Shown here: positions 1-64,000 of the stretch, piece by piece
How positions within the stretch are numbered: position 1 is the stretch's first letter
Layout of the letters: every line of letters starts with the position of its first letter
NCBI GenBank assembly: GCA_937967505.1
Contig: CALCJM010000066.1
Location: forward strand, 1-64,000
Length of the DNA stretch: 64,000 nt
From: an uncultured Pirellulaceae bacterium
Lineage (GTDB): Bacteria > Planctomycetota > Planctomycetia > Pirellulales > Pirellulaceae
Reading direction: 5' to 3'
Notes under the pieces: generated by a model
What the model was told of the DNA's origin: nothing
Seen by the model: only the letters and a program-made list of their open reading frames with translations
The model's database searches: none
Made by a program: the position numbers and the translations under genes

Positions 1-593
1 TCTGTGCAATAGCCGACAAATTTTTTCGGGGTTGAGTTCACAAAATAGGTGTCGTCAAAGTAGGCGTTGTCCCAATAGTCGGGCGTCTGCCCAACACCAC
101 CACCGCGATGACAGACCACTTGATCAAATCCCCGGTCTTCAGGACGCAGCGGGCAGTTATCGCCCAGATGCCATTTACCAAACATGCCGGTTTTGTAGCC
201 GTTATTCTGGAACAGATTGGCCATCGTGATTTCGGAGGATCGAAGCAGATTGCGGCCCTGAATGGTGTGCCAGACGCCAGTGCGAAGTTTGTTTCGCCCG
301 GTCATCAGCGCCGCGCGCGTCGGGGAGCACGTGGGCGCGACGTGAAAATCGGTCAGTCGCACGGATTGGTGATACAGTTCGTCCAAGCACGGCGTCTTCA
401 GAACCGGGTTACCGTGACAGGCCAAGTCTCCGTAGCCTTGGTCGTCCGACATGATCAGTACGACATTAGGGCGTCTGGCCGGTTTGTTGGTTCGATCCTC
501 TGCAAGTGCCGGTTGTGTTATCAGCAGAACGGTCGCGACCAGCGCGGGCCAATGAGGTAGTGTCAGCAAGCGGATGTGGCTAATGGTCACCAA
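1..593 (-). CDS. Arylsulfatase, N-terminal part (cut by window edge)
   Basis: Type I formylglycine sulfatase, which hydrolyses sulfate esters, in planctomycetes usually on sulfated polysaccharides. After a hydrophobic N-terminus ending near ALAED (a probable signal peptide, so exported) comes [16 protein letters not shown], the metal-binding start of the sulfatase fold. The motif C-S-P-T-R follows, with the cysteine codon at 327-329; this cysteine is the one converted to formylglycine. The reading frame stays open to base 1, so the C-terminal part lies outside the window. The start is TTG at 593 or GTG at 590; no ATG fits. The substrate cannot be told from this fragment, but a sulfotransferase occurs in the polysaccharide locus to the right. 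Confidence 0.9.
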
Positions 594-1056
594 TAATCTC
601 TCGCAACAGGGAGGTGAGAAACAGAACACTGTGTGGAATTTATCGTAGCCTGTTAGACAACGTCTGAGAAGCTCTTGGGTGGATGACTTGGGGGGAGGCG
701 GAAACGTTGAGGCAGAGAGAGTGGAAGAATCAGTTCCGATTCCGGACATTGCACCAAACGTGGCTACGCTCGCCAGAGCGTGGGCGGAGCTCACCTTGGT
801 ACGGCGAGTGTCGCGGGCCTTACATCCGGGATGGTGCTAAATTCCGTTCGTTTTTGCGTTGGAGTCAAATTGTCTGAAAGTTACTTGTGCGACATTTTAG
901 CGGGTGGGACGCCCGGCGGCTTTTCAAAAGCAACTTCTATCGCGACAATAGTATTTCTGGTTTGACAACAATTCTGATGCTCTGCCATCAGGATTTTCAA
1001 AACATCACTTTGTTTTCTTTTATTAACTTCGCGCGAATATACGGATCGTTGAATCA
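594..1056. other. Intergenic stretch between divergent sulfatase and ovoA genes
   Basis: No convincing coding frame. It holds one arm of the family B palindrome (760-787) and an AT-rich stretch just before ovoA that may hold its promoter. A TTGACA at 963-968 has no good -10 box at 16-18 bases, so no promoter is called. Confidence 0.5.
760..787 (-). repeat. Family B palindromic repeat, single arm
   Basis: Contains CGCTCGCCAGAGCG flanked by GTGGCTA and TGGGCGG. It is the reverse complement of the right arm of the two tandem copies at 57841-58131. The partner arm is not present here, so this is a partial copy. Confidence 0.6.
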
Positions 1057-3240
1057 ATGAACACTAATCTTGCCACTGAATCAGCCGCCACCGCCACCGT
1101 TTCCTGTTCGGGAAAGACTGCGTCACTGATCACAAAAATGCCGCTGTTGGATCGCGGGGACGTGGAATCAAAGCGCGCCGAGATCCTTAAGTATTTTCAC
1201 GACTCATTTACGCTGTATGAAAGCCTGTTTGATTGCCTGGCCAGTGATGAAGCCTATTACACGCGCGCAAATCGCCTGCGGCAGCCGTTGATTTTCTACT
1301 ACGGGCATACTTCGGTGTTCTTTATCAACAAACTTAATGTCGCCAACCTGATTGACTATCGAGTCGATGCTAGGTTGGAGTCGATTCTGGCCGTTGGCGT
1401 TGATGAAATGTCATGGGATGACCTGAACGAGGACAGTTATGATTGGCCGACCCCGGCGGAAGTCAGGGCGCATCGTGACGCTACCAGAGAGATTGTGGAT
1501 AAGTTTATTCGTGAATGCGATTTCAGTTTGCCGATCGCCTGGAACAGTCCAATGTGGATTATCCTGATGGGGATTGAGCACGAACGCATTCACCTTGAAA
1601 CATCGTCGATCCTGATCCGGGAACTTCCGCTGGAGCAGGTCAAACCGCATCCTGTTTGGGGCAAGATTTGCAGCGAGAGTGGAAATGCTCCCGAGAATCA
1701 ATTGATTCAGGTTGCCGGTGGGCAAGTCGAAATGGGGAAAGCACGCGCCAACCCGATTTATGGTTGGGACAATGAGTACGGATACGCGGCAGAGGAGGTT
1801 GGTGATTTCAAGGCAGCCAAATTTCTTGTTTCAAATGCCGAGTTTCTTGAGTTTGTCGATGCCGGTGGATACAAGGAAAGCAAATTCTGGAGTGCAGAAG
1901 GATGGAGTTGGCTGGATTTTAGCCAGGCCATTCACCCCGTGTACTGGATCCGTGACGGTAAGAGTTATCGCTACCGGACGATGCTTGAGGAGATCGACAT
2001 GCCGTGGGACTGGCCTGCGGAACTGAACTACCTTGAATGCAAGGCGTTCTGTAACTGGAAGTCGGAGCAAACGGGTAGTCACGTGCGGATGCCGACGGAA
2101 GCCGAGTGGTACCAAATGCGTCAGTCGCTGGACACGGATCAACCGTACTGGGACGCGGCCCCGGGAAACATCAATCTGGAAGACGAAATGTCTCCCTGTC
2201 CTGTCAACCGTCACGCGTTTGCCGGTGGGTTTTACGATTTGATTGGCAATGTGTGGCAGTGGACCGAGACGCCGATTGATGGTTTTGACGGGTTTGAAGT
2301 GCATCCGACCTACGATGATTTTTCCACGCCAACGTTCGATGGCAAGCACAACTTGTTTAAGGGCGGATGTTGGATTTCTACCGGCAATTATGCCATCAAA
2401 GACGCCCGATACGCTTTCCGCCGACACTTTTTTCAGTATTCGGGATTACGGTACATCGAAGCCGGACCGCTGCCGACGGTGGAGGTCAACGCGTATGAAA
2501 CCGACCTGATGGTGGCGCGTTATATCGAGTTTCACTACGGCCAGGAAATTGCCGATTTGGGGGTTAAGAATTTTCCGGTGGCGTGCGTGCAACGCATTGC
2601 CGAACAACTGGACGGTCGCAAGACCCAGCGCGCGTTGGACGTTGGCTGTGCTGCCGGTCGATCAGCGTTCGAACTGGCGGCCCATTTTGATCATGTGGAT
2701 GCGGTCGATTTCTCGGTCAGGTTGATCGAGGCCCCGTCAGCGCTACAAAGTACCGGGCGGCAGCGCTATGTGTGTCCCGATGAGGGAGCGCTGAAAAGCT
2801 ACCGCGAGGTGCTGTTAAAGGATTTCCCCGGCTACGATCAGGTGAAAGACAAGATTGCATTTATGCAAGGAGACGCGTGCAACCTTCCGGAAAAATACTC
2901 CGACTATGATCTGGTATTTGGCGGCAATCTGATTGATCGTTTATACGATCCAAAAGCGTTTCTGGACTTGATCAAGAACCGCATCAATCCCGGCGGATTG
3001 TTGGTGTTGGCATCACCGTACACATGGTTGACAGAATACACGGCCCGCGACAAGTGGTTGGGTGGTTTCAAAGCCGCGACAGGCGAGAGCTTCACAACAT
3101 TGGAAGGGATGACTCAGGCATTAGCGCCGGGATTTTCCCTGCTTAAACCGGCGGAGGATATTCCCTTTATGATTCGGGAGACGGCCCGCAAATTTCAGTA
3201 TGGCGTTTCGGAATTGACGTTTTGGGAAAAGAAGCGATAG
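1057..3240 (+). CDS. ovoA: OvoA: 5-histidylcysteine sulfoxide synthase fused to 4-mercaptohistidine N-methyltransferase
   Basis: Ovothiol biosynthesis enzyme. The iron centre of OvoA joins cysteine to C5 of histidine with oxidation to the sulfoxide; the C-terminal domain methylates the imidazole after C-S cleavage. The N-terminal DinB-like part carries the iron-binding HX3HXE triad (H175, H179, E181 in EHERIHLE). A formylglycine-generating-enzyme-like domain follows (about residues 210-450, with GNVWQWTE and GGCWISTGN). From about residue 510 comes a class I SAM methyltransferase (LDVGCAAGR). The length of 727 residues matches two-domain OvoA. The C-S lyase OvoB is not in the window. The gene heads a same-strand set with an ATP-grasp ligase and a MATE exporter, which suggests that ovothiol is modified or exported. 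Confidence 0.93.
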   Translation: MNTNLATESAATATVSCSGKTASLITKMPLLDRGDVESKRAEILKYFHDSFTLYESLFDCLASDEAYYTRANRLRQPLIFYYGHTSVFFINKLNVANLIDYRVDARLESILAVGVDEMSWDDLNEDSYDWPTPAEVRAHRDATREIVDKFIRECDFSLPIAWNSPMWIILMGIEHERIHLETSSILIRELPLEQVKPHPVWGKICSESGNAPENQLIQVAGGQVEMGKARANPIYGWDNEYGYAAEEVGDFKAAKFLVSNAEFLEFVDAGGYKESKFWSAEGWSWLDFSQAIHPVYWIRDGKSYRYRTMLEEIDMPWDWPAELNYLECKAFCNWKSEQTGSHVRMPTEAEWYQMRQSLDTDQPYWDAAPGNINLEDEMSPCPVNRHAFAGGFYDLIGNVWQWTETPIDGFDGFEVHPTYDDFSTPTFDGKHNLFKGGCWISTGNYAIKDARYAFRRHFFQYSGLRYIEAGPLPTVEVNAYETDLMVARYIEFHYGQEIADLGVKNFPVACVQRIAEQLDGRKTQRALDVGCAAGRSAFELAAHFDHVDAVDFSVRLIEAPSALQSTGRQRYVCPDEGALKSYREVLLKDFPGYDQVKDKIAFMQGDACNLPEKYSDYDLVFGGNLIDRLYDPKAFLDLIKNRINPGGLLVLASPYTWLTEYTARDKWLGGFKAATGESFTTLEGMTQALAPGFSLLKPAEDIPFMIRETARKFQYGVSELTFWEKKR

Positions 3241-3407
3241 AAGCCCCGTGCGTTGGTCATTGGTGACCATTCACCAGCAAGCCCCGTTAACGGATGGATT
3301 AACAGAGGGGATTAACAGGGATTTGACCGTCACCCATTGTTATCAGGAACTGACAGACAACCTTGCAAAACGATCACCACTCCACCGAACCGCCGTGTCC
3401 TGAACTA

Positions 3408-4574
3408 ATGCAAGGAGTGAACTTTCTTTCGGAACTTTATGCGCTAGATGCATTGGATGCGTCTGGATGCTGCCTGTTGGCAGAATATCCTTCGTCCAAT
3501 AGTGGTGAAACATGTTTTCAAAACACGACGCGCTTTCTGATTCACGATCCGTTCCCGCCACCGGCGCGGGAGCTGATGAAAGTGCTGGGGCCGCATCACC
3601 TTATGTGCGGGTGGGGACAGGCGGTGCCCGTCGCTTCCGAGATTGCCCCACCGGCGGAACTGACACAGCACTGGGCCAGAATGTTGGGGGAACAATCGAT
3701 CCCGCGGTGGACCGCGCCGCAACATCAAACGGCACCTTATATCACGTTGTTTCCACATGAGAGCGTGCCTCCGGAGAGACAGATTATTGACCCTGTGGTC
3801 AACTATGAATTGCATTCCAAGCAAGTGATCGAAAAGATTGCCTGTCCGCAAGCAGAGGTGCTCGACGGCGTCTCGATTCCCTGTGTGGTAAAACTCACGC
3901 ATGGATATGCAGGGCTGGGCAATTTTATGATTCGCAGTCATGCCGACAAATCCGCGATGCAGGCTCAGCTAAAACAGAACTGGCCCGCTGCGAAGGTCGT
4001 CGTAAATTCAATGATTGAGAATATTGTCGGCGACTACGGAGTCCAGTTTTACTTACGTTCGGATGGAACAACAATCTGGTTGGGGGTGACGGAGCAGAAC
4101 TTTAATCAGCAACAACGCTGGTGCGGTGGCGTGTACCGATCCACCCTGCAAAAAACACTGTTGGATCCAATGTTGCCGTTTGTTCAGGCGACAGCCGCGC
4201 ACCTTGGACGGCAGGGGTATCACGGCGTGGTCGGCATCGACGTGTTGCAGACCGGAGACGGCAGCTGTTTTTTGGTCGATGTGAATCCAAGGCTGACGGG
4301 AATATCGCCGTTTCTAATGGCGTCACGCATGTTCGATCGGGAGGATGGCATGACCGAGGGGGTCTATCGTGCCAGTTGCCGGTATGCCGGCAGCCTGACG
4401 CAGTTGATCGAAGCCGCCGAAAAGACCCGCGAGCAACGTGGCGTAAAAGTTCTGGTGTTGAGCGCCTCTCAGGCGGTGGCGGAGAACGGAGCTGCGACTA
4501 CAATTTGCCACCTTTCGGCATCGGCTGGCGAGAGCACCGACTGCCACCTTACGCTTGATAAAATCTGTGGCTAA
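3408..4574 (+). CDS. ATP-grasp ligase linked to ovoA
   Basis: Predicted ATP-dependent carboxylate-amine or carboxylate-thiol ligase of about 388 residues. The ATP-grasp core is visible: a nucleotide-binding lysine and glycine-rich loop in VVKLTHGYAGLGNF, and near the C-terminal third GIDVLQTGDG followed by VDVNPRLTGI, whose acidic and Asn residues bind Mg-ATP. The N-terminal 150 residues are not recognised. The start is uncertain: ATG at 3408 is used, but TTG at 3363 is in frame and would add 15 residues; neither has a clear ribosome site. It lies 167 bases after ovoA and 9 bases before the MATE gene. I infer, without direct evidence, that it adds an amino acid or peptide to ovothiol or its precursor. 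Confidence 0.75.
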   Translation: MQGVNFLSELYALDALDASGCCLLAEYPSSNSGETCFQNTTRFLIHDPFPPPARELMKVLGPHHLMCGWGQAVPVASEIAPPAELTQHWARMLGEQSIPRWTAPQHQTAPYITLFPHESVPPERQIIDPVVNYELHSKQVIEKIACPQAEVLDGVSIPCVVKLTHGYAGLGNFMIRSHADKSAMQAQLKQNWPAAKVVVNSMIENIVGDYGVQFYLRSDGTTIWLGVTEQNFNQQQRWCGGVYRSTLQKTLLDPMLPFVQATAAHLGRQGYHGVVGIDVLQTGDGSCFLVDVNPRLTGISPFLMASRMFDREDGMTEGVYRASCRYAGSLTQLIEAAEKTREQRGVKVLVLSASQAVAENGAATTICHLSASAGESTDCHLTLDKICG

Positions 4575-4583
4575 GACTGTTCG

Positions 4584-5945
4584 TTGAAATCGCAAGACCT
4601 GACAACTGGATCGATCGTCAAACACGTGCGAGATTTGGCGTTGCCGTCGAGCATCGGGATGTTTTTCCAGACGATGTACAACGTCGTTGACTCGTTCTAC
4701 GCAGGAAAGATCTCAACGCAAGCGCTTGCTGCGTTGGGGCTTAGTTTTCCTGTTTTCCTACTAATCATCGCTGTCAGCGGCGGTCTTTCGCGCGGATCAT
4801 CGGCACTGATTGCCAATGCTATCGGAGCCGGTGACCGGGAGAGGCAGCGACGGTTTATTGCTCAGGCGCTGTCCGCCGGCGTGTTGGTGTCGGTCACGAT
4901 TACGGTGCTGGGATTGTTCGTCTGTCGCCCCGTATTTCGGACGCTGGGTGCGGAGGGCGATTATCTTGAATTGTCGATGGCGTACATGGTGCCCGTATTT
5001 TTGGGGTCTACTTTCTTTGTCGTCAACAATCTGTGTAACGCGATTTTGGTGGCTGCCGGGGACAGCAAGACGTTTGGGAAAATTCTTGTGGCCGGTTTTC
5101 TGTTGAATCTGCTCCTTGATCCATGGTTTCTGTACGGCGGGCTGGGTGTGCCAGCGATGGGCATTGCCGGGATTGCCTGGGCGACGGTTCTGATCCAGTT
5201 CATTGGAGCGGCGCTGATGGTGACGGCGGTGCTGCGACGCGGATTCGCGGAATTCGGGAATTGGCGAAGCTTTGTGCCTGATGTGAAAGTATACGTAGAG
5301 ATCGCTGCTCAGGCGTTGCCTGCCATGTTCAATATTATGCAGGTGGCGATCAGTTTTTTCGTGATCACCTTTTTTCTCGAGTCATACGGTGATGCGGCGG
5401 TGGCTGCGTTTGGAGTAACAACACGTATCGAGCAAATCGTTTTGTTGCCGACACTGGGGTTGTCGGCGGCGATCATGGCAATGGTCGGACAGAACAACGG
5501 GGCGGGCCGGACCGATCGCATCGTGGAAACCATGAGGGTCAGCATCGGTGTAGGGTTGGCGATCAACCTGACGATTTCGGGGCTGATGTTTTTGTTCGCG
5601 CGGCAGATGATGGCCGTGTTCACCAGTGACCCGGAGGTGATAAAAATTGGGGTCAACTGTCTGGCGGTGATTATGCCAATTCAGTGGTCATATATCATGA
5701 CATCGGTGCATTTGGCGATGCTACAGGCGATCAAACGACCGATGTATGGGTTCTTCGAGTCGATGTTTCGGAAGGTGGTGTTACCGGTACCATTGTTCGC
5801 GCTGTTCGTGTGGTCGTGGCAGATGCCAATCGAGTGGATGTGGTATGCGGTAGCGGTGACAAATGTCATGATGACCGTCGTCACTGTGTTTTGGGCGCAA
5901 CGCGTGCTAAGGCTGTTGCGGGGGGGAAGTTCTGCCACCGGTTAG
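4584..5945 (+). CDS. MATE family efflux transporter
   Basis: Inner-membrane multidrug and toxic-compound extrusion antiporter of 453 residues, within the usual size for 12 membrane segments. The N-terminal LALPSSIGMFFQTMYNVVDS is the characteristic first-helix signature, and a second homologous half starts near residue 235 (AAQALPAMFNIMQ). The start is a TTG at 4584; the next in-frame ATG would remove the first helix. The 9-base gap to the ATP-grasp gene implies co-transcription and a shared substrate, possibly an ovothiol derivative. Alternatives are a Na+-coupled drug pump with accidental linkage. Confidence 0.88.
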   Translation: MKSQDLTTGSIVKHVRDLALPSSIGMFFQTMYNVVDSFYAGKISTQALAALGLSFPVFLLIIAVSGGLSRGSSALIANAIGAGDRERQRRFIAQALSAGVLVSVTITVLGLFVCRPVFRTLGAEGDYLELSMAYMVPVFLGSTFFVVNNLCNAILVAAGDSKTFGKILVAGFLLNLLLDPWFLYGGLGVPAMGIAGIAWATVLIQFIGAALMVTAVLRRGFAEFGNWRSFVPDVKVYVEIAAQALPAMFNIMQVAISFFVITFFLESYGDAAVAAFGVTTRIEQIVLLPTLGLSAAIMAMVGQNNGAGRTDRIVETMRVSIGVGLAINLTISGLMFLFARQMMAVFTSDPEVIKIGVNCLAVIMPIQWSYIMTSVHLAMLQAIKRPMYGFFESMFRKVVLPVPLFALFVWSWQMPIEWMWYAVAVTNVMMTVVTVFWAQRVLRLLRGGSSATG

Positions 5946-6051
5946 GATGTGGCTCATGTCACTTCCCGGGGCGCATCCTTTCATGTGCGTACTTCCGGTC
6001 ACCGTGGGGCAAGTCATGAAAGCATCCCACAACGAAGTGTGTAAGAAGCCT

Positions 6052-6140
6052 TGCCGCCAGAGCGTGGGTGGGCTTGTGGGCGGTTGGCCAGCTGGAGCAC
6101 CGTCGTCTCTGGTGCTCCACCGTCTGGCGACGGTAGCTAC
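6052..6140 (-). repeat. Family B palindromic repeat, full-length copy
   Basis: Read on the minus strand, the left arm contains GTAGCTACCGTCGCCAGACG, identical to the second tandem copy at 57987, and a shortened right arm (CCCACGCTCTGGCGG) lies at 6054-6068. Between the arms is a separate perfect 9-bp stem, TGGAGCACC/GGTGCTCCA (6093-6101 with 6111-6119). Confidence 0.65.
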
Positions 6141-6147
6141 GTTTTTT
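6119..6147 (+). terminator. Possible intrinsic terminator after the MATE gene
   Basis: The stem CCGTC-TGGC-GACGG is followed after 8 bases by a run of seven T (6141-6147). It sits between the convergent MATE and radical SAM genes and overlaps the family B repeat. The gap between stem and T-run is longer than usual, so this is tentative. Confidence 0.3.
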
Positions 6148-6149
6148 TG

Positions 6150-7517
6150 CTACGCCGCTTTGGTCTCTTTGGCTGTGCTTATACCGGGCAGAAATCGATT
6201 TAACTGCGGCCACAGCAGTCGACCGTTCTCCTGAAAGTACCGCGACCGGAAATAAAATTTGGAGAAACACGCGCTGTGCAATTTCTGCACCTGCCTAGAA
6301 GTCAGATTCTTGTACTTTAGCACCGGCTGATAGACCGAGTATTTGCTGTGATCAAAATCCGCAATTTGATCTTTGACCTCGTTGTAAAACTGGGTGCCGG
6401 GGTAGGGAGTGACGATATTAAAATTGGCAAATGTCGGGTTGACCTTGCGGGCGTAGTTCAGCACCTCGAAAATGCTCTGCTGCGTGTCATTGGGGAACCC
6501 CACCATAAACCCGGCAACCGTCCGGATGCCCAACTGTCGACAGGTTGCAATGAATTCGCGCTGCCGATCGTCCTTGATCGCAACGCGATCGTACTTTTTC
6601 AATGTCACTTCATCCGGAGTCTCGATCCCGATCGTGATACTGGTCAGCCCGACCTTGCGAAGGGCTTCAAGCGTTTCCGCTTTCATAATGTCCACGCGCG
6701 TTTCGATGGAGAACTGGATGCGTTTGGATAGACCGCCAATCTTTTCCGCCAGTTCCAATGCTTTTTTTCGATTGAGGCCAAACAGCGGATCGCGAAACTT
6801 GAAGGACTCAAAACCGTACCGGTCGATGCCATGCTGCATCTCCGCCGCGACCAGTTCCGGGTTGCGAAAGCGCGTTTTACTTTCGATCATGATGTACGGG
6901 CAGTAATTGCATTTGAAGGTGCAACCGCGTGACTGCTGAATCAACGCGGTCGGAAACCGCCAAAAGTCATACATGATCCGGAAGTCCTTGTAACGGAACA
7001 AAGACCAATCCGGCATCGGCAGCGTGTCCAAGTCTGCCACCACTCCTACGTCAATGGTATTCTCGGTGGTGGCCAGCACCTCATCAAGTCGATGTAGCAA
7101 CTGCTCGGGTTCGCCCCTGACCACCACCACATTTGCACCAGCAAACGCAGCGCTGATCTGCTCGGTCATTCCAAAGGCAACCTGGCCCACGACCAGTATT
7201 TTTGACTCCGGCGAAGATTCAACAATCTTTTGGATCGTCGTCATTTCATCATCCAGCGTCAGCAACGCCGGATTAAAAATGTAAACGTCGGCAGGCACGA
7301 TTGCATCAAGACTGTAGCAAACCGAATGGCCTAACTGCTTGAGGATCGCAACTAGATAGGCAAAATTCAACGCGGTCGGTCGATAGTCACGCAAGTACAT
7401 TCGGCGAATGAAATTCGCTCGTAGGCTGCCGGATTTTTGCGGCATTCCGACCCCCATGCCGCCGGCAAAATCCTTTTGCACATTGCTGCGACGGGTATCC
7501 CAAAGACAGACTTTCAT
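6150..7517 (-). CDS. B12-binding-domain radical SAM protein
   Basis: Radical SAM enzyme of 455 residues. The N-terminal 130 residues resemble a cobalamin-binding Rossmann-like domain (AVFLxxxGH-type layout: YLVAILKQLGHSV, ADVYIFNPA). The 4Fe-4S cluster cysteines are in SRGCTFKCNYCPY (CX3CX2C). A TIM-barrel follows with IGIETPDE and TVAGFMVGFP, typical of B12 radical SAM methylases and cyclases. The start is taken at ATG 7517 (MKVCLWDTRR), because an extension to 7676 would overlap the end of the upstream glycosyltransferase in another frame. The 25-base gap to that gene suggests an operon and a shared glycolipid or polyprenyl product. The exact reaction is unknown. Confidence 0.85.
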   Translation of the reverse strand: MKVCLWDTRRSNVQKDFAGGMGVGMPQKSGSLRANFIRRMYLRDYRPTALNFAYLVAILKQLGHSVCYSLDAIVPADVYIFNPALLTLDDEMTTIQKIVESSPESKILVVGQVAFGMTEQISAAFAGANVVVVRGEPEQLLHRLDEVLATTENTIDVGVVADLDTLPMPDWSLFRYKDFRIMYDFWRFPTALIQQSRGCTFKCNYCPYIMIESKTRFRNPELVAAEMQHGIDRYGFESFKFRDPLFGLNRKKALELAEKIGGLSKRIQFSIETRVDIMKAETLEALRKVGLTSITIGIETPDEVTLKKYDRVAIKDDRQREFIATCRQLGIRTVAGFMVGFPNDTQQSIFEVLNYARKVNPTFANFNIVTPYPGTQFYNEVKDQIADFDHSKYSVYQPVLKYKNLTSRQVQKLHSACFSKFYFRSRYFQENGRLLWPQLNRFLPGISTAKETKAA

Positions 7518-7542
7518 ATTTTCAACTTTAGCGGTGCGCGTT

Positions 7543-9144
7543 TTAAAAGGTGGTGGTTGGACCAGGGGCACTGACCGAAGGCATGTCGGTTTTCGGCACT
7601 TCGGTAGTTTTGTTAAAATGCGGTGCGCGAATGATTGGGCCATCACCAAGTTGGGCATCACCAAGTTGGGCATCAACGTGACCCTTGGGATCGTTCAGCA
7701 TCCTGCCAATACTGTCAACAGCTGTCGCTCCATCATTCACGGCCGCCGGAATTGCGGAAGCGGTCTTGGTGGTGGCATGAGCGGAATCGAGCAGTCCGCT
7801 GGACGTGTGGTTGGAACCGCTTGATTGATCTGCCGGCATGGCATGATCTGGTGAATCGGGGCGATCTGCGGCTCGCTGGGGAGCGGGAGCTTCCTGAGTG
7901 TTTACGGGCCACGGTCCTTCCGGAAGTGCGCGCCCAACGAGAACCACTCGTCCACCACGTCCGACAAAATACTTGACGCCTCTCCACACGATAGTGTTTC
8001 CCACCGTCGACATGATCAGCATCACATTGGTCACCAGCGCGGTCAGTGGACCGGCAAACAGGTCAAACTTTTTTGCGCGACGGTAGCTTCGCCACTGCGG
8101 ACAATTACTACGGCCGATGTTTTGTCGAATCGCAGCGCGGGCAACGCCCATCAAATAAAGGCCAGCCGAGGACGCCAACGCCCACTGACCCCAGGCTGCT
8201 CCCCCGGAGATCCCCACAATGCCTGCAATCATCGAGCCCCAGAAACCAACGGTTGCGATGGTGGTGATCACCAATGAGACAAGCCAGTAGAACGGTGCAT
8301 AGCGACGTCCGATCAGTAACTGTCGGCGGAGGAATTCGGTTAGTGAGGCCCAGGTGAATTCAACGGCTGTGGTGCAAACACACTGTGGTTCGAATTCAAC
8401 ATCCAGATTTGCCGTGGCGATCGCGCGGGTGGCCACCAGATCGTCGCTCAACGCTCCCGACCATGCTTCACGGACGCCAACAGCGTCGAAGATCCGTCGG
8501 TGGATCGCCCACGACCCACCCCACACGAGGTAGTGTTTTCCGCGACCGAGAAACGACGCCAGCGCGTTATTGATCGTGCACCCCAACAGCGTCGGCAATT
8601 TTTTGTTTTTGGGCACCATCCAACGGTAGCCGGTTCGCGCTCCCAGCCCCTCACGGCCGACACTGTTGACCAACCACCGCAGCCACGTTCTTTTGGGGCT
8701 GGCATCTGAATCGGCAAACACCAAGACATCGACCTCTTTGGAAAGGTCAGCCGTGGCACAACGCAGGTTGTGGACCTTCTGGCCACATTGTTCGGTGCGA
8801 CCGGCAATCACCAAACGCGACCGCACGCAGCGATTCTCTTTTTGAATGTTGCGAATCAATTGGACCGAAGAATCGTCAGTACGTTCAACGACAAAGGTGA
8901 CCTCGTAGTTCGGGTGATCCTGCTGCATGAATGCGGTGAGATTCTCGCGCAACTGATGTTCCATTCCCTTGCACGGAATAATGATGTTGGCGCGGGCGTA
9001 GGTATGAGCCAGCGGAGCAGGCTTCTTCCGGTGGACTTTCCAGAAGCGGTGGTTTTCAGCAATCAACGCTAGGAAGGCGATGGAATAAATCCACGCTCCA
9101 ACAGCACAACCAATGCCAGCGATAATTAAAGAAGTGGACAACAT
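7543..9144 (-). CDS. Membrane glycosyltransferase, GT2/GT21 (ceramide glucosyltransferase-like)
   Basis: A 533-residue integral-membrane glycosyltransferase. A membrane segment at the N-terminus (about residues 5-27) is followed by a GT-A fold: IIIPCKGMEHQLRENL, the DXD-type ADSDAS, and LSDDLVATRA. The (Q/R)XXRW-like element is RRQLLIGRRYAPF. Two to three C-terminal membrane helices follow (about 285-330 and 365-390). This layout matches lipid-acceptor enzymes of the GT21 type. The last 130 residues are a Pro/Ala/Asp-rich, probably disordered tail with an in-frame 15-base duplication (QLGDA twice; 7641-7670). It is followed closely by the radical SAM gene, so both may act on one glycolipid. 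Confidence 0.82.
   Translation of the reverse strand: MLSTSLIIAGIGCAVGAWIYSIAFLALIAENHRFWKVHRKKPAPLAHTYARANIIIPCKGMEHQLRENLTAFMQQDHPNYEVTFVVERTDDSSVQLIRNIQKENRCVRSRLVIAGRTEQCGQKVHNLRCATADLSKEVDVLVFADSDASPKRTWLRWLVNSVGREGLGARTGYRWMVPKNKKLPTLLGCTINNALASFLGRGKHYLVWGGSWAIHRRIFDAVGVREAWSGALSDDLVATRAIATANLDVEFEPQCVCTTAVEFTWASLTEFLRRQLLIGRRYAPFYWLVSLVITTIATVGFWGSMIAGIVGISGGAAWGQWALASSAGLYLMGVARAAIRQNIGRSNCPQWRSYRRAKKFDLFAGPLTALVTNVMLIMSTVGNTIVWRGVKYFVGRGGRVVLVGRALPEGPWPVNTQEAPAPQRAADRPDSPDHAMPADQSSGSNHTSSGLLDSAHATTKTASAIPAAVNDGATAVDSIGRMLNDPKGHVDAQLGDAQLGDGPIIRAPHFNKTTEVPKTDMPSVSAPGPTTTF
7641..7670. repeat. Two-copy 15-base tandem repeat inside the glycosyltransferase tail
   Basis: CATCACCAAGTTGGG occurs twice in a row (7641-7655 and 7656-7670). 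In the minus-strand frame it encodes a duplicated QLGDA pentapeptide. Confidence 0.85.
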
Positions 9145-9820
9145 AACAGATCGTTTCGATCGATGAGCAGGTGGGATCGACAGGTTTAACGTTTTCGCCT
9201 CGTTTCCCCAACCCCAGTCTACCCTTCAGAGACAGACAGGCCGCGTTTTGTAACCAGCGGGCATCCTTGAACCGGACTGACGAACCCACGGGCACCGGTG
9301 CAACGCCGGTGAAGCGAGCCGAAAGCCCTGCATCTATTGATCGGCCAACCGTTTGTTAAACTTTAGCAGTCCTGAGGGACATGACGGCTACCAGGCGGCG
9401 TAAGTAAATGCAGGTTCCCTTCCATGCGGTAGATGGCGAGATGCTGACCGGCAAAAGAAATTGTGGATAAGGATCGGGGCTGGAAATGTCGATAATACTT
9501 TCTGTGAAAAATAATATTCGCGACTTTTTCCCGGTTTTGCTAAAGTGGCGGACGCCATTTCGCGGACCGAAGGTCGTGTTTTTTACCCAGTTCAATATTG
9601 GAGATGTTCTCCTGTTTTGATAATCTGATCTCATTGCAAGTGGAGATGGTAGTGACCAACATCCTCCATCGCCACCTGCCACAGACCACCGAATTGCACG
9701 CTTTTTAACCGTAGGTATTTGGTCAAACGATTTGATCGGATTGCGCATAAGCTGGTCAAGGAATGGATGCCACTCAAGGGTTCAAATCAAGTAACCCACA
9801 AATGACAAAGGATGTCAGCA
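9145..9820. other. Long intergenic region without recognised genes
   Basis: About 680 bases between the divergent glycosyltransferase and rimI genes. A minus-strand frame at 9356-9748 is rich in Arg, Ser and Pro, has no domain signal and no ribosome site, and is judged spurious. No clear palindrome or promoter was found. Confidence 0.4.
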
Positions 9821-10345
9821 ATGGATGTAAAGAAAGATTTCGACATGAACGTGCATATCCGCTGGATGATCCGGCGCGACATGCCCGAAGTCTTGGAAAT
9901 TGAGCAAAGCAGTTTTGAATTTCCATGGACCGAAGAAGACTTCATTCGTTGCCTGCGTCAGCGCAACTGCATCGGGATGGTCGCCGAATACGACGAAAAA
10001 GTAGTGGGGTTTATGATCTATGAACTGCACCGTGACCAGTTGCATGTGCTAAATTTTTCGGTCGGGCCGGATGTCCGCCGCCGGGGGATCGGTGCCCAGA
10101 TGGTCAATAAACTGTTGGGTAAGCTCTCCCAACAGCGCCGCAACCAGATCACGTTGGAGATTCGCGAAACTAACCTAGCAGCGCAAGTGTTCTTTCGGAA
10201 CCTAGGCTTCAAAGCCATTTCTGTTCTGCGTGACTACTATGACGACACCGTAGAAGACGCCTACGTGATGCAATATCTGTTTCAGGCTCAACCTCTGGAG
10301 GTCGAGCACTCAACCAACCGCATCGCTCGCCGCCTGGCGGGTTAA
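9821..10345 (+). CDS. rimI: RimI-like ribosomal-protein-alanine N-acetyltransferase
   Basis: GNAT-fold enzyme of 174 residues that acetylates a protein N-terminus, classically ribosomal protein S18. The segment IRRDMPEVLEIEQSSFEFPW is the RimI N-terminal signature. The acetyl-CoA loop is VRRRGIGAQMV (Q/RxxGxG/A), and the C-terminal AQVFFRNLGFKAISVLRDYYDD matches motif B of the family. ATG 9821 is preferred because AAAGGA at 9807-9812 lies 8 bases upstream; an earlier ATG at 9812 overlaps that site. A terminator follows, so it may be a single-gene unit. Confidence 0.87.
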   Translation: MDVKKDFDMNVHIRWMIRRDMPEVLEIEQSSFEFPWTEEDFIRCLRQRNCIGMVAEYDEKVVGFMIYELHRDQLHVLNFSVGPDVRRRGIGAQMVNKLLGKLSQQRRNQITLEIRETNLAAQVFFRNLGFKAISVLRDYYDDTVEDAYVMQYLFQAQPLEVEHSTNRIARRLAG

Positions 10346-10367
10346 ACGCCGGTTATCGATCAATCAG

Positions 10368-10404
10368 ACAGGGCCGACCTTCAGTTGAAGGCCGGCTCTG
10401 TTTC
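10368..10404 (+). terminator. Intrinsic terminator after rimI
   Basis: The arms ACAGGGCCGACCTTCA and TGAAGGCCGGCTCTGT form a stem of about 15 pairs with two G-T type mismatches and a tiny loop, followed by TTTCGTT. It starts 23 bases after the rimI stop. Confidence 0.75.
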
Positions 10405-10647
10405 GTTATTGCTTCGTTTTAACGCCCGACATTGATCAACTTAATAGACTGTTTCGCAGTGGGGTGGAGAGGAGAGGTTAGGTCCGGCAGGCGCTCTTGC
10501 CGAATAACGATCGTCGTTTTTTGAGCCATTTTGTCGCGACGGCGAATCATGGCTAACGAAAAGTGCCTAAATTGGTTACTTTGTAGACGTAGACGACGAT
10601 ACAACGACCCGAATGTACAACGACGCTAACGGTTGCCGGAGCACATC
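10405..10647. other. Spacer upstream of moaC
   Basis: No coding frame or clear promoter box was recognised between the rimI terminator and moaC. Confidence 0.4.
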
Positions 10648-11127
10648 ATGAGCGAATTGACCCACTTTAATCAGGAGGGGCAAGCGCACATGGTGGATGT
10701 CGGGAACAAGCCAGAAACGGTCAGGTCGGCGACAGCGTCCGGAATTGTCGTGATGGACGTGCAAACGGCCAATTGCATTCGCGAAAGCGGCATCAAAAAG
10801 GGGAATGTGCTAGAGATGGCCCGGGTCGCCGGTATTGTTGCCACCAAACGTACTGCCGACCTGATTCCGCTATGTCATCCGCTGCGAATCACTTCCGTAG
10901 AAGTGGATTTAACGTTTCTGTCGCCCACGGAGCTGAAAATTAGTGCCACAGTGACTGCGACAGACAGGACAGGTGTTGAAATGGAGGCGTTAACTGCGGT
11001 TACCACTTCAGCATTGGTTGTTTATGACATGTGTAAGAGCATCGATAGAGAAATGACAATCACCAGCGTTCGCCTAGACGAAAAATTGGGCGGAAAAAGC
11101 GGTCACTTTAAACGCCAGACAGTGTAA
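10648..11127 (+). CDS. moaC: MoaC, cyclic pyranopterin monophosphate synthase
   Basis: Second half of the first step in molybdenum cofactor synthesis: converts the MoaA product into cyclic pyranopterin monophosphate in the cytoplasm. The 159 residues contain family signatures: FNQEGQAHMVDVGNK at the N-terminus, AGIVATKRTADLIPLCHPL in the middle, and GVEMEALTAVTTSALVVYDM plus a C-terminal GGKSGHF with the lysine-rich active-site end. ATG 10648 has CGGAG 7 bases upstream; a TTG at 10633 is possible but less likely. No other moa genes are in the window. The next gene starts 32 bases downstream. Confidence 0.96.
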   Translation: MSELTHFNQEGQAHMVDVGNKPETVRSATASGIVVMDVQTANCIRESGIKKGNVLEMARVAGIVATKRTADLIPLCHPLRITSVEVDLTFLSPTELKISATVTATDRTGVEMEALTAVTTSALVVYDMCKSIDREMTITSVRLDEKLGGKSGHFKRQTV

Positions 11128-11159
11128 ACCAACGGCGTAAAACAACTCAGGAAAGCACA

Positions 11160-12269
11160 GTGAGCCAACTTGCCAGTGGCGATTTTCAACTGGAAGAAAA
11201 CCGCAAACAATCTGATCCATCCCAGCACGCTCACGACGAATCCCCCGATCGTCATAAACTTGCTGCGCTGTACGCACCGGTCGCCCCCCATCTGGCATCG
11301 GTCGAATCGATCCTGCAAACCGAACTCAAAAGCGACACGCCGTTTGTCGATCAGCTGCTAGAACACAGTTGGTTGCTGGGTGGGAAACGCATGCGACCGG
11401 TTTTGCTGCTGTTGTCGGGATTGGCACAGGTCACATCAGCAAATGAAAAATTTTCCGGTCCCGAAGAGGCACACCGGGCACTCCAGACGCTTCAGGAAAA
11501 ACTGCACCTGATGGCAGCGGCGGTGGAGATGATTCACACAGCGACGCTGGTTCACGATGATGTTCTGGACAAAGCCGACCTCCGTCGTCATCAACCCACG
11601 GCCAATGCCAAATGGGATAACCGCGTCAGTGTTTTGCTGGGAGATTATCTGTTTACGCATGCGTTTCACGTTGCCAGCAAGAGCGGATCGGCGGCAGCCA
11701 TGGGGAAACTGGCCGCGTCCAGCAATCTGGTTTGTGCCGGAGAGATGAAACAAAATTTCCACGCTGGTAATTTTGAGATCGAAGAAAGCGTCTATTTTGA
11801 AATTATTTCGCAAAAGACTGCCGAACTGTGTGCTGCAGCATGCGGAATTGGTGCGATGCTGGTAGGCGCAAGCGAAGCAGAAGTCGCCAATTTTGAGGAG
11901 TATGGACGCGATCTGGGCATCGCGTTTCAGATTGTCGATGATGTGCTGGACCTAGTGGGAACACAGGGAAATGTCGGCAAGACGCTGGGCACCGATCTGT
12001 TCAATGCCAAGGCAACACTGCCTGTGATTCACTGTCTGCGGACACTGCCAGCGGACCAGCGGCAGCCATTGTTAAGCGTCCTAGAGGCGGGCACCGATGT
12101 GACTCGCGCGGTCGAGTTCCTAAATTCGACGGGGTCGATTCAGCACGCGCGTCAAGTAGCAATGAAGCATGCGGCAAGTGCCGAAGCGTTCGCAAAATCG
12201 CTACCGACGAGCGATTCGGCTGACGCCCTGGTGAAAATTGCCCAGTTCATCCTCAGCCGCACGCATTGA
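11160..12269 (+). CDS. Long-chain polyprenyl diphosphate synthase
   Basis: Trans-isoprenyl diphosphate synthase (IspB/HepT-type) of 369 residues that extends allylic diphosphates with isopentenyl diphosphate to make quinone side-chain or carrier precursors. The first aspartate-rich motif is LVHDDVLDKADLRR and the second is FQIVDDVLDL, with GGKRMRP near residue 72. The N-terminal 45 residues are a polar extension. The start is GTG 11160 with AGGAAAG at 11149-11155. It follows moaC by 32 bases and is convergent with nrdR. The product chain length cannot be read from sequence alone. Confidence 0.9.
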   Translation: MSQLASGDFQLEENRKQSDPSQHAHDESPDRHKLAALYAPVAPHLASVESILQTELKSDTPFVDQLLEHSWLLGGKRMRPVLLLLSGLAQVTSANEKFSGPEEAHRALQTLQEKLHLMAAAVEMIHTATLVHDDVLDKADLRRHQPTANAKWDNRVSVLLGDYLFTHAFHVASKSGSAAAMGKLAASSNLVCAGEMKQNFHAGNFEIEESVYFEIISQKTAELCAAACGIGAMLVGASEAEVANFEEYGRDLGIAFQIVDDVLDLVGTQGNVGKTLGTDLFNAKATLPVIHCLRTLPADQRQPLLSVLEAGTDVTRAVEFLNSTGSIQHARQVAMKHAASAEAFAKSLPTSDSADALVKIAQFILSRTH

Positions 12270-12296
12270 TCATCATACGCGTTGACGGGAAAAGAA

Positions 12297-12785
12297 CTAT
12301 TTCGGCAGTCGTTCTGCACCGCCCGGCACGGTGCCGCGATTGAGAATCGGCTGAACCTCTTCGATGAACTCGTTCAAATCTTTGAACTGTCGATAGACAC
12401 TGGCGAAGCGAATGTACGCCACGTCGTCTAGGCGGCTGAGCCGGTCCATTAACCATTCGCCGATCAACTGGCTGTCGATCTCCGATCCCTTATGATCGTA
12501 GGCTTGCTGGATGGTTTCGGAGATTGCATTTTCGACATCGTCAGTAGCGATTGGGCGCTTCCAACAGGCGCGTTCGATCCCCTGGCGAATTTTGCCCGGA
12601 GAAAACGGTTCGCGCGTGCCGTCTTTTTTCACCACCGGCAAATCAAGCTCTGCGACACGCTCGAAGGTCGTAAAACGCTTGTCACAACTCTGACAGACTC
12701 GACGGCGGCGAATGGCATAACCATCCTCCCCGCTGCGTGAATCAACGACCTTGTCGTTATCATTCTGGCAAAAAGGACACTTCAT
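12297..12785 (-). CDS. nrdR: NrdR, ATP-cone repressor of ribonucleotide reductase genes
   Basis: Transcriptional repressor that senses ATP/dATP and controls nrd genes. The 162 residues carry an N-terminal zinc ribbon (MKCPFC ... VCQSCDKRF), then an ATP-cone starting at VVKKDGTREPFSPGKIRQGI. The length is slightly longer than the usual 150 or so. It is convergent with the polyprenyl synthase gene (27-base gap). No ribonucleotide reductase gene is in the window. Confidence 0.95.
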   Translation of the reverse strand: MKCPFCQNDNDKVVDSRSGEDGYAIRRRRVCQSCDKRFTTFERVAELDLPVVKKDGTREPFSPGKIRQGIERACWKRPIATDDVENAISETIQQAYDHKGSEIDSQLIGEWLMDRLSRLDDVAYIRFASVYRQFKDLNEFIEEVQPILNRGTVPGGAERLPK

Positions 12786-13211
12786 AAAACAAATCTTTCG
12801 AATGGGCGATACGGCTCACATCACGATGATAACGAAAACCATGGCCTGCGACGTCGCAATTTTACACAATCCAATGCAATTGCCGCTCGTCGGTGGCCTC
12901 GGAGACGTGTGACAGCCCGGAATGTTGGTCTAATCGGTAAACCCGGCGCAGCAGTGTCAGTGTCGGCCACTCGGCGGCCAGTATTCGGTAATGAGACACA
13001 ATGTGCGCGGTTTTAAACCCACCGAAAATTAGCTGGCCGCCAACCGGGGCCTTTCACTAGGGCTTTCCACCGTCGCCTTTCATCTGGACGATGTCCGCAG
13101 AAGACACAAATTGAAACGTCCCAGCCCTGTCCCCGGAGCGGCGTCGAATACCGAATGCGCGTGGACAAGAACAAAGACCTTGGAGAATTCGCCAAACAGC
13201 AACAGAGTCGT
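12786..13211. other. Intergenic region upstream of nrdR
   Basis: No supported gene. A minus-strand frame at 13013-13315 is mostly the shifted frame of the peptidase gene and is rejected. It should contain the nrdR promoter, but no clear box was seen. Confidence 0.4.
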
Positions 13212-13718
13212 TCAGCCTTGAGAAAATAAATGCCGCACCGCCCGGCCGCTGATGGTTTGCTTTTCCAGTAGTTCTGCGGCGATGCGTTGCACAGCCCGCA
13301 GATGGCTTGCGTCATTGAGTAAATGCTCGGTTTTGTCCAGTAGTCGGCGTTCGAGTTTCTCCAGCTGTCGTTGGCTGTTTGCGCGGGTCGCCATCAGCTT
13401 GCGAGCGGCGCGTAGATCGTGCCCTGCGCCCGCGCGGCTGTATTGATCGGTGTACCTTGATTCGGCCACCATCCCCGCCAGCAGAATCAGCACTTCATCC
13501 TCCAGCCAGTCGCGCGTTGCTTTGGACCGCCCCTTTTGAATCTTGACCGCGCCCAGACGCACGCCGCCGGTTTGTAGGTTGGCCGGCGAGACGGTGACTT
13601 TTTGAATGGGACGACCGACAATCATCGCCATCACCGCATGACCGGCCTCGTGCCATGCGGTCGCGATCAATTTTTTTGAAGGCGGTTCGGTAAATTGAGA
13701 GGAACCTTTTTCCATCAC
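13212..13718 (-). CDS. Stand-alone M41 (FtsH-type) peptidase domain protein
   Basis: A 168-residue protein that corresponds to the zinc protease half of FtsH without the AAA+ ATPase and without membrane segments. The zinc motif HEXXH is in TAWHEAGHAVMAMIVG (about residues 21-37), and the third ligand is probably in the LAGMVAESRY to GAGHDLRAA segment. Its start codon overlaps the stop of the upstream histidine kinase gene (ATGA, 13715-13718), which implies translational coupling. Without its own unfoldase it would have to act on unfolded or partner-delivered substrates, or be regulatory. Confidence 0.82.
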   Translation of the reverse strand: MMEKGSSQFTEPPSKKLIATAWHEAGHAVMAMIVGRPIQKVTVSPANLQTGGVRLGAVKIQKGRSKATRDWLEDEVLILLAGMVAESRYTDQYSRAGAGHDLRAARKLMATRANSQRQLEKLERRLLDKTEHLLNDASHLRAVQRIAAELLEKQTISGRAVRHLFSQG

Positions 13719-14890
13719 GGGCTGTTAGGCTGTTTGTTGGTCTGTGTAAAATCGCGCACCACGACGCACCTGACCAGTGTACCTTCATTTTGGCCGGGAA
13801 TAATTTCAACCGTCGCGTTGATTTCCTCCGCGCGATGACGAACGATGCTTAGACCGACCCCCTTGGTTTTGGGGGTGTCCGGGCTGAATGGCGGGCCGTC
13901 GTTAAGAACGCTCATGATCAAAGTGGTTGGGGTCCCTTCCAGTGTGATGGTGATGTGGCTGGCGTTTGCGTGTTTGGCCGCGTTGTTGATTGCTTCCTGA
14001 GCGATGCGATAGAGATGGGTCGCAACCATGCTGGTGCACACGCTGGTATCCCCCAGGAAGTGCGCCTCGCAATTGATTTTGTACTGATCGGTGACACGCA
14101 AGGCAAGTTCATTCAAGGCACTTTGTAGACCGTTGGCGTCAACCACCAGCGGCACTAGGCCTCGGGCCAACAGTTGCACTTGCCGGTTGAGATCGTCGAT
14201 CGCTTCGACCAGATGTGCGGATTGGGGTAGGTGGGCGGAATCCTCCTGGGCGAGTGTGTCAGACAGGTTGGACGCCAGCAATGAAAGTCCTGTCATCTGT
14301 TGCTGAATGTTGTCGTGCAGTTCGGAGCCAATGCGCTGGTGCTCTTGTGTCACAATTTCAAAAATTTGTTTTTGCAGTGTGACCCGTTCGGTGATGTCAT
14401 TAACCAACGCAATAAAATCCGTTGCCTCTCCGCTTTCGTCAAACAGCAGCGAGACGGATTTGATTACCCATGCTGCACTGCCGTCCTTGCGAACGTAGCG
14501 ATTTTCCACTTTGAAGAAGGGGATTTCTCCTGCCAGAAGTTTCTGTACCAGTTGCAGGTTGGCTGCGGCATCATCGGGATGGATCAGCGTCTTGAAATCG
14601 ATACGTTGCAGTTCGGCTTCCGAGTAACCCAACATCTGACAGTAGGCGCGATTGCACTGCACCAGTTGACCGGAAAGATCGGCGATTGCAATTCCGGTTG
14701 CTGCATTTTCAAAAATCTGGCGGAAACGGTGCCCACTGTCTTTCATCAACGTAGGCGGTACCGCGGTGTTCCGTTCAGATGACGAGGGCTTATTTCTTTC
14801 CCGGGGTGTTGGCCGTTGCGGTGGAGGGGACGGCGTGCCGGATTGATCGTCCGAACACACCTCCGGTTCATCTTCGTCTCTGTTGCTCAT
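13715..14890 (-). CDS. PAS-domain sensor histidine kinase, NarL/HisKA_3 type
   Basis: Soluble sensor kinase of 391 residues. After a Pro/Ser-rich N-terminus, a PAS domain spans about residues 50-170 (FENAATGIAIADLSG, YVRKDGSAAWV, VNDITERV). The dimerisation and phosphoacceptor segment is HQRIGSELHDNIQQQ with the histidine in ELHD. The ATP-binding domain follows with RIAQEAINNAAKHANA and GVGLSIVRHRAEEI. No membrane helix is seen, so sensing is cytoplasmic. No response regulator is adjacent; its coupled partner is the M41 peptidase. The matching regulator would be a NarL/FixJ-type protein elsewhere. Confidence 0.9.
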   Translation of the reverse strand: MSNRDEDEPEVCSDDQSGTPSPPPQRPTPRERNKPSSSERNTAVPPTLMKDSGHRFRQIFENAATGIAIADLSGQLVQCNRAYCQMLGYSEAELQRIDFKTLIHPDDAAANLQLVQKLLAGEIPFFKVENRYVRKDGSAAWVIKSVSLLFDESGEATDFIALVNDITERVTLQKQIFEIVTQEHQRIGSELHDNIQQQMTGLSLLASNLSDTLAQEDSAHLPQSAHLVEAIDDLNRQVQLLARGLVPLVVDANGLQSALNELALRVTDQYKINCEAHFLGDTSVCTSMVATHLYRIAQEAINNAAKHANASHITITLEGTPTTLIMSVLNDGPPFSPDTPKTKGVGLSIVRHRAEEINATVEIIPGQNEGTLVRCVVVRDFTQTNKQPNSP

Positions 14891-15040
14891 GCGGATTTCC
14901 CATCGGCCGTGAGTTTGTCGCCCTGTTACAGTTTATCATTAATGACGAACTGGCCAATTAGTTATTGCGGTGACTGAATGAGATTTTCACCCAAGTTAAT
15001 GTATCGAAAGTGTCGATGTTGCGGCCACCGCCCCCTGTTT

Positions 15041-15146
15041 TAGGCGACTGTTAGGCGACTGGTAGTTAGGAATTTACCACCCGTTGGCGAAGCTGGCAGC
15101 ATCGCCAACGGTAGGCTTTTAACTGCCAATTGCCTTCAATCGCCTG
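15041..15146 (+). repeat. Family A palindromic repeat, copy 1
   Basis: Terminal inverted repeats TTAGGCGACT(G) and CAATCGCCTGA enclose an inner inverted repeat CCGTTGGCGA/TCGCCAACGG. Both ends are doubled here (TAGGCGACT twice on the left, TTGCCTT and TCGCCT on the right), as if one copy had landed in the ends of another. The centre is shorter than in other copies. It ends 1 base before the stop of the nusG-like gene. Confidence 0.85.
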
Positions 15147-15147
15147 A

Positions 15148-15699
15148 TTAGAGCGATTCGATCATGAAATCATCAATTTCGATCGAGACGCCTTTTTGCA
15201 GATAGTTGACTGACACGAGTAGACGGTGCGCGCCCTTGCGTCGGAGAATGGTTCCTTCCAGTCCACGCAGTGCCCCGGATTTAACGCGCACTTTTCGACC
15301 GGGAGCCAGACGCGCCTCAAGTGTAAGGGGAATTTCATTTTCCAGCAGGTGATGAATTGCCGCCAGTTCTCCCTGGAGTTCGTATTGATCTTCGACGGGG
15401 ATGACCGCCGAAACGCAGTACGGGGCCAACCGAGCCACATCGCCGGGGGCATTACCGAAGTAAAACATATAGCTGCTGAAGACGGGCAGCCACGATGTCC
15501 GTTTGCGTCCGCGAATGAACTGGTCTTTGGCAATCAAGGGTAAGTAGAAAGACATCCCGTTATCATAAAGATGTCGGGCCAGCGATTTTTCGTGGCGTGC
15601 GCGTGTGTAGACCACGTGCCACCGATGGTCCTCCAGTAAACTGGTGGTGCCAAGTAAGTGTTCCGGATAAAGATTGGGTTCTTCAGCTAAAATTGGCAT
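15148..15699 (-). CDS. NusG-like specialised transcription antiterminator
   Basis: NusG paralogue of 183 residues of the RfaH/UpxY/LoaP kind, which bind RNA polymerase and keep transcription going through long polysaccharide operons. The N-terminal NGN domain starts at RWHVVYTRARHEKSLARHL and continues with FYLPLI and WLPVFSSYMF. A C-terminal KOW segment is at LAPGRKVRVKSGALRGLEG. Initiation at 15699 is favoured: AAGG lies 8 bases upstream of that ATG, whereas the ATG at 15714 has no such site. It is transcribed away from the large exopolysaccharide locus that begins with the sugar transferase, a typical arrangement for its regulator. Confidence 0.87.
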   Translation of the reverse strand: MPILAEEPNLYPEHLLGTTSLLEDHRWHVVYTRARHEKSLARHLYDNGMSFYLPLIAKDQFIRGRKRTSWLPVFSSYMFYFGNAPGDVARLAPYCVSAVIPVEDQYELQGELAAIHHLLENEIPLTLEARLAPGRKVRVKSGALRGLEGTILRRKGAHRLLVSVNYLQKGVSIEIDDFMIESL

Positions 15700-16099
15700 G
15701 ACATTAACCTTCATGTCGATCCGCTGGGGAAGTGCTGTTGCAAGGTGTCGAAACCGACCGCACCAAAGCCAACTGCACTGGGGTCAGTTGATGCCGAGGC
15801 CAGCTGGTGACGAGGCTGAATTACAAGAGACAGGTTCTTTCGCTCCCTAGCGTCCATTTTCGGAAGGCGAAAGCCAGCGGTGATCTGATCCTGATCAGGG
15901 AAAGTCCATTCCACAACGGACAGGCTAGACCGTACGCAGGTTAGCGGGTATCGCTGGATCCGTGAAACGTGTGTGGTAGTTGCAACCACAGTGTGGTTGC
16001 AACTTTTTGGTGAAAATGTGGTTCCCGAAGCTGGACACTGTGGCAGCAGAAGAGAAGTTCCTAGGGGCCCCCGGGGAGTGCGGCAGCGCGCTGCGAGCT
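15700..16099. other. Upstream region of the nusG-like gene
   Basis: No supported gene. The only strong structure is the perfect inverted repeat at 15978-16004, listed separately. Confidence 0.4.
15978..16008 (+). terminator. Near-perfect 27-base palindrome followed by T-run
   Basis: AGTTGCAACCACA and its exact complement TGTGGTTGCAACT are separated by a single G, and five T follow (16004-16008). As RNA this is a strong hairpin plus U-tract on the plus strand, although no plus-strand gene precedes it. It may instead be an operator for the divergent nusG-like gene. Confidence 0.5.
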
Positions 16100-16390
16100 C
16101 TAATTCGCGTCGATCAGATTCAAAAAAAAGTCGCATCCAAACAGTGCGCCGCTGCAGATGCGGTGGCAATGTTGAGGGGCGATCGTCAAAACAATGGGCG
16201 CACCCAAGTCACCTGCGTCTATGTCCAATTGCACTTGAAGACCTTCGGCGGTTGTGGAATTGTGGTCGAGGATTCGCCCGGTAACAGAGCGGTGTTCGTC
16301 GCCGAAACACATCAGAATGGCGATGTGTTTGCCGATCATATCGACCGGGAATAGATCCGTGCCGGACATTAATTTAGTCGCTTGTTGCAT
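16100..16390 (-). CDS. Hypothetical small protein
   Basis: A 96-residue protein with no recognised domain. It alternates hydrophobic and polar residues in a way compatible with a small beta-rich fold (IGKHIAILMCFG, GLQVQLDIDAG, APIVLTIAP). An inner ATG at 16366 is an alternative start. It lies on the same strand as the nusG-like gene, 385 bases upstream of it. The opposite-strand frame over the same bases is less protein-like. Confidence 0.45.
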   Translation of the reverse strand: MQQATKLMSGTDLFPVDMIGKHIAILMCFGDEHRSVTGRILDHNSTTAEGLQVQLDIDAGDLGAPIVLTIAPQHCHRICSGALFGCDFFLNLIDAN

Positions 16391-16490
16391 CGTAAACGCT
16401 CATGATGAGGTTGGTGGTGGTGTGTGGTTCTGTAGCGATGTGCGCGATATCGCTCACAAAAAAGATAACGCAAAAAAAGATCGAATTTGC

Positions 16491-16518
16491 TTGACAACAT
16501 CCTTACTGGTTTTAAAAT
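16491..16518 (+). promoter_or_regulatory. Sigma-70-type promoter candidate for the exopolysaccharide locus
   Basis: TTGACA at 16491-16496 and TAAAAT at 16513-16518 are separated by 16 bases, in an AT-rich stretch. Transcription would start near 16525, giving a leader of about 970 bases before the sugar transferase gene at 17491. Confidence 0.55.
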
Positions 16519-16710
16519 CGAAATCGAGACGCGAATTTGAGGGTGGTTTTGGAAAGTTTTTCAATGGGTCTTTTTTAAAAGATCGTTTCGAGATTACTTT
16601 CAATAACACACCACTTGGAATCAAAGTTCGGTGAGTTTGATACAGCATAAAATGTTTGAATTCAGTTGCTTTCAATAGCTGGAATAACTGAAAATAGCTG
16701 AACTTGTTTG

Positions 16711-16923
16711 TTATGCAGGCAAATATTCAAACGCCGCTTTGATATCCGCATTGGCGTCAACCCTCAGCGGGTGGCCGTGAGATTGAAAAATATACAATCG
16801 GCAGCCAGAGAACAACCTTGACAACTGTTCGGGAAGTTTCTCGTGGGGACAGTAGTTGGATTCCAGTGCAGATTTTGTCTGGCTTAAGTTAGCTTCAGTT
16901 ATGGCAGCAATCATTGATTGCAA
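16711..16923 (-). CDS. Possible small hypothetical protein
   Basis: A 70-residue frame (MQSMIAAITEANLSQ..., ending FEYLPA) with a balanced amino-acid composition but no recognised domain and no clear ribosome site. It lies antisense inside the proposed leader of the exopolysaccharide locus, so it may be fortuitous. Confidence 0.25.
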   Translation of the reverse strand: MQSMIAAITEANLSQTKSALESNYCPHEKLPEQLSRLFSGCRLYIFQSHGHPLRVDANADIKAAFEYLPA

Positions 16924-16943
16924 CCCACAAGGACGAGGTGCGT

Positions 16944-17071
16944 TCTGCTTTCGCGCTCTGCTTTCGCATTCTACTCTCCGAATTTTGTCGGGTTTCTGTT
17001 GTTCGGGTTTCTGTCTTGTTCGTTCGTGTGAATGGCTTGCGTACTGTAGGTCGGAAATGTAGGTCGGAAAT
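16944..17071 (+). repeat. Cluster of three short tandem duplications in the leader
   Basis: TCTGCTTTCGC is repeated with period 13 (16944 and 16957). TCGGGTTTCTGT is repeated with period 15 (16988 and 17003). GTAGGTCGGAAAT is repeated directly with period 13 (17046-17058 and 17059-17071). Confidence 0.75.
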
Positions 17072-17142
17072 CAAATTTTGTGATTGGCTGGAGTCACATT
17101 TGCATTCGTAGTGATGTTGAAGTTGTCATGACCTGTTTTCTG

Positions 17143-17167
17143 CGAGCGTCAATCGCTCGATCTTTTT
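17143..17167 (+). terminator. Intrinsic terminator candidate inside the exopolysaccharide leader
   Basis: CGAGCG and CGCTCG pair around a TCAAT loop, followed by ATC and TTTTT. It lies between the promoter candidate (16491) and the first gene (17491), so it would stop transcription unless overridden, for example by the NusG-like protein. Confidence 0.5.
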
Positions 17168-17170
17168 GGA

Positions 17171-17191
17171 TCCGTCACGATCATCGACGGA
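17171..17191 (+). promoter_or_regulatory. Second hairpin in the exopolysaccharide leader
   Basis: TCCGTC and GACGGA pair around a 9-base loop, immediately after the terminator-like hairpin. Two adjacent hairpins resemble the RNA elements used by LoaP-type antiterminators, but the order and sequence are not diagnostic. Confidence 0.3.
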
Positions 17192-17315
17192 CATGATTGT
17201 TGTCATCTGTGCTGCCATTGGCCTTTTGGTTGGTCACCGATTTCAGGGATTGGCCGGCGACTTTTGAAATCCAGCGTCCCGTCGGCAGTGGTTTTGCGGC
17301 GTGGCGGCCGCGCAG

Positions 17316-17421
17316 TAAGGCGACTGGCAGTTAAAATTTACCATCCGTTGGCGACGCTGCCAGCGTCTGAGCGAAGCTGGCAGCATCGCCAACGGTAAGC
17401 TTTCAACTGCCAATCGCCTAA
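17316..17421 (+). repeat. Family A palindromic repeat, copy 2
   Basis: TAAGGCGACTGGCAGTT at the left and AACTGCCAATCGCCTAA at the right form the terminal inverted repeat. The inner repeats are CCGTTGGCGACGCTGCCAGC and CTGGCAGCATCGCCAACGG. It ends 70 bases upstream of the sugar transferase start. Confidence 0.9.
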
Positions 17422-17490
17422 CCTATTGCTCCCCGTGATGTTGGGTGTGAATGTTGTCTCTCTATTGCTTCCATGTAAGGATTGCGTCAA

Positions 17491-18399
17491 ATGACTGCTG
17501 TAAGACGTGACCGCCACGCACTGCCGTTGGCGAAATACCCCGTTTGGAAAATGCTGCTTGATCGTACTTTGGCGGCGGTTTTGTTGCTGCCGGCGTTGCC
17601 GTTGATTGGTTTGCTATCGTTGTTGATACGGATGACATCCAGCGGCGCTGGCATCTACCGGCAGGTGCGAATCGGACGCAACGGTCGGGCGTTTACCATT
17701 TATAAGCTCCGATCGATGGTTCACGATGCGGAACCACCGGGGTCGGCGGGCGTTTGGTGTGTGGAGAACGATCCGCGTGTTACGCCGTTGGGAAGATGGC
17801 TGCGCGACACGCATCTGGATGAATTGCCTCAATTATTTAATGTGATTAAAGGTGATATGTCGCTGGTGGGGCCGCGTCCGGAACGCCCGGATTTCGTGGT
17901 GACTCTGGTCAAACGAGTGCCCGGGTACGCCGGTCGTTTTGAGGTACCACCGGGAGTTACCGGGCTGGCACAGATCAATCTGCCGCCTGACACCGACCTG
18001 GAAAGCGTCTGTCGGAAAATCTACCTGGACAAGAAGTACATCCGCACGATCAGCCTCAAGAATGACTTGTTGATGATGTTGTGTACGGCGGCCAAACTGT
18101 TTGGTTGTGATGGGGATTGGGCGGCGAAAAAATTTGGTCTGCTCGAGCAAGTGCCGCGATACCCGAAATATGCCAACCAGACGATTAAGCCTGATTCCCT
18201 AGCGCAGGTCAAGGTAGCGTCGCGGCAGGAGGCTGGAGAAGCTGACCGGGAAAATCGATCCGGTTGGCGAAGTAAAAACAAAACCGGGAACCAAGTCACC
18301 GCCGCGAAGGCGTCAACCGGCGAACTTTCTTCGGCGGGGATTGGAAGTATTCAGAAGGCGGAGTCCGTAGATTTCGTCAAGTCACAGCCGCATAAATAA
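17491..18399 (+). CDS. Initiating sugar-1-phosphate transferase (bacterial sugar transferase family)
   Basis: Polyprenyl-phosphate glycosyl-1-phosphate transferase of about 302 residues that transfers the first sugar-phosphate to the lipid carrier at the inner membrane. It is the short form with only the C-terminal catalytic domain: one membrane segment (LLDRTLAAVLLLPALPLIGL), then YRQVRIGRNGRAFTIYKLRSM, the catalytic acidic pair region LRDTHLDELPQLFNV, and GDMSLVGPRPERP. ATG 17491 is chosen over TTG 17482 because TAAGG at 17476-17480 is 10 bases from the former and abuts the latter. The 70-residue polar C-terminal tail is not conserved in the family. It is the first plus-strand gene of the locus. 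Confidence 0.92.
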   Translation: MTAVRRDRHALPLAKYPVWKMLLDRTLAAVLLLPALPLIGLLSLLIRMTSSGAGIYRQVRIGRNGRAFTIYKLRSMVHDAEPPGSAGVWCVENDPRVTPLGRWLRDTHLDELPQLFNVIKGDMSLVGPRPERPDFVVTLVKRVPGYAGRFEVPPGVTGLAQINLPPDTDLESVCRKIYLDKKYIRTISLKNDLLMMLCTAAKLFGCDGDWAAKKFGLLEQVPRYPKYANQTIKPDSLAQVKVASRQEAGEADRENRSGWRSKNKTGNQVTAAKASTGELSSAGIGSIQKAESVDFVKSQPHK

Positions 18400-18432
18400 G
18401 CAGATGCTATGGCCAACAGTGACAGTGGAGGC

Positions 18433-18538
18433 TTAGGCAACTGGCAGTTAGGAATTTACCATCCGTTGGCGACGCTGAGAGCGTCTGAGCGAAGCTGGCA
18501 GCATCGCCAACGGTAAGCTTTCAACTGCCAATCGCCTT
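18433..18538 (+). repeat. Family A palindromic repeat, copy 3
   Basis: Same layout as copy 2 but with the variant centre GACGCTGAGAGCGTCTGAGCG, shared only with copy 4. It starts 33 bases after the sugar transferase stop. Confidence 0.9.
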
Positions 18539-18565
18539 GGACCGACGGTGGTGTTCCACGCGGGA

Positions 18566-18790
18566 TTATTCGGGCTTGTTTTTTTGAAATTCCATGGCTT
18601 GTTTGACCTGTTGTTCGATGTCGGTGTGTTCAGCCGAGCGGAGAGGTGTGCGGGTGGAATCGAGCCAGTCGAGGTATTCCTCAATTTCCTGAAGCGGCAT
18701 TCCGTTGTTGATCGCGATGATGATTGCCTGCTGACGCTGTTCGGTGTTGTGGGCATCAAAGAGAGCTTTTTTGGAAGATTCGTGTTTCAT
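18566..18790 (-). CDS. Small conserved-looking hypothetical protein, 74 aa
   Basis: A cytoplasmic, charged, mostly helical small protein of unknown function. Visible segments are KALFDAHNTEQRQQAIIIAI and NNGMPLQEIEEYLDWLDS, which would form two helices with an acidic patch, then a C-terminal helix (IEQQVKQAMEFQK). The start at ATG 18790 is preferred; an upstream ATG at 18880 would add 30 residues of poor quality. It is antisense to the locus and bracketed by two sister copies of the family A repeat (18433-18538 and 18918-19022). The plus-strand frame over the same bases looks like its shadow. Confidence 0.6.
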   Translation of the reverse strand: MKHESSKKALFDAHNTEQRQQAIIIAINNGMPLQEIEEYLDWLDSTRTPLRSAEHTDIEQQVKQAMEFQKNKPE

Positions 18791-18917
18791 CGTCGCGGTC
18801 TGTTTGATGTCATGACGGGGGAAAAGACAATTCTCAATTATAGAGAAAATTTTGCAGCCGTGAAAATGATTCACCGACATTCGTCGGAAAGAGATCGATT
18901 GCTGGTGGAGCCGTTTT

Positions 18918-19022
18918 TAGTGGGCTGGCAGTGAGGAATTTACCATCCGTTGGCGACGCTGAGAGCGTCTGAGCGAAGTTGGCAACATCGCCAACGGTAA
19001 GTTTTTAATTGCCAATCGCCTT
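18918..19022 (+). repeat. Family A palindromic repeat, copy 4
   Basis: Shares the variant centre (GACGCTGAGAGCGTCTGAGCG) with copy 3, but the left terminal repeat is degraded (TGGGCTGGCAGTGAGG). The right end is TTGCCAATCGCCTT. It ends 104 bases before the PEP-CTERM gene. Confidence 0.85.
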
Positions 19023-19042
19023 GGTGGACGATTGTGCCGATT

Positions 19043-19058
19043 GGGGCTGTCCATTGCA
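19043..19058 (+). promoter_or_regulatory. Sigma-54-like promoter candidate for the PEP-CTERM gene
   Basis: GGGGCTGTCCATTGCA has the GG-N10-GC spacing of -24/-12 promoters and a good TTGCA -12 element; the -24 part is only partial (GG without CAC). It lies 70 bases ahead of the start codon. PEP-CTERM genes in other bacteria are often controlled by the sigma-54 regulator PrsR. Confidence 0.35.
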
Positions 19059-19126
19059 CCTCAGGTTGAGAAATAAGCTAAAGGACTATTTGAGTTGAGG
19101 ACTATTGTTTTATTGAAAGGTAAACG

Positions 19127-19867
19127 ATGAATTGCCAGAAAACCCTTCCACGACTTTTGGTCGGCGCGTTGCTGACCGTTGGACTGTTCGCCTGTTATGT
19201 TTGCGATCAGGCGAACGCCAATTTTTTGATTCGCATCAGCGATGGAGTCACGACCAATACCATCGCAGACAACCAGTTCGGCGATTTGGATTTCGTCCTG
19301 CTTGGAGAGCGCACCGATGGGGTGGTGGCGGTGTCGAGTTCCTTTGGTTGGGGTGATGTCACTTTTTCGACTGGCATCTCCAAACCAGCCATCGGCGGAG
19401 CAGCCACACCAAAAATTCACCTGTCATCGTTTCGGCTTTCGACACTGTTGCCCGGACCGCGCGATGTCAGTATCGAAGTGACTGACACCGATTTTGTGGG
19501 TGCACCGGGAGGGTTGGATCCGGCTCATTTCCGCAGCAGTATCGGAGGCGTTACCGGGGGAGCGGTTGAATTCGCAACTTGGGTTGATTCTTCCAATGCG
19601 GAGTTTGGAAAAGGCGAACAGTTGGGTCCGGCTTACAGCTTTAGTAACACTGGATCGGTCGCGTTTAGTGGATCCACCCACGCCAGCACCGGAACAACAG
19701 CGCCATTTTCGTTGACATTGCAGGCGATCGTATCTCACGATAGTGCGACGGTCACCAGTTTTGATGCGGAACTACAGGCTGTTCCTGAACCCGCGTCATG
19801 GATGGCGTGGTTGGCGATGATACCGATGGTGGGGCTGGCCGTATGGCGTAAACGTCACGCTGGTTAG
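19127..19867 (+). CDS. PEP-CTERM sorting-signal protein
   Basis: Exported 246-residue protein, probable substrate of the exosortase encoded 1.2 kb downstream. It has an N-terminal signal peptide (hydrophobic stretch around LLVGALLTVGLFACYV, cleavage near ANA-NF) and a C-terminal tripartite signal: VPEPASW, a membrane helix, then WRKRHAG. The middle 180 residues are Ser/Thr/Gly rich, typical of a beta-sandwich of unknown function. Ribosome site: AAAGG at 19116-19121. It is the only PEP-CTERM protein seen in the window. Confidence 0.9.
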   Translation: MNCQKTLPRLLVGALLTVGLFACYVCDQANANFLIRISDGVTTNTIADNQFGDLDFVLLGERTDGVVAVSSSFGWGDVTFSTGISKPAIGGAATPKIHLSSFRLSTLLPGPRDVSIEVTDTDFVGAPGGLDPAHFRSSIGGVTGGAVEFATWVDSSNAEFGKGEQLGPAYSFSNTGSVAFSGSTHASTGTTAPFSLTLQAIVSHDSATVTSFDAELQAVPEPASWMAWLAMIPMVGLAVWRKRHAG

Positions 19868-19927
19868 CCCGATCGCCGAAATCGCCCATGTTGGATTAAC
19901 TGCCTCCAGTCAGATCGACGTTTCCAA

Positions 19928-21004
19928 ATGGTGTTTCCCAAAAAAATACTTACCACGCGCGTCCATCGTACTCTAACGGCGGGGATGGAAAGCGTCGCAG
20001 CTTTTGGGCGGTGTGGTGAACGACTGACCGCTGAGGCTTTGCCTCATCCTGCCCGCAATGAGGCGTGGTTGAAGGTGCTGCATGATGCATTGGGCCATCA
20101 GATATTTGTCATCGAGGCTGAAGACGACAACGGGATAGTCGGGCTGCTGCCGTTGGCGGAGGTGAGCAGCCTGCTATTCGGCAGGTTTTTGGTAGGGTTG
20201 CCCTATCTCAATTCGGGAGGAGTTTGGACGAATGATGGTCAGGTTGCTACCGCACTGATTGACGCGGCGATTGATCTGGCGGATGAACGGAATGTGAAAC
20301 ATCTGGAGTTGCGTCACCAGCGTTGCTGGCATCACGAGGCGTTGACGAAAAGTCGATCGTCCAAGGTCATTATGCAGATGGAGCTTCCGGAAACGGCGGA
20401 CCAGTTGTGGAAACAGTTCAAGTCGAAACTGCGTTCCCAGATTCGCAGTGGTCTGAAGCACGAGTTTGTGGTGCGCTGGGGTGGGAGAGAGTTACTGGGC
20501 CCCTTTTATGCGATGTTCAGCCAGCGCATGCGTGATTTGGGCACGCCCGTATTTTCAAAGAAACTGTTTGGCTGCATGATCGATCAGTTTAATGACGCTG
20601 TGGAGATCTGCTGTCTGTATGTTGGAGACACGCCAGCTGCTGCGGCGATTGTGGTGCATGGAACGATGGTGACCGAGGTACCCAGCGCCAGTTGCCTGAC
20701 CAGCTTTAATTCACTTAATGCCAACATGGTTTTGTACTGGAATTTATTAACGCGCGCGATTGAACAAGGCAGTCGGGTATTCGATTTTGGACGCAGCACA
20801 TCCGGTGGAGGTACGTGGCGTTTCAAGAAACAATGGGGTGCGGTGTCGTCGCCGTCGTTTTGGCAATACTACGTTCGGAAAGGGCAGCATGACTTGCTGC
20901 GGCCGGACAACGGCAAGTTTTCGCTGGCCATCGAGGCGTGGAGAAGGTTGCCGGTATCGGTGACCCGGTTGATTGGCCCGGCAATTGTTCGAGGCATTCC
21001 GTAG
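19928..21004 (+). CDS. FemAB-like protein of the exosortase/PEP-CTERM system
   Basis: GNAT-superfamily protein of 358 residues resembling the XrtA-associated FemAB family (TIGR03019-type). Supporting segments are the N-terminal FVIEAEDDNGIVGLLPLAEV, the ATLID to LELRHQR region, WKQFKSKLRSQIRSGLKHEF (typical of FemAB/Acetyltransf_6), and the C-terminal VFDFGRSTSGGGTWRFKKQWG. FemAB proteins transfer amino acids from charged tRNA, or acyl groups; the acceptor in exosortase loci is not known. It ends 9 bases before the exosortase gene and is likely co-transcribed. Confidence 0.85.
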   Translation: MVFPKKILTTRVHRTLTAGMESVAAFGRCGERLTAEALPHPARNEAWLKVLHDALGHQIFVIEAEDDNGIVGLLPLAEVSSLLFGRFLVGLPYLNSGGVWTNDGQVATALIDAAIDLADERNVKHLELRHQRCWHHEALTKSRSSKVIMQMELPETADQLWKQFKSKLRSQIRSGLKHEFVVRWGGRELLGPFYAMFSQRMRDLGTPVFSKKLFGCMIDQFNDAVEICCLYVGDTPAAAAIVVHGTMVTEVPSASCLTSFNSLNANMVLYWNLLTRAIEQGSRVFDFGRSTSGGGTWRFKKQWGAVSSPSFWQYYVRKGQHDLLRPDNGKFSLAIEAWRRLPVSVTRLIGPAIVRGIP

Positions 21005-21013
21005 CAGATAGCC

Positions 21014-21907
21014 ATGTCCCCTGTTGGAGTGAAAATGGAAAGCTCTTTCCAAAAAGATTCGCATTGGCTTACGGTATTGTGTGTGAGTGGTGCATTGGTG
21101 TTGATCACCTGGACGTGGTGGTCCGCACTGGTAACCTTGGTGGCATGTTGGACCCGACAAACCGACTACGCACACGGTTTTCTGGTTCCGCCATTGGCCG
21201 TGTTGTTTTTATACCTTCGGCGTGAAACATTTCCGGGAGTAGGCCAAGGTGTGAGCTGGATGGGGATTGGGTTGGTGTTGTTGGGCTGCTTGCTGCGTCT
21301 GGCGGGAGCGTGGTTTTACCTTTCATCGCTCGAAGGATGGTCGCTGGTGTGTTGGATCGCCGGTGCCACGTGGATGTTGGGAGGCTGGCGGTTATTTTGG
21401 TGGAGTCTACCGGCGATTATTTTTTTGTTGTTCATGGTGCCACTGCCGTGGCGTTTGGAGATGGCCATGAGCCTACCGCTGCAGGGGGTGGCGACACGGC
21501 TGAGTGCGGGAGTGCTTCAGTTGATGGGGGTGGCGGCGGTAGTCGAGGGGCACACGATTTTCCTTTCCGGCCAGACGCTGGAGGTCGCGCAGGCGTGTGC
21601 GGGGTTACGGATATTTATGACGGCGCTGGCGATGGGATATGCGTTTGCGATGTTGTGCTGGCGGCATTGGATCGACAGCGCTTTGGTGATGCTGGCCGCT
21701 GTGCCAATTGCGTTGATCGTCAACGCGATTCGAATCGCCGCGACCGGGATGTTGTTGCATTACGGCGACGGTCGATTCTCAAGTGAAGTAGTGCACGATT
21801 TACCCGGAATGCTGATGATCCCTCTGACTTTGTTATTGTTTGGTGGTCTGGTGTGGTACCTAGGCGAGTTGTTCCCTGCGGTTCAGTCGCCAGTGACCGC
21901 GCGATAA
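21014..21907 (+). CDS. Exosortase (transmembrane transpeptidase for PEP-CTERM proteins)
   Basis: Integral-membrane cysteine transpeptidase of 297 residues with about eight helices. The catalytic triad is visible: cysteine in ACAGLR (C195), arginine in NAIRI (R240) and histidine in VHDLPG (H261). The N-terminal YAHGFLVPPLAVLFLYLR is the usual exosortase entry motif. It would cleave the PEP-CTERM signal and attach the protein to a surface glycolipid. ATG 21035 is an alternative start with GGAG 5 bases upstream. EpsI is encoded separately (26776), not fused. The subtype (XrtA or a planctomycete form) is not settled by eye. Confidence 0.94.
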   Translation: MSPVGVKMESSFQKDSHWLTVLCVSGALVLITWTWWSALVTLVACWTRQTDYAHGFLVPPLAVLFLYLRRETFPGVGQGVSWMGIGLVLLGCLLRLAGAWFYLSSLEGWSLVCWIAGATWMLGGWRLFWWSLPAIIFLLFMVPLPWRLEMAMSLPLQGVATRLSAGVLQLMGVAAVVEGHTIFLSGQTLEVAQACAGLRIFMTALAMGYAFAMLCWRHWIDSALVMLAAVPIALIVNAIRIAATGMLLHYGDGRFSSEVVHDLPGMLMIPLTLLLFGGLVWYLGELFPAVQSPVTAR

Positions 21908-21945
21908 GAACTCTGGTCGAAAATTCTTGTGTGAGGACTGGTTCG

Positions 21946-24129
21946 ATGAACGAAATGCAGCTTGCGGTGCGCGATCACGGGCGGGCGACGCCAACCAGAA
22001 GCAATGATGCCAATGGAGTGTTGTATGCTGCCGGCAATACGTTGCGATTGTGGTGGTTTGTGGCTGCGTTATTGGGAACGCTGGCTGCCGCTGGTGCAGG
22101 GGCCGCCGTGTTGTTGACATTCAGTCCCCAATACAAGGCATCGATGTGGTTGAGAATTCACAGCAATGCACCCTATATCGTGTTCCAGGAAAAAGGCGGG
22201 TCCGGTCAGTTCGTGGAAAATCAGACTCAACTCATTCGCAGTCGTCTGGTTCTGGCGCCGCTGCTAAGTGATCCTGTGGTGGCCAAGTTGGAAGAACTTG
22301 AGGAGAGTTCTGACCGAATCGAGTCTTTGGCCAGCCGGTTGGTTGTCAGTCCCGTCGGCAAATCGGAATATTTTGCGGTTCAATACCACGGGATTGACGA
22401 ACAGACATCACGTCGGGTGGTGGAACTGGTGGTGGATTCCTACATGGCATTACAGAACAGCGACGAAGCACGGCAGCGTCAGGACGTTGTGACGCTGCTG
22501 GAATCGGAAAAAGCGGTGCGCGAGCGCAAGGTGGAAGATCTCCGTAATTCTCTGGCGCAGTTGGTTGAGAAATCTCCGGTCGTTGATGAAAAGGGATCGG
22601 TGCTGGCCGAAGAGAAAATGCTGAACCTTGCCGGTTTGAGAAAACGCTTGGTCACACTGGATGTGGAATCTTCCATACTCAGTATCGAAATCCAAGCGTT
22701 CGAACAGGCATTCAGCAAAGAGAAGTTCCGCCCCGCGCGTCGGGAGATTGCGCTGTTTGTCGAGGAATCTCCTCAGGTTCATTCACTGGCCAGAAGTATC
22801 GGAGAATTGCAGGAAGAACTGCGGGCGGAGAAAGTATATGGCAAGGGGCATCCCGTGCGACGCAAAAGCCTTGATCGCTTGGCCTATCAAAAGACGCGTT
22901 TGGCGGATTTGAAGAAACGACTGCAACTTCAGGAAGAGGATCGATCGCGCGCGGCGTGGAAGCACGAACGGGAGAACCGACTGGAGGGGATGAAGTCCCG
23001 GCTGGCCAGTTTTCAGATCACCCGGGAGGTGATTGAATCACATATCGCGGCGGACACCGGCACCATTCGAAAGACTACCGGAGATTCATTGCAGGTCGAA
23101 TTCCTGCGGGCGGAACTGGCGCAGGCGACTGAAGTGCACGATATGATCTCGCGCCGGCTGTTGGCACTCAAGACGGAGCAGCGTGCACCGGCACGTGTCC
23201 AACCGCTGGAATCCGGCGAGGTCACTGCGATCCCGGTGGAGCTGATGCCGTACAAGAGAATGGCGATGGCGTCAGCCGGAGCTTTTTTGTTACCGTTTGT
23301 CGGATTGTTTGGGATCGAGCTATTGGTGCGGCGTGTATCCAATACGCGGCAACTGGAAGAAACGGGACAGCTGCACGTGATTGGCGAAATTGCAAACTTG
23401 CCCCGCACAAAAATCAGTCGACATTTGATGCGTCGGCGGTGGGACCGGGAAAAACAGCTCTATCGGGAGAGCGTGGATCAATTGAGGACCTGTCTGGTCT
23501 GTCAGGAGTCGGGCAGGAATGCTCAGGTGATCGCAATCGCCAGCGCCGTTAGCGGCGAAGGGAAAACCAGTCTCTCGCTTCAGTTAGCCGCCAGTCTGGC
23601 CGGTTCGACTGGCAAGCATGTTTTGATGATCGATGGCGACCTGCGTTATCCCAATGCGCACCAGTGGTACGGCAAGGAGTTATCACCCGGGTTGAGTGAT
23701 GTACTGGATGCCAGTGAGTCGTGGAAAAAGGTAGTCCATCGGGCGAAACGAGGTGAACCGTGCCTGTTGAGCGCTGGCGAATTGTTGGCCAGCCCGCATC
23801 GTTTGTTCGGTGGTCCCGAGTTTGGTCGTCTGTTGATGCATTTGCGAAAGTATTTTGACTATATCGTTATTGATACGCCACCGGTTCTTTCCGCCGGCGA
23901 GTCGCTGGTAATGAGTAAGGAGGCGGATGCGGTGTTGTTATGTGTGCGGAGAGATCAGAGCCGGATGGACTACGTTTGTGCGGCACACGATCGTTTATCG
24001 CTGGCTGGGGTCAAAGAGATCGGAACCGTGCTCACCGGAGTCCCGTTCCGTGCCTATTCGTCCCGCTACGGTGCGTACACTTACCCCGAACAGGCAGGTT
24101 CCGTTGTGCCCACGGTCTGTTCCAGCTGA
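21946..24129 (+). CDS. Wzc-like polysaccharide co-polymerase with BY-kinase domain
   Basis: Bacterial tyrosine kinase fused to a chain-length regulator, 727 residues. Two membrane helices (about residues 30-55 and 440-465) flank a large periplasmic coiled-coil region rich in Glu, Arg and Gln. The cytoplasmic C-terminal domain has Walker A SGEGKTS, Walker A'/B MIDGDLRYP and FDYIVIDTPP, and a Tyr cluster (YSSRYGAYTY) suitable for autophosphorylation. ATG 21946 is the chosen start because earlier in-frame codons overlap the exosortase gene. It regulates polymer length and export with the ligase and transporter genes downstream. Confidence 0.92.
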   Translation: MNEMQLAVRDHGRATPTRSNDANGVLYAAGNTLRLWWFVAALLGTLAAAGAGAAVLLTFSPQYKASMWLRIHSNAPYIVFQEKGGSGQFVENQTQLIRSRLVLAPLLSDPVVAKLEELEESSDRIESLASRLVVSPVGKSEYFAVQYHGIDEQTSRRVVELVVDSYMALQNSDEARQRQDVVTLLESEKAVRERKVEDLRNSLAQLVEKSPVVDEKGSVLAEEKMLNLAGLRKRLVTLDVESSILSIEIQAFEQAFSKEKFRPARREIALFVEESPQVHSLARSIGELQEELRAEKVYGKGHPVRRKSLDRLAYQKTRLADLKKRLQLQEEDRSRAAWKHERENRLEGMKSRLASFQITREVIESHIAADTGTIRKTTGDSLQVEFLRAELAQATEVHDMISRRLLALKTEQRAPARVQPLESGEVTAIPVELMPYKRMAMASAGAFLLPFVGLFGIELLVRRVSNTRQLEETGQLHVIGEIANLPRTKISRHLMRRRWDREKQLYRESVDQLRTCLVCQESGRNAQVIAIASAVSGEGKTSLSLQLAASLAGSTGKHVLMIDGDLRYPNAHQWYGKELSPGLSDVLDASESWKKVVHRAKRGEPCLLSAGELLASPHRLFGGPEFGRLLMHLRKYFDYIVIDTPPVLSAGESLVMSKEADAVLLCVRRDQSRMDYVCAAHDRLSLAGVKEIGTVLTGVPFRAYSSRYGAYTYPEQAGSVVPTVCSS

Positions 24130-24166
24130 CCGTGTTAAGGTTTGCTGTGTTTCTACACCAAACGTA

Positions 24167-26779
24167 ATGGGTTTGCCCAACGCGATGCGATCTAAAACAG
24201 CGATGTCCGAATCGAAGGATGCGTTCCGGCTCCGGGCAAATACGTCTCGGCAGCTCAACGGACGACTATTGTTAATCAGCTGCATGATTTGCACTGCAAT
24301 GACTTGTGGTTTGTATTTATTGCACTGTTGGCAGATGAAACGATGTGCTCCGGCATTACTGGACCGCGCTGAAGTTTGTTCTACAGATCTGGATTTTATG
24401 AAAGCGGCCCAATACATCCGGCGATATTTGAAATTGCGGCCCGGAGACAATCCGGCACGTGTGCGATTGGCGGAAGTCTATGCGGCCGGTGCCAACACTG
24501 GAGACAAACGGGGACGCGCGATCGATCTGGTACATGAGGCGATCGGCGTGGCACGATCAGAACAACGGATGACACTTCGATCCACGTTGGCAGAATTGCT
24601 ACTGGAGGAGCAGCGTTTTACCGCAGCGCGTCTGGAAGCGGAAAAATTGCTCGCACTTGATCCAGACAATGAAACAGCGTTGCGGGTGCGGGCGATGGCA
24701 GTGTATGGCCAGCTTCGAACCGGAGTTTTGGCCGGTAAATCTGATCCGCTTACGTTGGTTGGTGACACCTGTTTTGCCGCACTTAAGAGGTGTCCCGGCG
24801 ATCGGGCCGTTGCCGGGGTACTGGCCTTGGGCCTGCGTGAACGACCGGAATGGATCGATTGGAAAATGTACTGTGCCGATGGAAAACAGCCCGACATCTC
24901 TTGGCGGGCAGGAAAGGCCAATGCGATCATGGACCGCCTGGTAGAATCGGATCGCACTTTGGCATTGTCTTGGCTCAGCCGCCATCTTTATCGCAGTCGC
25001 TATCGTATTGCCGGTGCCGAGTCTGATTTGGAAGCGGCACTTGATCGATCTGGCGATGAACTGGAAATACAACTTACTGCGGCAAGGTTTTATGCGGGTC
25101 GCGCATTTCAGCTCTCGCGAAACATCAAGCATTCTGATTTTGAAGCAGCGTTTGGGAAAGCGCTACAGCTGTACCAAGGTATCAAAAATACACATCAAGA
25201 CATCGCTGGTGTGTTTGTGGAACTGGGGGAGTTGTACGTGCTGAAAGGTCTTTGGGACGACGCCATTGCCGTGTGGGAAGAAGGGCTGAAGCGAAACCAG
25301 ATACCCCAAAGCACTTTGCAACTGCACCTTGCAGAGGCGTATTGGAGCCGCGCGGATTTTGGGAAATACAATGAACACATGAGCCAACTGAGAGTGTGGC
25401 TGGAAGAAACCGGAGGGAAAGACGGCTCTCCTGCGGATTGCCGGTTGCTTGGGCAGTTGTTGGCTCGGCAAGGAACAGTGGAGGACCTAGCGCGCGCCGA
25501 ACGTCTGTTTGAGAGACTGGTAAACCACAGCTTCAGTTCAACCGACACAGACAGAATGATGTTGGCCCAGGTTCTCACGCGTCAGGCGCGCTTCAATGCC
25601 GGTCAACGCCAGTATCTGTTGCTTGTCGCCGATAGTACGCCAAATTTAAACAATCTGGTTGCCTATATTGAATTTTTACTTGCCCATCGCAAAGAGACGG
25701 CCGCGACAAAGTGGATCGAGCGTCTGCGGCAGTTGGAACCTGCGAGTCTGAGAACCGCTGCACTGATCCAGAAACAGCGTGTGCGGGCAGGAAGTCCTGC
25801 CGAAGCGCCCCTGATAGAACAGGCCGCGATTCGAGACTACGGGAATGTGCTAGGTCGTGAGTCACAGATTGAGTTTTGTGTGGCGGTAGGTGATTTGTTT
25901 AATGAACTGGGGTTGTTTCAAGACGCCGAGCGCTGGCATCGGAAGGTTGTTGCGATGAACGCTGATTTTTGCGGCCCGTTGGCGTTGACGCTGGCAAGAA
26001 GCGGGAAATTGCACGCGGCGTTAAGCGTTTGCGGTAGATCGATTACCGATGGCGGCAGCAACAATCGATTAAAGCTGCTGGCGTCCGTGCTGACCATCGC
26101 GCCGGCCGAGGGGCCGAAGTTGGAAGGTCTGCTGCTGCCAGTTGTCAATGCAGTTAAGCGGCACCCGGATGACAGCGACCTGTTGATGGCGCTGGCAAAT
26201 GCCCGGATCGCCAATGGGAAGATGGCGGAGGCGCTCGCCGACTATCGTCGGGTCGTAGCTTTGCGACCCGACGATGCGATCGCCAGAAACAATCTGGCCA
26301 TGTTGATGCTGGATGACCCGGAGTTGTTGAAATCGGGGTTGAATCACATTGAAACGGCAATTGAATTGGGTGGGGAACAACCCGATCTGTTGGATACCAA
26401 GGGCTGTCTGTTGCTGGCGACCGGCGATGGCGATTCGGCCGTTGAGGTGCTGGAGCAGGCTCTCCATGGCAGGTCCGGCGACTCGAGGATTGGGTTGCAC
26501 CTGTGGGTGGCCTATCGATTGTCCGGGCAAGCGATGAAGGCCGATCTTTTGGCTGATACCATCGATGGTGAGGCTTTGAGTTCGCAAGTGTTGACCGTGT
26601 CAGACCAAAAGTGGTGTTGGCAGTTTGAAAACCGGACAAGCGATCAGCGCGATGCGGCGAAAGCTCGAACAGGCAACGATTTGAGTCGGTTGAACGCCCT
26701 GCACCGTCCGTTCGCGGCCAAACCGGATTTTGTGCCGGGGCGGCCGATGAACAGCTTACCCGAAGAGGCCACACGGTGA
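24167..26779 (+). CDS. Membrane-anchored TPR-repeat protein of the exosortase locus
   Basis: Protein of up to 870 residues. One N-terminal membrane helix (LLISCMICTAMTCGLYLLH) is followed by many TPR-like helix pairs, such as AAQYIRRYLKLRPGDNPARV near the start and EALADYRRVVALRPDDAIAR near the end. It most likely scaffolds a periplasmic or membrane assembly of the polysaccharide/PEP-CTERM machinery, similar in role to PrsT-type proteins. The start is uncertain: ATGs at 24167, 24185 and 24203 all lie after the kinase stop and none has a strong ribosome site. Its stop overlaps the GTG of the EpsI gene. Confidence 0.8.
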   Translation: MGLPNAMRSKTAMSESKDAFRLRANTSRQLNGRLLLISCMICTAMTCGLYLLHCWQMKRCAPALLDRAEVCSTDLDFMKAAQYIRRYLKLRPGDNPARVRLAEVYAAGANTGDKRGRAIDLVHEAIGVARSEQRMTLRSTLAELLLEEQRFTAARLEAEKLLALDPDNETALRVRAMAVYGQLRTGVLAGKSDPLTLVGDTCFAALKRCPGDRAVAGVLALGLRERPEWIDWKMYCADGKQPDISWRAGKANAIMDRLVESDRTLALSWLSRHLYRSRYRIAGAESDLEAALDRSGDELEIQLTAARFYAGRAFQLSRNIKHSDFEAAFGKALQLYQGIKNTHQDIAGVFVELGELYVLKGLWDDAIAVWEEGLKRNQIPQSTLQLHLAEAYWSRADFGKYNEHMSQLRVWLEETGGKDGSPADCRLLGQLLARQGTVEDLARAERLFERLVNHSFSSTDTDRMMLAQVLTRQARFNAGQRQYLLLVADSTPNLNNLVAYIEFLLAHRKETAATKWIERLRQLEPASLRTAALIQKQRVRAGSPAEAPLIEQAAIRDYGNVLGRESQIEFCVAVGDLFNELGLFQDAERWHRKVVAMNADFCGPLALTLARSGKLHAALSVCGRSITDGGSNNRLKLLASVLTIAPAEGPKLEGLLLPVVNAVKRHPDDSDLLMALANARIANGKMAEALADYRRVVALRPDDAIARNNLAMLMLDDPELLKSGLNHIETAIELGGEQPDLLDTKGCLLLATGDGDSAVEVLEQALHGRSGDSRIGLHLWVAYRLSGQAMKADLLADTIDGEALSSQVLTVSDQKWCWQFENRTSDQRDAAKARTGNDLSRLNALHRPFAAKPDFVPGRPMNSLPEEATR

Positions 26780-27471
26780 GGTTCACTATGTCAAACAAGC
26801 TGACTGGATTGGTCGTATTGACTATCGTCACCGTTGCCTCCGGTATCCTGCAGGGAAACCCCACCTTTTATGGCGGGACGCTGGAAGAGATGAAGGCTGC
26901 GGAAGCAATCTTGTCCAGAAGCAATTTGGGATCAGCCCAATGGCGACTGATCGAGCGGCGTACTTTTGCTCCGGCGGTGTTGGAACTTCTGGAATCAAAT
27001 AATTATCTCAAACACGTCTACCAGCATCAGGAGAGTCTTTCGAGGGTGTCGGTAGCGGTCTTCATTGGTTCTGCGGGGCCGATGGTCGTTCACACGCCGG
27101 ATGTCTGCTATCCGGCCAATGACTACCAGACTTATTCCACCAGTCGCACCATTGCATTTTCGGGGGTCGGAGGGGCACGGCACGAACTGCGGGCGGTCAC
27201 CTTTCGCAGCAACGATGTGCATCAACGTTTCCTGCGTGTGTACTACGGATGGGCAAGCAGCGACGGACGGTTTCGGGCTCCTGAGTTCCCGCGCGTCGCG
27301 TTTGCGAATCAGCGATTTCTGTACCGGTTGCAGGTGGCCGTAACGATTCCGGATGGCGAGGAAGCTATCGAATCAGACGACGCGATTGAGTTCCTGCGGG
27401 ATGCGTTGTTTCAGTCGGCGTTATATACGAATAATGGCTTGTTTGCCCACATGGCAAAAAGTGACGGGTAA
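26776..27471 (+). CDS. epsI: Exosortase-associated protein EpsI (DUF3485)
   Basis: Periplasmic protein of 231 residues that accompanies exosortases, often fused to them. The family signature is seen at VVHTPDVCYPANDYQ (around residues 98-112), with VSVAVFIGSAGP before it and a FRSNDVHQRFLRVYYGWASSDG stretch after. An N-terminal hydrophobic segment (LTGLVVLTIVTVASGIL) probably anchors or exports it. Start is GTG 26776, overlapping the TPR gene stop by 4 bases; ATG 26788 is possible. The function is unknown even in well-studied members. Confidence 0.88.
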   Translation: MRFTMSNKLTGLVVLTIVTVASGILQGNPTFYGGTLEEMKAAEAILSRSNLGSAQWRLIERRTFAPAVLELLESNNYLKHVYQHQESLSRVSVAVFIGSAGPMVVHTPDVCYPANDYQTYSTSRTIAFSGVGGARHELRAVTFRSNDVHQRFLRVYYGWASSDGRFRAPEFPRVAFANQRFLYRLQVAVTIPDGEEAIESDDAIEFLRDALFQSALYTNNGLFAHMAKSDG

Positions 27472-27474
27472 AAC

Positions 27475-28347
27475 ATGATGTCCAGCAGTCATCCGCAACG
27501 CCCGATCAATGCATTCACCGTCGATGTCGAGGACTATTTCCAAGTGTCCGGTTTTGAAGGTGCGATTTCCCGTAAGCAATGGCCAGACTTTGAAAGTCGG
27601 GTCGTCACCAGTACACATCGCATTCTTTCCATTATGAAACAGGCAGACGTTTGCGGGACGTTTTTTGTCTTGGGGTGGGTGGCTGATCGATTTCCGGATT
27701 TGGTACGGTGCATTGCTGATGCGGGGCACGAGATTGGATCGCACAGTTATTGGCATCGGCTGGTATACGAACAGACACCGGCACAATTCCGCGCGGACCT
27801 GCGACGTTCAATCGACGTTTTGCAGAATATTACTGGTCGGCCAGTGACTGCTTATCGAGCGCCAAGTTTTTCCATCACGCGCCGATCGTTGTGGGCGTTG
27901 GAAATTTTGGTCGAGGAGGGATTTAAGTCAGATTCCAGTATTTTTCCGGTTTATCACGATCGCTACGGCATCCCGGGAGCTCAACGACAGCCGCATCTTT
28001 TGAAAACCAACGCCGGGGAGATCATGGAATTTCCCCCGACGGTCGCAAAGGTTGTCGGTCTGAATGTTCCATCGGGGGGAGGCGGATACTTTCGTCTGTT
28101 TCCGGGGTGGTTTACCCGGTGGTGTCTTGGTCAGGTGCAAGAGCAGGAGCGCCGCCCGGCGATGTTTTATATTCATCCATGGGAGGTCGATCCGGGACAA
28201 CCGCGTTTAAGCGCTGCGGGGCGGATGAGCCGTTTTCGCCACTACGTGAACCTATCGACAACGGAACAGAAGCTGAAAGACTTGCTGAAGCGATTTGAAT
28301 TCGGTTCGATGTCCGATGCACTCGCGGCCTATCAGGTAGCGCCCTGA
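27475..28347 (+). CDS. XrtA-system polysaccharide deacetylase (NodB fold with DUF3473)
   Basis: Carbohydrate deacetylase of 290 residues. The NodB motifs are present: NAFTVDVEDYFQ with the catalytic Asp, IGSHSYWHRLVYE with the zinc His pair, and AYRAPSFSIT. The C-terminal FYIHPWEVDPGQPRL is the DUF3473 hallmark of exosortase-associated deacetylases. It would remove N-acetyl groups from the exopolysaccharide. It starts 3 bases after the EpsI gene. No signal peptide is seen, as in most of this family. Confidence 0.93.
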   Translation: MMSSSHPQRPINAFTVDVEDYFQVSGFEGAISRKQWPDFESRVVTSTHRILSIMKQADVCGTFFVLGWVADRFPDLVRCIADAGHEIGSHSYWHRLVYEQTPAQFRADLRRSIDVLQNITGRPVTAYRAPSFSITRRSLWALEILVEEGFKSDSSIFPVYHDRYGIPGAQRQPHLLKTNAGEIMEFPPTVAKVVGLNVPSGGGGYFRLFPGWFTRWCLGQVQEQERRPAMFYIHPWEVDPGQPRLSAAGRMSRFRHYVNLSTTEQKLKDLLKRFEFGSMSDALAAYQVAP

Positions 28348-28385
28348 CTGCTTTTGCGTCAAAATTCGGAAATCGATTTGAGCCA

Positions 28386-29657
28386 ATGAATACAAAACCC
28401 AAACTTCTTTTTTTGACACATCGTTTTCCTTATCCGCCCAACCGTGGAGACAGGATTCGGTCTTTTCATATGCTGAAATATCTTGCTGAGAGATTTAGTG
28501 TGTTTTTGGGCGCGCTGTGGGACGAATCTCCTGGTGTTGCGGAAATGGATGTTATTGAAGGTCTTTGTTCATCAGTCGCGGCCTGTCCGGTAGGAAGAAA
28601 GGGGCGATGGGTCAGCGGTGCCGCATCGCTTGTGCGCGGCAGGACAGCGACCGAAGGCTTGTTTCGGTCGGCGAAACTGCGAAAAATGGTCGATCATTGG
28701 GCAGAAATTGAACAGTTCGATGCAGTGTTGGTGTTCTGTTCAAGCATGTTTCAATATGTGGATGATTGTCGTGCGCTGGATCGGGTGCCGGTGGTCGTCG
28801 ATTTGGTGGATGTCGATAGTCAAAAATGGTTTGACTATGCCGACCGTGCGAATGGAGTCTTGCGCAGGCTGTTCCAGTTGGAAGGTGGGCGCTTGAGGAA
28901 GTTGGAGTGCGCGATACACCGACGTAGCGATGCAGTGACGCTTGTCAGTGATGCCGAAGCAGACCTGTTGAGGTCGATCAGTCCCGGTACCGGGATTTAC
29001 GGGATCGGAAATGGGGTCGATCTGAATTATTTTCAGCGTCATGTCAGCAGCGTACGTCACCGGGAACCGTCGTTCGTATTTGTAGGTGCTTTGGACTACC
29101 GGGCCAATGTCGAGGGAGTAAAGTGGTTTGTTGAAAAATGCTGGCCCCTGGTGGTGGCGCAGCGGCCTGAGGCAACGCTGACCCTAGTAGGAAGAAACCC
29201 GTCAACAGTAATCCGGCACTTGGCGACCATCGGTGGGGTTAGTCTGGTGGGTGAGGTTCCTGATGTGCGTCCCTATTTGCGTGATTCTGCGGTTACTATC
29301 GCGCCGCTGTTGACCGCGCGCGGAATTCAGAACAAGGTACTTGAAGCGATGGCGATGGGAAAACCGGTGGTTGCCACACCACAAGCCATCGAGGGCATTG
29401 ATTGCGTTGTCGGTCGGCACGTGTTGCAGGCCACGTCACCCAACGAGTGGAAACGGACGCTGTTGAGTCTCGCGGAAGACGTTGTGGCACAGGATCGGAT
29501 CGGATCTGCGGCGAGGGGTTTTGTCGAGGAAAACTTTTCCTGGCAAGCGCGTTTGAAACCTCTGGGACGGCTGTTGGGGTTGCGGAGTAATGAAACAGAG
29601 TGCCGTGGCAAAATTGAAAATTGTGTTGCCGTGAGCGTATTGGGGACGCGCGCGTGA
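28386..29657 (+). CDS. XrtA-system glycosyltransferase (GT4-like, TIGR03087-type)
   Basis: Cytoplasmic GT-B glycosyltransferase of 423 residues. The N-terminal FLTHRFPYPPNRGDRIRSFH is characteristic of the PEP-CTERM/XrtA-associated group. The C-terminal nucleotide-sugar region has FVGALDYRANVEGVKWF and KVLEAMAMGKPVVATPQAIEG. It would add a sugar to the lipid-linked glycan. It lies between the deacetylase and the O-antigen-ligase-like gene, which overlaps its stop. Two more glycosyltransferases of the same kind occur at 49484 and 54713. Confidence 0.9.
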   Translation: MNTKPKLLFLTHRFPYPPNRGDRIRSFHMLKYLAERFSVFLGALWDESPGVAEMDVIEGLCSSVAACPVGRKGRWVSGAASLVRGRTATEGLFRSAKLRKMVDHWAEIEQFDAVLVFCSSMFQYVDDCRALDRVPVVVDLVDVDSQKWFDYADRANGVLRRLFQLEGGRLRKLECAIHRRSDAVTLVSDAEADLLRSISPGTGIYGIGNGVDLNYFQRHVSSVRHREPSFVFVGALDYRANVEGVKWFVEKCWPLVVAQRPEATLTLVGRNPSTVIRHLATIGGVSLVGEVPDVRPYLRDSAVTIAPLLTARGIQNKVLEAMAMGKPVVATPQAIEGIDCVVGRHVLQATSPNEWKRTLLSLAEDVVAQDRIGSAARGFVEENFSWQARLKPLGRLLGLRSNETECRGKIENCVAVSVLGTRA

Positions 29658-30973
29658 AGGGCGTTCTGTTTGTCTATCTGTTGGCGTATGGAGGATCAGC
29701 GCTGGCGCTTTGGCGACCGTTTTACGGTCTGTTAGTTTACATGTGTTTTGCGGTGTTGCGACCGGACCACCTGTGGGGGTGGGCATTGCCAAAAGATGGC
29801 TCTTTCAGCAAGATCATCGGAGTTGCGTTGCTGGTTGGATGGGCGTTGCATGGATTTGGAAATCGCGATTTTGGCAGGTCGAAACCGATTGTGATGCTGT
29901 TGGCCGGATATTGGCTGGCGATTGTGGCCAGCGCGGTGTTGGCCGACAACCAACCGGTGGCGTGGCAGTATGTAGTACTGCATTCGAAGATTCTGTTGCC
30001 GGTGTTGGTTGGCATGACGCTGGTTGAAACGCCTGCGGAGCTGCGAATGCTGGCGTGGACCTTGGTGGGATGTCTTGGGTTTTTGGCATGGGAGGCACAC
30101 GGCATGTATTTCGCCGGTATGCAAACCGAGTTTCGCGAAAGCGGCATGCTGGAGATGGACAATAACAGCTTCTGTATTGCGATGGCGACCGGGGCGGGGC
30201 TGGCAATTTTCCTGGCGTTCTACGAGCTCTCTGTATGGATGAAGTGTCTGGCGTTTGCACTGGCAACATTGATGATTCATGTGCCGATGTTTGGCGAATC
30301 CCGGGGGGGAATGTTGGGAGTGCTGACGGTGGGCGCGGTCACGTTTTACCTATTGCCCAAACGCTTTGGAATGATGGTGGTCTATGCCGCAGGAGCGGTG
30401 GTGGTGATTCGGCTGGCGGGGCCGACGGTCATTGACCGATTTTCGACGATATTCGTTGCCTCGGAAAATCTCGATGCTTCGGCCGCCAGCCGTCTTGCGT
30501 TATGGAAAGACTGTTGGGACGTGATGTTAAAAAATCCGCTGCTGGGGATTGGCCCCGATCACTGGCCGCTGACTGCCGCCAGTTATGGATGGCCGGTTGG
30601 AAAGGAGGCCCATTCGGTCTGGTTCAATGCCGGTGCGGAACTGGGATTTGTCGGAGTGGGGCTGCTTTTGTCGTTTTACCTAGTGACGATCACGCTGGCC
30701 TGGAAACACCTAGTACGCGCGAATGCCAATTCACAATTCCAAAACCTCGGACGCATGGTGATTGCCGCAATTTGTGGGTTCATGGTTTCCGCGTCGTTTG
30801 TTTCATTGGATGCTCTGGAACTGCCGTTTTATGTAGCGCTCATTGCCGTCGGAGCGCTAAAAGCGAGGGCACCCGATTGGGCGTTGGAACAAGACAGTAG
30901 TGTCGCGCCGAAGTATCAATTTCGCTTACGGACGATGCCCGTAGTTGAGCACGGGATGGCTCACGGGAAATAG
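29654..30973 (+). CDS. O-antigen-ligase/Wzy-like membrane protein of the exosortase system
   Basis: Integral-membrane protein of 439 residues with about ten helices, resembling the putative O-glycosylation ligase found in exosortase A loci (TIGR03097-type). It has ALWRPFYGLLVYMCFAVLRPDHLWGW at the start, the large periplasmic loop with GESRGG, and KNPLLGIGPDHW plus EAHSVWFNAGAELGF, where the conserved His of O-antigen ligases would lie. It would polymerise the glycan or transfer it to protein. GTG 29654 is preferred since it overlaps the previous stop (GTGA); earlier in-frame codons are inside that gene. Confidence 0.85.
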   Translation: MKGVLFVYLLAYGGSALALWRPFYGLLVYMCFAVLRPDHLWGWALPKDGSFSKIIGVALLVGWALHGFGNRDFGRSKPIVMLLAGYWLAIVASAVLADNQPVAWQYVVLHSKILLPVLVGMTLVETPAELRMLAWTLVGCLGFLAWEAHGMYFAGMQTEFRESGMLEMDNNSFCIAMATGAGLAIFLAFYELSVWMKCLAFALATLMIHVPMFGESRGGMLGVLTVGAVTFYLLPKRFGMMVVYAAGAVVVIRLAGPTVIDRFSTIFVASENLDASAASRLALWKDCWDVMLKNPLLGIGPDHWPLTAASYGWPVGKEAHSVWFNAGAELGFVGVGLLLSFYLVTITLAWKHLVRANANSQFQNLGRMVIAAICGFMVSASFVSLDALELPFYVALIAVGALKARAPDWALEQDSSVAPKYQFRLRTMPVVEHGMAHGK

Positions 30974-31021
30974 ATTACTACCGCGCGGATGGGATTTCGT
31001 TCGATTGCAGAGGCGGTCTCT

Positions 31022-31048
31022 GTCCTTGAAGTTCTTGAGGTTCTTGAA
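31022..31048 (+). repeat. Three 9-base tandem repeats upstream of the ABC permease
   Basis: Units GTCCTTGAA, GTTCTTGAG and GTTCTTGAA follow each other in the untranslated stretch before the permease start at 31106. Confidence 0.7.
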
Positions 31049-31105
31049 GTCTCACAATCCATTGATCAAAGCATTCTGACGAATGATCAGGAAGAAAAAC
31101 CCACA

Positions 31106-31999
31106 ATGAGCACAGCACAGCAAACAATCGAATTAGGCGATTTACCGTGTCCGGCGATTCAAAGTGACGATCACGCCGATCCGGTGATCGTGATCCAGCC
31201 ACGGCATACCTTGAGTTTGTTTGATGCCGGCGAACTTTGGCGCTATCGGGAACTGTTGTACTTTCTGACGTGGCGTGACATCAAAGTCCGTTACAAACAG
31301 TCGGTGCTGGGTGTGGGGTGGGCGCTCCTGCAGCCGCTGGCAACGATGATCGTGTTCAGCATCTTTTTTGGCCGGATAGGGAACATGTCTTCGGGAACTG
31401 TGCCCTACCCTGTCTTTGTCTTGGCCGGTTTGCTGCCGTGGTTCTTTTTTGCAAATTCACTCAGTTCGGCCAGTCAAAGTGTCGTCGGGAACCAGAACCT
31501 AGTCACCAAAGTGTACTTTCCACGACTGTTGATTCCACTGGGGGCGGTGTCCGCAGGGTTGGTTGATTTTGGAATCTCGTTTGGCTTACTGGCCATCACG
31601 ATGGTGATCTACGGGATCGGCATTGGTGGTCAGATGTTGATGCTGCCGTTGTTGGCGGCGTTGCTGGTGGCCGCATCGGCGGGGATCGGTGTGTTACTGT
31701 CCGCACTAACAGTCAAGTATCGCGATTTTAGACACATCATTCCGTTCATGCTGCAACTGTGGATGTTTGTGACGCCGGCAATCTACATGCATGGCGGACA
31801 GTCGTTTGGGCCGGTTTTGAAAGCGGTTTTACCCATCAATCCGGCGTACGGCCTGATCGTCAATTTTCGTGCGGCCGTTTTGGGGACGGAATTTGATCTG
31901 CTCGCGTTGGCCATCTCCGGTGCAGTCAGCATTCTGTTGTTGCTGGGGGGGTGTTGGTACTTCCGGCGAGTGGAAAGAACGTTTGCGGACGTGATCTGA
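31106..31999 (+). CDS. ABC-2 type polysaccharide export permease (Wzm-like)
   Basis: Membrane subunit, 297 residues, of an ABC transporter for lipid-linked polysaccharide. ELWRYRELLYFLTWRDIKVRYKQ at about residues 40-62 is the conserved interface region before six membrane helices. The conserved ABC-2 loop GVLLSALTVKYRDFRHIIPF is also present. Its ATPase partner (Wzt-like) is encoded 12.5 kb downstream (44553). ATG 31106 is chosen because AGGAAG lies at 31088-31093; an earlier frame start adds a repetitive, unlikely N-terminus. A family A repeat begins 13 bases after its stop. Confidence 0.9.
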   Translation: MSTAQQTIELGDLPCPAIQSDDHADPVIVIQPRHTLSLFDAGELWRYRELLYFLTWRDIKVRYKQSVLGVGWALLQPLATMIVFSIFFGRIGNMSSGTVPYPVFVLAGLLPWFFFANSLSSASQSVVGNQNLVTKVYFPRLLIPLGAVSAGLVDFGISFGLLAITMVIYGIGIGGQMLMLPLLAALLVAASAGIGVLLSALTVKYRDFRHIIPFMLQLWMFVTPAIYMHGGQSFGPVLKAVLPINPAYGLIVNFRAAVLGTEFDLLALAISGAVSILLLLGGCWYFRRVERTFADVI

Positions 32000-32132
32000 G
32001 GCGGAAGAGATCTGAGGCGACTGGCAGTTAGGAATTTACCAACCGTTGGCGACGCTGCCAGCGTCGAAGCGAAGCTGGCAGCATCGCCAACGGTAAGCTT
32101 TCAACTGCCAATCGCCTGAGGTGGAAGAGATC
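31997..32132 (+). repeat. Family A repeat, copy 5, flanked by a 16-base direct repeat
   Basis: The element proper is about 32013-32116 with TGAGGCGACTGGCAGTT and AACTGCCAATCGCC at its ends. Direct copies of TGAGGCGGAAGAGATC (31997-32012) and TGAGGTGGAAGAGATC (32117-32132) flank it with one mismatch. The first of these contains the stop codon of the permease gene. Confidence 0.88.
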
Positions 32133-32166
32133 GCGCAATTCGGCAGGCACAACTTATAGGGAGACG

Positions 32167-33258
32167 ATGATGAGCAGAATTAAAGTAGCGGTGATCGGGT
32201 GCGGCTATTGGGGGCCGAATCTGATTCGAAATTTTTCGGCCTGCCCGAGGACCGATCTGGTTGCGGTGTGCGATGCCGACCGGGATCGTTTGGAGACCGT
32301 TTGTGCACCCTATGGGGAAGTGGCTCTGGCAGATAGCGTGGAACAACTGCTCCAACTGGATTTGGACGCGGTTGCGATTGCCACCCCCGTCAGCACGCAT
32401 TTTCCGCTGGCCTCAAAATGTCTCGAGGCGGGATTGAATGTGCTGATCGAAAAACCGCTGACCGGTAGTGCGGAAACGGCAGCAGCGCTGGTGGAATTGG
32501 CGGAGCAGCAGAACCGCCTGTTAATGGTGGACCACACCTATTTGTTCGGTAATCCCGTCCGCAAGATCAAGTCCTTGATAGACAACGACGAGCTTGGTGA
32601 ATTGTTCTATGCGGACGGGATCCGAATCAATCTTGGGTTGTTCCAGCGCGACATCAATGTCATCTGGGATTTGGCCCCGCATGATTTATCGATCATGGAT
32701 CACATCCTTGGAAAACCGGCGCGCAGCATTTCCAGTTGGGGATGTGCACACGCGGAAGCCATGATCGAAGACGTAGCTTATATCAATGTCGATTTCAACG
32801 ATCATCTGATGGCCAACTTTCACGTGAACTGGTTGTCGCCGGTCAAGGTCAGGCAAATGATCTTTGCGGGCAAACGGAAGAGTCTGGTTTTCAACGAGTT
32901 GAATTCGACGGAACCTGTCAAAGTTTACGACCGGGGAATCGATGTGATGCCGACCGCAAACGATCGGCGGCGGTTACAAATCGGCTATCGAACGGGTGAC
33001 GTGTGGAGTCCGCATATTGATTCGGCGGAGGCGTTATTAAACATGGTGACGCATTTCGCGGATTGCATTATCGATGGCGTTAGCTGTATCAGTGACGGAC
33101 GATCCGGATTGCGTGTGGTGCGCTATCTGGAGGCTGCAACCCGCAGTATCCGCGCCCAGGGTGGGCGAATTGTGTTGAGTGAACAAGGTAATCACTTCCA
33201 GGAGACAACCCATGGCATCGGTCACGGAGAACGAGAACTATTTACGAATATCCAATGA
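32167..33258 (+). CDS. Gfo/Idh/MocA-family sugar-nucleotide dehydrogenase (WbpB-like)
   Basis: NAD-dependent oxidoreductase of 363 residues. The N-terminal Rossmann loop is IKVAVIGCGYWGPNLIRNF. Downstream are VLIEKPLTGS with the EKP catalytic lysine and DHTYLFGNPVRKIK plus DLAPHDLSIMDHI with the active-site His. It resembles WbpB-type enzymes that oxidise C3 of a UDP-N-acetyl sugar before amination. It is followed by an acyltransferase and an aminotransferase resembling WbpD and WbpE, so the trio probably makes a 3-acylamino sugar. No WbpA-type 6-dehydrogenase is near, so the precursor may be neutral or supplied elsewhere. Confidence 0.87.
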   Translation: MMSRIKVAVIGCGYWGPNLIRNFSACPRTDLVAVCDADRDRLETVCAPYGEVALADSVEQLLQLDLDAVAIATPVSTHFPLASKCLEAGLNVLIEKPLTGSAETAAALVELAEQQNRLLMVDHTYLFGNPVRKIKSLIDNDELGELFYADGIRINLGLFQRDINVIWDLAPHDLSIMDHILGKPARSISSWGCAHAEAMIEDVAYINVDFNDHLMANFHVNWLSPVKVRQMIFAGKRKSLVFNELNSTEPVKVYDRGIDVMPTANDRRRLQIGYRTGDVWSPHIDSAEALLNMVTHFADCIIDGVSCISDGRSGLRVVRYLEAATRSIRAQGGRIVLSEQGNHFQETTHGIGHGERELFTNIQ

Positions 33259-33715
33259 CGTGATCGTTGGACGCGCCGTGGCGATTCACTGTTTTGTGAA
33301 TCTGTACGGGTGTTCGATAGGCGATGAATCGCGTGTGGGGGCATTTGTGGAGATCCAGAAACGGGTTTCGATAGGCGTGCGCTGCAAAATTTCCAGCCAC
33401 ACGTTTATCTGCGAGGGCGTGACGATTGAGGACGAGGTGTTCGTCGGGCACGGCGTCGTATTTATTAACGATACCGACCCCCGGGCAACTGCCGGTGGCA
33501 GCCCGCAAACCGAATCCGATTGGCAGGTGGTGCCAACGCTGGTGTGTCGCGGTGCGTCGATTGGAAGCGGCGCGGTGATCTTGGGGGGGCTGACGATCGG
33601 GGCCGGTGCCTTGGTGGGGGCGGGGTCTGTGGTGACGCGCAATGTTGAACCCAACACGGTCGTGGCAGGTAACCCGGCTAGGTTTTTACGATTCCGCGAT
33701 GAGCAAGGACTTTAA
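33212..33715 (+). CDS. Left-handed beta-helix N-acyltransferase (WbpD-like)
   Basis: Hexapeptide-repeat acetyltransferase of 167 residues that acetylates an amino group on a nucleotide sugar. Repeating hexads begin with SNDVIVGRAVAIHCFVNLYG and continue to ASIGSGAVILGGLTIGAGALVGAGSVVTRNV. The acetyl-CoA/His region is GHGVVFINDTDPRAT. ATG 33212 has AGGAG at 33199-33203, although it overlaps the dehydrogenase gene by 47 bases. It sits between the dehydrogenase and aminotransferase, as in wbpB-wbpE-wbpD style clusters. Confidence 0.87.
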   Translation: MASVTENENYLRISNDVIVGRAVAIHCFVNLYGCSIGDESRVGAFVEIQKRVSIGVRCKISSHTFICEGVTIEDEVFVGHGVVFINDTDPRATAGGSPQTESDWQVVPTLVCRGASIGSGAVILGGLTIGAGALVGAGSVVTRNVEPNTVVAGNPARFLRFRDEQGL

Positions 33716-33716
33716 A

Positions 33717-34847
33717 ATGAATACCGAACTACTGACGAAAATCAAAACGCCTGTACCGTTCCTGGATCTTGCGGCCCAGGACGGGGGGCTGAGAGACGAA
33801 GTGCTGTTGGCCTTCGAAAACATTACCGACAGCAGTCATTATGTGTTGGGACCCTATGTCGAATCCTTCGAACGCGCGTTCGCAGAAGCCGTCGGAACAC
33901 GGCATTGCATTGGTGTCAATTCCGGTACGTCGGCACTGCATCTGGCGCTGATTGCGGCGGGTGTGTCCGATGGCGACGAAGTAATCACTGTCCCGATGAC
34001 ATTCGTAGCGACGGCCTGGGCAATCCGGTACGTCAACGCCCGTCCGGTGTTCGTTGACATTGATCCGGAGACTTACACGATGGATGTGGACCAGATCGAA
34101 TCGAGGATCACGCCGCGTACCAAAGCTATTTTGCCGGTGCATCTGTACGGCCAGTCGGCCGATATGACGGCAATCATGGAAATCGCAGACCGCCACGGAC
34201 TGACGGTCGTCGAGGATGCGGCTCAGGCTCACGGAGCCATGTTTGACGGGAAACCGGTTGGGTCTTTCGGCCAGTCCGCCTGTTTCAGCTTCTATCCAGG
34301 AAAAAATCTGGGCGCGTATGGGGAAGCCGGTGCGGTGGTTACCAACAACGACGCAGTTGCCGGTCGCATCCGGGCGTTGCGTAACCATGCTCAAAATCAA
34401 CGATACCACCATCAGGAACTCGGATTCAATTACCGGATGGACGCGTTTCAGGGCGCTGTGCTGGGAATCAAACTGCGGCGTCTGGGAGTATGGACCAAAC
34501 AGCGGCAGAGGTTGGCCGACAGTTACCAGATGTTCCTTGAGGATTTACCGATCGTGCTCCCGCAGCAAGGCGACCGGCGAAGTCACGTGTGGCATGTTTA
34601 CGTGGCACTCCACCCAGAGCGTGATCAGATACGTGAGGCGCTGCAGCGCCAAGGTATTCAGACGGGGTTGCACTACCCGGTGCCGTTGCATTTGTTGGAG
34701 GCATTCAGGGAACTGGGCTACCGGGAGGGAGATTTTCCGGTGGCCGAACGCGTGGGGAACGAATGTTTCTCTCTGCCAATGTTTCCCAATCTGTCACGCG
34801 GCCATCTAAATGATATTGCCGAAGCATTGACGGCCTGGTTTGAGTAA
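33717..34847 (+). CDS. DegT/DnrJ/EryC1/StrS sugar aminotransferase (WbpE-like)
   Basis: PLP-dependent aminotransferase of 376 residues that aminates a keto nucleotide sugar. Family features are FLDLAAQ, SGTSALHLALIAAGV, EDAAQAHGA (PLP-binding Asp/Gln) and CFSFYPGKNLGAYGEAGAVV with the Schiff-base lysine in PGK. ATG 33717 follows the previous stop by one base and has AAGGAC 6 bases upstream. Together with the two genes before it, it likely builds a 2,3-diacylamino sugar. Confidence 0.92.
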   Translation: MNTELLTKIKTPVPFLDLAAQDGGLRDEVLLAFENITDSSHYVLGPYVESFERAFAEAVGTRHCIGVNSGTSALHLALIAAGVSDGDEVITVPMTFVATAWAIRYVNARPVFVDIDPETYTMDVDQIESRITPRTKAILPVHLYGQSADMTAIMEIADRHGLTVVEDAAQAHGAMFDGKPVGSFGQSACFSFYPGKNLGAYGEAGAVVTNNDAVAGRIRALRNHAQNQRYHHQELGFNYRMDAFQGAVLGIKLRRLGVWTKQRQRLADSYQMFLEDLPIVLPQQGDRRSHVWHVYVALHPERDQIREALQRQGIQTGLHYPVPLHLLEAFRELGYREGDFPVAERVGNECFSLPMFPNLSRGHLNDIAEALTAWFE

Positions 34848-34944
34848 CCGGCAATCGCACGTTGGCGTACGGCTGTGTTCCATCGTCTGCCATTTTTCAA
34901 TCAAGTAATAGATTTTTTTAAACTGGAAATTCAGGAATTTTAAT

Positions 34945-35922
34945 ATGAGTAGTTCCTTAAAGGGCGCAACGGTACTGGTCACCGGGGGTGCGGGGTTAGT
35001 GGGATCGCATATCGTGGACCAGTTGATCGACCAAGGCGCCGCCGAAATACGTGTGCTGGATAATCTGGTGCGGGGGTGCCGGGAGAACCTTGCCGACGCC
35101 AACGCCCGGTTTCCCGTCCAATTCATCGAAGGAGATGTACGTGACGCCGACACGGTTCGCAGATCGGTTGCGGGGTGTGATTATGTTTTCCATCAGGCTG
35201 CAATTCGCATTACGTTGTGTGCTGAACGTCCGCGTGAATGCATGGATGTATTAGTGGGCGGCACGCTGAACGTGTTCGAAGCCGCAGTGGAGGAACGCGT
35301 GAAAAAAGTCGTTTACGCCTCGTCGGCATCGGTCTATGGAGCGGCCGACCGGTTTCCGACCATGGAGAATCATCATTCGTATAACAATCGCACGATCTAC
35401 GGTGCGGCCAAAGCGATGAACGAGGCGATCGCGCGAAGCTATAACGAAATGTATGGCCTGCCGTCAGTGGGGCTGCGGTATTTCAATGTTTATGGACCGC
35501 GCATGGACGTGACGGGCGTCTATACCGAAGTCTTTGTCAGATGGTTGGAGGCCGCTGAAAGGGACCAACCTCCAACGATCCACGGAGATGGTTCGGCGAC
35601 CATGGATTTTGTGTTCATTGAGGATATCGCACGTGCCAATATTTTGGCAATGAAATCTGACCGGGTAGATGACGTGTACAACGTGGCGATGGGAAAGGAA
35701 ACTTCCTTGCTGGAGTTATGGACGGCCATTGCAAAAGTCGCCAATGCAGAACATTTGGAGGTAAAGTTCGCACCACCGCGCGCCGTCAACGCCGTGGCAC
35801 GACGGCTGGCGGATGTGCGAAAGGCACACGAGGAGATTGGTTTTAAAGCAGTGACACCGCTGGAGGAGGGGCTCAAACGGCTGGCGGAGTGGCGGCAAGA
35901 TGCGTTGTCAGTATTGCATTAA
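34945..35922 (+). CDS. NAD-dependent sugar epimerase/dehydratase (extended SDR)
   Basis: Extended short-chain dehydrogenase of 325 residues acting on nucleotide sugars, nearest in appearance to UDP-sugar 4-epimerases. The Rossmann motif is VTGGAGLVGSHIVDQL, and the catalytic Ser/Tyr/Lys are in YASSASVYG and IYGAAKAMNE (YXXXK). RYFNVYGPRMD and GDGSATMDFVFIEDIARA bind the sugar nucleotide. The TAA stop lies at the edge of a family A repeat (from 35919), so the repeat may supply it. The exact substrate is not evident. Confidence 0.88.
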   Translation: MSSSLKGATVLVTGGAGLVGSHIVDQLIDQGAAEIRVLDNLVRGCRENLADANARFPVQFIEGDVRDADTVRRSVAGCDYVFHQAAIRITLCAERPRECMDVLVGGTLNVFEAAVEERVKKVVYASSASVYGAADRFPTMENHHSYNNRTIYGAAKAMNEAIARSYNEMYGLPSVGLRYFNVYGPRMDVTGVYTEVFVRWLEAAERDQPPTIHGDGSATMDFVFIEDIARANILAMKSDRVDDVYNVAMGKETSLLELWTAIAKVANAEHLEVKFAPPRAVNAVARRLADVRKAHEEIGFKAVTPLEEGLKRLAEWRQDALSVLH

Positions 35923-36005
35923 GGCGATTGAAAGTTGAGAGCTTACCGTTGGCGATGCTGCCAGCTTCGCCAGCGGATGGTAAATTTCTGACTGCCAGTC
36001 GCCTC
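35919..36005 (-). repeat. Family A palindromic repeat, copy 6 (reverse, shortened)
   Basis: Reverse orientation relative to copies 1-5: AAGGCGATTGAAAGTTGAG at the left and CTGACTGCCAGTCGCCTC at the right, with a shorter centre. It includes the stop codon of the epimerase gene. Confidence 0.8.
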
Positions 36006-36059
36006 AATACGCCGTGAGTGCTTTATCCACAGAGAAAATTGTTCAGGATTTGACCTTCT

Positions 36060-37244
36060 ATGATCCCTATTACTAAACCTGCGCTCGATGAGGAAGAAGT
36101 GCTGGCCGCCAGCGAGACGATTCTCTCCGGCTGGGTCACTCAGGGGCCCAGAGTGGCTCAGTTCGAACGCGCGTTTGCCGATTACGCAGGCGCGCGATAT
36201 GCGTGTGCGGTTTCCAATTGCACCGCAGCATTACAGCTGGCGTTGCATGCGATTGGGGTAGGCCCCGGCGACGAAGTCATCACCGTCAGCCACTCGTTCA
36301 TCGCGACCGCCAATGCCATCGTCCACTGCGGCGCAACACCGATTTTCATTGATATCGAACCAGCGACCTACAACATGAACCCGACATTGCTGGAGGCCGC
36401 TATCACTGGTCGTACGAAGGCGATTTTGCCGGTTCACCAAATTGGTCTGCCGGCAGACCTGAAAGTGATTCTTGAAATTGCCCGCCGGTATTCGTTACCC
36501 GTGATAGAAGACGCCGCCTGTGCGATTGGAAGTCAGGTCAGGATCGACGGAAAATGGGAGATGATTGGGCAGCCGCAAGGCGCGGTCGCCTGTTTTTCAT
36601 TTCATCCTCGAAAGGTAATCACCACTGGTGAAGGAGGGATGATTACGACCAACGATCCGGAACTGGATCGCCAGTTTCGATTGTTGCGTCAACATGCGAT
36701 GAGCGTTTCGGACACCAAACGGCACTCGTCGAAGCATGTTGTGTTCGAATCTTACCTCCAACCAGCGTTCAACTGTCGAATGACTGACATTCAGGCCGCC
36801 ATTGGCAGCGTCCAACTGGGAAAGCTGCCCGCAAAGTTGGCATGCAGGCGGACGCTGGCCGAACGTTACGACAACGCCTTTGCAGAGATTTCCGGACTGG
36901 AGACACCGCAGATACCTGAATGGGCCAGACCAAACTACCAGTCCTATGCACTGCGCGTGACGGACGATTTTTCTGTCAGCCGCGACCAACTGATGCAGCA
37001 GTTACTGGACAGGGGGATCAGCACCCGACGTGGAATCATGAACGCCCACCAGGAGCCAGCCTATCGGAACTTGCATTGTGGAGCGCTGCCCGAGTCCGAA
37101 TTGGCGCGAGACAGTGTGGTGTTGTTGCCGCTTTACGAAACGTTAACTTGCGAACAGCAAGATCAGGTGATTGCCGCTGTTGTTGAATCTGCCGGCGCAC
37201 CAGTATGCCTTGCCGCGGCAACGAAAAATGTGGTCAGTCACTGA
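36060..37244 (+). CDS. DegT/DnrJ/EryC1/StrS sugar aminotransferase (second)
   Basis: PLP-dependent aminotransferase of 394 residues. Features are IPITKPALDEEEV at the start, SNCTAALQLALHAIGVGPGDEVI, EDAACAIGS and CFSFHPRKVITTGEGGMI with the PLP lysine in PRK. It differs from the enzyme at 33717, which has PGK and the EDAAQAHGA form, so it probably aminates a different position or sugar. The next gene encodes a NeuD-type acyltransferase, so this pair may make a 4-acylamino sugar in the manner of PglE/PglD, although no 4,6-dehydratase is present. Confidence 0.92.
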   Translation: MIPITKPALDEEEVLAASETILSGWVTQGPRVAQFERAFADYAGARYACAVSNCTAALQLALHAIGVGPGDEVITVSHSFIATANAIVHCGATPIFIDIEPATYNMNPTLLEAAITGRTKAILPVHQIGLPADLKVILEIARRYSLPVIEDAACAIGSQVRIDGKWEMIGQPQGAVACFSFHPRKVITTGEGGMITTNDPELDRQFRLLRQHAMSVSDTKRHSSKHVVFESYLQPAFNCRMTDIQAAIGSVQLGKLPAKLACRRTLAERYDNAFAEISGLETPQIPEWARPNYQSYALRVTDDFSVSRDQLMQQLLDRGISTRRGIMNAHQEPAYRNLHCGALPESELARDSVVLLPLYETLTCEQQDQVIAAVVESAGAPVCLAAATKNVVSH

Positions 37245-37269
37245 TGTGTGGTTCACGCTGAAAAAGGTT

Positions 37270-37391
37270 TTTAGGCGACTGGTAGTCAGGGATTTACCAT
37301 CCGTTAGCGACGCTGCCAGCGTCAGAGCGAAGCTGGCAGCATCGCCAACGGTAAGCTTTCAACTGCCAATCGCCCTAATGCCAATCGCCTT
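37270..37391 (+). repeat. Family A palindromic repeat, copy 7
   Basis: TTAGGCGACTGGTAGTCAGG at the left; the right end is doubled (CCAATCGCCCTAA, then CCAATCGCCTTA), as in copy 1. It begins 25 bases after the second aminotransferase stop. Confidence 0.88.
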
Positions 37392-37444
37392 ACGTGCTTT
37401 GATAAACGGTTCGGTCCTGAGTCTCATGCCCCGGTTGGAAGCTT

Positions 37445-38104
37445 ATGAAACCACTTCTCATTCTGGGTGCCTGCGGCAACGCGTGGGATGTGATTGACAT
37501 CGTGCGGGCGCTCAACCACATCCGGCCGACGTGGGAGTTGATTGGTTTCTTAGACGACAGGGTTCCGGTTGGCCAACGCGTGATGGGGTTGGAGATACGT
37601 GGGGCAACCGATGAATGCCGCCGTTTTCCGGACGCTCATTTTATTAACTGTATTGGCAGTGAAACAACGGCAGGTCTTCGCCGGCAGATCCTGTCCGGGT
37701 TGCAGGTTCGCGCAACGCGATTTGCCACACTGGTTCATCCCCTAGCGAACGTTTCGCCTGCGGCGCGGATGGGTTTCGGGGTGTATGTGAGTTTCGGCGG
37801 TTGTATTGGTGGCGATGTCAAGATTGGCAACCACGTCTCTATTGCACCGGGGGTGATTGTCGGGCACGACAGTCAAATTGATTCGTATGCGGTGATAGCG
37901 CCCGGAGCGGTAGTCAGCGGAAATGTTTCCGTTGGCGAGAGTTGCTATTTGGGAGCACGAAGCGTGGTGCGGCAGCGAATAAAAATTGGTTCTGGAGCGC
38001 TGGTGGGCATGGGAGCCGTAGTGACGCGCGACGTACAACGGGGAACCACCGTCGCCGGGGTACCGGCTCGCGCGATGGCATCGAAGGTGTTGGTGCGGGA
38101 TTGA
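37445..38104 (+). CDS. NeuD/PglD-type sugar O/N-acyltransferase
   Basis: Two-domain acyltransferase of 219 residues. The N-terminal Rossmann-like part (LLILGACGNAWDVIDIV, GFLDDRVPVG) binds the UDP sugar. The C-terminal left-handed beta-helix has hexads from NVSPAARMGFGVYVSFGGCI to SGALVGMGAVVTRDVQ. The catalytic histidine is in VGHDSQIDSYA. Placed after an aminotransferase, it likely acetylates the newly formed amine. Confidence 0.9.
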   Translation: MKPLLILGACGNAWDVIDIVRALNHIRPTWELIGFLDDRVPVGQRVMGLEIRGATDECRRFPDAHFINCIGSETTAGLRRQILSGLQVRATRFATLVHPLANVSPAARMGFGVYVSFGGCIGGDVKIGNHVSIAPGVIVGHDSQIDSYAVIAPGAVVSGNVSVGESCYLGARSVVRQRIKIGSGALVGMGAVVTRDVQRGTTVAGVPARAMASKVLVRD

Positions 38105-38149
38105 GCCGGGGTTCTTTGGAATCTTTTTACTTTTCACAGGATAAAAGAG

Positions 38150-41100
38150 ATGAACAAGATCAACCAGAAAAAACGTAAATTGGGCAACCTGAGACAGTCA
38201 CGAATTCGACCCAAGCAACGTCCGGGTTTTGAATTGCTGGAAGTCCGTCATCTGCTGGCTGCCAATGCAATCGTGACAGAGAACCTGTTGCCGGGCAGTC
38301 CCGCCAGCGAATGGGATATTGTTGGTAACGGCGATCTTTCCATTCAGGGGTACGCAACCGACATCAGTGTTGATCAGGGTGGGACCGTCGAATTCAAAAT
38401 CGACAGCCAGGATCTTGCGCCTTATCGGGTGGACATCTACCGGATTGGCTACTACGGCGGTGACGGTGCGCGTAAAGTCGATACGATTCCTGCAGCACAG
38501 ACGCTGGCGCTTGCGCAGCCAGCTGCGATCGTTGATCCCGCCACCGGCGTGGTTGACGCGGGTAACTGGTTGGTTACCGCATCGTGGGACGTGCCAGCGT
38601 CGGCCACATCGGGAGTCTACATTGCCCGGGCCACACGTGCGGACACAGGCGGTGCCAGCCACATTATTTTTGTGGTGCGGGATGACGATGGTGAATCAGA
38701 TTTGCTGTTCCAGACAGCCGACACAACCTGGCAAGCATACAACCGGTGGGGCGGGAACAGTTTGTACGTCGGACCTTATAACGGGCGCGCCTATGGTGTC
38801 AGCTACAACCGACCGTTTGACACGCGCGGGGTGACCGCGAAAGACTGGTTCTTCAGTTCGGAGTACGCAACGGTGCGGTTTCTGGAGAAAAATGGCTATG
38901 ATGTCAGCTATACGACTGGTGTGGACAGCCATCGATTCGGTGATGAAATTCTTGAACATAAAGCGTTTCTTTCGGTGGGGCACGACGAGTACTGGTCGGC
39001 GACGCAACGGGCCAATGTTGAAGCGGCGCGCGATGCGGGGGTAAGCTTGGCCTTCTTCAGTGGGAACGAGGTCTACTGGAAAACACGTTGGGAGGACAGC
39101 ATCGACGGCAATGGCACGCCGCTGCGGACGTTGATTTCGTACAAAGAGACTTGGGACAATGCCAAGATCGATCCCGAGCCCGGCACTTGGACCGGAACCT
39201 GGAGAGACGACCGATTTAGTCCTCCTGCTGATGGAGGAAACCCCGAAAACGCTTTGACAGGGCAGATCTTTACGGTCAATCGCGGACCCGGTGGCGACAC
39301 CGGTACGCCGTTTACGGTGGATGATCGTTTTGCGGACCTGCGGTTCTGGCGGGACACCCGTGTGGCTGAATTACAGCCGGGAGAAACAACGGATGTGGGT
39401 GATTATGTTTTGGGTTACGAGTGGGACGAGGACTTGGACAACGGGTTCCGCCCTGCGGGCCTGTTTCGCATGTCGTCAACCACACAGAACGTCCCCCAAA
39501 AGATTGATCAATACGGTGGACGACAGACCACGTCCGGTGTGGCCACTCACAGCCTAACCATGTACCGCGCCCAAAGCGGTGCGTTGGTTTTTGGAGCGGG
39601 CACCATCAATTGGGGCTGGGGGCTGGATGGTACTCACGATGTGCTGATCTCCACGCCAGACCCGGCCATTCAACAGGCTACGGTGAACCTGTTCGCCGAC
39701 ATGGGCGTTCAGCCGGCAACCCTCCAACAGGGTTTGGTACAGGCCACAATTTCCACTGATGTGACGGCACCGTTATCGGTAATCAGTGCGGTCTCCGGGG
39801 GCGCTGTGGTTACCGGAGGTGTGCCAGTCACGATCACTGGCACGGCGTCGGACGTTGGTGGTGCGGTGGGTGGTGTCGAAGTTTCAACCGACGGAGGCCG
39901 TAGTTGGCGACGCGCTGACGGGGAGGACAACTGGAGCTATACCTGGGTGCCGGCGGCGGCCGGCCCCGCAACGATCATCAGCCGTGCGGTCGATGATTCA
40001 GCCAACCTGGAAATTCCCACATCATCAGTCAGCGTCACCGTCGAACTTGCACCCACCAGCAACGTCGGGTTAGTCGCGGCCTGGGATTTCAATGAGGGCA
40101 GTGGAACGACCTTGATCGACCGGTCGGGCACCGGCAATAACGGAACAGTTGTGGGGGCGACCTACACGGCAGGAGTTAGTGAAACGGGATTGTTTTTTGA
40201 CGGAACGGACGATTTTGTATCGGTTGCCGACGACGATTCGCTGGATCTGGACAACGGTTTGACCGTCGAGGCGTGGGTTCAGCCCGCGGACATTGACGGA
40301 TGGACATCGGTCGTCTTCAAAGAAGCCGCAGGAGGGCTTTCCTACGCGCTTTATGCCAGCGACAACACGAATAACCCGCCAGCAGGTTATGTGCGGGTGG
40401 CGGCTGGCGACCCGGCCGCACGAGGCGCGGGCGCGTTGGAGTTGTTGCAGTGGAACCATCTGGCGATGACGCACGATGGATTCTTCGTGCGGTTATACGT
40501 TAATGGTGCACTGGTCAGTCAGACTGCGGCGACAGGTAATGTCTCCAGTAGTGACCTACCGCTGGCGATTGGCGGAAATAGCGTGTTTGCTAACGAGTAC
40601 TTTCATGGTTTGGTCGATGAGGTCAGAATCTACAACCGCGCGCTGGGGCAAGCGGAAATTTTTTACAACATGAGTACGCCAGTGGGAGGTGTGACTGACA
40701 GCGCGGTGCCGACAGGTGCAATCCTGTCGCCGTCAAACGATCAGTCGGTCTCAGGCAATATGACTGTCAGTGTCGCAGCAAACGACAATGTGGGGGTCGG
40801 TAGTGTGACGCTGTTTGTTGACGGGCAGTGGATCGTTGATGATTTCGCCGCTCCCTATCAAATCACGATTGATACTGCGCCTTTGCCTGATGGCAACCAT
40901 ACACTAACAGGAATTGTCAGGGATGTTGCGGGCAATGCGACCGCTCTCTCACCCGTGTCGTTCTTGGTGGCCAACAACAGCGACAATCTGCCTCCTGAGG
41001 TTGATCTGCGGTTTCCAACGGGCGCTCGACCTGTTTCGGGAACCACCGTGTTAAACGCGGTGGCCGAAGACAACGTGGGGGTGGCTGGAGTGCAGTTTCG

Positions 41101-44100
41101 CGTCAACGGCGTCGATGTTGGCCCGGAAGATTTGGTGGCTCCGTATCGTGTGCCGTGGAACTCCCAGGTTTTGCCTGATGGCGACTACGAGGTCACCGCC
41201 CTCGCGCGTGATGCCGCCGGGAACATTGCGTCCTCGTCCCGTCTGGTCACCGTCGATAACACCGCGCCCGTGATCGAAACGACTTTCCCTGCTGATGCGG
41301 AATTGGATTTGCCTTTGGAGGTCAGCGTGGTGGTCGATCTTTCGGAAGACATACGAAGTTCAATTGCTGAACTCGAGTTGCGTGACTCGCAGGATCAAGT
41401 AGTGCCCGGCACCGTGGACTATAACGCAGGTGGCTTCCGCCTGACGTGGATTGGAGAACAGGAGTTTTCGCCCGGCGAGGTTTATACTGCCACCCTGCGG
41501 AAGGTGGAAGATATTGCCGGAAACCAGGCAGCGGAACTGACGTGGACTTTCGAAACCAGCAGCACTGTCGTCGATGCAAGCCTGTGGGATGATCAAACTG
41601 TGCCGCAGGTGGCATCGGCAAGTGACCCGGCACCGGTGGAACTGGGCATGCGGTTTCAGACGGTGGTCAACGGTTACATTACGGGGGTCCAATTTTATAA
41701 AGGGAGCGGAAACACCGGCATTCATGTGGGAAATCTGTGGTCCAACGATGGACAGCTGTTGGCATCAGCGAACTTTACCGGTGAAAGTGCAGTTGGATGG
41801 CAAACCGTGACCTTTGACCAACCTGTTCAGGTCAATGCCAACACGAGCTACGTTGTTTCCTATTTTGCACCTAACGGTGGTTATGCTTTTGATTCGGGAT
41901 ACTTTTCTTCCGGTTATACCAGCGGGCCTTTTGTCGTGGTGGCGGAAGGTACTGCCAATCCCAATGGATTGTTTTTCTATGGTCCCAATGGAGGTTTCCC
42001 CGTAGGAAATGGCGGTGGGAGTAACTACTGGGTGGATGTTTTGTTCAGCAACAACCTGGTCGATGAGACTGCACCGGAGGTGGTTGGCAATACGCCGTCG
42101 GTGGACGCCGACAACATTGGGGTGAGCGTCAGCCCGACGGTCACCTTTAGTGAATCGGTAACCGAAGCATCGATTCATTTCGTGTTGCAGGATGACAGCG
42201 GCACGACGGTGCCCGCGACTGTGTCATGGAATAGCGCTGCCCGAACTGCGATGCTGGTTCCGGATGTGCCTTTGGAGACCGATGAAACCTATACGGCAAC
42301 GGTGTCGGGGGCGGTGGACAACGCAGGCAATGAAATGCAACCGTTTTCGTGGGAGTTCACGACCGAAGCCATTGCCGATCAACAGCCACCGGCGATGACC
42401 GCCCGGTCCCCGAGTATTAATGCCACTGGTGTTTCGATCGGTGCTGGTGTGTCCGCAACGTTTAATGAAGTGATCAACGCGTCCACGCTGTCGATCGTAG
42501 TGATACCTGGCGGCGGGCTGCCTGTGTCAGGGACTGTTGACTGGAACCCCGCCAGTTTCACCGCCACATTTACACCCGAGCAGAACCTGTCACTGGATAC
42601 GGTATACACCGTATCGATAAATGCCGAGGACCTCTCCGGTAATGCGACGACTGCTTCGTGGTTGTTTACAACCGAGGCAGTGGTTAGCGCGAGCAGTGTC
42701 TGGGATCTGTCAGTGGTGCCAACGGTAACATCGGCAGCCGACACGGCTTCGGTTGAACTGGGGGTCAAGTTTCGATCGGCCAGTGATGGGTTTGTGAAGG
42801 GGCTCGAGTTCTATAAGGGCGCGCTCAATACCGGCACGCATGTGGGCAGCCTGTGGACTGCCGATGGGCAACGGTTGGCCAATGTGACGTTTACCAACGA
42901 ATCTCAATCGGGATGGCAACGCGCTGATTTTGATGTGCCCGTCCCGGTAACGGCCAACACGACTTACGTCGCGTCCTATTTCGCACCTGATGGTGGTTAT
43001 TCGTTTGATGGAGCCTATTTTGCCGACGGTGATGTGACCAATGGTCCTTTGACAGCATTGGGGCAAGGTACCGACGGAGGGAATGGAGTCTATCGATATG
43101 GAAATGGTGGTCTGTTCCCCAATCAGTCCTTCAACGCATCCAATTATTGGGTTGACGTTGTGTTTGCATCAGACATCGATGATGAATTCCCGCCGACAGT
43201 GATCACTCGGTCTCCTGAAGTTGATGCCGTCGCCGTGGCAACCAGCGATACCATTGAGGCCACTTTTAATGAAGTGGTGGTTGAAAGTACGATCAGTTTG
43301 ATCTTGGTCGATGACAATAATGTGCCGGTCCCGGCCAGTGTAAGCTACAGCGCTTCCACCGGCACTGTCACTTTGACCCCCAATAGTGCGCTTGCCCACA
43401 ACGCCACGTATACCGCGACAGTCAGTGGTGCCGAGGATAGTGTGGGGAACGTGATGGTGCCTGTATCATGGTCATTTACCACTACCCCCGGGGTGTCAAC
43501 GGCCAGTTCGATTTGGGATTTGCAAGCCACACCTGCGGTTGCGTCGGCCAACGATCCGTCTGCGGTGGAATTGGGTGTGAAGTTCCGTGCAGTGGTCGAA
43601 GGGAGCGTGACGGCGTTGCGTTTCTATAAGGGAGCACTTAACACGGGTACACATGTTGGGCGTCTGTGGTCCGTCGATGGAACGCCGTTGGCAACCGCGA
43701 CCTATACCAACGAGTCTGCAACCGGCTGGCAGGAGGTTGAACTTTCCAGTCCCGTCCAATTGGTCGTCGGAGTGACGTACGTGGTGTCGTATTACGCACC
43801 CAATGGCGGTTACGCCTTTGATGGCGGGTATTTCCATTCCGGTAGCGTGACCAATGGAGCGTTGACTGCACTTGGGCAGGGCGTGGATGGCGGCAATGGT
43901 GTCTACCGGTATGGAGTTGGCGGAGGATTCCCGAATTCAAGCTTCAATGCTTCCAATTACTGGGTGGATGTGGTCTTTGAACAGGGACAAGAATCAGCTG
44001 CGTTGCAGGCGGTACAGATTCCCCTGCTGGTGTCGCTGGCATCTGCGTCTGATCGGTCGCCAAATTTGGTGGCGGATAAAACGCAAGTCAAGACGCGCGA

Positions 44101-44287
44101 GGCGCTGTCTCTGAATGGTGCAACGGACGTGATAGGTCATTTACCCGACCAGCCGCACAACCCGCTAACCGCATTGACCGCAGCAACCGTCGCCGCAAAA
44201 ACTGCGGTGGAATCCCATGTTGCCAGGGATGAGATCTTCGGTCGTTTGGATGTGGCGTTCGATGATCCGTTGAGTGTCCTGATTTGA
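38150..44287 (+). CDS. Giant LEPR-XLL surface protein with N,N-dimethylformamidase-like, LamG, Ig-like and three DUF4082 domains
   Basis: A 2045-residue exported protein. The N-terminus is Lys/Arg rich followed by FELLEVRHLLAAN, a LEPR-XLL-type planctomycete surface signal. Residues about 75-540 resemble the large subunit of N,N-dimethylformamidase (RVDIYRIGYYGGDGAR, SVGHDEYWSATQR, FFSGNEVYWKTRW). Then follow an Ig-like domain, a LamG lectin-like domain (about 640-840), two cadherin/Ig-like repeats, and a series of Big-type domains alternating with three DUF4082 repeats (about 1138-1300, 1510-1673, 1780-1945). The repeats share SNYWVDVVF and FYKGA-N-TGTHVG motifs; the last two are closest. 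No PEP-CTERM signal is seen. A likely role is in matrix or cell-wall adhesion; catalysis is unproven. Confidence 0.85.
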   Translation: MNKINQKKRKLGNLRQSRIRPKQRPGFELLEVRHLLAANAIVTENLLPGSPASEWDIVGNGDLSIQGYATDISVDQGGTVEFKIDSQDLAPYRVDIYRIGYYGGDGARKVDTIPAAQTLALAQPAAIVDPATGVVDAGNWLVTASWDVPASATSGVYIARATRADTGGASHIIFVVRDDDGESDLLFQTADTTWQAYNRWGGNSLYVGPYNGRAYGVSYNRPFDTRGVTAKDWFFSSEYATVRFLEKNGYDVSYTTGVDSHRFGDEILEHKAFLSVGHDEYWSATQRANVEAARDAGVSLAFFSGNEVYWKTRWEDSIDGNGTPLRTLISYKETWDNAKIDPEPGTWTGTWRDDRFSPPADGGNPENALTGQIFTVNRGPGGDTGTPFTVDDRFADLRFWRDTRVAELQPGETTDVGDYVLGYEWDEDLDNGFRPAGLFRMSSTTQNVPQKIDQYGGRQTTSGVATHSLTMYRAQSGALVFGAGTINWGWGLDGTHDVLISTPDPAIQQATVNLFADMGVQPATLQQGLVQATISTDVTAPLSVISAVSGGAVVTGGVPVTITGTASDVGGAVGGVEVSTDGGRSWRRADGEDNWSYTWVPAAAGPATIISRAVDDSANLEIPTSSVSVTVELAPTSNVGLVAAWDFNEGSGTTLIDRSGTGNNGTVVGATYTAGVSETGLFFDGTDDFVSVADDDSLDLDNGLTVEAWVQPADIDGWTSVVFKEAAGGLSYALYASDNTNNPPAGYVRVAAGDPAARGAGALELLQWNHLAMTHDGFFVRLYVNGALVSQTAATGNVSSSDLPLAIGGNSVFANEYFHGLVDEVRIYNRALGQAEIFYNMSTPVGGVTDSAVPTGAILSPSNDQSVSGNMTVSVAANDNVGVGSVTLFVDGQWIVDDFAAPYQITIDTAPLPDGNHTLTGIVRDVAGNATALSPVSFLVANNSDNLPPEVDLRFPTGARPVSGTTVLNAVAEDNVGVAGVQFRVNGVDVGPEDLVAPYRVPWNSQVLPDGDYEVTALARDAAGNIASSSRLVTVDNTAPVIETTFPADAELDLPLEVSVVVDLSEDIRSSIAELELRDSQDQVVPGTVDYNAGGFRLTWIGEQEFSPGEVYTATLRKVEDIAGNQAAELTWTFETSSTVVDASLWDDQTVPQVASASDPAPVELGMRFQTVVNGYITGVQFYKGSGNTGIHVGNLWSNDGQLLASANFTGESAVGWQTVTFDQPVQVNANTSYVVSYFAPNGGYAFDSGYFSSGYTSGPFVVVAEGTANPNGLFFYGPNGGFPVGNGGGSNYWVDVLFSNNLVDETAPEVVGNTPSVDADNIGVSVSPTVTFSESVTEASIHFVLQDDSGTTVPATVSWNSAARTAMLVPDVPLETDETYTATVSGAVDNAGNEMQPFSWEFTTEAIADQQPPAMTARSPSINATGVSIGAGVSATFNEVINASTLSIVVIPGGGLPVSGTVDWNPASFTATFTPEQNLSLDTVYTVSINAEDLSGNATTASWLFTTEAVVSASSVWDLSVVPTVTSAADTASVELGVKFRSASDGFVKGLEFYKGALNTGTHVGSLWTADGQRLANVTFTNESQSGWQRADFDVPVPVTANTTYVASYFAPDGGYSFDGAYFADGDVTNGPLTALGQGTDGGNGVYRYGNGGLFPNQSFNASNYWVDVVFASDIDDEFPPTVITRSPEVDAVAVATSDTIEATFNEVVVESTISLILVDDNNVPVPASVSYSASTGTVTLTPNSALAHNATYTATVSGAEDSVGNVMVPVSWSFTTTPGVSTASSIWDLQATPAVASANDPSAVELGVKFRAVVEGSVTALRFYKGALNTGTHVGRLWSVDGTPLATATYTNESATGWQEVELSSPVQLVVGVTYVVSYYAPNGGYAFDGGYFHSGSVTNGALTALGQGVDGGNGVYRYGVGGGFPNSSFNASNYWVDVVFEQGQESAALQAVQIPLLVSLASASDRSPNLVADKTQVKTREALSLNGATDVIGHLPDQPHNPLTALTAATVAAKTAVESHVARDEIFGRLDVAFDDPLSVLI

Positions 44288-44376
44288 GAATTGAGGGCGG
44301 TGCGCTGGAGAATAATTCGGCATCACGATCCACCGGGATAATTGCTGGTGTGCTTAGCAAAAGTGCGAAACTAGAA

Positions 44377-44484
44377 CTTAGGCGATTGGCAGTTGAAAGC
44401 CATCCGTTGGCGATGCTGCCAGCTTCGCTGCGACGCTGGCAGCGTCGCCAACGGATGGCAAATTTTTGACTGCCAGTCGCCTTA
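44377..44484 (-). repeat. Family A palindromic repeat, copy 8 (reverse)
   Basis: Reverse orientation: TTAGGCGATTGGCAGTTGAA at the left and GACTGCCAGTCGCCTTA at the right. Both halves of its centre are well kept (CCGTTGGCGATGCTGCCAGC and GCTGGCAGCGTCGCCAACGG). It lies 89 bases after the giant gene and upstream of the ABC ATPase gene. Confidence 0.9.
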
Positions 44485-44527
44485 CGTGGGGGCGCTTGTA
44501 GTTTGGCTTGTGGTTTGAAAACCGATA

Positions 44528-44533
44528 TATAAT
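44528..44533 (+). promoter_or_regulatory. Possible -10 box ahead of the ABC ATPase gene
   Basis: TATAAT at 44528-44533 is a consensus -10 box, but only weak -35 candidates (GGCTTG at 44505 with 17-base spacing) precede it. It would start transcription just before the ATG at 44553. Confidence 0.3.
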
Positions 44534-44552
44534 TTGGATGAAAGACAAACAA

Positions 44553-45830
44553 ATGATGGTTGCAGTGGATGGTATCGGAAAAAAATATCAGCTTGGCGAG
44601 AATGTCGGTTCGTATTCGACACTCCGTGACTCAATTGCTGGCGGATTTTCTCGGGTTGTGAACCGCTGTAGGGAAGGCCTTGGTTTTCGGACCGTGCGGC
44701 GTGCTTCGGCGGCACATGACGAACTGTGGGCGCTAAAGGATGTGTCGTTCGATGTGTCCGCGGGAGAAGTGGTGGGGATTGTGGGGCGAAATGGAGCTGG
44801 GAAATCAACGCTGTTAAAGGTGTTGACGCGCATCGCCGAACCGACGTGCGGGCGGGCGGTGATTCGAGGCCGTATGGGGAGCCTTCTGGAGGTGGGAACA
44901 GGTTTTCACCCCGAGATGACCGGCCGTGAAAATGTGTTTCTCAATGGTGCCATTCTGGGAATGTCGGCTGTGGAAATTCGACGAAAGTTTGACGAAATCG
45001 TGGAATTCGCGGGTGTGGAGCGATTTCTGGATACTGCCGTGAAGCGCTACTCCAGCGGCATGTACGTTCGGCTGGCATTTGCAGTGGCGGCGCATCTGGA
45101 GCCAGAAATCCTTGTGGTGGATGAAGTGTTGGCCGTCGGTGATGCGACCTTTCAGAAAAAATGCATCGGAAAAATGCAGGAAGTGGGCCGCAGCGGCCGA
45201 ACCGTACTGTTTGTCAGTCACAACATGGCAGCGGTGCGAGCGCTGTGCAATCGCGCGATACTGCTTGAGGCCGGCCGGTTGGTGATCGATGGGCAGCCCG
45301 CTGATATTATTGATCGATACATGAAAACTGACCAAACCGTTGGCGGTCATCGGGAGATCGCACTTCAAGCCGAACGTATCACCAATCAGGCAGCGCGGCA
45401 TCTCAGTGTTTCTTTGGAGTCACTGGATGGCCAGCCAGCGTCGCAACTTTATTATCGCCAACCGTTTCGGGTCAAGTTTGTCTGTGAAATTTACGAAGCT
45501 GTGCCAGACGCTCATTTCGAGGTCGGCATCAGTAATGTTGACGGGACCCCTATCACTTGGTCGACCACCCTTGGCCCGCAGCATGCTGATCAGGAATTGA
45601 CCCCCGGACGTTATGAGGTCACTGCGGAACTTGATCCTGTCTTGCTACCCCGCACCTATGCCATTGACCTTGGCGTTCACCGTAGTGATGGCGAGACTCT
45701 CGACTACGTCCCACGCGCATGTCTGTTTGAGGTGCTGAAATGTGGGCAAGGCGACCAGCCAAACTATCCGTGGCGAACTGTACGCGCTCATGTCAACATG
45801 GAGGCACGGTGGGACCAACGACGTTTGTAG
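44553..45830 (+). CDS. ABC polysaccharide export ATPase with C-terminal carbohydrate-binding domain (Wzt-like)
   Basis: ATPase subunit of 425 residues for polysaccharide export, partner of the permease at 31106. Walker A is GIVGRNGAGKST, the signature is YSSGMYVRLAFA, and Walker B is ILVVDEVLAVGD. From about residue 270 a beta-sandwich Wzt_C-like domain (SLESLDGQPAS, FKVxCEIYE-type strands, ELTPGRYEV) is expected to recognise a terminal modification on the polymer. ATG 44553 is used because MMVAVDGIGKKYQLG resembles a normal ATPase start; ATG 44538 is possible. The gene is separated from its permease by sugar-synthesis genes and the giant surface-protein gene. Confidence 0.92.
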   Translation: MMVAVDGIGKKYQLGENVGSYSTLRDSIAGGFSRVVNRCREGLGFRTVRRASAAHDELWALKDVSFDVSAGEVVGIVGRNGAGKSTLLKVLTRIAEPTCGRAVIRGRMGSLLEVGTGFHPEMTGRENVFLNGAILGMSAVEIRRKFDEIVEFAGVERFLDTAVKRYSSGMYVRLAFAVAAHLEPEILVVDEVLAVGDATFQKKCIGKMQEVGRSGRTVLFVSHNMAAVRALCNRAILLEAGRLVIDGQPADIIDRYMKTDQTVGGHREIALQAERITNQAARHLSVSLESLDGQPASQLYYRQPFRVKFVCEIYEAVPDAHFEVGISNVDGTPITWSTTLGPQHADQELTPGRYEVTAELDPVLLPRTYAIDLGVHRSDGETLDYVPRACLFEVLKCGQGDQPNYPWRTVRAHVNMEARWDQRRL

Positions 45831-45887
45831 CCTTGCACGGTGACGGCGAATTGTTTTAGAGAACTCTGCCATTAACCAACCGACAAA

Positions 45888-47582
45888 ATGACACAGCAGA
45901 TTACAAAAACTCAAAAATGTAACTTGCCCATGGGAGTCGGGATCGACGTTGCCCGCAAGGAGTATACGTTTCTCCGTGATCAAGGCGTCTGGGCTAGGCG
46001 GCGAGGAAGCCCGGAACTGGCAATGCGACTTTTTTCAGCAGCGGCGAATTACGCCACCATTTATCATCCGGGATTCTTCGTTGACCCGGTCCTTGAAAAT
46101 GAGCTTTTGGGAATTGGGCGGGCGGCTGAAGAACGTCCTGTAAACAAGGGTGATGTAAACAAGGGCGCTGTAAACGGCGTCGATGTAAACAGCATCGAAA
46201 TGAACGGTGGCGTAAAACCGGCAGCGGTGCGAAAGATACTGCATGTGGCCAGCGCCGTGTCTAGGGTGGGCGGGCACTGCCGAACCATGGTGAACTGGAT
46301 ACGCAACGACCGTGCCTCACAGCACACGATTGTCCTGTTGCGTCAGATCGACAGCGCGGCACTTGAGTGGTTTGAAACTGAATTGACGGAGGAGGGAGTC
46401 GAGGTTGTTTGTCTGAACGCTGAAGCGCCGATGTTGCGAAGGGCAATGGAGCTCAGGTCGATTGCACGGCGTGGTTTTGCCGCCTGTTTTAATCATGTCG
46501 CTCAGGCGGAAGCAATTCACTGTGTGGCGTTTGCCGTGGGCGGATTGCCGCCGGTGGCATTGGTCGATCATGCAGACCACAGTTTTTGGCTGGGCTGCGG
46601 TGTGGTGGATCTGGTCGTTCACCAGCGACCGGTAGGTCAGGAGCTTGGGCAACGCCGGCGGCTGGAAAGGGAGAGCGCCGTATTGCCGATCCCGCTGAAG
46701 CTGGATACGAAACCTGAGGACCGTCGTGGTGCCAGGGAAAAATTTGATCTGGCTGGTGGCGCAATCATGGCGTTGACAGTGGGGCGCAAAGAAAAATACC
46801 GGCCTGACGATCGGCTGAATTTTTTTCAGATGATGGATACACTGACGATGCGGCATCCGGATTTGGTGATTCATGTCGTGGGCGTCAAACGCGCGCAAGC
46901 CGAACACTGGTCGGGCTGCCGCCTCCCGGAAAGGCAACTTGTATTTCACGGTCAGCGGCCTGTCGATCCAGCACTTTTAAATGCGGCAGATATTTACCTG
47001 GAAAGCTATCCATTTGGATCGCAGACGGCTTTTCTCGAAGCAGCGTGTGCTGGAATAGCTCCCGTCAGAGCCCCAACAACCAAAACAAAGATGCTGGTCA
47101 CCAGTGATTCGGCGATTGATGATTTGATTCAGGCACCGGACTGCGAATTTATCTTTCAGGAAACTGTCTCGCGTCTGATCCTGGACCGAAACGCTCGACA
47201 GACACTGGCCGCCGAGGTAAGGCGGAGCGTGATTGCGGAACATGTTGGTGACTCGTGGAACCGCCTGCTGGAAGGGCTGTACGACCGTATGAAACAAGTG
47301 AAGCACCAACCCGCACAGTGTCCGGTGGATCAACCGTCGATTACAGAAGTCACGCCACAGGACGAAGCCCTGCACCAGTGGCACCGTCATCGTGGTGAAC
47401 AGCCTGCGTCTGATCGCACGCTCAGACTAACCGCGAAATGGTTTGTCAATGATGTGATGACCCAGCAAATCAAGAGTGAGGATCTGCACCTGTTGTCCCG
47501 GCTGGCAACGCGCTCACTGTGCACGGGGCATGCTGACCGTTCGATTCTGGGGATGGGCCTGTTGTCCATGATTGGTGGATAG
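45888..47582 (+). CDS. GT4-like glycosyltransferase with short repeat linker
   Basis: A 564-residue GT-B-like protein. An N-terminal segment of about 80 residues (AMRLFSAAANYATIYHPGFF) precedes a low-complexity linker of five pentapeptides (VNKGD, VNKGA, VNGVD, VNSIE, MNGGV; residues 85-109). The catalytic part starts at ILHVASAVSRVGGHCRTMVNW, and its donor half contains MALTVGRKEKYRPDDR and YLESYPFGSQTAFLEAACAG. The donor and acceptor are unknown. A final 90-residue region is not recognised. Confidence 0.75.
   Translation: MTQQITKTQKCNLPMGVGIDVARKEYTFLRDQGVWARRRGSPELAMRLFSAAANYATIYHPGFFVDPVLENELLGIGRAAEERPVNKGDVNKGAVNGVDVNSIEMNGGVKPAAVRKILHVASAVSRVGGHCRTMVNWIRNDRASQHTIVLLRQIDSAALEWFETELTEEGVEVVCLNAEAPMLRRAMELRSIARRGFAACFNHVAQAEAIHCVAFAVGGLPPVALVDHADHSFWLGCGVVDLVVHQRPVGQELGQRRRLERESAVLPIPLKLDTKPEDRRGAREKFDLAGGAIMALTVGRKEKYRPDDRLNFFQMMDTLTMRHPDLVIHVVGVKRAQAEHWSGCRLPERQLVFHGQRPVDPALLNAADIYLESYPFGSQTAFLEAACAGIAPVRAPTTKTKMLVTSDSAIDDLIQAPDCEFIFQETVSRLILDRNARQTLAAEVRRSVIAEHVGDSWNRLLEGLYDRMKQVKHQPAQCPVDQPSITEVTPQDEALHQWHRHRGEQPASDRTLRLTAKWFVNDVMTQQIKSEDLHLLSRLATRSLCTGHADRSILGMGLLSMIGG
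46140..46214 (+). repeat. Five-unit 15-base in-frame repeat
   Basis: GTAAACAAGGGTGAT, GTAAACAAGGGCGCT, GTAAACGGCGTCGAT, GTAAACAGCATCGAA and ATGAACGGTGGCGTA follow each other without gaps inside the glycosyltransferase gene and encode an Asn/Val/Gly-rich linker. Confidence 0.85.
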
Positions 47583-47650
47583 AAAGACCCGGTTCAGCGG
47601 TCAGGGTGATGTCGGATCGCCGCTGTCGTCAAATTTTTTGGAAATGGATC

Positions 47651-48634
47651 ATGGATATCACGGTCGCGATTTGTACTTGGAACCGGGCCAACATTCTGCG
47701 GGCAACCCTAGAGAACCTGTTGAAACTGAAAACGCCAGCGCGTACGCAATGGGAGTTGGTCTTGGTAGACAATAATTCTTCTGATGACACTGCAAACGTG
47801 ATTGCTGAATTTGAAGGGCGGCTGCCGATCAGGAGCTTTCATGAACCGCGTCAAGGACATACGTATGCGCGAAACCGGGCGCTTGCTGAGGCGCGGGGGA
47901 CGTGGGTGGTTTGGACTGATGATGATGTCGCGCCCGAAGAAAACTGGTTAGAGGCAACGTGGCAGGCGTTCAGGGATTTCGATGCTGATTTTGTCTATGG
48001 GAAAATCAAGCCGCAGTGGCCCGAAGAAGCGCCGTCGTGGTATGGCTATGAGGCGTTTCACGGAAAATTCGCGCTGTTGGATTTGGGGGATCACGGGTTT
48101 GTGGCGACTCGGTTGGAACAGACCTTCTTTGGTGCCAACCACGCGGGAAGGCGCGATGCGTTTCTGAGGCTGGGTGGCTATCGTGAGGATGTCGGGCTGG
48201 TTGGCGAAGTGGGAGGGGAAGACGACACGGAGTTATTCGAACGCGCACTCAACGCGCGGGCCAAGATCGTCTACCAACCGGATTCGCTAGTATGGCATGT
48301 GATTGACCCAAAACGTTGCAAGAAGAACTACCATCGCCGTCGCGCATGGAACAGCAAGGCTTGCTACGTACGCTGCCTGAAAATGAAACGGCCGGTGCCC
48401 GCGATGTGGCTTGGGTTACCGCGGTATCTGTACCGAATTGCAGGAAACGATTTTTTGCAGTACCTCAATGCCACCGTACAACGCAACTTCAGCAGACAGT
48501 TTTACTTGGAACTGAAGTTAATTCTGTTCGCTGGGGCCTTGAAAGAGGCCGCTTCAAGTTTCTTTGGCGGTGGCCGTCGGACATGTGATGACGAGCAAAC
48601 GTGCGTGTCTTTGTCGGCCGATTTGGACAAATAG
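47651..48634 (+). CDS. GT2 family glycosyltransferase
   Basis: Cytoplasmic GT-A glycosyltransferase of 327 residues. The N-terminus ITVAICTWNRANILRATLENL and LVLVDNNSSDDT are typical of GT2. The metal-binding DXD is in VVWTDDDVAPEENWLEA, and GEDDTELFERA holds the probable catalytic acidic residues. ATG 47651 is chosen because the upstream 15 residues read as random sequence. It lies between two other sugar-transfer genes on the same strand. Confidence 0.9.
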   Translation: MDITVAICTWNRANILRATLENLLKLKTPARTQWELVLVDNNSSDDTANVIAEFEGRLPIRSFHEPRQGHTYARNRALAEARGTWVVWTDDDVAPEENWLEATWQAFRDFDADFVYGKIKPQWPEEAPSWYGYEAFHGKFALLDLGDHGFVATRLEQTFFGANHAGRRDAFLRLGGYREDVGLVGEVGGEDDTELFERALNARAKIVYQPDSLVWHVIDPKRCKKNYHRRRAWNSKACYVRCLKMKRPVPAMWLGLPRYLYRIAGNDFLQYLNATVQRNFSRQFYLELKLILFAGALKEAASSFFGGGRRTCDDEQTCVSLSADLDK

Positions 48635-48673
48635 ACAACAGTAGTTTTTGCCAACGATGGATAAGGATTGACG

Positions 48674-49471
48674 ATGATTTCAAAAATTCGACGGGGGCTA
48701 CCGAACCAACTGCGGCGGATGTTGCGTTCGCCGTTCAGACGATCATGTCACCGGCAGATCGTCCACTGCGCCTACCACAAGATGGGGACTAGGTGGCTGA
48801 CCAATGTGCTTTCGGGGGTCGCGGACCACTACGGAATGTCGTTGCAGTTTATCGACAACAATATTGAAGATCTGGATTTGAGTCACGACATCGTGATCCT
48901 GAACCACAGTGACCTGCTGGCCCAACAACTGAAGGGGTTCGTCGGGTCGCATATGTTACGTGATCTCCGGGATGTGGTCGTGTCGGGATACTACTACCAT
49001 TTGTGGACAACCGAATCGTGGGCTCACCAGTGCATGCCGACATTGGGTGGTCTCAGCTATCAGAATTACTTGAAGAGGCTGTCATTGGAGGCTGGTGTGA
49101 TGGCCGAAATCCGTAACCTTGCACGGTATGTACAGCGGCGAAAAATCAGGCAATGGAATTTCGATGATCCCCGGTTCCATGAACTGCGTTATGAGCAAAT
49201 GTTTGGCGACGAGGATGAGGCGTTCGCCGTATTGTTCGAGCATTACGGATTCACGTCTGAGGCGATCGAGAATGGGTTGCGTATTGCAAAACGTTACAGC
49301 TTTGGTGCGCTGGCCAGCAATGACCGCCAAACGCGCTCTACCAGTCACCTGCGGTCCGGAAAATCTGGTCAGTGGGAAAAGGTGTTTAGTGACCAGCACA
49401 AATCCGTATTTAAGGAACTGCTGGGGGATGTGTTGATCCAGACTGGTTACGAAACAAACTTTGGTTGGTAG
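48674..49471 (+). CDS. Sulfotransferase
   Basis: PAPS-dependent sulfotransferase of 265 residues, probably sulfating the exopolysaccharide in the cytoplasm. The 5'-phosphosulfate loop is CAYHKMGTRWLTNVL, the 3'-phosphate motif is MLRDLRDVVVSGYYYH, and the C-terminal GKSGQWEKVFSDQH corresponds to the RXGXXGDWXXXF(T) signature, with GKSGQW in place of the more usual GDW. ATG 48674 has AAGG 7 bases upstream. Adjacent glycosyltransferases place it in glycan assembly. Confidence 0.88.
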   Translation: MISKIRRGLPNQLRRMLRSPFRRSCHRQIVHCAYHKMGTRWLTNVLSGVADHYGMSLQFIDNNIEDLDLSHDIVILNHSDLLAQQLKGFVGSHMLRDLRDVVVSGYYYHLWTTESWAHQCMPTLGGLSYQNYLKRLSLEAGVMAEIRNLARYVQRRKIRQWNFDDPRFHELRYEQMFGDEDEAFAVLFEHYGFTSEAIENGLRIAKRYSFGALASNDRQTRSTSHLRSGKSGQWEKVFSDQHKSVFKELLGDVLIQTGYETNFGW

Positions 49472-49483
49472 GGCGGATTCAAT

Positions 49484-50707
49484 ATGAGATTTCTGTTTGT
49501 GAAAACCGATCAGGGTTGGCCGCGCGCCTGCGGTCACGACGTGCACGGATACCATATGATGCGCGCGCTGACAGATATCGGCCACGATGTCGCACTGACG
49601 ACCCTGATGACACCAAAACCGGAAGCACTCGAGGGGCTGGATCTCTGCGATCTGTCGGTGATGCCATCGCGTCGCTTAAATACCAGTTTCGACCACGCTC
49701 CCAAAATGAACTGGAGTCAGCAACGGTTTCAATCATATTGGGGGATCGAACAGGCCAACATTTCATTTGTCGGGGCGAAAGCGGACGCACTGGGTGCCGA
49801 CGCCGTTGTCGTTGTGGGAATGGAGGTTTTGCCGTATCTGGCCGGAGTTAAACGTCAGCAACGGATTTGGTACGCGGCGGACGAATGGGTTTGGCACCAC
49901 CTGTCATTGATCAAAGCCCTTCAGCCGGGCAGTTGGCGACATGTAAAACAGGCGGTGGTGATGGGCCTGTATGAGTTTGCGTTTTCCAACCTGATTGACC
50001 GGGCGTGGGTGGTTTCCGGTACAGACGCCAGAGCATTGAAGATGGTGACGAGGATTGGCGGCATTGATGTCGTCCCTAACGGAGTAGATTCCTGTCACTA
50101 TGCAGGTTCCGACGTTGGGTGTGAAGGACACAGCTGTACTTTTTGGGGCTGTTTGAGTTTTGCCCCCAATGTTCAGGCCCTGCAATGGTTTTGCGAGCGC
50201 GTTTGGCCGAGGGTGAAGCGGCGGGTTCCCGAGGCCCGTTTTTCCATTTTTGGTTTTGATCCTCCAGAAGACGTATTGAAGTTGGCCCTGATTGAGGGAG
50301 TGACCGTGACCGCCAACGTGCCGGACATTCGAAAATGCGTCGATTCTCAACAGGTTGTGGTGCTGCCGTTTCTGAGCGGCGGTGGGGTGAAGAACAAACT
50401 GCTGGAGGCCGCAAGTATGGCCAAGCCGATCTTGTGTTCGCCGCGCGCGTGTAATGGACTTAATGGCGATGTCCAGCTGCCGTTTGCAATCGAGAGACTT
50501 AATGCACGACGATGGCAAGACGAGTTAATCAGACTCTGGAACGACGCTAACTTGCGCCGTGAGTGTGGCGAGGCCGCCCGCCGTTGGGTGATGAATCACC
50601 ATTCCTGGGAAATTTCCGCTGAAACAGCCGTGGCTGCCATGAGCGGCGAGAGTGATTTGCGGCTGCCCGCACGCGTGAGTTCACTCTGCCATCCCTTGGA
50701 GCAGTAG
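49484..50707 (+). CDS. GT4-like glycosyltransferase (XrtA-group relative)
   Basis: GT-B glycosyltransferase of 407 residues. The N-terminal half starts MRFLFVKTDQGWPRACGHDVHGYHMM. The donor half has FWGCLSFAPNVQALQWFCERVWPRV and VLPFLSGGGVKNKLLEAASMAKPILCSPRA, close in layout to the enzyme at 28386. It starts 12 bases after the sulfotransferase gene. The sugar is unknown. Confidence 0.85.
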   Translation: MRFLFVKTDQGWPRACGHDVHGYHMMRALTDIGHDVALTTLMTPKPEALEGLDLCDLSVMPSRRLNTSFDHAPKMNWSQQRFQSYWGIEQANISFVGAKADALGADAVVVVGMEVLPYLAGVKRQQRIWYAADEWVWHHLSLIKALQPGSWRHVKQAVVMGLYEFAFSNLIDRAWVVSGTDARALKMVTRIGGIDVVPNGVDSCHYAGSDVGCEGHSCTFWGCLSFAPNVQALQWFCERVWPRVKRRVPEARFSIFGFDPPEDVLKLALIEGVTVTANVPDIRKCVDSQQVVVLPFLSGGGVKNKLLEAASMAKPILCSPRACNGLNGDVQLPFAIERLNARRWQDELIRLWNDANLRRECGEAARRWVMNHHSWEISAETAVAAMSGESDLRLPARVSSLCHPLEQ

Positions 50708-50714
50708 TGCACTG

Positions 50715-53474
50715 GTGAGTAACGCGTTGGCCACCGCCACGTCTCGAACAGCACCACACCACACCACAACACAAACAATGAATGCAACAACGGAATCTAT
50801 ACAGCCGCCGGGCAAAACAAAGTCTGATGTGATTGAAGTGCCGATTTTGATCACCGGTGACACCTGTCAGCAAGCGCAACCACTTGCAGTCAGCGTGCCC
50901 TTTGGAGTTTCCGTGTTAACTGGTGAAACACAATGGTGTGTTACAGATGGGGACGGTCGCACCAATCCTGTTCAGCACCGGGTGCTGGCGCAGTGGCCAA
51001 ACGGATCAATCAAGTGGATGTTGTTCAGCTTTTACTCCGAAGGCGTAACCGGATCGCAGGCCGCCGTGATTCGGCAGATCGATTTTTCCACCTTGCCTCC
51101 ATCGCAGTCTTCGCAGCCACGACCAACCATTAAAGTTCGGGATGACGACGGCGGGACAACTGTGGAAACTGCTACTGGGCAATATCATTTAGGTGACCGG
51201 GACGTGGTGTGTGTGCGAGGGACGGATCATCAGAAAATGGTGTGCCGGCTGACATGTCGCGATCACAAAGGCACCTTGCAAGTCGCGCGGTGGGACAGCA
51301 GTTCAACGATTGAATCAGGGGTAGTACAGGCAATTGTGGTCAGAAAGGGCTCGTTCCCCTGCCTGTCGCTGAATGTTGAAGCAAGGCTGACGTTTTATAG
51401 GCAATCGACGTTAGTAAAAACAGAGGTGACGATCCACAATCCCGGTCGGGCGAAACACCAGGGAGGGCTGTGGGACTTGGGCGATCCGGGATCAGCGTGC
51501 TTGAAAAGTATGTCGCTGGAATGGGATCTTGGCGACACCCAAATGATGCGAACCCGTGCACATGTTGAGGCCCATGGCGAGACGTTTTCCTGTGAAGGGA
51601 GATTTCAAGTTTACCAGGACTCAAGTGGCGGCGATAATTGGGACAGCAACGCTCATCTCAATCGTGATGGAAAAGTCCCCGTTTCGTTCTGCGGCTATCG
51701 AGTCGTCGCGGACCATCTGGCAACGTCGGGGCGACGAGCGAATCCTGTTGTCCGTGTGGAGGGGAAAAGTCAATCCTGCTTGTTCGCAATCGAGGAATTC
51801 TGGCAGAAGTTCCCCAGTGCGATCGATGTAAACGGGCCGCGGGTGGGAATCCACCTTTGGCCGGAACAGTTCAATGACCTGTATGAACTGCAAGGGGGAG
51901 AATCGAATTCGCGCGTTGCTTGGTTTGGCAGCGATGCGGTGACCGACGACCGGCTACCTGAGAGCGACGCGTGGATCCATCGCCCGGCGCGTGCTGTCAT
52001 TGATCCAAGCTGGATTGCCGGCAGTGGTGCGGTCCCGTTCTTTCCGCAATCGAGGGCGCCAATCAGACCCGAACTGGCAGAACTATTGGCCGCAGCACTT
52101 AACGGGCCGAACAGTTTTGCCGCCAAACGGGAGGTGATTGATGAGTACGGATGGCGGAATTTTGGCGATGTCTGGGCGGATCACGAAGAGCCATTTTGTG
52201 ATGCATCGATACCGGTCGTTTCACATTACAACAATCAATATGATTTGCTGCATGGTTGTCTGGTTCAGTATCTGGGAACAGGAGATACTCGCTGGTGGAA
52301 AATTGCCGATCCGTTGGCGCGGCACACCATGTCGATTGATATCTACCAAACAGATCAGGATAAATCAGCGTACAATGGCGGTTTGTTTTGGCATACGGCA
52401 CACTACCAGGCGGCCGGGACCAGCGGCCACCGAAGCTATTCGGTGGGAATGACTGACGGATCTGCAGCTGGTGGCGGGCCAGGCAACGAGCACAACTATT
52501 CGGCTGGTTTGATGCTCTATTTTTACCTGACCGGTGATCTCCGGGCAAAACATAGTGCGACGGGATTGGCGGATTGGGTGATCGCGATGGACGACGGCCG
52601 GCAGCATCTTTTGGGGGCCGTTTCGGCTGCCGCCACCGGCTTGGCCAGCAGTACTGCGGATCCGCAATATCATGGCCCGGGAAGAGGTGCCGGGAACTCG
52701 ATCATGGTGCTGGTGACGGCATGGCAAGCAACGGGTGAACGAAAATATCTCGACAAATGTGTCGATCTGATTCGAAGAACGATTCATCCGGGGGATGATA
52801 TCGACCGCCGACAACTATTGAATGCTGAACTTCGCTGGTCGTACACCGTTTACTTGCAGGCGCTGGTGTGTTTTTTGGAAGCCATCGGGTCGGACAGCAG
52901 GAACGAACACATCAGGGCGTGGTGTGTGCAAAGCCTGATTCAATATGCGCGATGGATGTTGGCGAACGAACGCCCTTACCTTGATCACGCAGATCGACTT
53001 GAGTTCCCCACCGAAACATGGGCCGCACAGGACTTGCGGAAATCAGTAGTGTTTGCGATGGCCAGTCGATGTCTTGCAGAACAGCTGGGGGGCAAGGAGC
53101 CATCCGCAAGGTTAATGGCGCGTGCGAGAGAGTTACTGGATGTCTCGTGGAACAGTCTCCATGCTTTCCCGACGCGATTTTTTACCAGGCCAGTCGCGAT
53201 TGTGCTGCAACAGTGTTACATAGAAATGTATTTTGTCGATGGTGGCGAGGCTGCTGATTTTTCGTTTTTTAAAACCGCCAAAAGCACTGTAGTATTTGAC
53301 AGAATGCGCGAGCCCTTTCGAGCGCAAAAAATCGTGGTCAAAGAAAGGCTCAATAGCCCGACGGGAATTTTCACTATGGGAGTGAAATTGTTGCGGCCCA
53401 AAGCGTGGCGGCATCTTCTTGAACAGACGTGGACACTTCGGTGGCTCAAGCGTGGCAGGAGAAACAGGTCGTGA
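50715..53474 (+). CDS. RIFT-barrel polysaccharide-lyase-like protein (YetA/PcRGLX type), no signal peptide
   Basis: A 919-residue protein. The N-terminal region (about 40-150) fits the RIFT-barrel domain of exo-rhamnogalacturonan-lyase-like proteins: PLAVSVPFGVSVLTGE followed by QHRVLAQWPNGSIKWMLFSF. A middle beta-rich part is followed by an alpha-toroid-like region (about 480-860: FGDVWADHEEPFCD, YNNQYDLLHGCLVQYLGTGD, GNEHNYSAGLMLYFYLTGD). No hydrophobic signal or anchor is seen, so it appears cytoplasmic, which is odd for a lyase. GTG 50715 is used; ATG 50778 is an alternative. It is embedded among glycosyltransferase genes and overlaps the next gene's GTG. Confidence 0.72.
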   Translation: MSNALATATSRTAPHHTTTQTMNATTESIQPPGKTKSDVIEVPILITGDTCQQAQPLAVSVPFGVSVLTGETQWCVTDGDGRTNPVQHRVLAQWPNGSIKWMLFSFYSEGVTGSQAAVIRQIDFSTLPPSQSSQPRPTIKVRDDDGGTTVETATGQYHLGDRDVVCVRGTDHQKMVCRLTCRDHKGTLQVARWDSSSTIESGVVQAIVVRKGSFPCLSLNVEARLTFYRQSTLVKTEVTIHNPGRAKHQGGLWDLGDPGSACLKSMSLEWDLGDTQMMRTRAHVEAHGETFSCEGRFQVYQDSSGGDNWDSNAHLNRDGKVPVSFCGYRVVADHLATSGRRANPVVRVEGKSQSCLFAIEEFWQKFPSAIDVNGPRVGIHLWPEQFNDLYELQGGESNSRVAWFGSDAVTDDRLPESDAWIHRPARAVIDPSWIAGSGAVPFFPQSRAPIRPELAELLAAALNGPNSFAAKREVIDEYGWRNFGDVWADHEEPFCDASIPVVSHYNNQYDLLHGCLVQYLGTGDTRWWKIADPLARHTMSIDIYQTDQDKSAYNGGLFWHTAHYQAAGTSGHRSYSVGMTDGSAAGGGPGNEHNYSAGLMLYFYLTGDLRAKHSATGLADWVIAMDDGRQHLLGAVSAAATGLASSTADPQYHGPGRGAGNSIMVLVTAWQATGERKYLDKCVDLIRRTIHPGDDIDRRQLLNAELRWSYTVYLQALVCFLEAIGSDSRNEHIRAWCVQSLIQYARWMLANERPYLDHADRLEFPTETWAAQDLRKSVVFAMASRCLAEQLGGKEPSARLMARARELLDVSWNSLHAFPTRFFTRPVAIVLQQCYIEMYFVDGGEAADFSFFKTAKSTVVFDRMREPFRAQKIVVKERLNSPTGIFTMGVKLLRPKAWRHLLEQTWTLRWLKRGRRNRS

Positions 53475-54691
53475 ATAAACTGGATCTAAGTCGTCGTGAT
53501 GACCGCGGTGCCAATCGGTGCCCTACCATTTGCCACGTCCTCCATTCACTTGACGTGGGAGGTGCGGAACTGTTGGCGGTGCAAATCGCAGAACAGACGT
53601 TGCTTGACTGCCGGCCGGTGTTTCTGTGCTTGGATGAAAAAGGGGTTTTGGGGGAGCGGCTGGAACAACAGGGAATGACCGTTGAGGTGGTTGGGAGGAA
53701 GCCCGGTTTTGATCTCCCGTCGGTTGGGCGACTGCGACGATTCTTCGAACGTGAGGAAGTAGATCTGGTTCACGCGCATCAATATGGTCCATTCTTTTAC
53801 TCATCGCTTGCTCGAGGCGTGCAGGTCAAGTTTCCGATCCTGTTTACCGAGCATGGTCGCGACTATCCGGATTTCCGCCGCACCAAACGCGTAATCGCGA
53901 ATCGTATCTTGCTGAGGAGGCATGATCGTGTGGCGGCCGTTGGTAAGCATGTTAAAACAGCGCTGATCGAGAATGAGGGGATCGCTCATGGGAGGATCGA
54001 GGTCATCTACAATGGAGTTGAGGCCGGGAAATTTGATGCCGCCGGCCCACGTCGCGCACAGGTCAGGCGCGAGTTGGGATTGAGAGACAGCGATGTGGCA
54101 ATTGTGCAGGTTGCCCGGTTGAATCATCTTAAGGATTTTGGTACTGCGGTGCATGCGCTGGCCGAGGTCTGCAGTCGGAACGATTGTGTCCGTTATGTGA
54201 TCATCGGCGAAGGCGAACGACGGAGGATGATTGAGGCGGCGGTGAAGCGGCTGGGGTTACAGGAGAAAGTCCAGCTGCTTGGCCTGCGGCATGATGTGCC
54301 GCGTCTGTTGGAGGGGATGGATCTGTTTCTGCTGTCCAGTATCTCCGAGGGAATTCCGCTGACGGTTATCGAGGCGATGTTGGCAGGGTTGCCGGGGGTG
54401 GCGACACGCGTCGGTGGGAATTCGGAAGTGGTCGTGGATGGTGAGACCGGGCTTTTGGCCAACCCGCAGGACGCGCGCGATATCGCCGAAAAATTGCTGA
54501 CTTTGACCGATGATGAATCACGACGGAAAAAGTTTGGGCGGTGTGCCAGAGAACGCGCAATGTTGATGTTTCAGTCAACTAAAATGCTCGAATCCTATTC
54601 GCAGCTTTACTGTGAAATGTTGAAGAGCGCGGGCTGGGAGGGTTTAACCCTCTGTGAAACAGACAATTCGTCTAAAGTTCCGGCACGCTGA
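53471..54691 (+). CDS. GT4-family glycosyltransferase
   Basis: GT-B enzyme of 406 residues. The N-terminal domain has CHVLHSLDVGGAELLAVQIAEQ and VHAHQYGPFFYSSLARG. The donor domain has VARLNHLKDFGTAVHALAEV, IIGEGERR, LGLRHDVPRLLEGMDLFLLSS and EGIPLTVIEAMLAGLPGVATRVGGNSE, the standard EX7E-like arrangement. GTG 53471 overlaps the previous stop (GTGA) and has AGGAG 9 bases upstream. Confidence 0.93.
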   Translation: MNKLDLSRRDDRGANRCPTICHVLHSLDVGGAELLAVQIAEQTLLDCRPVFLCLDEKGVLGERLEQQGMTVEVVGRKPGFDLPSVGRLRRFFEREEVDLVHAHQYGPFFYSSLARGVQVKFPILFTEHGRDYPDFRRTKRVIANRILLRRHDRVAAVGKHVKTALIENEGIAHGRIEVIYNGVEAGKFDAAGPRRAQVRRELGLRDSDVAIVQVARLNHLKDFGTAVHALAEVCSRNDCVRYVIIGEGERRRMIEAAVKRLGLQEKVQLLGLRHDVPRLLEGMDLFLLSSISEGIPLTVIEAMLAGLPGVATRVGGNSEVVVDGETGLLANPQDARDIAEKLLTLTDDESRRKKFGRCARERAMLMFQSTKMLESYSQLYCEMLKSAGWEGLTLCETDNSSKVPAR

Positions 54692-54712
54692 ATGGAAGTT
54701 CCAGAGTCCATC

Positions 54713-55903
54713 ATGAAAATCTTGTTTCTGACCGATCAATTTCCATTTCCGCTCGATAGCGGTGGAAACCAACGCTCATTCCATGTGCTTTCGGCGTTGG
54801 CGGAAGTACACCACGTTACGCTGGTATCACATGAACCGGTCGGTGGTCCGCAGACTGCTGCCAGATTCCCTATCGACTGCCGCGTCCTGACCGTGAAAAA
54901 ATCGGTGCTGGCGGTGCGTGTTATCAGGGGGATCGGGCAGGGCCTGCTGGGGGCGCGTTCTGTGTTTCTGTCGAAAAACTGGTCCCCGCGCCTGCTGGAG
55001 GCTGCGGATCGGGAATTAAAATACGGCGACTATGATGCGATCCATTTTAATCATCTGGATACTGCCTGCTATGCGATGCACCGCCGCTGGCCGGTAAAAA
55101 AGGTCTTCGATACCCACAATTGCCTTTCGGTGATGGCCGGTCAATTGGCGGTGTCGGGGGTTGGCTGGTGGCGGCGACGCGCGTGTGCATGGGAGGCCGG
55201 TCGCTTGCGGGATGCCGAGGCGCGAATCTGTCGGGCGATGGATCAAAATTTGGTGTGTTCAAAAATCGATCGCGAAAATTTCAGCGCACTTTGCCCGGCA
55301 GGAAGATGGAATGTGATTCCAAACGGCGTCGATACCGAATTTTTCCGGCCAGATGATGCAATCGAAGAGGAACAGAAGTCATTGGTATTCACCGGCGCGA
55401 TGGACTATTTTCCCAATGACCGGGCGGCGCTGTTTTTTTGCCATCATGTGTTGCCGAAAGTGAAAACGCCGAACGTGCGAGTATATTTCGTCGGGAGTAA
55501 ACCTTCGGATGCCGTTCGCGCACTTCACGATGGTCGGCGGGTGATCGTCACCGGTCGGGTCGATGATGTCAGACCCTATGTCTCTCGGGCTCAGGTTTTT
55601 GTGGTGCCGCTACAGCATGGCAGTGGGACGCGCTTAAAGATCCTAGAAGCCTTTGCCATGGGCAAACCCGTTGTTTCCACAACGATCGGAGCCGAGGGGA
55701 TTCCGGCAGAGCATGGAGACAAACTGTTGTTGGCTGATTCCGCAGATCAATTTGCATCATCGATCGATCTGTTGCTGGCCGACAGGTATCGACGCAAAAG
55801 ATTATCGACCGCAGCGCGCAACTTTGTCGTGGATCAATTTGACTGGCGCACTATCAAAAAGGACGTGCGCAACACCTATCAGGAAATGTCCGGATTGAAG
55901 TAA
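54713..55903 (+). CDS. GT4-like glycosyltransferase (XrtA-group relative)
   Basis: GT-B glycosyltransferase of 396 residues. It begins MKILFLTDQFPFPLDSGGNQRSFH, very like the enzyme at 28386, and the donor half contains FTGAMDYFPNDRAALFF and RLKILEAFAMGKPVVSTTIGAEG. ATG 54692 directly after the previous stop is possible, but adds seven poorly fitting residues. It is one base from the next gene (55905). Confidence 0.88.
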   Translation: MKILFLTDQFPFPLDSGGNQRSFHVLSALAEVHHVTLVSHEPVGGPQTAARFPIDCRVLTVKKSVLAVRVIRGIGQGLLGARSVFLSKNWSPRLLEAADRELKYGDYDAIHFNHLDTACYAMHRRWPVKKVFDTHNCLSVMAGQLAVSGVGWWRRRACAWEAGRLRDAEARICRAMDQNLVCSKIDRENFSALCPAGRWNVIPNGVDTEFFRPDDAIEEEQKSLVFTGAMDYFPNDRAALFFCHHVLPKVKTPNVRVYFVGSKPSDAVRALHDGRRVIVTGRVDDVRPYVSRAQVFVVPLQHGSGTRLKILEAFAMGKPVVSTTIGAEGIPAEHGDKLLLADSADQFASSIDLLLADRYRRKRLSTAARNFVVDQFDWRTIKKDVRNTYQEMSGLK

Positions 55904-55904
55904 T

Positions 55905-57137
55905 ATGGATCAGCGGAACATCAACTCTGATTTACCAATTGTCTTTCACGCCCGATGCGTCACCGGCGTTGGTGGTGGGCCAGAAAAAACAATTTTGAAT
56001 TCAGGTCGTTTTTTGAGGCCTCGAGGGTACCGGTCGGTCTGCGGCTACATGCATCCGCCGGGTGATCTAGGATTCGAGGATTTGATCCACCGTGCCGAGG
56101 TGGCCGAGACTGAGCTGCTTTCGTTTCCTGACCTAGGTGTGACCGATTTGCGTGTGCTGTTTCGGATGATCGCTTGGTGCCGACGCAATCGAGTTGCGAT
56201 TTGGCATGGACACGATTACAAAAGCGACTTGTTTGGTTTGATCGCCCGTCGGTTTTGGAATATGAAACTTGTCACCACCGTCCATGGTTGGGGGGTGCAG
56301 AAGACACGACGATCTCCGTTTTACAACGCGATCGACCGCAAGTGCCTGCCTTTTTATGATGAAGTGATTTGTGTATCGGACGATATCTATCGAACAGCGC
56401 GCGCCTGTGGTGTCATCCGATCGCGCTGTCACCCGATTCACAATGGAATTGATGTCGAACAGTTTTGCGTCCGAGATTCGCACAGGTCATCGAAAGTCAC
56501 AGGGCCAATTCGCATCGGTGCGATGGGGCGCCTGTCCGGTGAAAAGGGATTCGATTTGCTGATCGATGCCATCGTCCGGTTGAATCATGCAGGAGTGGAC
56601 TGTCGTCTTGAAATTGCCGGTGAAGGTGTTCAACGAGTGGCCTTGGAAAGGCAAATTTTGGATTTGGATGCTGCGCAGTGGGTAACGCTGCCGGGACATA
56701 TCATGGATGTCAAGCGTTTTTATGCTGACCTGGACCTGTTCGCATTGAGCAGTCGAAGCGAGGGTCTGCCCAACGTGCTTCTGGAGGCAATGGCGATGCA
56801 GGTTCCGGTGGTCGCCACGCGCGTCGGCGGAGTATCACGTTTGATCGAATCAGGCAGAAATGGCATTCTTGTGTCGCCGGAGTCAGCCGATCAGTTGCAG
56901 AAGGCCATCGCGCGTTTGGTGGTAAGTGATCATTTAAGGAAAAAACTTTCGGCAGCGGCCAGGGAGACAATCGAGCGTGACTATGGATTTGCCAATCGAA
57001 TGGACAAGATTGCGGCAATTTATGATCGGCTGTTGGGTGGGAGCGCGTTACAAGATCGCGATCGAAGGTTGGCAGAGGGGGCGGATCGGCCTGCACTTTC
57101 TGTAAGCGCAGGTGTAAACGGACAGGTATCACAATGA
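55905..57137 (+). CDS. GT4-family glycosyltransferase
   Basis: GT-B enzyme of 410 residues. The acceptor half has HARCVTGVGGGPEKTILNSGRFL and WHGHDYKSDLFGLIARRF. The donor half has IGAMGRLSGEKGFDLLIDAIVRL, LEIAGEGVQR, LPGHIMDVKRFYADLDLFALSSRSEGLPNVLLEAMAM and the VVATRVGGV end of the sugar-nucleotide site. It overlaps the following acyltransferase gene by 4 bases (ATGA). Confidence 0.93.
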   Translation: MDQRNINSDLPIVFHARCVTGVGGGPEKTILNSGRFLRPRGYRSVCGYMHPPGDLGFEDLIHRAEVAETELLSFPDLGVTDLRVLFRMIAWCRRNRVAIWHGHDYKSDLFGLIARRFWNMKLVTTVHGWGVQKTRRSPFYNAIDRKCLPFYDEVICVSDDIYRTARACGVIRSRCHPIHNGIDVEQFCVRDSHRSSKVTGPIRIGAMGRLSGEKGFDLLIDAIVRLNHAGVDCRLEIAGEGVQRVALERQILDLDAAQWVTLPGHIMDVKRFYADLDLFALSSRSEGLPNVLLEAMAMQVPVVATRVGGVSRLIESGRNGILVSPESADQLQKAIARLVVSDHLRKKLSAAARETIERDYGFANRMDKIAAIYDRLLGGSALQDRDRRLAEGADRPALSVSAGVNGQVSQ

Positions 57138-57844
57138 ATTTACCTGATAGAGTTGCCTCGTCGGCGACCAGATCTGCGCTTTCGGGGAAGACACCGGCCG
57201 GGAGGAAGACCGTTCTCGTTCCTGCACGTTCGTTCGGTGCCCGCAGGCTCAAGCGGTGTGCGCAGCTGTTGTTTTCTGTCCGGGTTGTGCCGCGACGAAT
57301 TGCGTTGGCTGTGATGCGGAAGATTGTCGGAGAGGAGGCGTTTCGACATGCTGGTGAATCCATCGCGGCAGTTGCGGGGATCCATGGCGTCTATCAGCGC
57401 CAGTCCTTCTACAAAAGCCAGTTGGAGGCGTGCGGAGAGGATGTTCACTTTGGTTGGCTGAGCGTTATTTCGATGGCAGAGGCGGAAGTTGGCGATCGTG
57501 TCTACATCGGTCGGGGCTGTAGTATTGGATTTGCACGAATTGGCGATGAAGTGATGCTGGCCGACGGCGTGCAGATACTCAGCGGTGGCAAGGAACACAG
57601 CAGTGGTAGCCATGACGAATCGATGCAGGGACAAGGACAGCAGTTCGAACGGGTGTGTATCGGACGCGGTGCGTGGATCGGGGCGGGCGCGATTGTGATG
57701 GCCGACGTTGGGGCCGGCGCGGTCATCGGTGCGGGTGCCGTTGTCACTCGCGCGATCCCGGATGATTCCGTGGCGGTCGGTGTGCCAGCGCGATTGGTCA
57801 GAGATTTTAATGGCTTAGAGTCGGCCGGTGAGTGTAACACGTAG
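57134..57844 (+). CDS. Left-handed beta-helix acyltransferase
   Basis: Hexapeptide-repeat acetyltransferase of 236 residues, probably O-acetylating the glycan. The first 90 residues are basic and not typical of the family (RTVLVPARSFGARRLKRC). The beta-helix runs from about residue 95 (HFGWLSVISMAEAEVGDRVYIG) to RGAWIGAGAIVMADVGAGAV and the end motif GVPARLVRDF. The histidine in KEHSSGSH is a possible catalytic residue. Its stop (TAG) lies within the first four bases of the 146-base tandem repeat. Confidence 0.88.
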   Translation: MNLPDRVASSATRSALSGKTPAGRKTVLVPARSFGARRLKRCAQLLFSVRVVPRRIALAVMRKIVGEEAFRHAGESIAAVAGIHGVYQRQSFYKSQLEACGEDVHFGWLSVISMAEAEVGDRVYIGRGCSIGFARIGDEVMLADGVQILSGGKEHSSGSHDESMQGQGQQFERVCIGRGAWIGAGAIVMADVGAGAVIGAGAVVTRAIPDDSVAVGVPARLVRDFNGLESAGECNT

Positions 57845-58131
57845 CTACCGTCGTCAGACGGTGGAAGTGGTTGGGTGATGGTAAGCGTGAGGGTTGGTCT
57901 TCCACGCTCTGGCGAGCGTAGCCACATTGTGCTGTTTGCGCTAGTGTGCCGCGTGTGGGAGATGCATTTCACGTTGGCGTCGAAACGTAGCTACCGTCGC
58001 CAGACGGTGGAAGCGGTTGGGTAATGGTACGCGTGAGGGTTGGTCGTCCACGCTCTGGCGAGCGTAGCCACATTGTGCTGTTGTTCTGGTGTGCTGCTTG
58101 TGGGAGATGCTTTTCACGTTGGCGTCGCAAC
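57841..58131 (+). repeat. Family B repeat, two tandem copies with 146-base period
   Basis: Copy one is 57841-57985 and copy two 57987-58131. Each begins GTAGCTACCGTCG(C/T)CAGACGG and contains, about 75 bases later, CCACGCTCTGGCGAGCGTAG, and ends GTTGGCGTCG(A/C)AAC. The two arms pair imperfectly with each other, and each arm also has its own small stem (CCGTC/GACGG and CGCTC/GAGCG). The repeat fills the gap before the amidotransferase gene. Confidence 0.92.
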
Positions 58132-58177
58132 GCGCGACAGAGCAAGTGTTTTTGATGAAACAAAAAGGAGGGGACTG

Positions 58178-60151
58178 ATGTGTGGAATTGCGGGGGCAAC
58201 CTGGATGTCGGGGCAACAGGCAGTAAGTGCGCGGACACTCGACCGCATGACCGACGTGGTCCAATATCGGGGTCCGGATGGACGGGGCACGTGGCGACAG
58301 CAATACGACAACGGACAAGGCGTAGCATTGGGGCATCGAAGACTGGCGATCATTGATGTTGAAGGCGGCAAGCAGCCAATGTGTAACGAGGATGGCACGG
58401 TCTGGATTACCTTTAATGGGGAGATCTATAACTACCCCGTGCTGCGTGAACAACTGATCGCTCAAGGACATCGCTTTGCTACCCATAGTGACACCGAAAC
58501 GATCGTGCATCTGTACGAGCAATTTGGAGAGGCCTGTCTGGAGAAACTGCGCGGTATGTTTGCGTTTGCGATCTGGGATCAGCGCAAACGTAAGCTTTTC
58601 ATGGCCCGTGACCGGCTGGGGCAGAAACCGCTGGTGTATCGAAATGTTGCCGGACAGTTGCTGTTTGGTAGCGCGATCAAATCGATCTTGCAGGTGCCCG
58701 GCATTCAGCGCAGCGTCAATCCCGCTGCGCTGAATCTCTATTTGTCATTGGGGTATGTGCCTCATCCACACACGATGTTTGAGGATATTCACAAACTCCC
58801 GCCCGCACACTTTGCGGTATTTCAGAGTGGTCGATTAGAGATTAAACGCTACTGGAAACCCGACTGGGAGTGTGAATCTGACCGACCGCTGGAGGAAATT
58901 CAGGAAGAATTGCGGCACGAATTGACCGAGGCGGTGCGGCTGCGTTTACGCAGTGACGTGCCGGTCGGAGCGTTTCTGTCCGGCGGGGTTGATTCCACCA
59001 CGATCGTCGGCCTGATGCAGGATTTGATGGAACAGCCGGCCAAAACGTTTACCATGGGAGTCCCTGTCAAACAATTTGATGAATCAGCTGCAGCGCAGCG
59101 CACGGCGGAACGTTTTGGAACTGACCATCACCAGTTATCGGTTAATCCCGCATCGATTGACCTGCTGCCGTTCTTGAGTTGGCACTTCGATGAACCATTT
59201 GGTGACAGTTCAGCGCTGCCGACCTGCGCGTTGTCACAGGGCACACGTCAACATGTGAAGGTCGCATTGACGGGGGATGGCGGCGACGAACTGTTTGCCG
59301 GGTATCCACGTTACAAGACGGTCGATGCTTTGGAACGCTTCGATCGGCTGCCGGAGATTGCCAAACGCCTGTTAAACAATGGAGTGTGGAGATGGCTGCC
59401 CGCGGCGACCGGCGGACGGTCCGCACTGGATCGGCTTAAATTCAGAATGAACATTTTGCAGCAGCACCCCAACCCTCGTTACTTGAACTGGGTTGCCGTG
59501 ATCAGTAAGCCGCAACGCACCGGTCTGCTGCGCGAGGATTTTTGTGATGGTCTTCAGCAAGATCCCGAAAGAGTGATCGACGAAGCAATGAGTGTCAGCA
59601 ATCGGACGGCCGGATCGCGCGCGATGATGTGTGATTTGCAGACCTATTTACCGGGCGACCTGTTGACCAAGGTCGATATCACCAGCATGGCACACGGGCT
59701 GGAGTGTCGCAGTCCCTTTATGGATCAGCGCGTGGTGGAGCTGGCGTTGGCAATTCCGTTCCATCATCAGATAGACGCGCGGCGTCCGAAACCTGTGCTG
59801 ACACACACCTTTGATGAAAAAATGTCCAATCAGTTGCTCAAGGGTGCCAAACGTGGTTTTTCACTTCCACTAAATCAATGGTTTAGAGGGCCACTGAAAG
59901 AATTCGCTCGCGCGTTATTGTTAAGCGATCGTGCTAAGGCGCGGGGGTATTTTCGCGCACACGCGATCGACGACATGTTGAAGCAACACGCAGGTCGGCG
60001 GTGGAACCACGGCGACAAGATTTGGTCGTTGATTTGTCTGGAGCAATGGCATCGTGACTATATCGATCCCACAGCAGCCCCCAATCGATCGCCCATTGCG
60101 TCGGAACGTGTCTCTCCAGCCACGCAGCAACCGGTACCGGTCGCCGGGTAG
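58178..60151 (+). CDS. Asparagine-synthase-type amidotransferase of the exosortase system
   Basis: Glutamine-dependent amidotransferase of 657 residues resembling the exosortase A-associated asparagine synthase family (TIGR03108-type). Cys2 of MCGIAGATW is the glutaminase nucleophile, and VALGHRRLAIIDVEGGKQPM and FNGEIYNYPVLRE belong to the GATase II domain. The synthase half has the PP-loop FLSGGVDSTTIV (around residue 265-277) and GDGGDELFAGYPRYK. ATG 58178 has AAGGAGG just upstream; longer frames run into the repeat. It probably amidates a carboxyl group of the glycan or a sugar acid. Confidence 0.94.
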   Translation: MCGIAGATWMSGQQAVSARTLDRMTDVVQYRGPDGRGTWRQQYDNGQGVALGHRRLAIIDVEGGKQPMCNEDGTVWITFNGEIYNYPVLREQLIAQGHRFATHSDTETIVHLYEQFGEACLEKLRGMFAFAIWDQRKRKLFMARDRLGQKPLVYRNVAGQLLFGSAIKSILQVPGIQRSVNPAALNLYLSLGYVPHPHTMFEDIHKLPPAHFAVFQSGRLEIKRYWKPDWECESDRPLEEIQEELRHELTEAVRLRLRSDVPVGAFLSGGVDSTTIVGLMQDLMEQPAKTFTMGVPVKQFDESAAAQRTAERFGTDHHQLSVNPASIDLLPFLSWHFDEPFGDSSALPTCALSQGTRQHVKVALTGDGGDELFAGYPRYKTVDALERFDRLPEIAKRLLNNGVWRWLPAATGGRSALDRLKFRMNILQQHPNPRYLNWVAVISKPQRTGLLREDFCDGLQQDPERVIDEAMSVSNRTAGSRAMMCDLQTYLPGDLLTKVDITSMAHGLECRSPFMDQRVVELALAIPFHHQIDARRPKPVLTHTFDEKMSNQLLKGAKRGFSLPLNQWFRGPLKEFARALLLSDRAKARGYFRAHAIDDMLKQHAGRRWNHGDKIWSLICLEQWHRDYIDPTAAPNRSPIASERVSPATQQPVPVAG

Positions 60152-60264
60152 GCAAGGTTGACCAAAAATTGGATATCCTTATTCGGCGAAGTCAAAATCC
60201 TGCGTTTTATTGTGCTCGGGAGATTGTGTTCGAACGATGATTTCCAAACGACGGAGGGGACTTC

Positions 60265-61383
60265 ATGCTGGTACTGTTATTGATTTGTGCTGTGGTGCTT
60301 CAGGATTCTGGCGTGCATTTGGTTGATGCGGCGCAGATTCGGTATGTCGGGTCGTTTGATATCCCGAAGTTTGGAACGTGGAAGGACCCGGCCAACCGCC
60401 AAAGCGCCCATTCATTGGGGACGATTGGCTATCGCGCGGACGTGGACGGTCTGTACGTGGTCACGCACGCACAGAACCCTACCGCAGTGGGCTTGGTCAA
60501 GGTGCCTCGACAACTGAAGAAAGACTTCGTAGCGATGGGGGAAATGATTCAGAAGCCGATCGATTTGCTATCGATTCCCGATCGCCAAGGACACGTGCGA
60601 GGCCTGTATTGGGATGGTGATACCAAGACGTTGTTTTACAACGTGACTGCCTGGTACAACGTAGCCGGGCAAGATTTTGCGGGAATGGGAGCTTTGCGGG
60701 ACGGGAAGCAGTATGGGCTGTGGTATACCGCACACAACAATGCAGCCGCAGGTTATTTGAGTCGAGACCCGCAATCCGGGCGATGGTTTGCCGGCAGTGC
60801 AATTGCTTGTGGACTATCGACCTCTTCCCTGGGACCGTCGATCTATCAATTGGCCTTTGATGGCGACAGCCTGCCGACCGCCGGGGCAAAAATTGGATAT
60901 ACAACGCTACAATTCCATCCGCACGGCAGCCCGACTCCCCAGCCCGAAAAATATGCTGTGATGTCCAATGGAAAACGATGGCGGCACGGGATGGAAGTCA
61001 CCGGAGGCGTCTGTAGCGGGGGAGCCATTTTGATTGCGGTTGATGAAGGTAAACGTTCTTTCTATGGCACTCCGGATCAGTTTCGTGAAAGCTTCGGATT
61101 TACGCCGCGCAAAAGTGGAAAGGGATACCATAATGATCCGCACCGACCAATGATCTGGATGTATTCAGTCGGTGCTTTGAAGCGCGAAAGAAAACGGGGC
61201 GCTCGCCTTTGGAGCGGTCGCCCCTACGGCTATTTTCCAATTCAGGAAATGCCTGAAGAAGGTCGTTTAAGTGGGCTGGCGTATGATCCAGTGAGGCATC
61301 GTTTGTTTGTCAGTCAGCAACGTGGCAATCCACAACACACGCCCCGGATCTACGTTTACCGCATCGATCATCGCAATCGGTAA
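60265..61383 (+). CDS. Secreted protein of unknown function
   Basis: A 372-residue exported protein with an N-terminal hydrophobic segment (MLVLLLICAVVLQDSG). No domain name is recognised. Repeated strand-like motifs ending in Tyr/Trp (IRYVGSFDIPKF, VRGLYWDGDTKTLFYNV, RLSGLAYDPVRHRLFVSQQ) suggest a beta-propeller-like fold. Its C-terminal 85 residues match in layout the N-terminal visible part of the convergent protein encoded at 61368-64000 (HIGGVSYDSETGRLYVAQR). The two genes overlap at their 3' ends by 16 bases. Confidence 0.75.
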   Translation: MLVLLLICAVVLQDSGVHLVDAAQIRYVGSFDIPKFGTWKDPANRQSAHSLGTIGYRADVDGLYVVTHAQNPTAVGLVKVPRQLKKDFVAMGEMIQKPIDLLSIPDRQGHVRGLYWDGDTKTLFYNVTAWYNVAGQDFAGMGALRDGKQYGLWYTAHNNAAAGYLSRDPQSGRWFAGSAIACGLSTSSLGPSIYQLAFDGDSLPTAGAKIGYTTLQFHPHGSPTPQPEKYAVMSNGKRWRHGMEVTGGVCSGGAILIAVDEGKRSFYGTPDQFRESFGFTPRKSGKGYHNDPHRPMIWMYSVGALKRERKRGARLWSGRPYGYFPIQEMPEEGRLSGLAYDPVRHRLFVSQQRGNPQHTPRIYVYRIDHRNR

Positions 61384-64000
61384 ATAGGTGAGTATCGCGC
61401 CATTAGGGCATCTAGTGATTGGTAGGAGAGGTTTTGGGTTGTGGTTGTATTGGTAGAAGCATACGTTCCGGAATCTGCATCGAAGTAGTAGACCGGTCGT
61501 GATCCGGACAGCGTTGGGGAAGTGGGGGTACCCGGATCGGGGTCGGAATCTCCCCCACCGGTCGCGGAACCAGAGGGCGGCAGCACTGCATCCCATGTGC
61601 CGTCGCGCGTCGATTGCATCACATCGCCAAGTTCAGCCGCTGACAGTGCCCGGTCCAAAACAGAGACTTCGTCAATGGTTCCTTTGAAGTACTCTCCAGA
61701 CTCCCTGTTGCCGCCGATTTGCAGTGGTGAATTCGACTGAACCAATTGGCCAGAGGCGGAGACCTGACTAACAATCGCACCATCAACGAAGAGTATTAGT
61801 TGATTGCCATCCCAGGTCGCCGCAAGATGAGACCAAGTGCGGGTTGGAAGTGATTGGTTGGCGGTGGCACTGATGGTGCTCCCGCCGATATTGATGGAGG
61901 CAACGGGAAGAGACTGGTCATTTGAAACGTACAGCCCGTAAGCAAGCCCGTTGGAGCCTTGTTTGAGGATCCCGGTTTGCCAACCGGTCACGCGCGACGG
62001 TTTTACCCACATGGAAAGCGTGAATTCGTCCGTCAAAGTCAGGTCATTGTGATCGTCAACGGTGACCGTGTCGTTTCTGCCATCAAAACGCAACCCTTTA
62101 CCGCTGATTCCACTTGTCCATCGTGCACCACCGATCCTGGCGGAATGCCCGACATGGTCAAGCGTTTTGTAGCCACGTCCCTCACTAAAGGAAAAATGCG
62201 AAACTGGCGTAACAGGATTTGGATCTGCAACATCGGGTGACAAACTCCCGTATTCGTCAGCACCAAGGTCGGGTGTGGCGTCGCGCGACTGGCCATCGAT
62301 GTCGTGGTTTAATTCCAGGATCACCTGGCCCCGGTCAATTGCGATGTCTGCGGTGTCCCGCAAATGCAGATCGCCCAATGAAGGATTGACAAACAGAGAT
62401 TCAGTCGCAGAAGTCGCATTGTTGTTTATCGTGCCGGAGGCACCATCGCGCGCGGTGATCGATTGGTTCAGTAAATTATTGCGAATGTCAACGTTCGTGG
62501 TTGAACCAAAACGATATTCAATGGAGTTGGGGTAGTTGGATTCATCAAGGACCGTGTTATGCCAGATTTTCGTTCCCGGGGAATCAGCGATCGCAATGGG
62601 AACGTCCAGCGATCCGGACAGAGTGCTGCCGCGATAGAACATATTGTTGATGATCGTGCCGCCTGCGTGGTCCAGTCCGTTTGATTTATTCAGCAGTCCC
62701 AACGCAATTCCGCGCGCGTTATTGATGAAAGTGTTACCATCGACGGTTGTATTGGTGCTTCCATTCCATATCAAGATCGCCGGTCCGGCCAGCCCCTGCG
62801 AGCTGATGAAGTTTTTGAACAGATTTTGTCTGATATTCCAGCGGTCGCCTGCGTGAACATCGATGGCATTGGTGTAGTCGTCAGGAGCCGCTGTGCGATA
62901 TTCAAAAATGGAATACTGAACCATTCCACGGTCGTTCCCCGATCCATTGGAGGCAGGATTGGATTTAATGAATTGATCTCCAATGTCCAGAATTCGTAAT
63001 CCGTGAAACAGCATGTCATCGGCCCCGGGGTTGGCGATCACGCCGTGCTCACGAATGTCGCTGATGGTGATATCAGCGATCGTACCGCCGCTGCTGTTGC
63101 CGATCCAGAAACCGAATCGAACCGACCCATTCATGCCGTCGCCGCGGATGGTAACATCGCGGCGATCCCCCGTTTGTCCCCGGATGGACCAGTCGGAGAT
63201 CCCCTGAGGGATATACAGCGCGTCAGCAGTGCCGGTAAGATTGTAGGTCCCCGGCGAAATGGAGATCGTTTGGCCGGACTTCAGATTACCAACGGCCGAT
63301 ACAAGTTGACCGACGGTGCTGACATTGATGGTTGACGCAGGGTCGATCGGGGGCAGGGATGGGGGGGTGTTGAAACTGAAGCCAGCGCCGTCGTTTCCGG
63401 GGTCAGGATCCTGTGCCGCAGTAGTCTTGAACATGGCGATATCCGATGTGGATTCGACCCCGCGGGTGCTGACAGAAACGATCCGGAAAAAGTACTCCGT
63501 GGACGGTTGCAATCCTGTCAACGATGCAGAGTGAGCGGTGGTTGCCGATCCACCGGAAGTGGTTGTGTTACCTAGGCTGTTGGTGGTGGTGCCGTATTCG
63601 ATTCTGCTGTTGGCGGGGATTGCAGTCGACCAGGAAACCGTCGCGCTGCTTTTGGCAACGGCAGTGATGTTGACATTGGAAATAGCGGGAGCAGGGTCAG
63701 CGGGATCCGATGGGCTGGCTGATGTCGGCAGCTGGAACACGTTGACAATGGGATAGGGGGACCCGGAGAAATCTGCGTTTCTTTGAGCCACATAGAGTCT
63801 GCCTGTTTCACTGTCGTAGCTAACACCACCGATGTGTTTGGCATTGTCGTCAATGGGAAGGTCAAATGTCCAAACATCGTACGGCTGGACTTCCCAAGCT
63901 TCCTTGAGACCATTTTTTACCGCAATAAATTCATTGACATCGTACGCCCACGCCTGGTATTCGTATTCGCCACCGCGCGCGTGAGTTCCATTTCCACCTC
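61368..64000 (-). CDS. Secreted parallel beta-helix protein with FnIII and LamG domains (N-terminus beyond window)
   Basis: At least 877 residues visible; the frame is open to base 64000, so the N-terminus with its signal lies outside. From the visible start: a propeller-like end segment (HIGGVSYDSETGRLYVAQRN), a fibronectin III domain (SSATVSWSTAIPANSRIEYG), a right-handed parallel beta-helix of pectate-lyase type (GQTISISPGTYNLTG ... GNTFINNARGI), then a LamG domain (HFSFSEGRGYKTLD ... GTIDEVSVLDRALS). It ends in a Thr/Asn/Tyr-rich tail without a PEP-CTERM motif. A GTG at 63791 could be read as a start but the upstream frame is clearly coding. It probably binds or cleaves surface polysaccharide. 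Confidence 0.85.
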   Translation of the reverse strand, partial: GGNGTHARGGEYEYQAWAYDVNEFIAVKNGLKEAWEVQPYDVWTFDLPIDDNAKHIGGVSYDSETGRLYVAQRNADFSGSPYPIVNVFQLPTSASPSDPADPAPAISNVNITAVAKSSATVSWSTAIPANSRIEYGTTTNSLGNTTTSGGSATTAHSASLTGLQPSTEYFFRIVSVSTRGVESTSDIAMFKTTAAQDPDPGNDGAGFSFNTPPSLPPIDPASTINVSTVGQLVSAVGNLKSGQTISISPGTYNLTGTADALYIPQGISDWSIRGQTGDRRDVTIRGDGMNGSVRFGFWIGNSSGGTIADITISDIREHGVIANPGADDMLFHGLRILDIGDQFIKSNPASNGSGNDRGMVQYSIFEYRTAAPDDYTNAIDVHAGDRWNIRQNLFKNFISSQGLAGPAILIWNGSTNTTVDGNTFINNARGIALGLLNKSNGLDHAGGTIINNMFYRGSTLSGSLDVPIAIADSPGTKIWHNTVLDESNYPNSIEYRFGSTTNVDIRNNLLNQSITARDGASGTINNNATSATESLFVNPSLGDLHLRDTADIAIDRGQVILELNHDIDGQSRDATPDLGADEYGSLSPDVADPNPVTPVSHFSFSEGRGYKTLDHVGHSARIGGARWTSGISGKGLRFDGRNDTVTVDDHNDLTLTDEFTLSMWVKPSRVTGWQTGILKQGSNGLAYGLYVSNDQSLPVASINIGGSTISATANQSLPTRTWSHLAATWDGNQLILFVDGAIVSQVSASGQLVQSNSPLQIGGNRESGEYFKGTIDEVSVLDRALSAAELGDVMQSTRDGTWDAVLPPSGSATGGGDSDPDPGTPTSPTLSGSRPVYYFDADSGTYASTNTTTTQNLSYQSLDALMARYSPIYRLR

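Follow-up and report, generated by a model that had tools for sequence, protein, structure and literature searches.

The analysed stretch of DNA (the window, 64,000 nucleotides) comprises positions 1 to 64,000 of contig CALCJM010000066.1 in assembly GCA_937967505.1 from an uncultured Pirellulaceae bacterium, and carries ovoA, an ATP-grasp gene and a MATE transporter gene in that order on the forward (+) strand. The ovoA gene (1057..3240, 727 aa) encodes a bifunctional 5-histidylcysteine sulfoxide synthase and 5-thiohistidine N-methyltransferase. It is separated from the ATP-grasp gene (3363..4574, 403 aa) by an intergenic stretch (3241..3362) of 122 bases if translation of the latter starts at TTG 3363, or of 167 bases if it starts at the in-frame ATG 3408, which is possible because the conserved part of the protein begins near residue 20. 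A gap of 9 bases (4575..4583) then leads to the MATE gene (4584..5945, 453 aa, TTG start). Open reading frames and NCBIfam cut-offs confirmed the layout given in the preliminary description, namely a two-domain ovoA followed on the same strand by an ATP-grasp gene and, 9 bases on, a MATE gene. Spacing varied among related loci: the gap between ovoA and the ATP-grasp gene was only 3-4 bases in two of them (L090, L092), the ATP-grasp and MATE reading frames overlapped by 4 bases in three (L078, L086, L091), and one genome (G264) had one extra open reading frame between ovoA and the ATP-grasp gene.

OvoA and the MATE transporter

Both OvoA domains passed their NCBIfam cut-offs (synthase, TIGR04344, 660 bits against 400; methyltransferase, TIGR04345, 299 bits against 170), and residues 27-725 matched the solved bifunctional OvoA 8khq with 830 bits. 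The HxxxHxE motif, presumably the iron-binding site, was present unchanged as HERIHLE in all 18 near full-length OvoA proteins encoded beside the ATP-grasp gene (ligase-linked OvoAs). The methyltransferase domain exceeded its cut-off in 22 of 24 ligase-linked genomes; in the remaining two, the copy lies at a contig end (G538) or is frameshifted (G539). In the alignment, several ligase-linked OvoAs had alanine in place of the second glycine of methyltransferase motif I. A strict pattern for the methyltransferase motif matched 5 of 18 OvoAs, and the alignment showed this pattern to be too narrow. When ligase-linked and other OvoAs were compared (17 rows versus 5), ten fixed differences fell in the synthase part and four in the methyltransferase part, which did not bear out the idea that ligase-linked OvoAs are altered mainly in the methyltransferase.

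The third protein passed the MATE family cut-off (TIGR00797, 220.7 bits against 147.4) and contained two MatE stretches (PF01554, 171 bits). From its family and gene context, we propose that it would export a thiohistidine product.

Family, catalytic residues and fold of the ATP-grasp protein

Among Pfam models, the ATP-grasp protein exceeded the cut-offs of ATP-grasp_3 (PF02655, 31.7 bits against 23.2) and ATP-grasp_4 (27.9 bits against 27). Residues K153, K177, D293, D306, N308 and R310 were invariant in 19 of 19 ATP-grasp homologues; we take the two lysines to bind ATP and the acidic and asparagine residues to be metal ligands, and count the arginine among the catalytic residues. Judged from the alignment, the protein is thus predicted to be an ATP-grasp enzyme with its catalytic residues intact. 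As a candidate identity, a GNAT acetyltransferase resembling the 5-thiohistidine N-acetyltransferase 5THNAT was rejected, the Pfam matches at E values up to 0.1 being three ATP-grasp models and no acetyltransferase.

A structure model of moderate quality (pLDDT 74.7, with values under 50 at residues 1-8, 58-67, 74-77, 171-192 and 209-216) was compared with solved structures using Foldseek, and ranks 1-22 were taken by 7r8p/7r8q, 8ynd/8ynq, 3wvq/3wvr and 8yi6, all of them ATP-grasp enzymes, with TM-scores of 0.36-0.61 against solved ATP-grasp ligases. Residues specific to the ligase clade include H61, H78, H79, C82, H103, H132, W239 and W253, and two of the stretches that contain them are poorly modelled. 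We take 7r8p/7r8q (titled SAOUHSC_02373) to be LdmS, the L-aspartate-L-methionine ligase, and 3wvq/3wvr (titled ATP grasp protein) to be a peptide ligase; 8ynd/8ynq is a Streptomyces peptide ligase and 8yi6 is BesA. A profile of the ligase family matched 7r8p at an E value of 4.8e-8. The curated family models were tried as well, and the protein scored 39.4 bits against the LdmS cut-off of 475 (NF047900) and 21.3 bits against the BesA cut-off of 750 (NF042917). By sequence and model, then, the solved structures nearest to the enzyme are ATP-grasp amide ligases (LdmS, Streptomyces peptide ligases and BesA), but it is a member of none of these families.

Distribution of the three genes

Across 241 genomes of the window's family (Pirellulaceae), the ATP-grasp gene was found in 24, in every case on the strand of ovoA and downstream of it; the preliminary description had named the opposite outcome, an ATP-grasp gene lying mostly away from ovoA, as the one that would speak against its pathway. 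Twenty of these 24 genomes belong to the window's genus, four loci (including L061, L084 and L088) lie outside it, and a further 8 family genomes have ovoA without the ATP-grasp gene. At genus level, the five genera with the ligase were all among the 10 of 68 genera with ovoA (hypergeometric 2.4e-5), an overlap beyond chance. As the link between the three genes does not extend past one family and falls largely within one genus, the genomes are not independent. When 392 genomes from across the phylum were searched with a profile, no further full-length ligase homologue emerged. Four genomes considered as carriers of homologues (G013, G148, G200, G354) matched the ATP-binding core only (19-41 bits by profile, 42-47 bits by blastp) and were not counted.

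A MATE orthologue (54% identity or more) was present in 22 of the 241 genomes, of which all 22 had ovoA and 21 had the ligase; twice it lay away from the other two genes, on another contig in G224 and about 19 kb off in G543. Within the window's genus, ovoA and the MATE orthologue were both present in 21 of 28 genomes and both absent from the other 7, and the ligase tracked them in all but one genome. One member of the genus, G537, is assembled as a single contig, so it may be available in culture. For those seven, searches found no ovoA methyltransferase domain, ligase or MATE orthologue (genome completeness 71-97%). The one discordant genome, G557, retains ovoA and MATE but has just a short remnant of the end of the ligase gene; since this locus rests on one 3,852-base contig, it may be misassembled. 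In three further genomes that have the ligase (G201, G234, G493), the search found no MATE orthologue. Ligation and export therefore seem separable, given the loss of the ligase in G557 and the lack of MATE in these three.

Phylogeny and genomic surroundings

Ligase-linked OvoAs formed one clade in the tree (support 100/100), the link being limited to this single OvoA subclade. Pairwise distances of OvoA, ligase and MATE proteins were correlated (Mantel r 0.83-0.87, with none of 5000 permutations as high), although rank correlations were weaker (0.34-0.51). Third codon positions diverged far beyond second positions in the pairs compared. Apart from the three genes, the most widely shared flanking family was a sulfatase (8 of 21 loci) and other flanks were mostly unshared. 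Of the four loci that lie in other genera, three (L061, L084, L088) have a DUF488 gene downstream, so that the shared gene order may partly reflect plain descent; this did not bear out the notion of an operon set in entirely unrelated DNA in those genera.

Proposed pathway and alternatives

On balance, we favour reading the three genes as an operon, transcribed together, for a tailored thiohistidine, in which the ligase would make an amide of ovothiol A or 5-thiohistidine and the MATE protein would serve as exporter. OvoA would couple cysteine to the histidine ring, an OvoB-like lyase encoded elsewhere would free 5-thiohistidine, and the OvoA methyltransferase would convert it to ovothiol A. 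The ATP-grasp enzyme would then use ATP to activate a carboxylate as an acyl phosphate, and attack by an amine would yield an amide of ovothiol A (or 5-thiohistidine) with another small molecule, an amino acid being the likeliest partner; finally, in most of the genus, the MATE protein would export either this conjugate or ovothiol in its free form. The preliminary description had envisaged a conjugated and exported ovothiol. This is partly supported, by a ligase seen in the 241 family genomes only beside ovoA (24/24), by the amide-ligase folds and by MATE orthologues always accompanied by ovoA (22/22), although the substrate may be ovothiol itself, 5-thiohistidine or the sulfoxide intermediate, and a tight sequence of ligation followed by export fits poorly with G557 and with G201, G234 and G493.

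These four genomes would be accommodated if the two proteins had separate substrates, with MATE exporting unconjugated ovothiol (or the disulfide form) and the ligase making a distinct, mostly intracellular ovothiol conjugate; we regard this as unlikely, as the ligase accompanies 21 of 22 MATE orthologues, the two reading frames overlap in three loci, and G557 is possibly an assembly error. In a somewhat unlikely alternative, the ligase would act on 5-thiohistidine and not on ovothiol, making amide formation and N-methylation competing fates, as with 5THNAT, which occurs in a similar gene context, accepts 5-thiohistidine and ignores ovothiol (PMC12631010). The glycine-to-alanine change in motif I of several ligase-linked OvoAs would suit such a competition, but the methyltransferase domain remains above its cut-off in nearly all ligase-linked genomes (22/24), with a contig end and a frameshift at the other two.

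It is also conceivable, if quite improbable, that three stress-related genes entered the lineage as a block and were kept by descent with no shared chemistry. The concentration of ligase genomes in one genus (20/24), the single OvoA clade and the recurring DUF488 gene are what such co-inheritance would leave behind; against it, MATE is kept with ovoA even when encoded elsewhere (G224, G543), the seven genus members devoid of ovoA are devoid of all three genes, and the remaining flanks are mostly unshared. Very improbable, in our view, is a scheme in which the ATP-grasp enzyme makes a histidine- or cysteine-containing dipeptide on which OvoA then acts: dipeptide-type ligases do rank among the closest folds and ten synthase residues are fixed differently in ligase-linked OvoAs (17 rows versus 5), but the iron motif is unchanged and OvoA is known to couple histidine and cysteine as free amino acids (restated in PMC12631010).

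Returning to the favoured reading of a ligase-tailored thiohistidine, the conserved trio in marine planctomycetes suggests an undescribed ovothiol conjugate, maybe sent outside the cell. We tentatively consider, with some doubt, that this might be a low-molecular-weight thiol of a new class, namely a peptide or amide of ovothiol with its own ATP-grasp ligase and its own MATE exporter, acting extracellularly, for example as an antioxidant or metal-binding compound. If so, the complex thiohistidine-containing metabolites of marine organisms would gain a bacterial counterpart with candidate genes; such metabolites have been read as pointing to conjugating enzymes yet to be discovered (PMC12631010).

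Comparison with known systems

To our knowledge, few proteins that use 5-thiohistidines are known beyond OvoA. Identifying them was described in 2025 as a critical prerequisite to understanding the role of these compounds, in a study whose only other named example, next to its own N-acetyltransferase, is OvoA (PMC12631010). That enzyme, 5THNAT from Proteiniphilum, was found through the ovoA neighbourhood and confirmed in vitro (PMC12631010). 5THNAT modifies 5-thiohistidine at its amino group and, as at our locus, the tailoring gene is co-encoded with ovoA; 5THNAT is, however, a GNAT-type enzyme using acetyl-CoA (PMC12631010), whereas here an ATP-grasp ligase is found in a different phylum with an exporter added. 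In the open-licence literature, this N-acetyltransferase was the sole thiohistidine-tailoring enzyme found besides ovothiol methyltransferases, and no report of a bacterial thiohistidine ligase or exporter, or of an operon of ovoA, ligase and MATE genes, appeared among the papers listed; no paper on the LdmS enzyme was among the matches listed. A ligase family found, in the genomes searched, only beside ovoA and together with an exporter would be a second case after 5THNAT and is directly testable. It could represent the first thiohistidine ligase and the first thiohistidine exporter in bacteria, and the trio offers three marker genes for seeking the compound in marine planctomycetes.

All 19 members of the ligase family had the LdmS model NF047900 as their closest NCBIfam model, and LdmS was the closest fold (ranks 1-3), but the window's protein scored far under the cut-off and the match was limited to approximately residues 166-325. 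BesA (8yi6), 8ynd/8ynq and 3wvq/3wvr, next in the fold search, are likewise ATP-grasp enzymes that link amino acids or peptides, but share 10-17% identity with the ligase and have other substrates.

Beyond the family, a scan of viral contigs using the ligase alignment produced 19 pattern matches but no relatives. Plasmids yielded just two distant relatives of the ligase, both cyanobacterial (24-25% identity); no ovoA lay closer than about 10 kb to the annotated one, which adjoined an isoaspartyl peptidase gene, and the other record is unannotated. Matches to ovoA occurred on 18 plasmid records, among them three unannotated ones (two from Photobacterium, one from Aeromonas), and no ATP-grasp or MATE gene was annotated within 7 kb on each side of ovoA on the Rahnella, Sulfurovum and Ewingella plasmids.

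Ovothiol synthesis by the standard pathway requires OvoA and OvoB. By cut-off, domain architecture and iron motif, the OvoA of the window is a full member of that pathway, from which the locus differs by its additional ligase and exporter and by having no adjacent lyase gene. PatB-like matches were obtained in 5 of 5 tested genomes, none over the cut-off, and the same model matched 14 of 14 control genomes, for which reason we do not name a lyase (OvoB) here. The Sulfurovum plasmid, in contrast, carries an adjacent lyase, its ovoA being followed by a PatB-family C-S lyase gene.

Arrangement of the genes in the window

Three consecutive ORFs on the forward strand of the window were confirmed as ovoA (1057–3240), an ATP-grasp gene (3363–4574, hereafter the ligase) and a MATE transporter gene (4584–5945), in the order given in the preliminary description. 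The two domain models scored OvoA at 660 bits (curated cut-off 400) and 299 bits (curated cut-off 170), and the protein aligned with the solved bifunctional OvoA 8khq across residues 27–725; the ligase passed two Pfam ATP-grasp models and the transporter passed TIGR00797. The window is the first part of a 96,384-base contig; the assembly comprises 183 contigs and is 89% complete.

Downstream of the three genes, the two long ORFs that come next are on the opposite strand. Reverse-strand genes for a radical SAM protein (6150–7676; top NCBIfam model BchE at 146 bits, next HpnJ, below cut-off) and a glycosyltransferase (7543–9144; top NCBIfam model HpnI at 107 bits, below cut-off) overlap and are possibly a lipid-modifying pair. 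A partial reverse-strand ORF (1–794), running off the contig start, clustered with sulfatases of related loci.

Association of ligase and exporter with ovoA

Searches of the 241 genomes of the window's family accepted hits at E ≤ 1e-50 for the methyltransferase domain of OvoA and at E ≤ 1e-20 for the ATP-grasp protein. The domain was found above cut-off in 31 genomes, a count which would miss any OvoA without that domain, and the ligase in 24, of which 22 were among the 31. The remaining two (G538 and G539) also carried ovoA upstream, cut by a contig end in one and frameshifted in the other. The suggested check of co-occurrence therefore came out in favour of the association, with ovoA preceding the ligase on the same strand in every one of the 24 ligase-bearing genomes. 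By genus, a fairer measure than genome counts because genomes within one genus are related, the ligase occurred in 5 of 68 genera and ovoA in 10, all five lying inside the ten (p = 2.4e-5).

Within these loci, a 240-aa ORF lies between ovoA and ligase in genome G264; insertion of a 240-aa PEP-CTERM-motif protein at this position was seen in a single genome only (locus L063, 9282–10004, and locus L091, 7159–7881, both from that genome). At ~ 7215–7400 of locus L082, from a metagenome bin, a frameshift interrupts the methyltransferase part of ovoA, whereas the gene is open in the near-identical L083.

MATE orthologues (54–100% identical, some truncated at contig ends) were present in 22 family genomes, all with ovoA and 21 with the ligase. 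Second partial copies occurred in G538, G544 and G554, and a 23rd candidate (G296) was excluded as only 37% identical. The transporter immediately followed the ligase in 19 of the 24 ligase genomes; it was on a different contig in G224 and ~ 19 kb away on the same contig in G543. Collectively, 21 family genomes carried all three genes, three had ovoA and ligase without MATE (G201, G234 and G493), one had ovoA and MATE without ligase (G557), eight had ovoA without either, and 208 had none of the three at census thresholds. Within the window's genus (28 genomes), ovoA and MATE occurred together in 21, 20 of them with the ligase, and all three genes were absent from seven (71–97% complete). Ligase and exporter are each tied to ovoA, which supports the earlier proposal of a ligase-plus-exporter pathway for a conjugated, exported ovothiol; the two are separable from one another, which leaves that proposal partly supported.

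In G557, ovoA (79% identical) and MATE (79%, cut at the contig end) are 136 bases apart. When translated, this gap together with the end of ovoA weakly matched the last part of the ligase gene (36% across 42 codons, E = 9e-7). This ligase remnant of fewer than 50 codons (L121, contig C517, 2244–2390) stands between an open ovoA and MATE. Either this is a natural deletion of the ligase or it reflects misassembly of the contig, which has 3,852 bases; a genuine deletion would mean that ovoA and MATE can be kept in the absence of the ligase.

Evolution and surroundings of the loci

In a tree of 29 OvoAs (three too short, L087, L088 and L068, were left out), a branch supported at 100/100 separated the 18 ligase-linked sequences from the 11 unlinked ones, the program warning of three long branches among the latter. 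Pairwise distances of OvoA and ligase were correlated over 18 loci (Mantel r = 0.87, rank correlation 0.51), as were the two pairings involving MATE over 14 loci (r = 0.83 and 0.84; rank correlations 0.34 and 0.35), with L082, L087 and L088 omitted from the 21 loci; none of 5000 permutations was as high as observed, and the rank correlations were weaker. Differences at third codon positions exceeded those at second positions for each gene in the seven locus pairs compared (six for MATE), for instance 0.579 versus 0.175 for the ligase between the window and L077, as selection to maintain the protein would predict.

The stretch corresponding to residues 436–447 of the window's OvoA reads GGCWISTGNYAI (or NYSI) in most ligase-linked OvoAs, and GGSWISTGNEAT or GGSFISTGNEAT in the nearest unlinked clade; NEAT is retained in the OvoAs of two loci that have no adjacent MATE, L061 and L084. 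In the other Pirellulaceae OvoA clade, an ADP-ribosylglycohydrolase gene follows ovoA (tested in L065, 9532–10629), with ORFs in L067 and L068 judged similar by eye.

Besides the three genes, the commonest flanking family was sulfatase (8 of 21 loci). Of the four loci outside the genus, three have a DUF488 gene downstream of the ligase (L061, 11988–12404; L084, 9271–9717; L088, 3728–4114), Pfam having been run on these three; in L090 (12021–12440) it lies further off. The shared gene counts against wholly independent locus settings.

Occurrence beyond the family

Two phylum-wide samples, of 199 and 392 genomes, contained only the window's own full-length ligase, and OvoA above the synthase cut-off was found in eight of the 199, including the window's genome. 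Scanning contigs of 84,980 species with exact peptide patterns from a five-ligase alignment, which would miss distant relatives, returned 18 loci, with ovoA upstream in all 18 and MATE downstream in 14; all belong to genomes of the family census and add nothing to its counts.

At 9965–12458 of L041, a Gloeothece citriformis plasmid with no annotated ovoA within ~ 10 kb, a distant ligase relative (93% of its length) adjoins an isoaspartyl peptidase/asparaginase gene and is perhaps another dipeptide-type ligase. On a Sulfurovum mangrovi plasmid (L112, 7043–10301), a PatB-family C-S lyase gene starts one base after ovoA, making the pair a candidate ovoA-ovoB operon.

Ligase features and proposed product

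The window's ATP-grasp protein passed no NCBIfam cut-off (top model LdmS, 39 bits versus 475). Residues K153, K177, D293, D306, N308 and R310, which we take from the fold to be ATP-binding lysines, metal ligands and a substrate-binding arginine, were invariant across 19 ligase homologues; two cyanobacterial relatives (24–25% identity) share the first five, and one of them R310. Fixed in the ovoA-linked ligases only, compared with these relatives, were H61, the F64–P67 run, H78, H79, C82, W84, H103, H132, H151, C174, W239, W253, C382 and H383, a set of candidate substrate-binding residues. The AlphaFold2 model (pLDDT 74.7, pTM 0.79) was poor at 58–67, 74–77, 171–192 and 209–216, and therefore two stretches holding such residues are badly placed. 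The first 22 Foldseek rows comprised 7r8p/7r8q (presumably LdmS), 8ynd/8ynq, 3wvq/3wvr and BesA, with TM-scores of 0.36–0.61, followed by PurK and biotin carboxylases; these neighbours of the predicted structure support an amide-forming ligase without identifying its substrates.

Our best reading is that the ligase would join ovothiol A or its precursor 5-thiohistidine to another molecule, probably an amino acid, as an amide, and that MATE would export this product or free ovothiol. According to the main text of PMC12631010, complex marine thiohistidine metabolites may be a sign of conjugating enzymes, and an N-acetyltransferase, discovered in the same way through the neighbourhood of ovoA, accepts 5-thiohistidine and not ovothiol; 5-thiohistidine, instead of ovothiol, is therefore a serious rival as ligase substrate. 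The words ATP-grasp, ligase, transporter and planctomycet- are all absent from that main text. Retention of the methyltransferase domain in the ligase-linked OvoA clade favours a methylated product, although in several members of that clade the second glycine of motif I is replaced by alanine.
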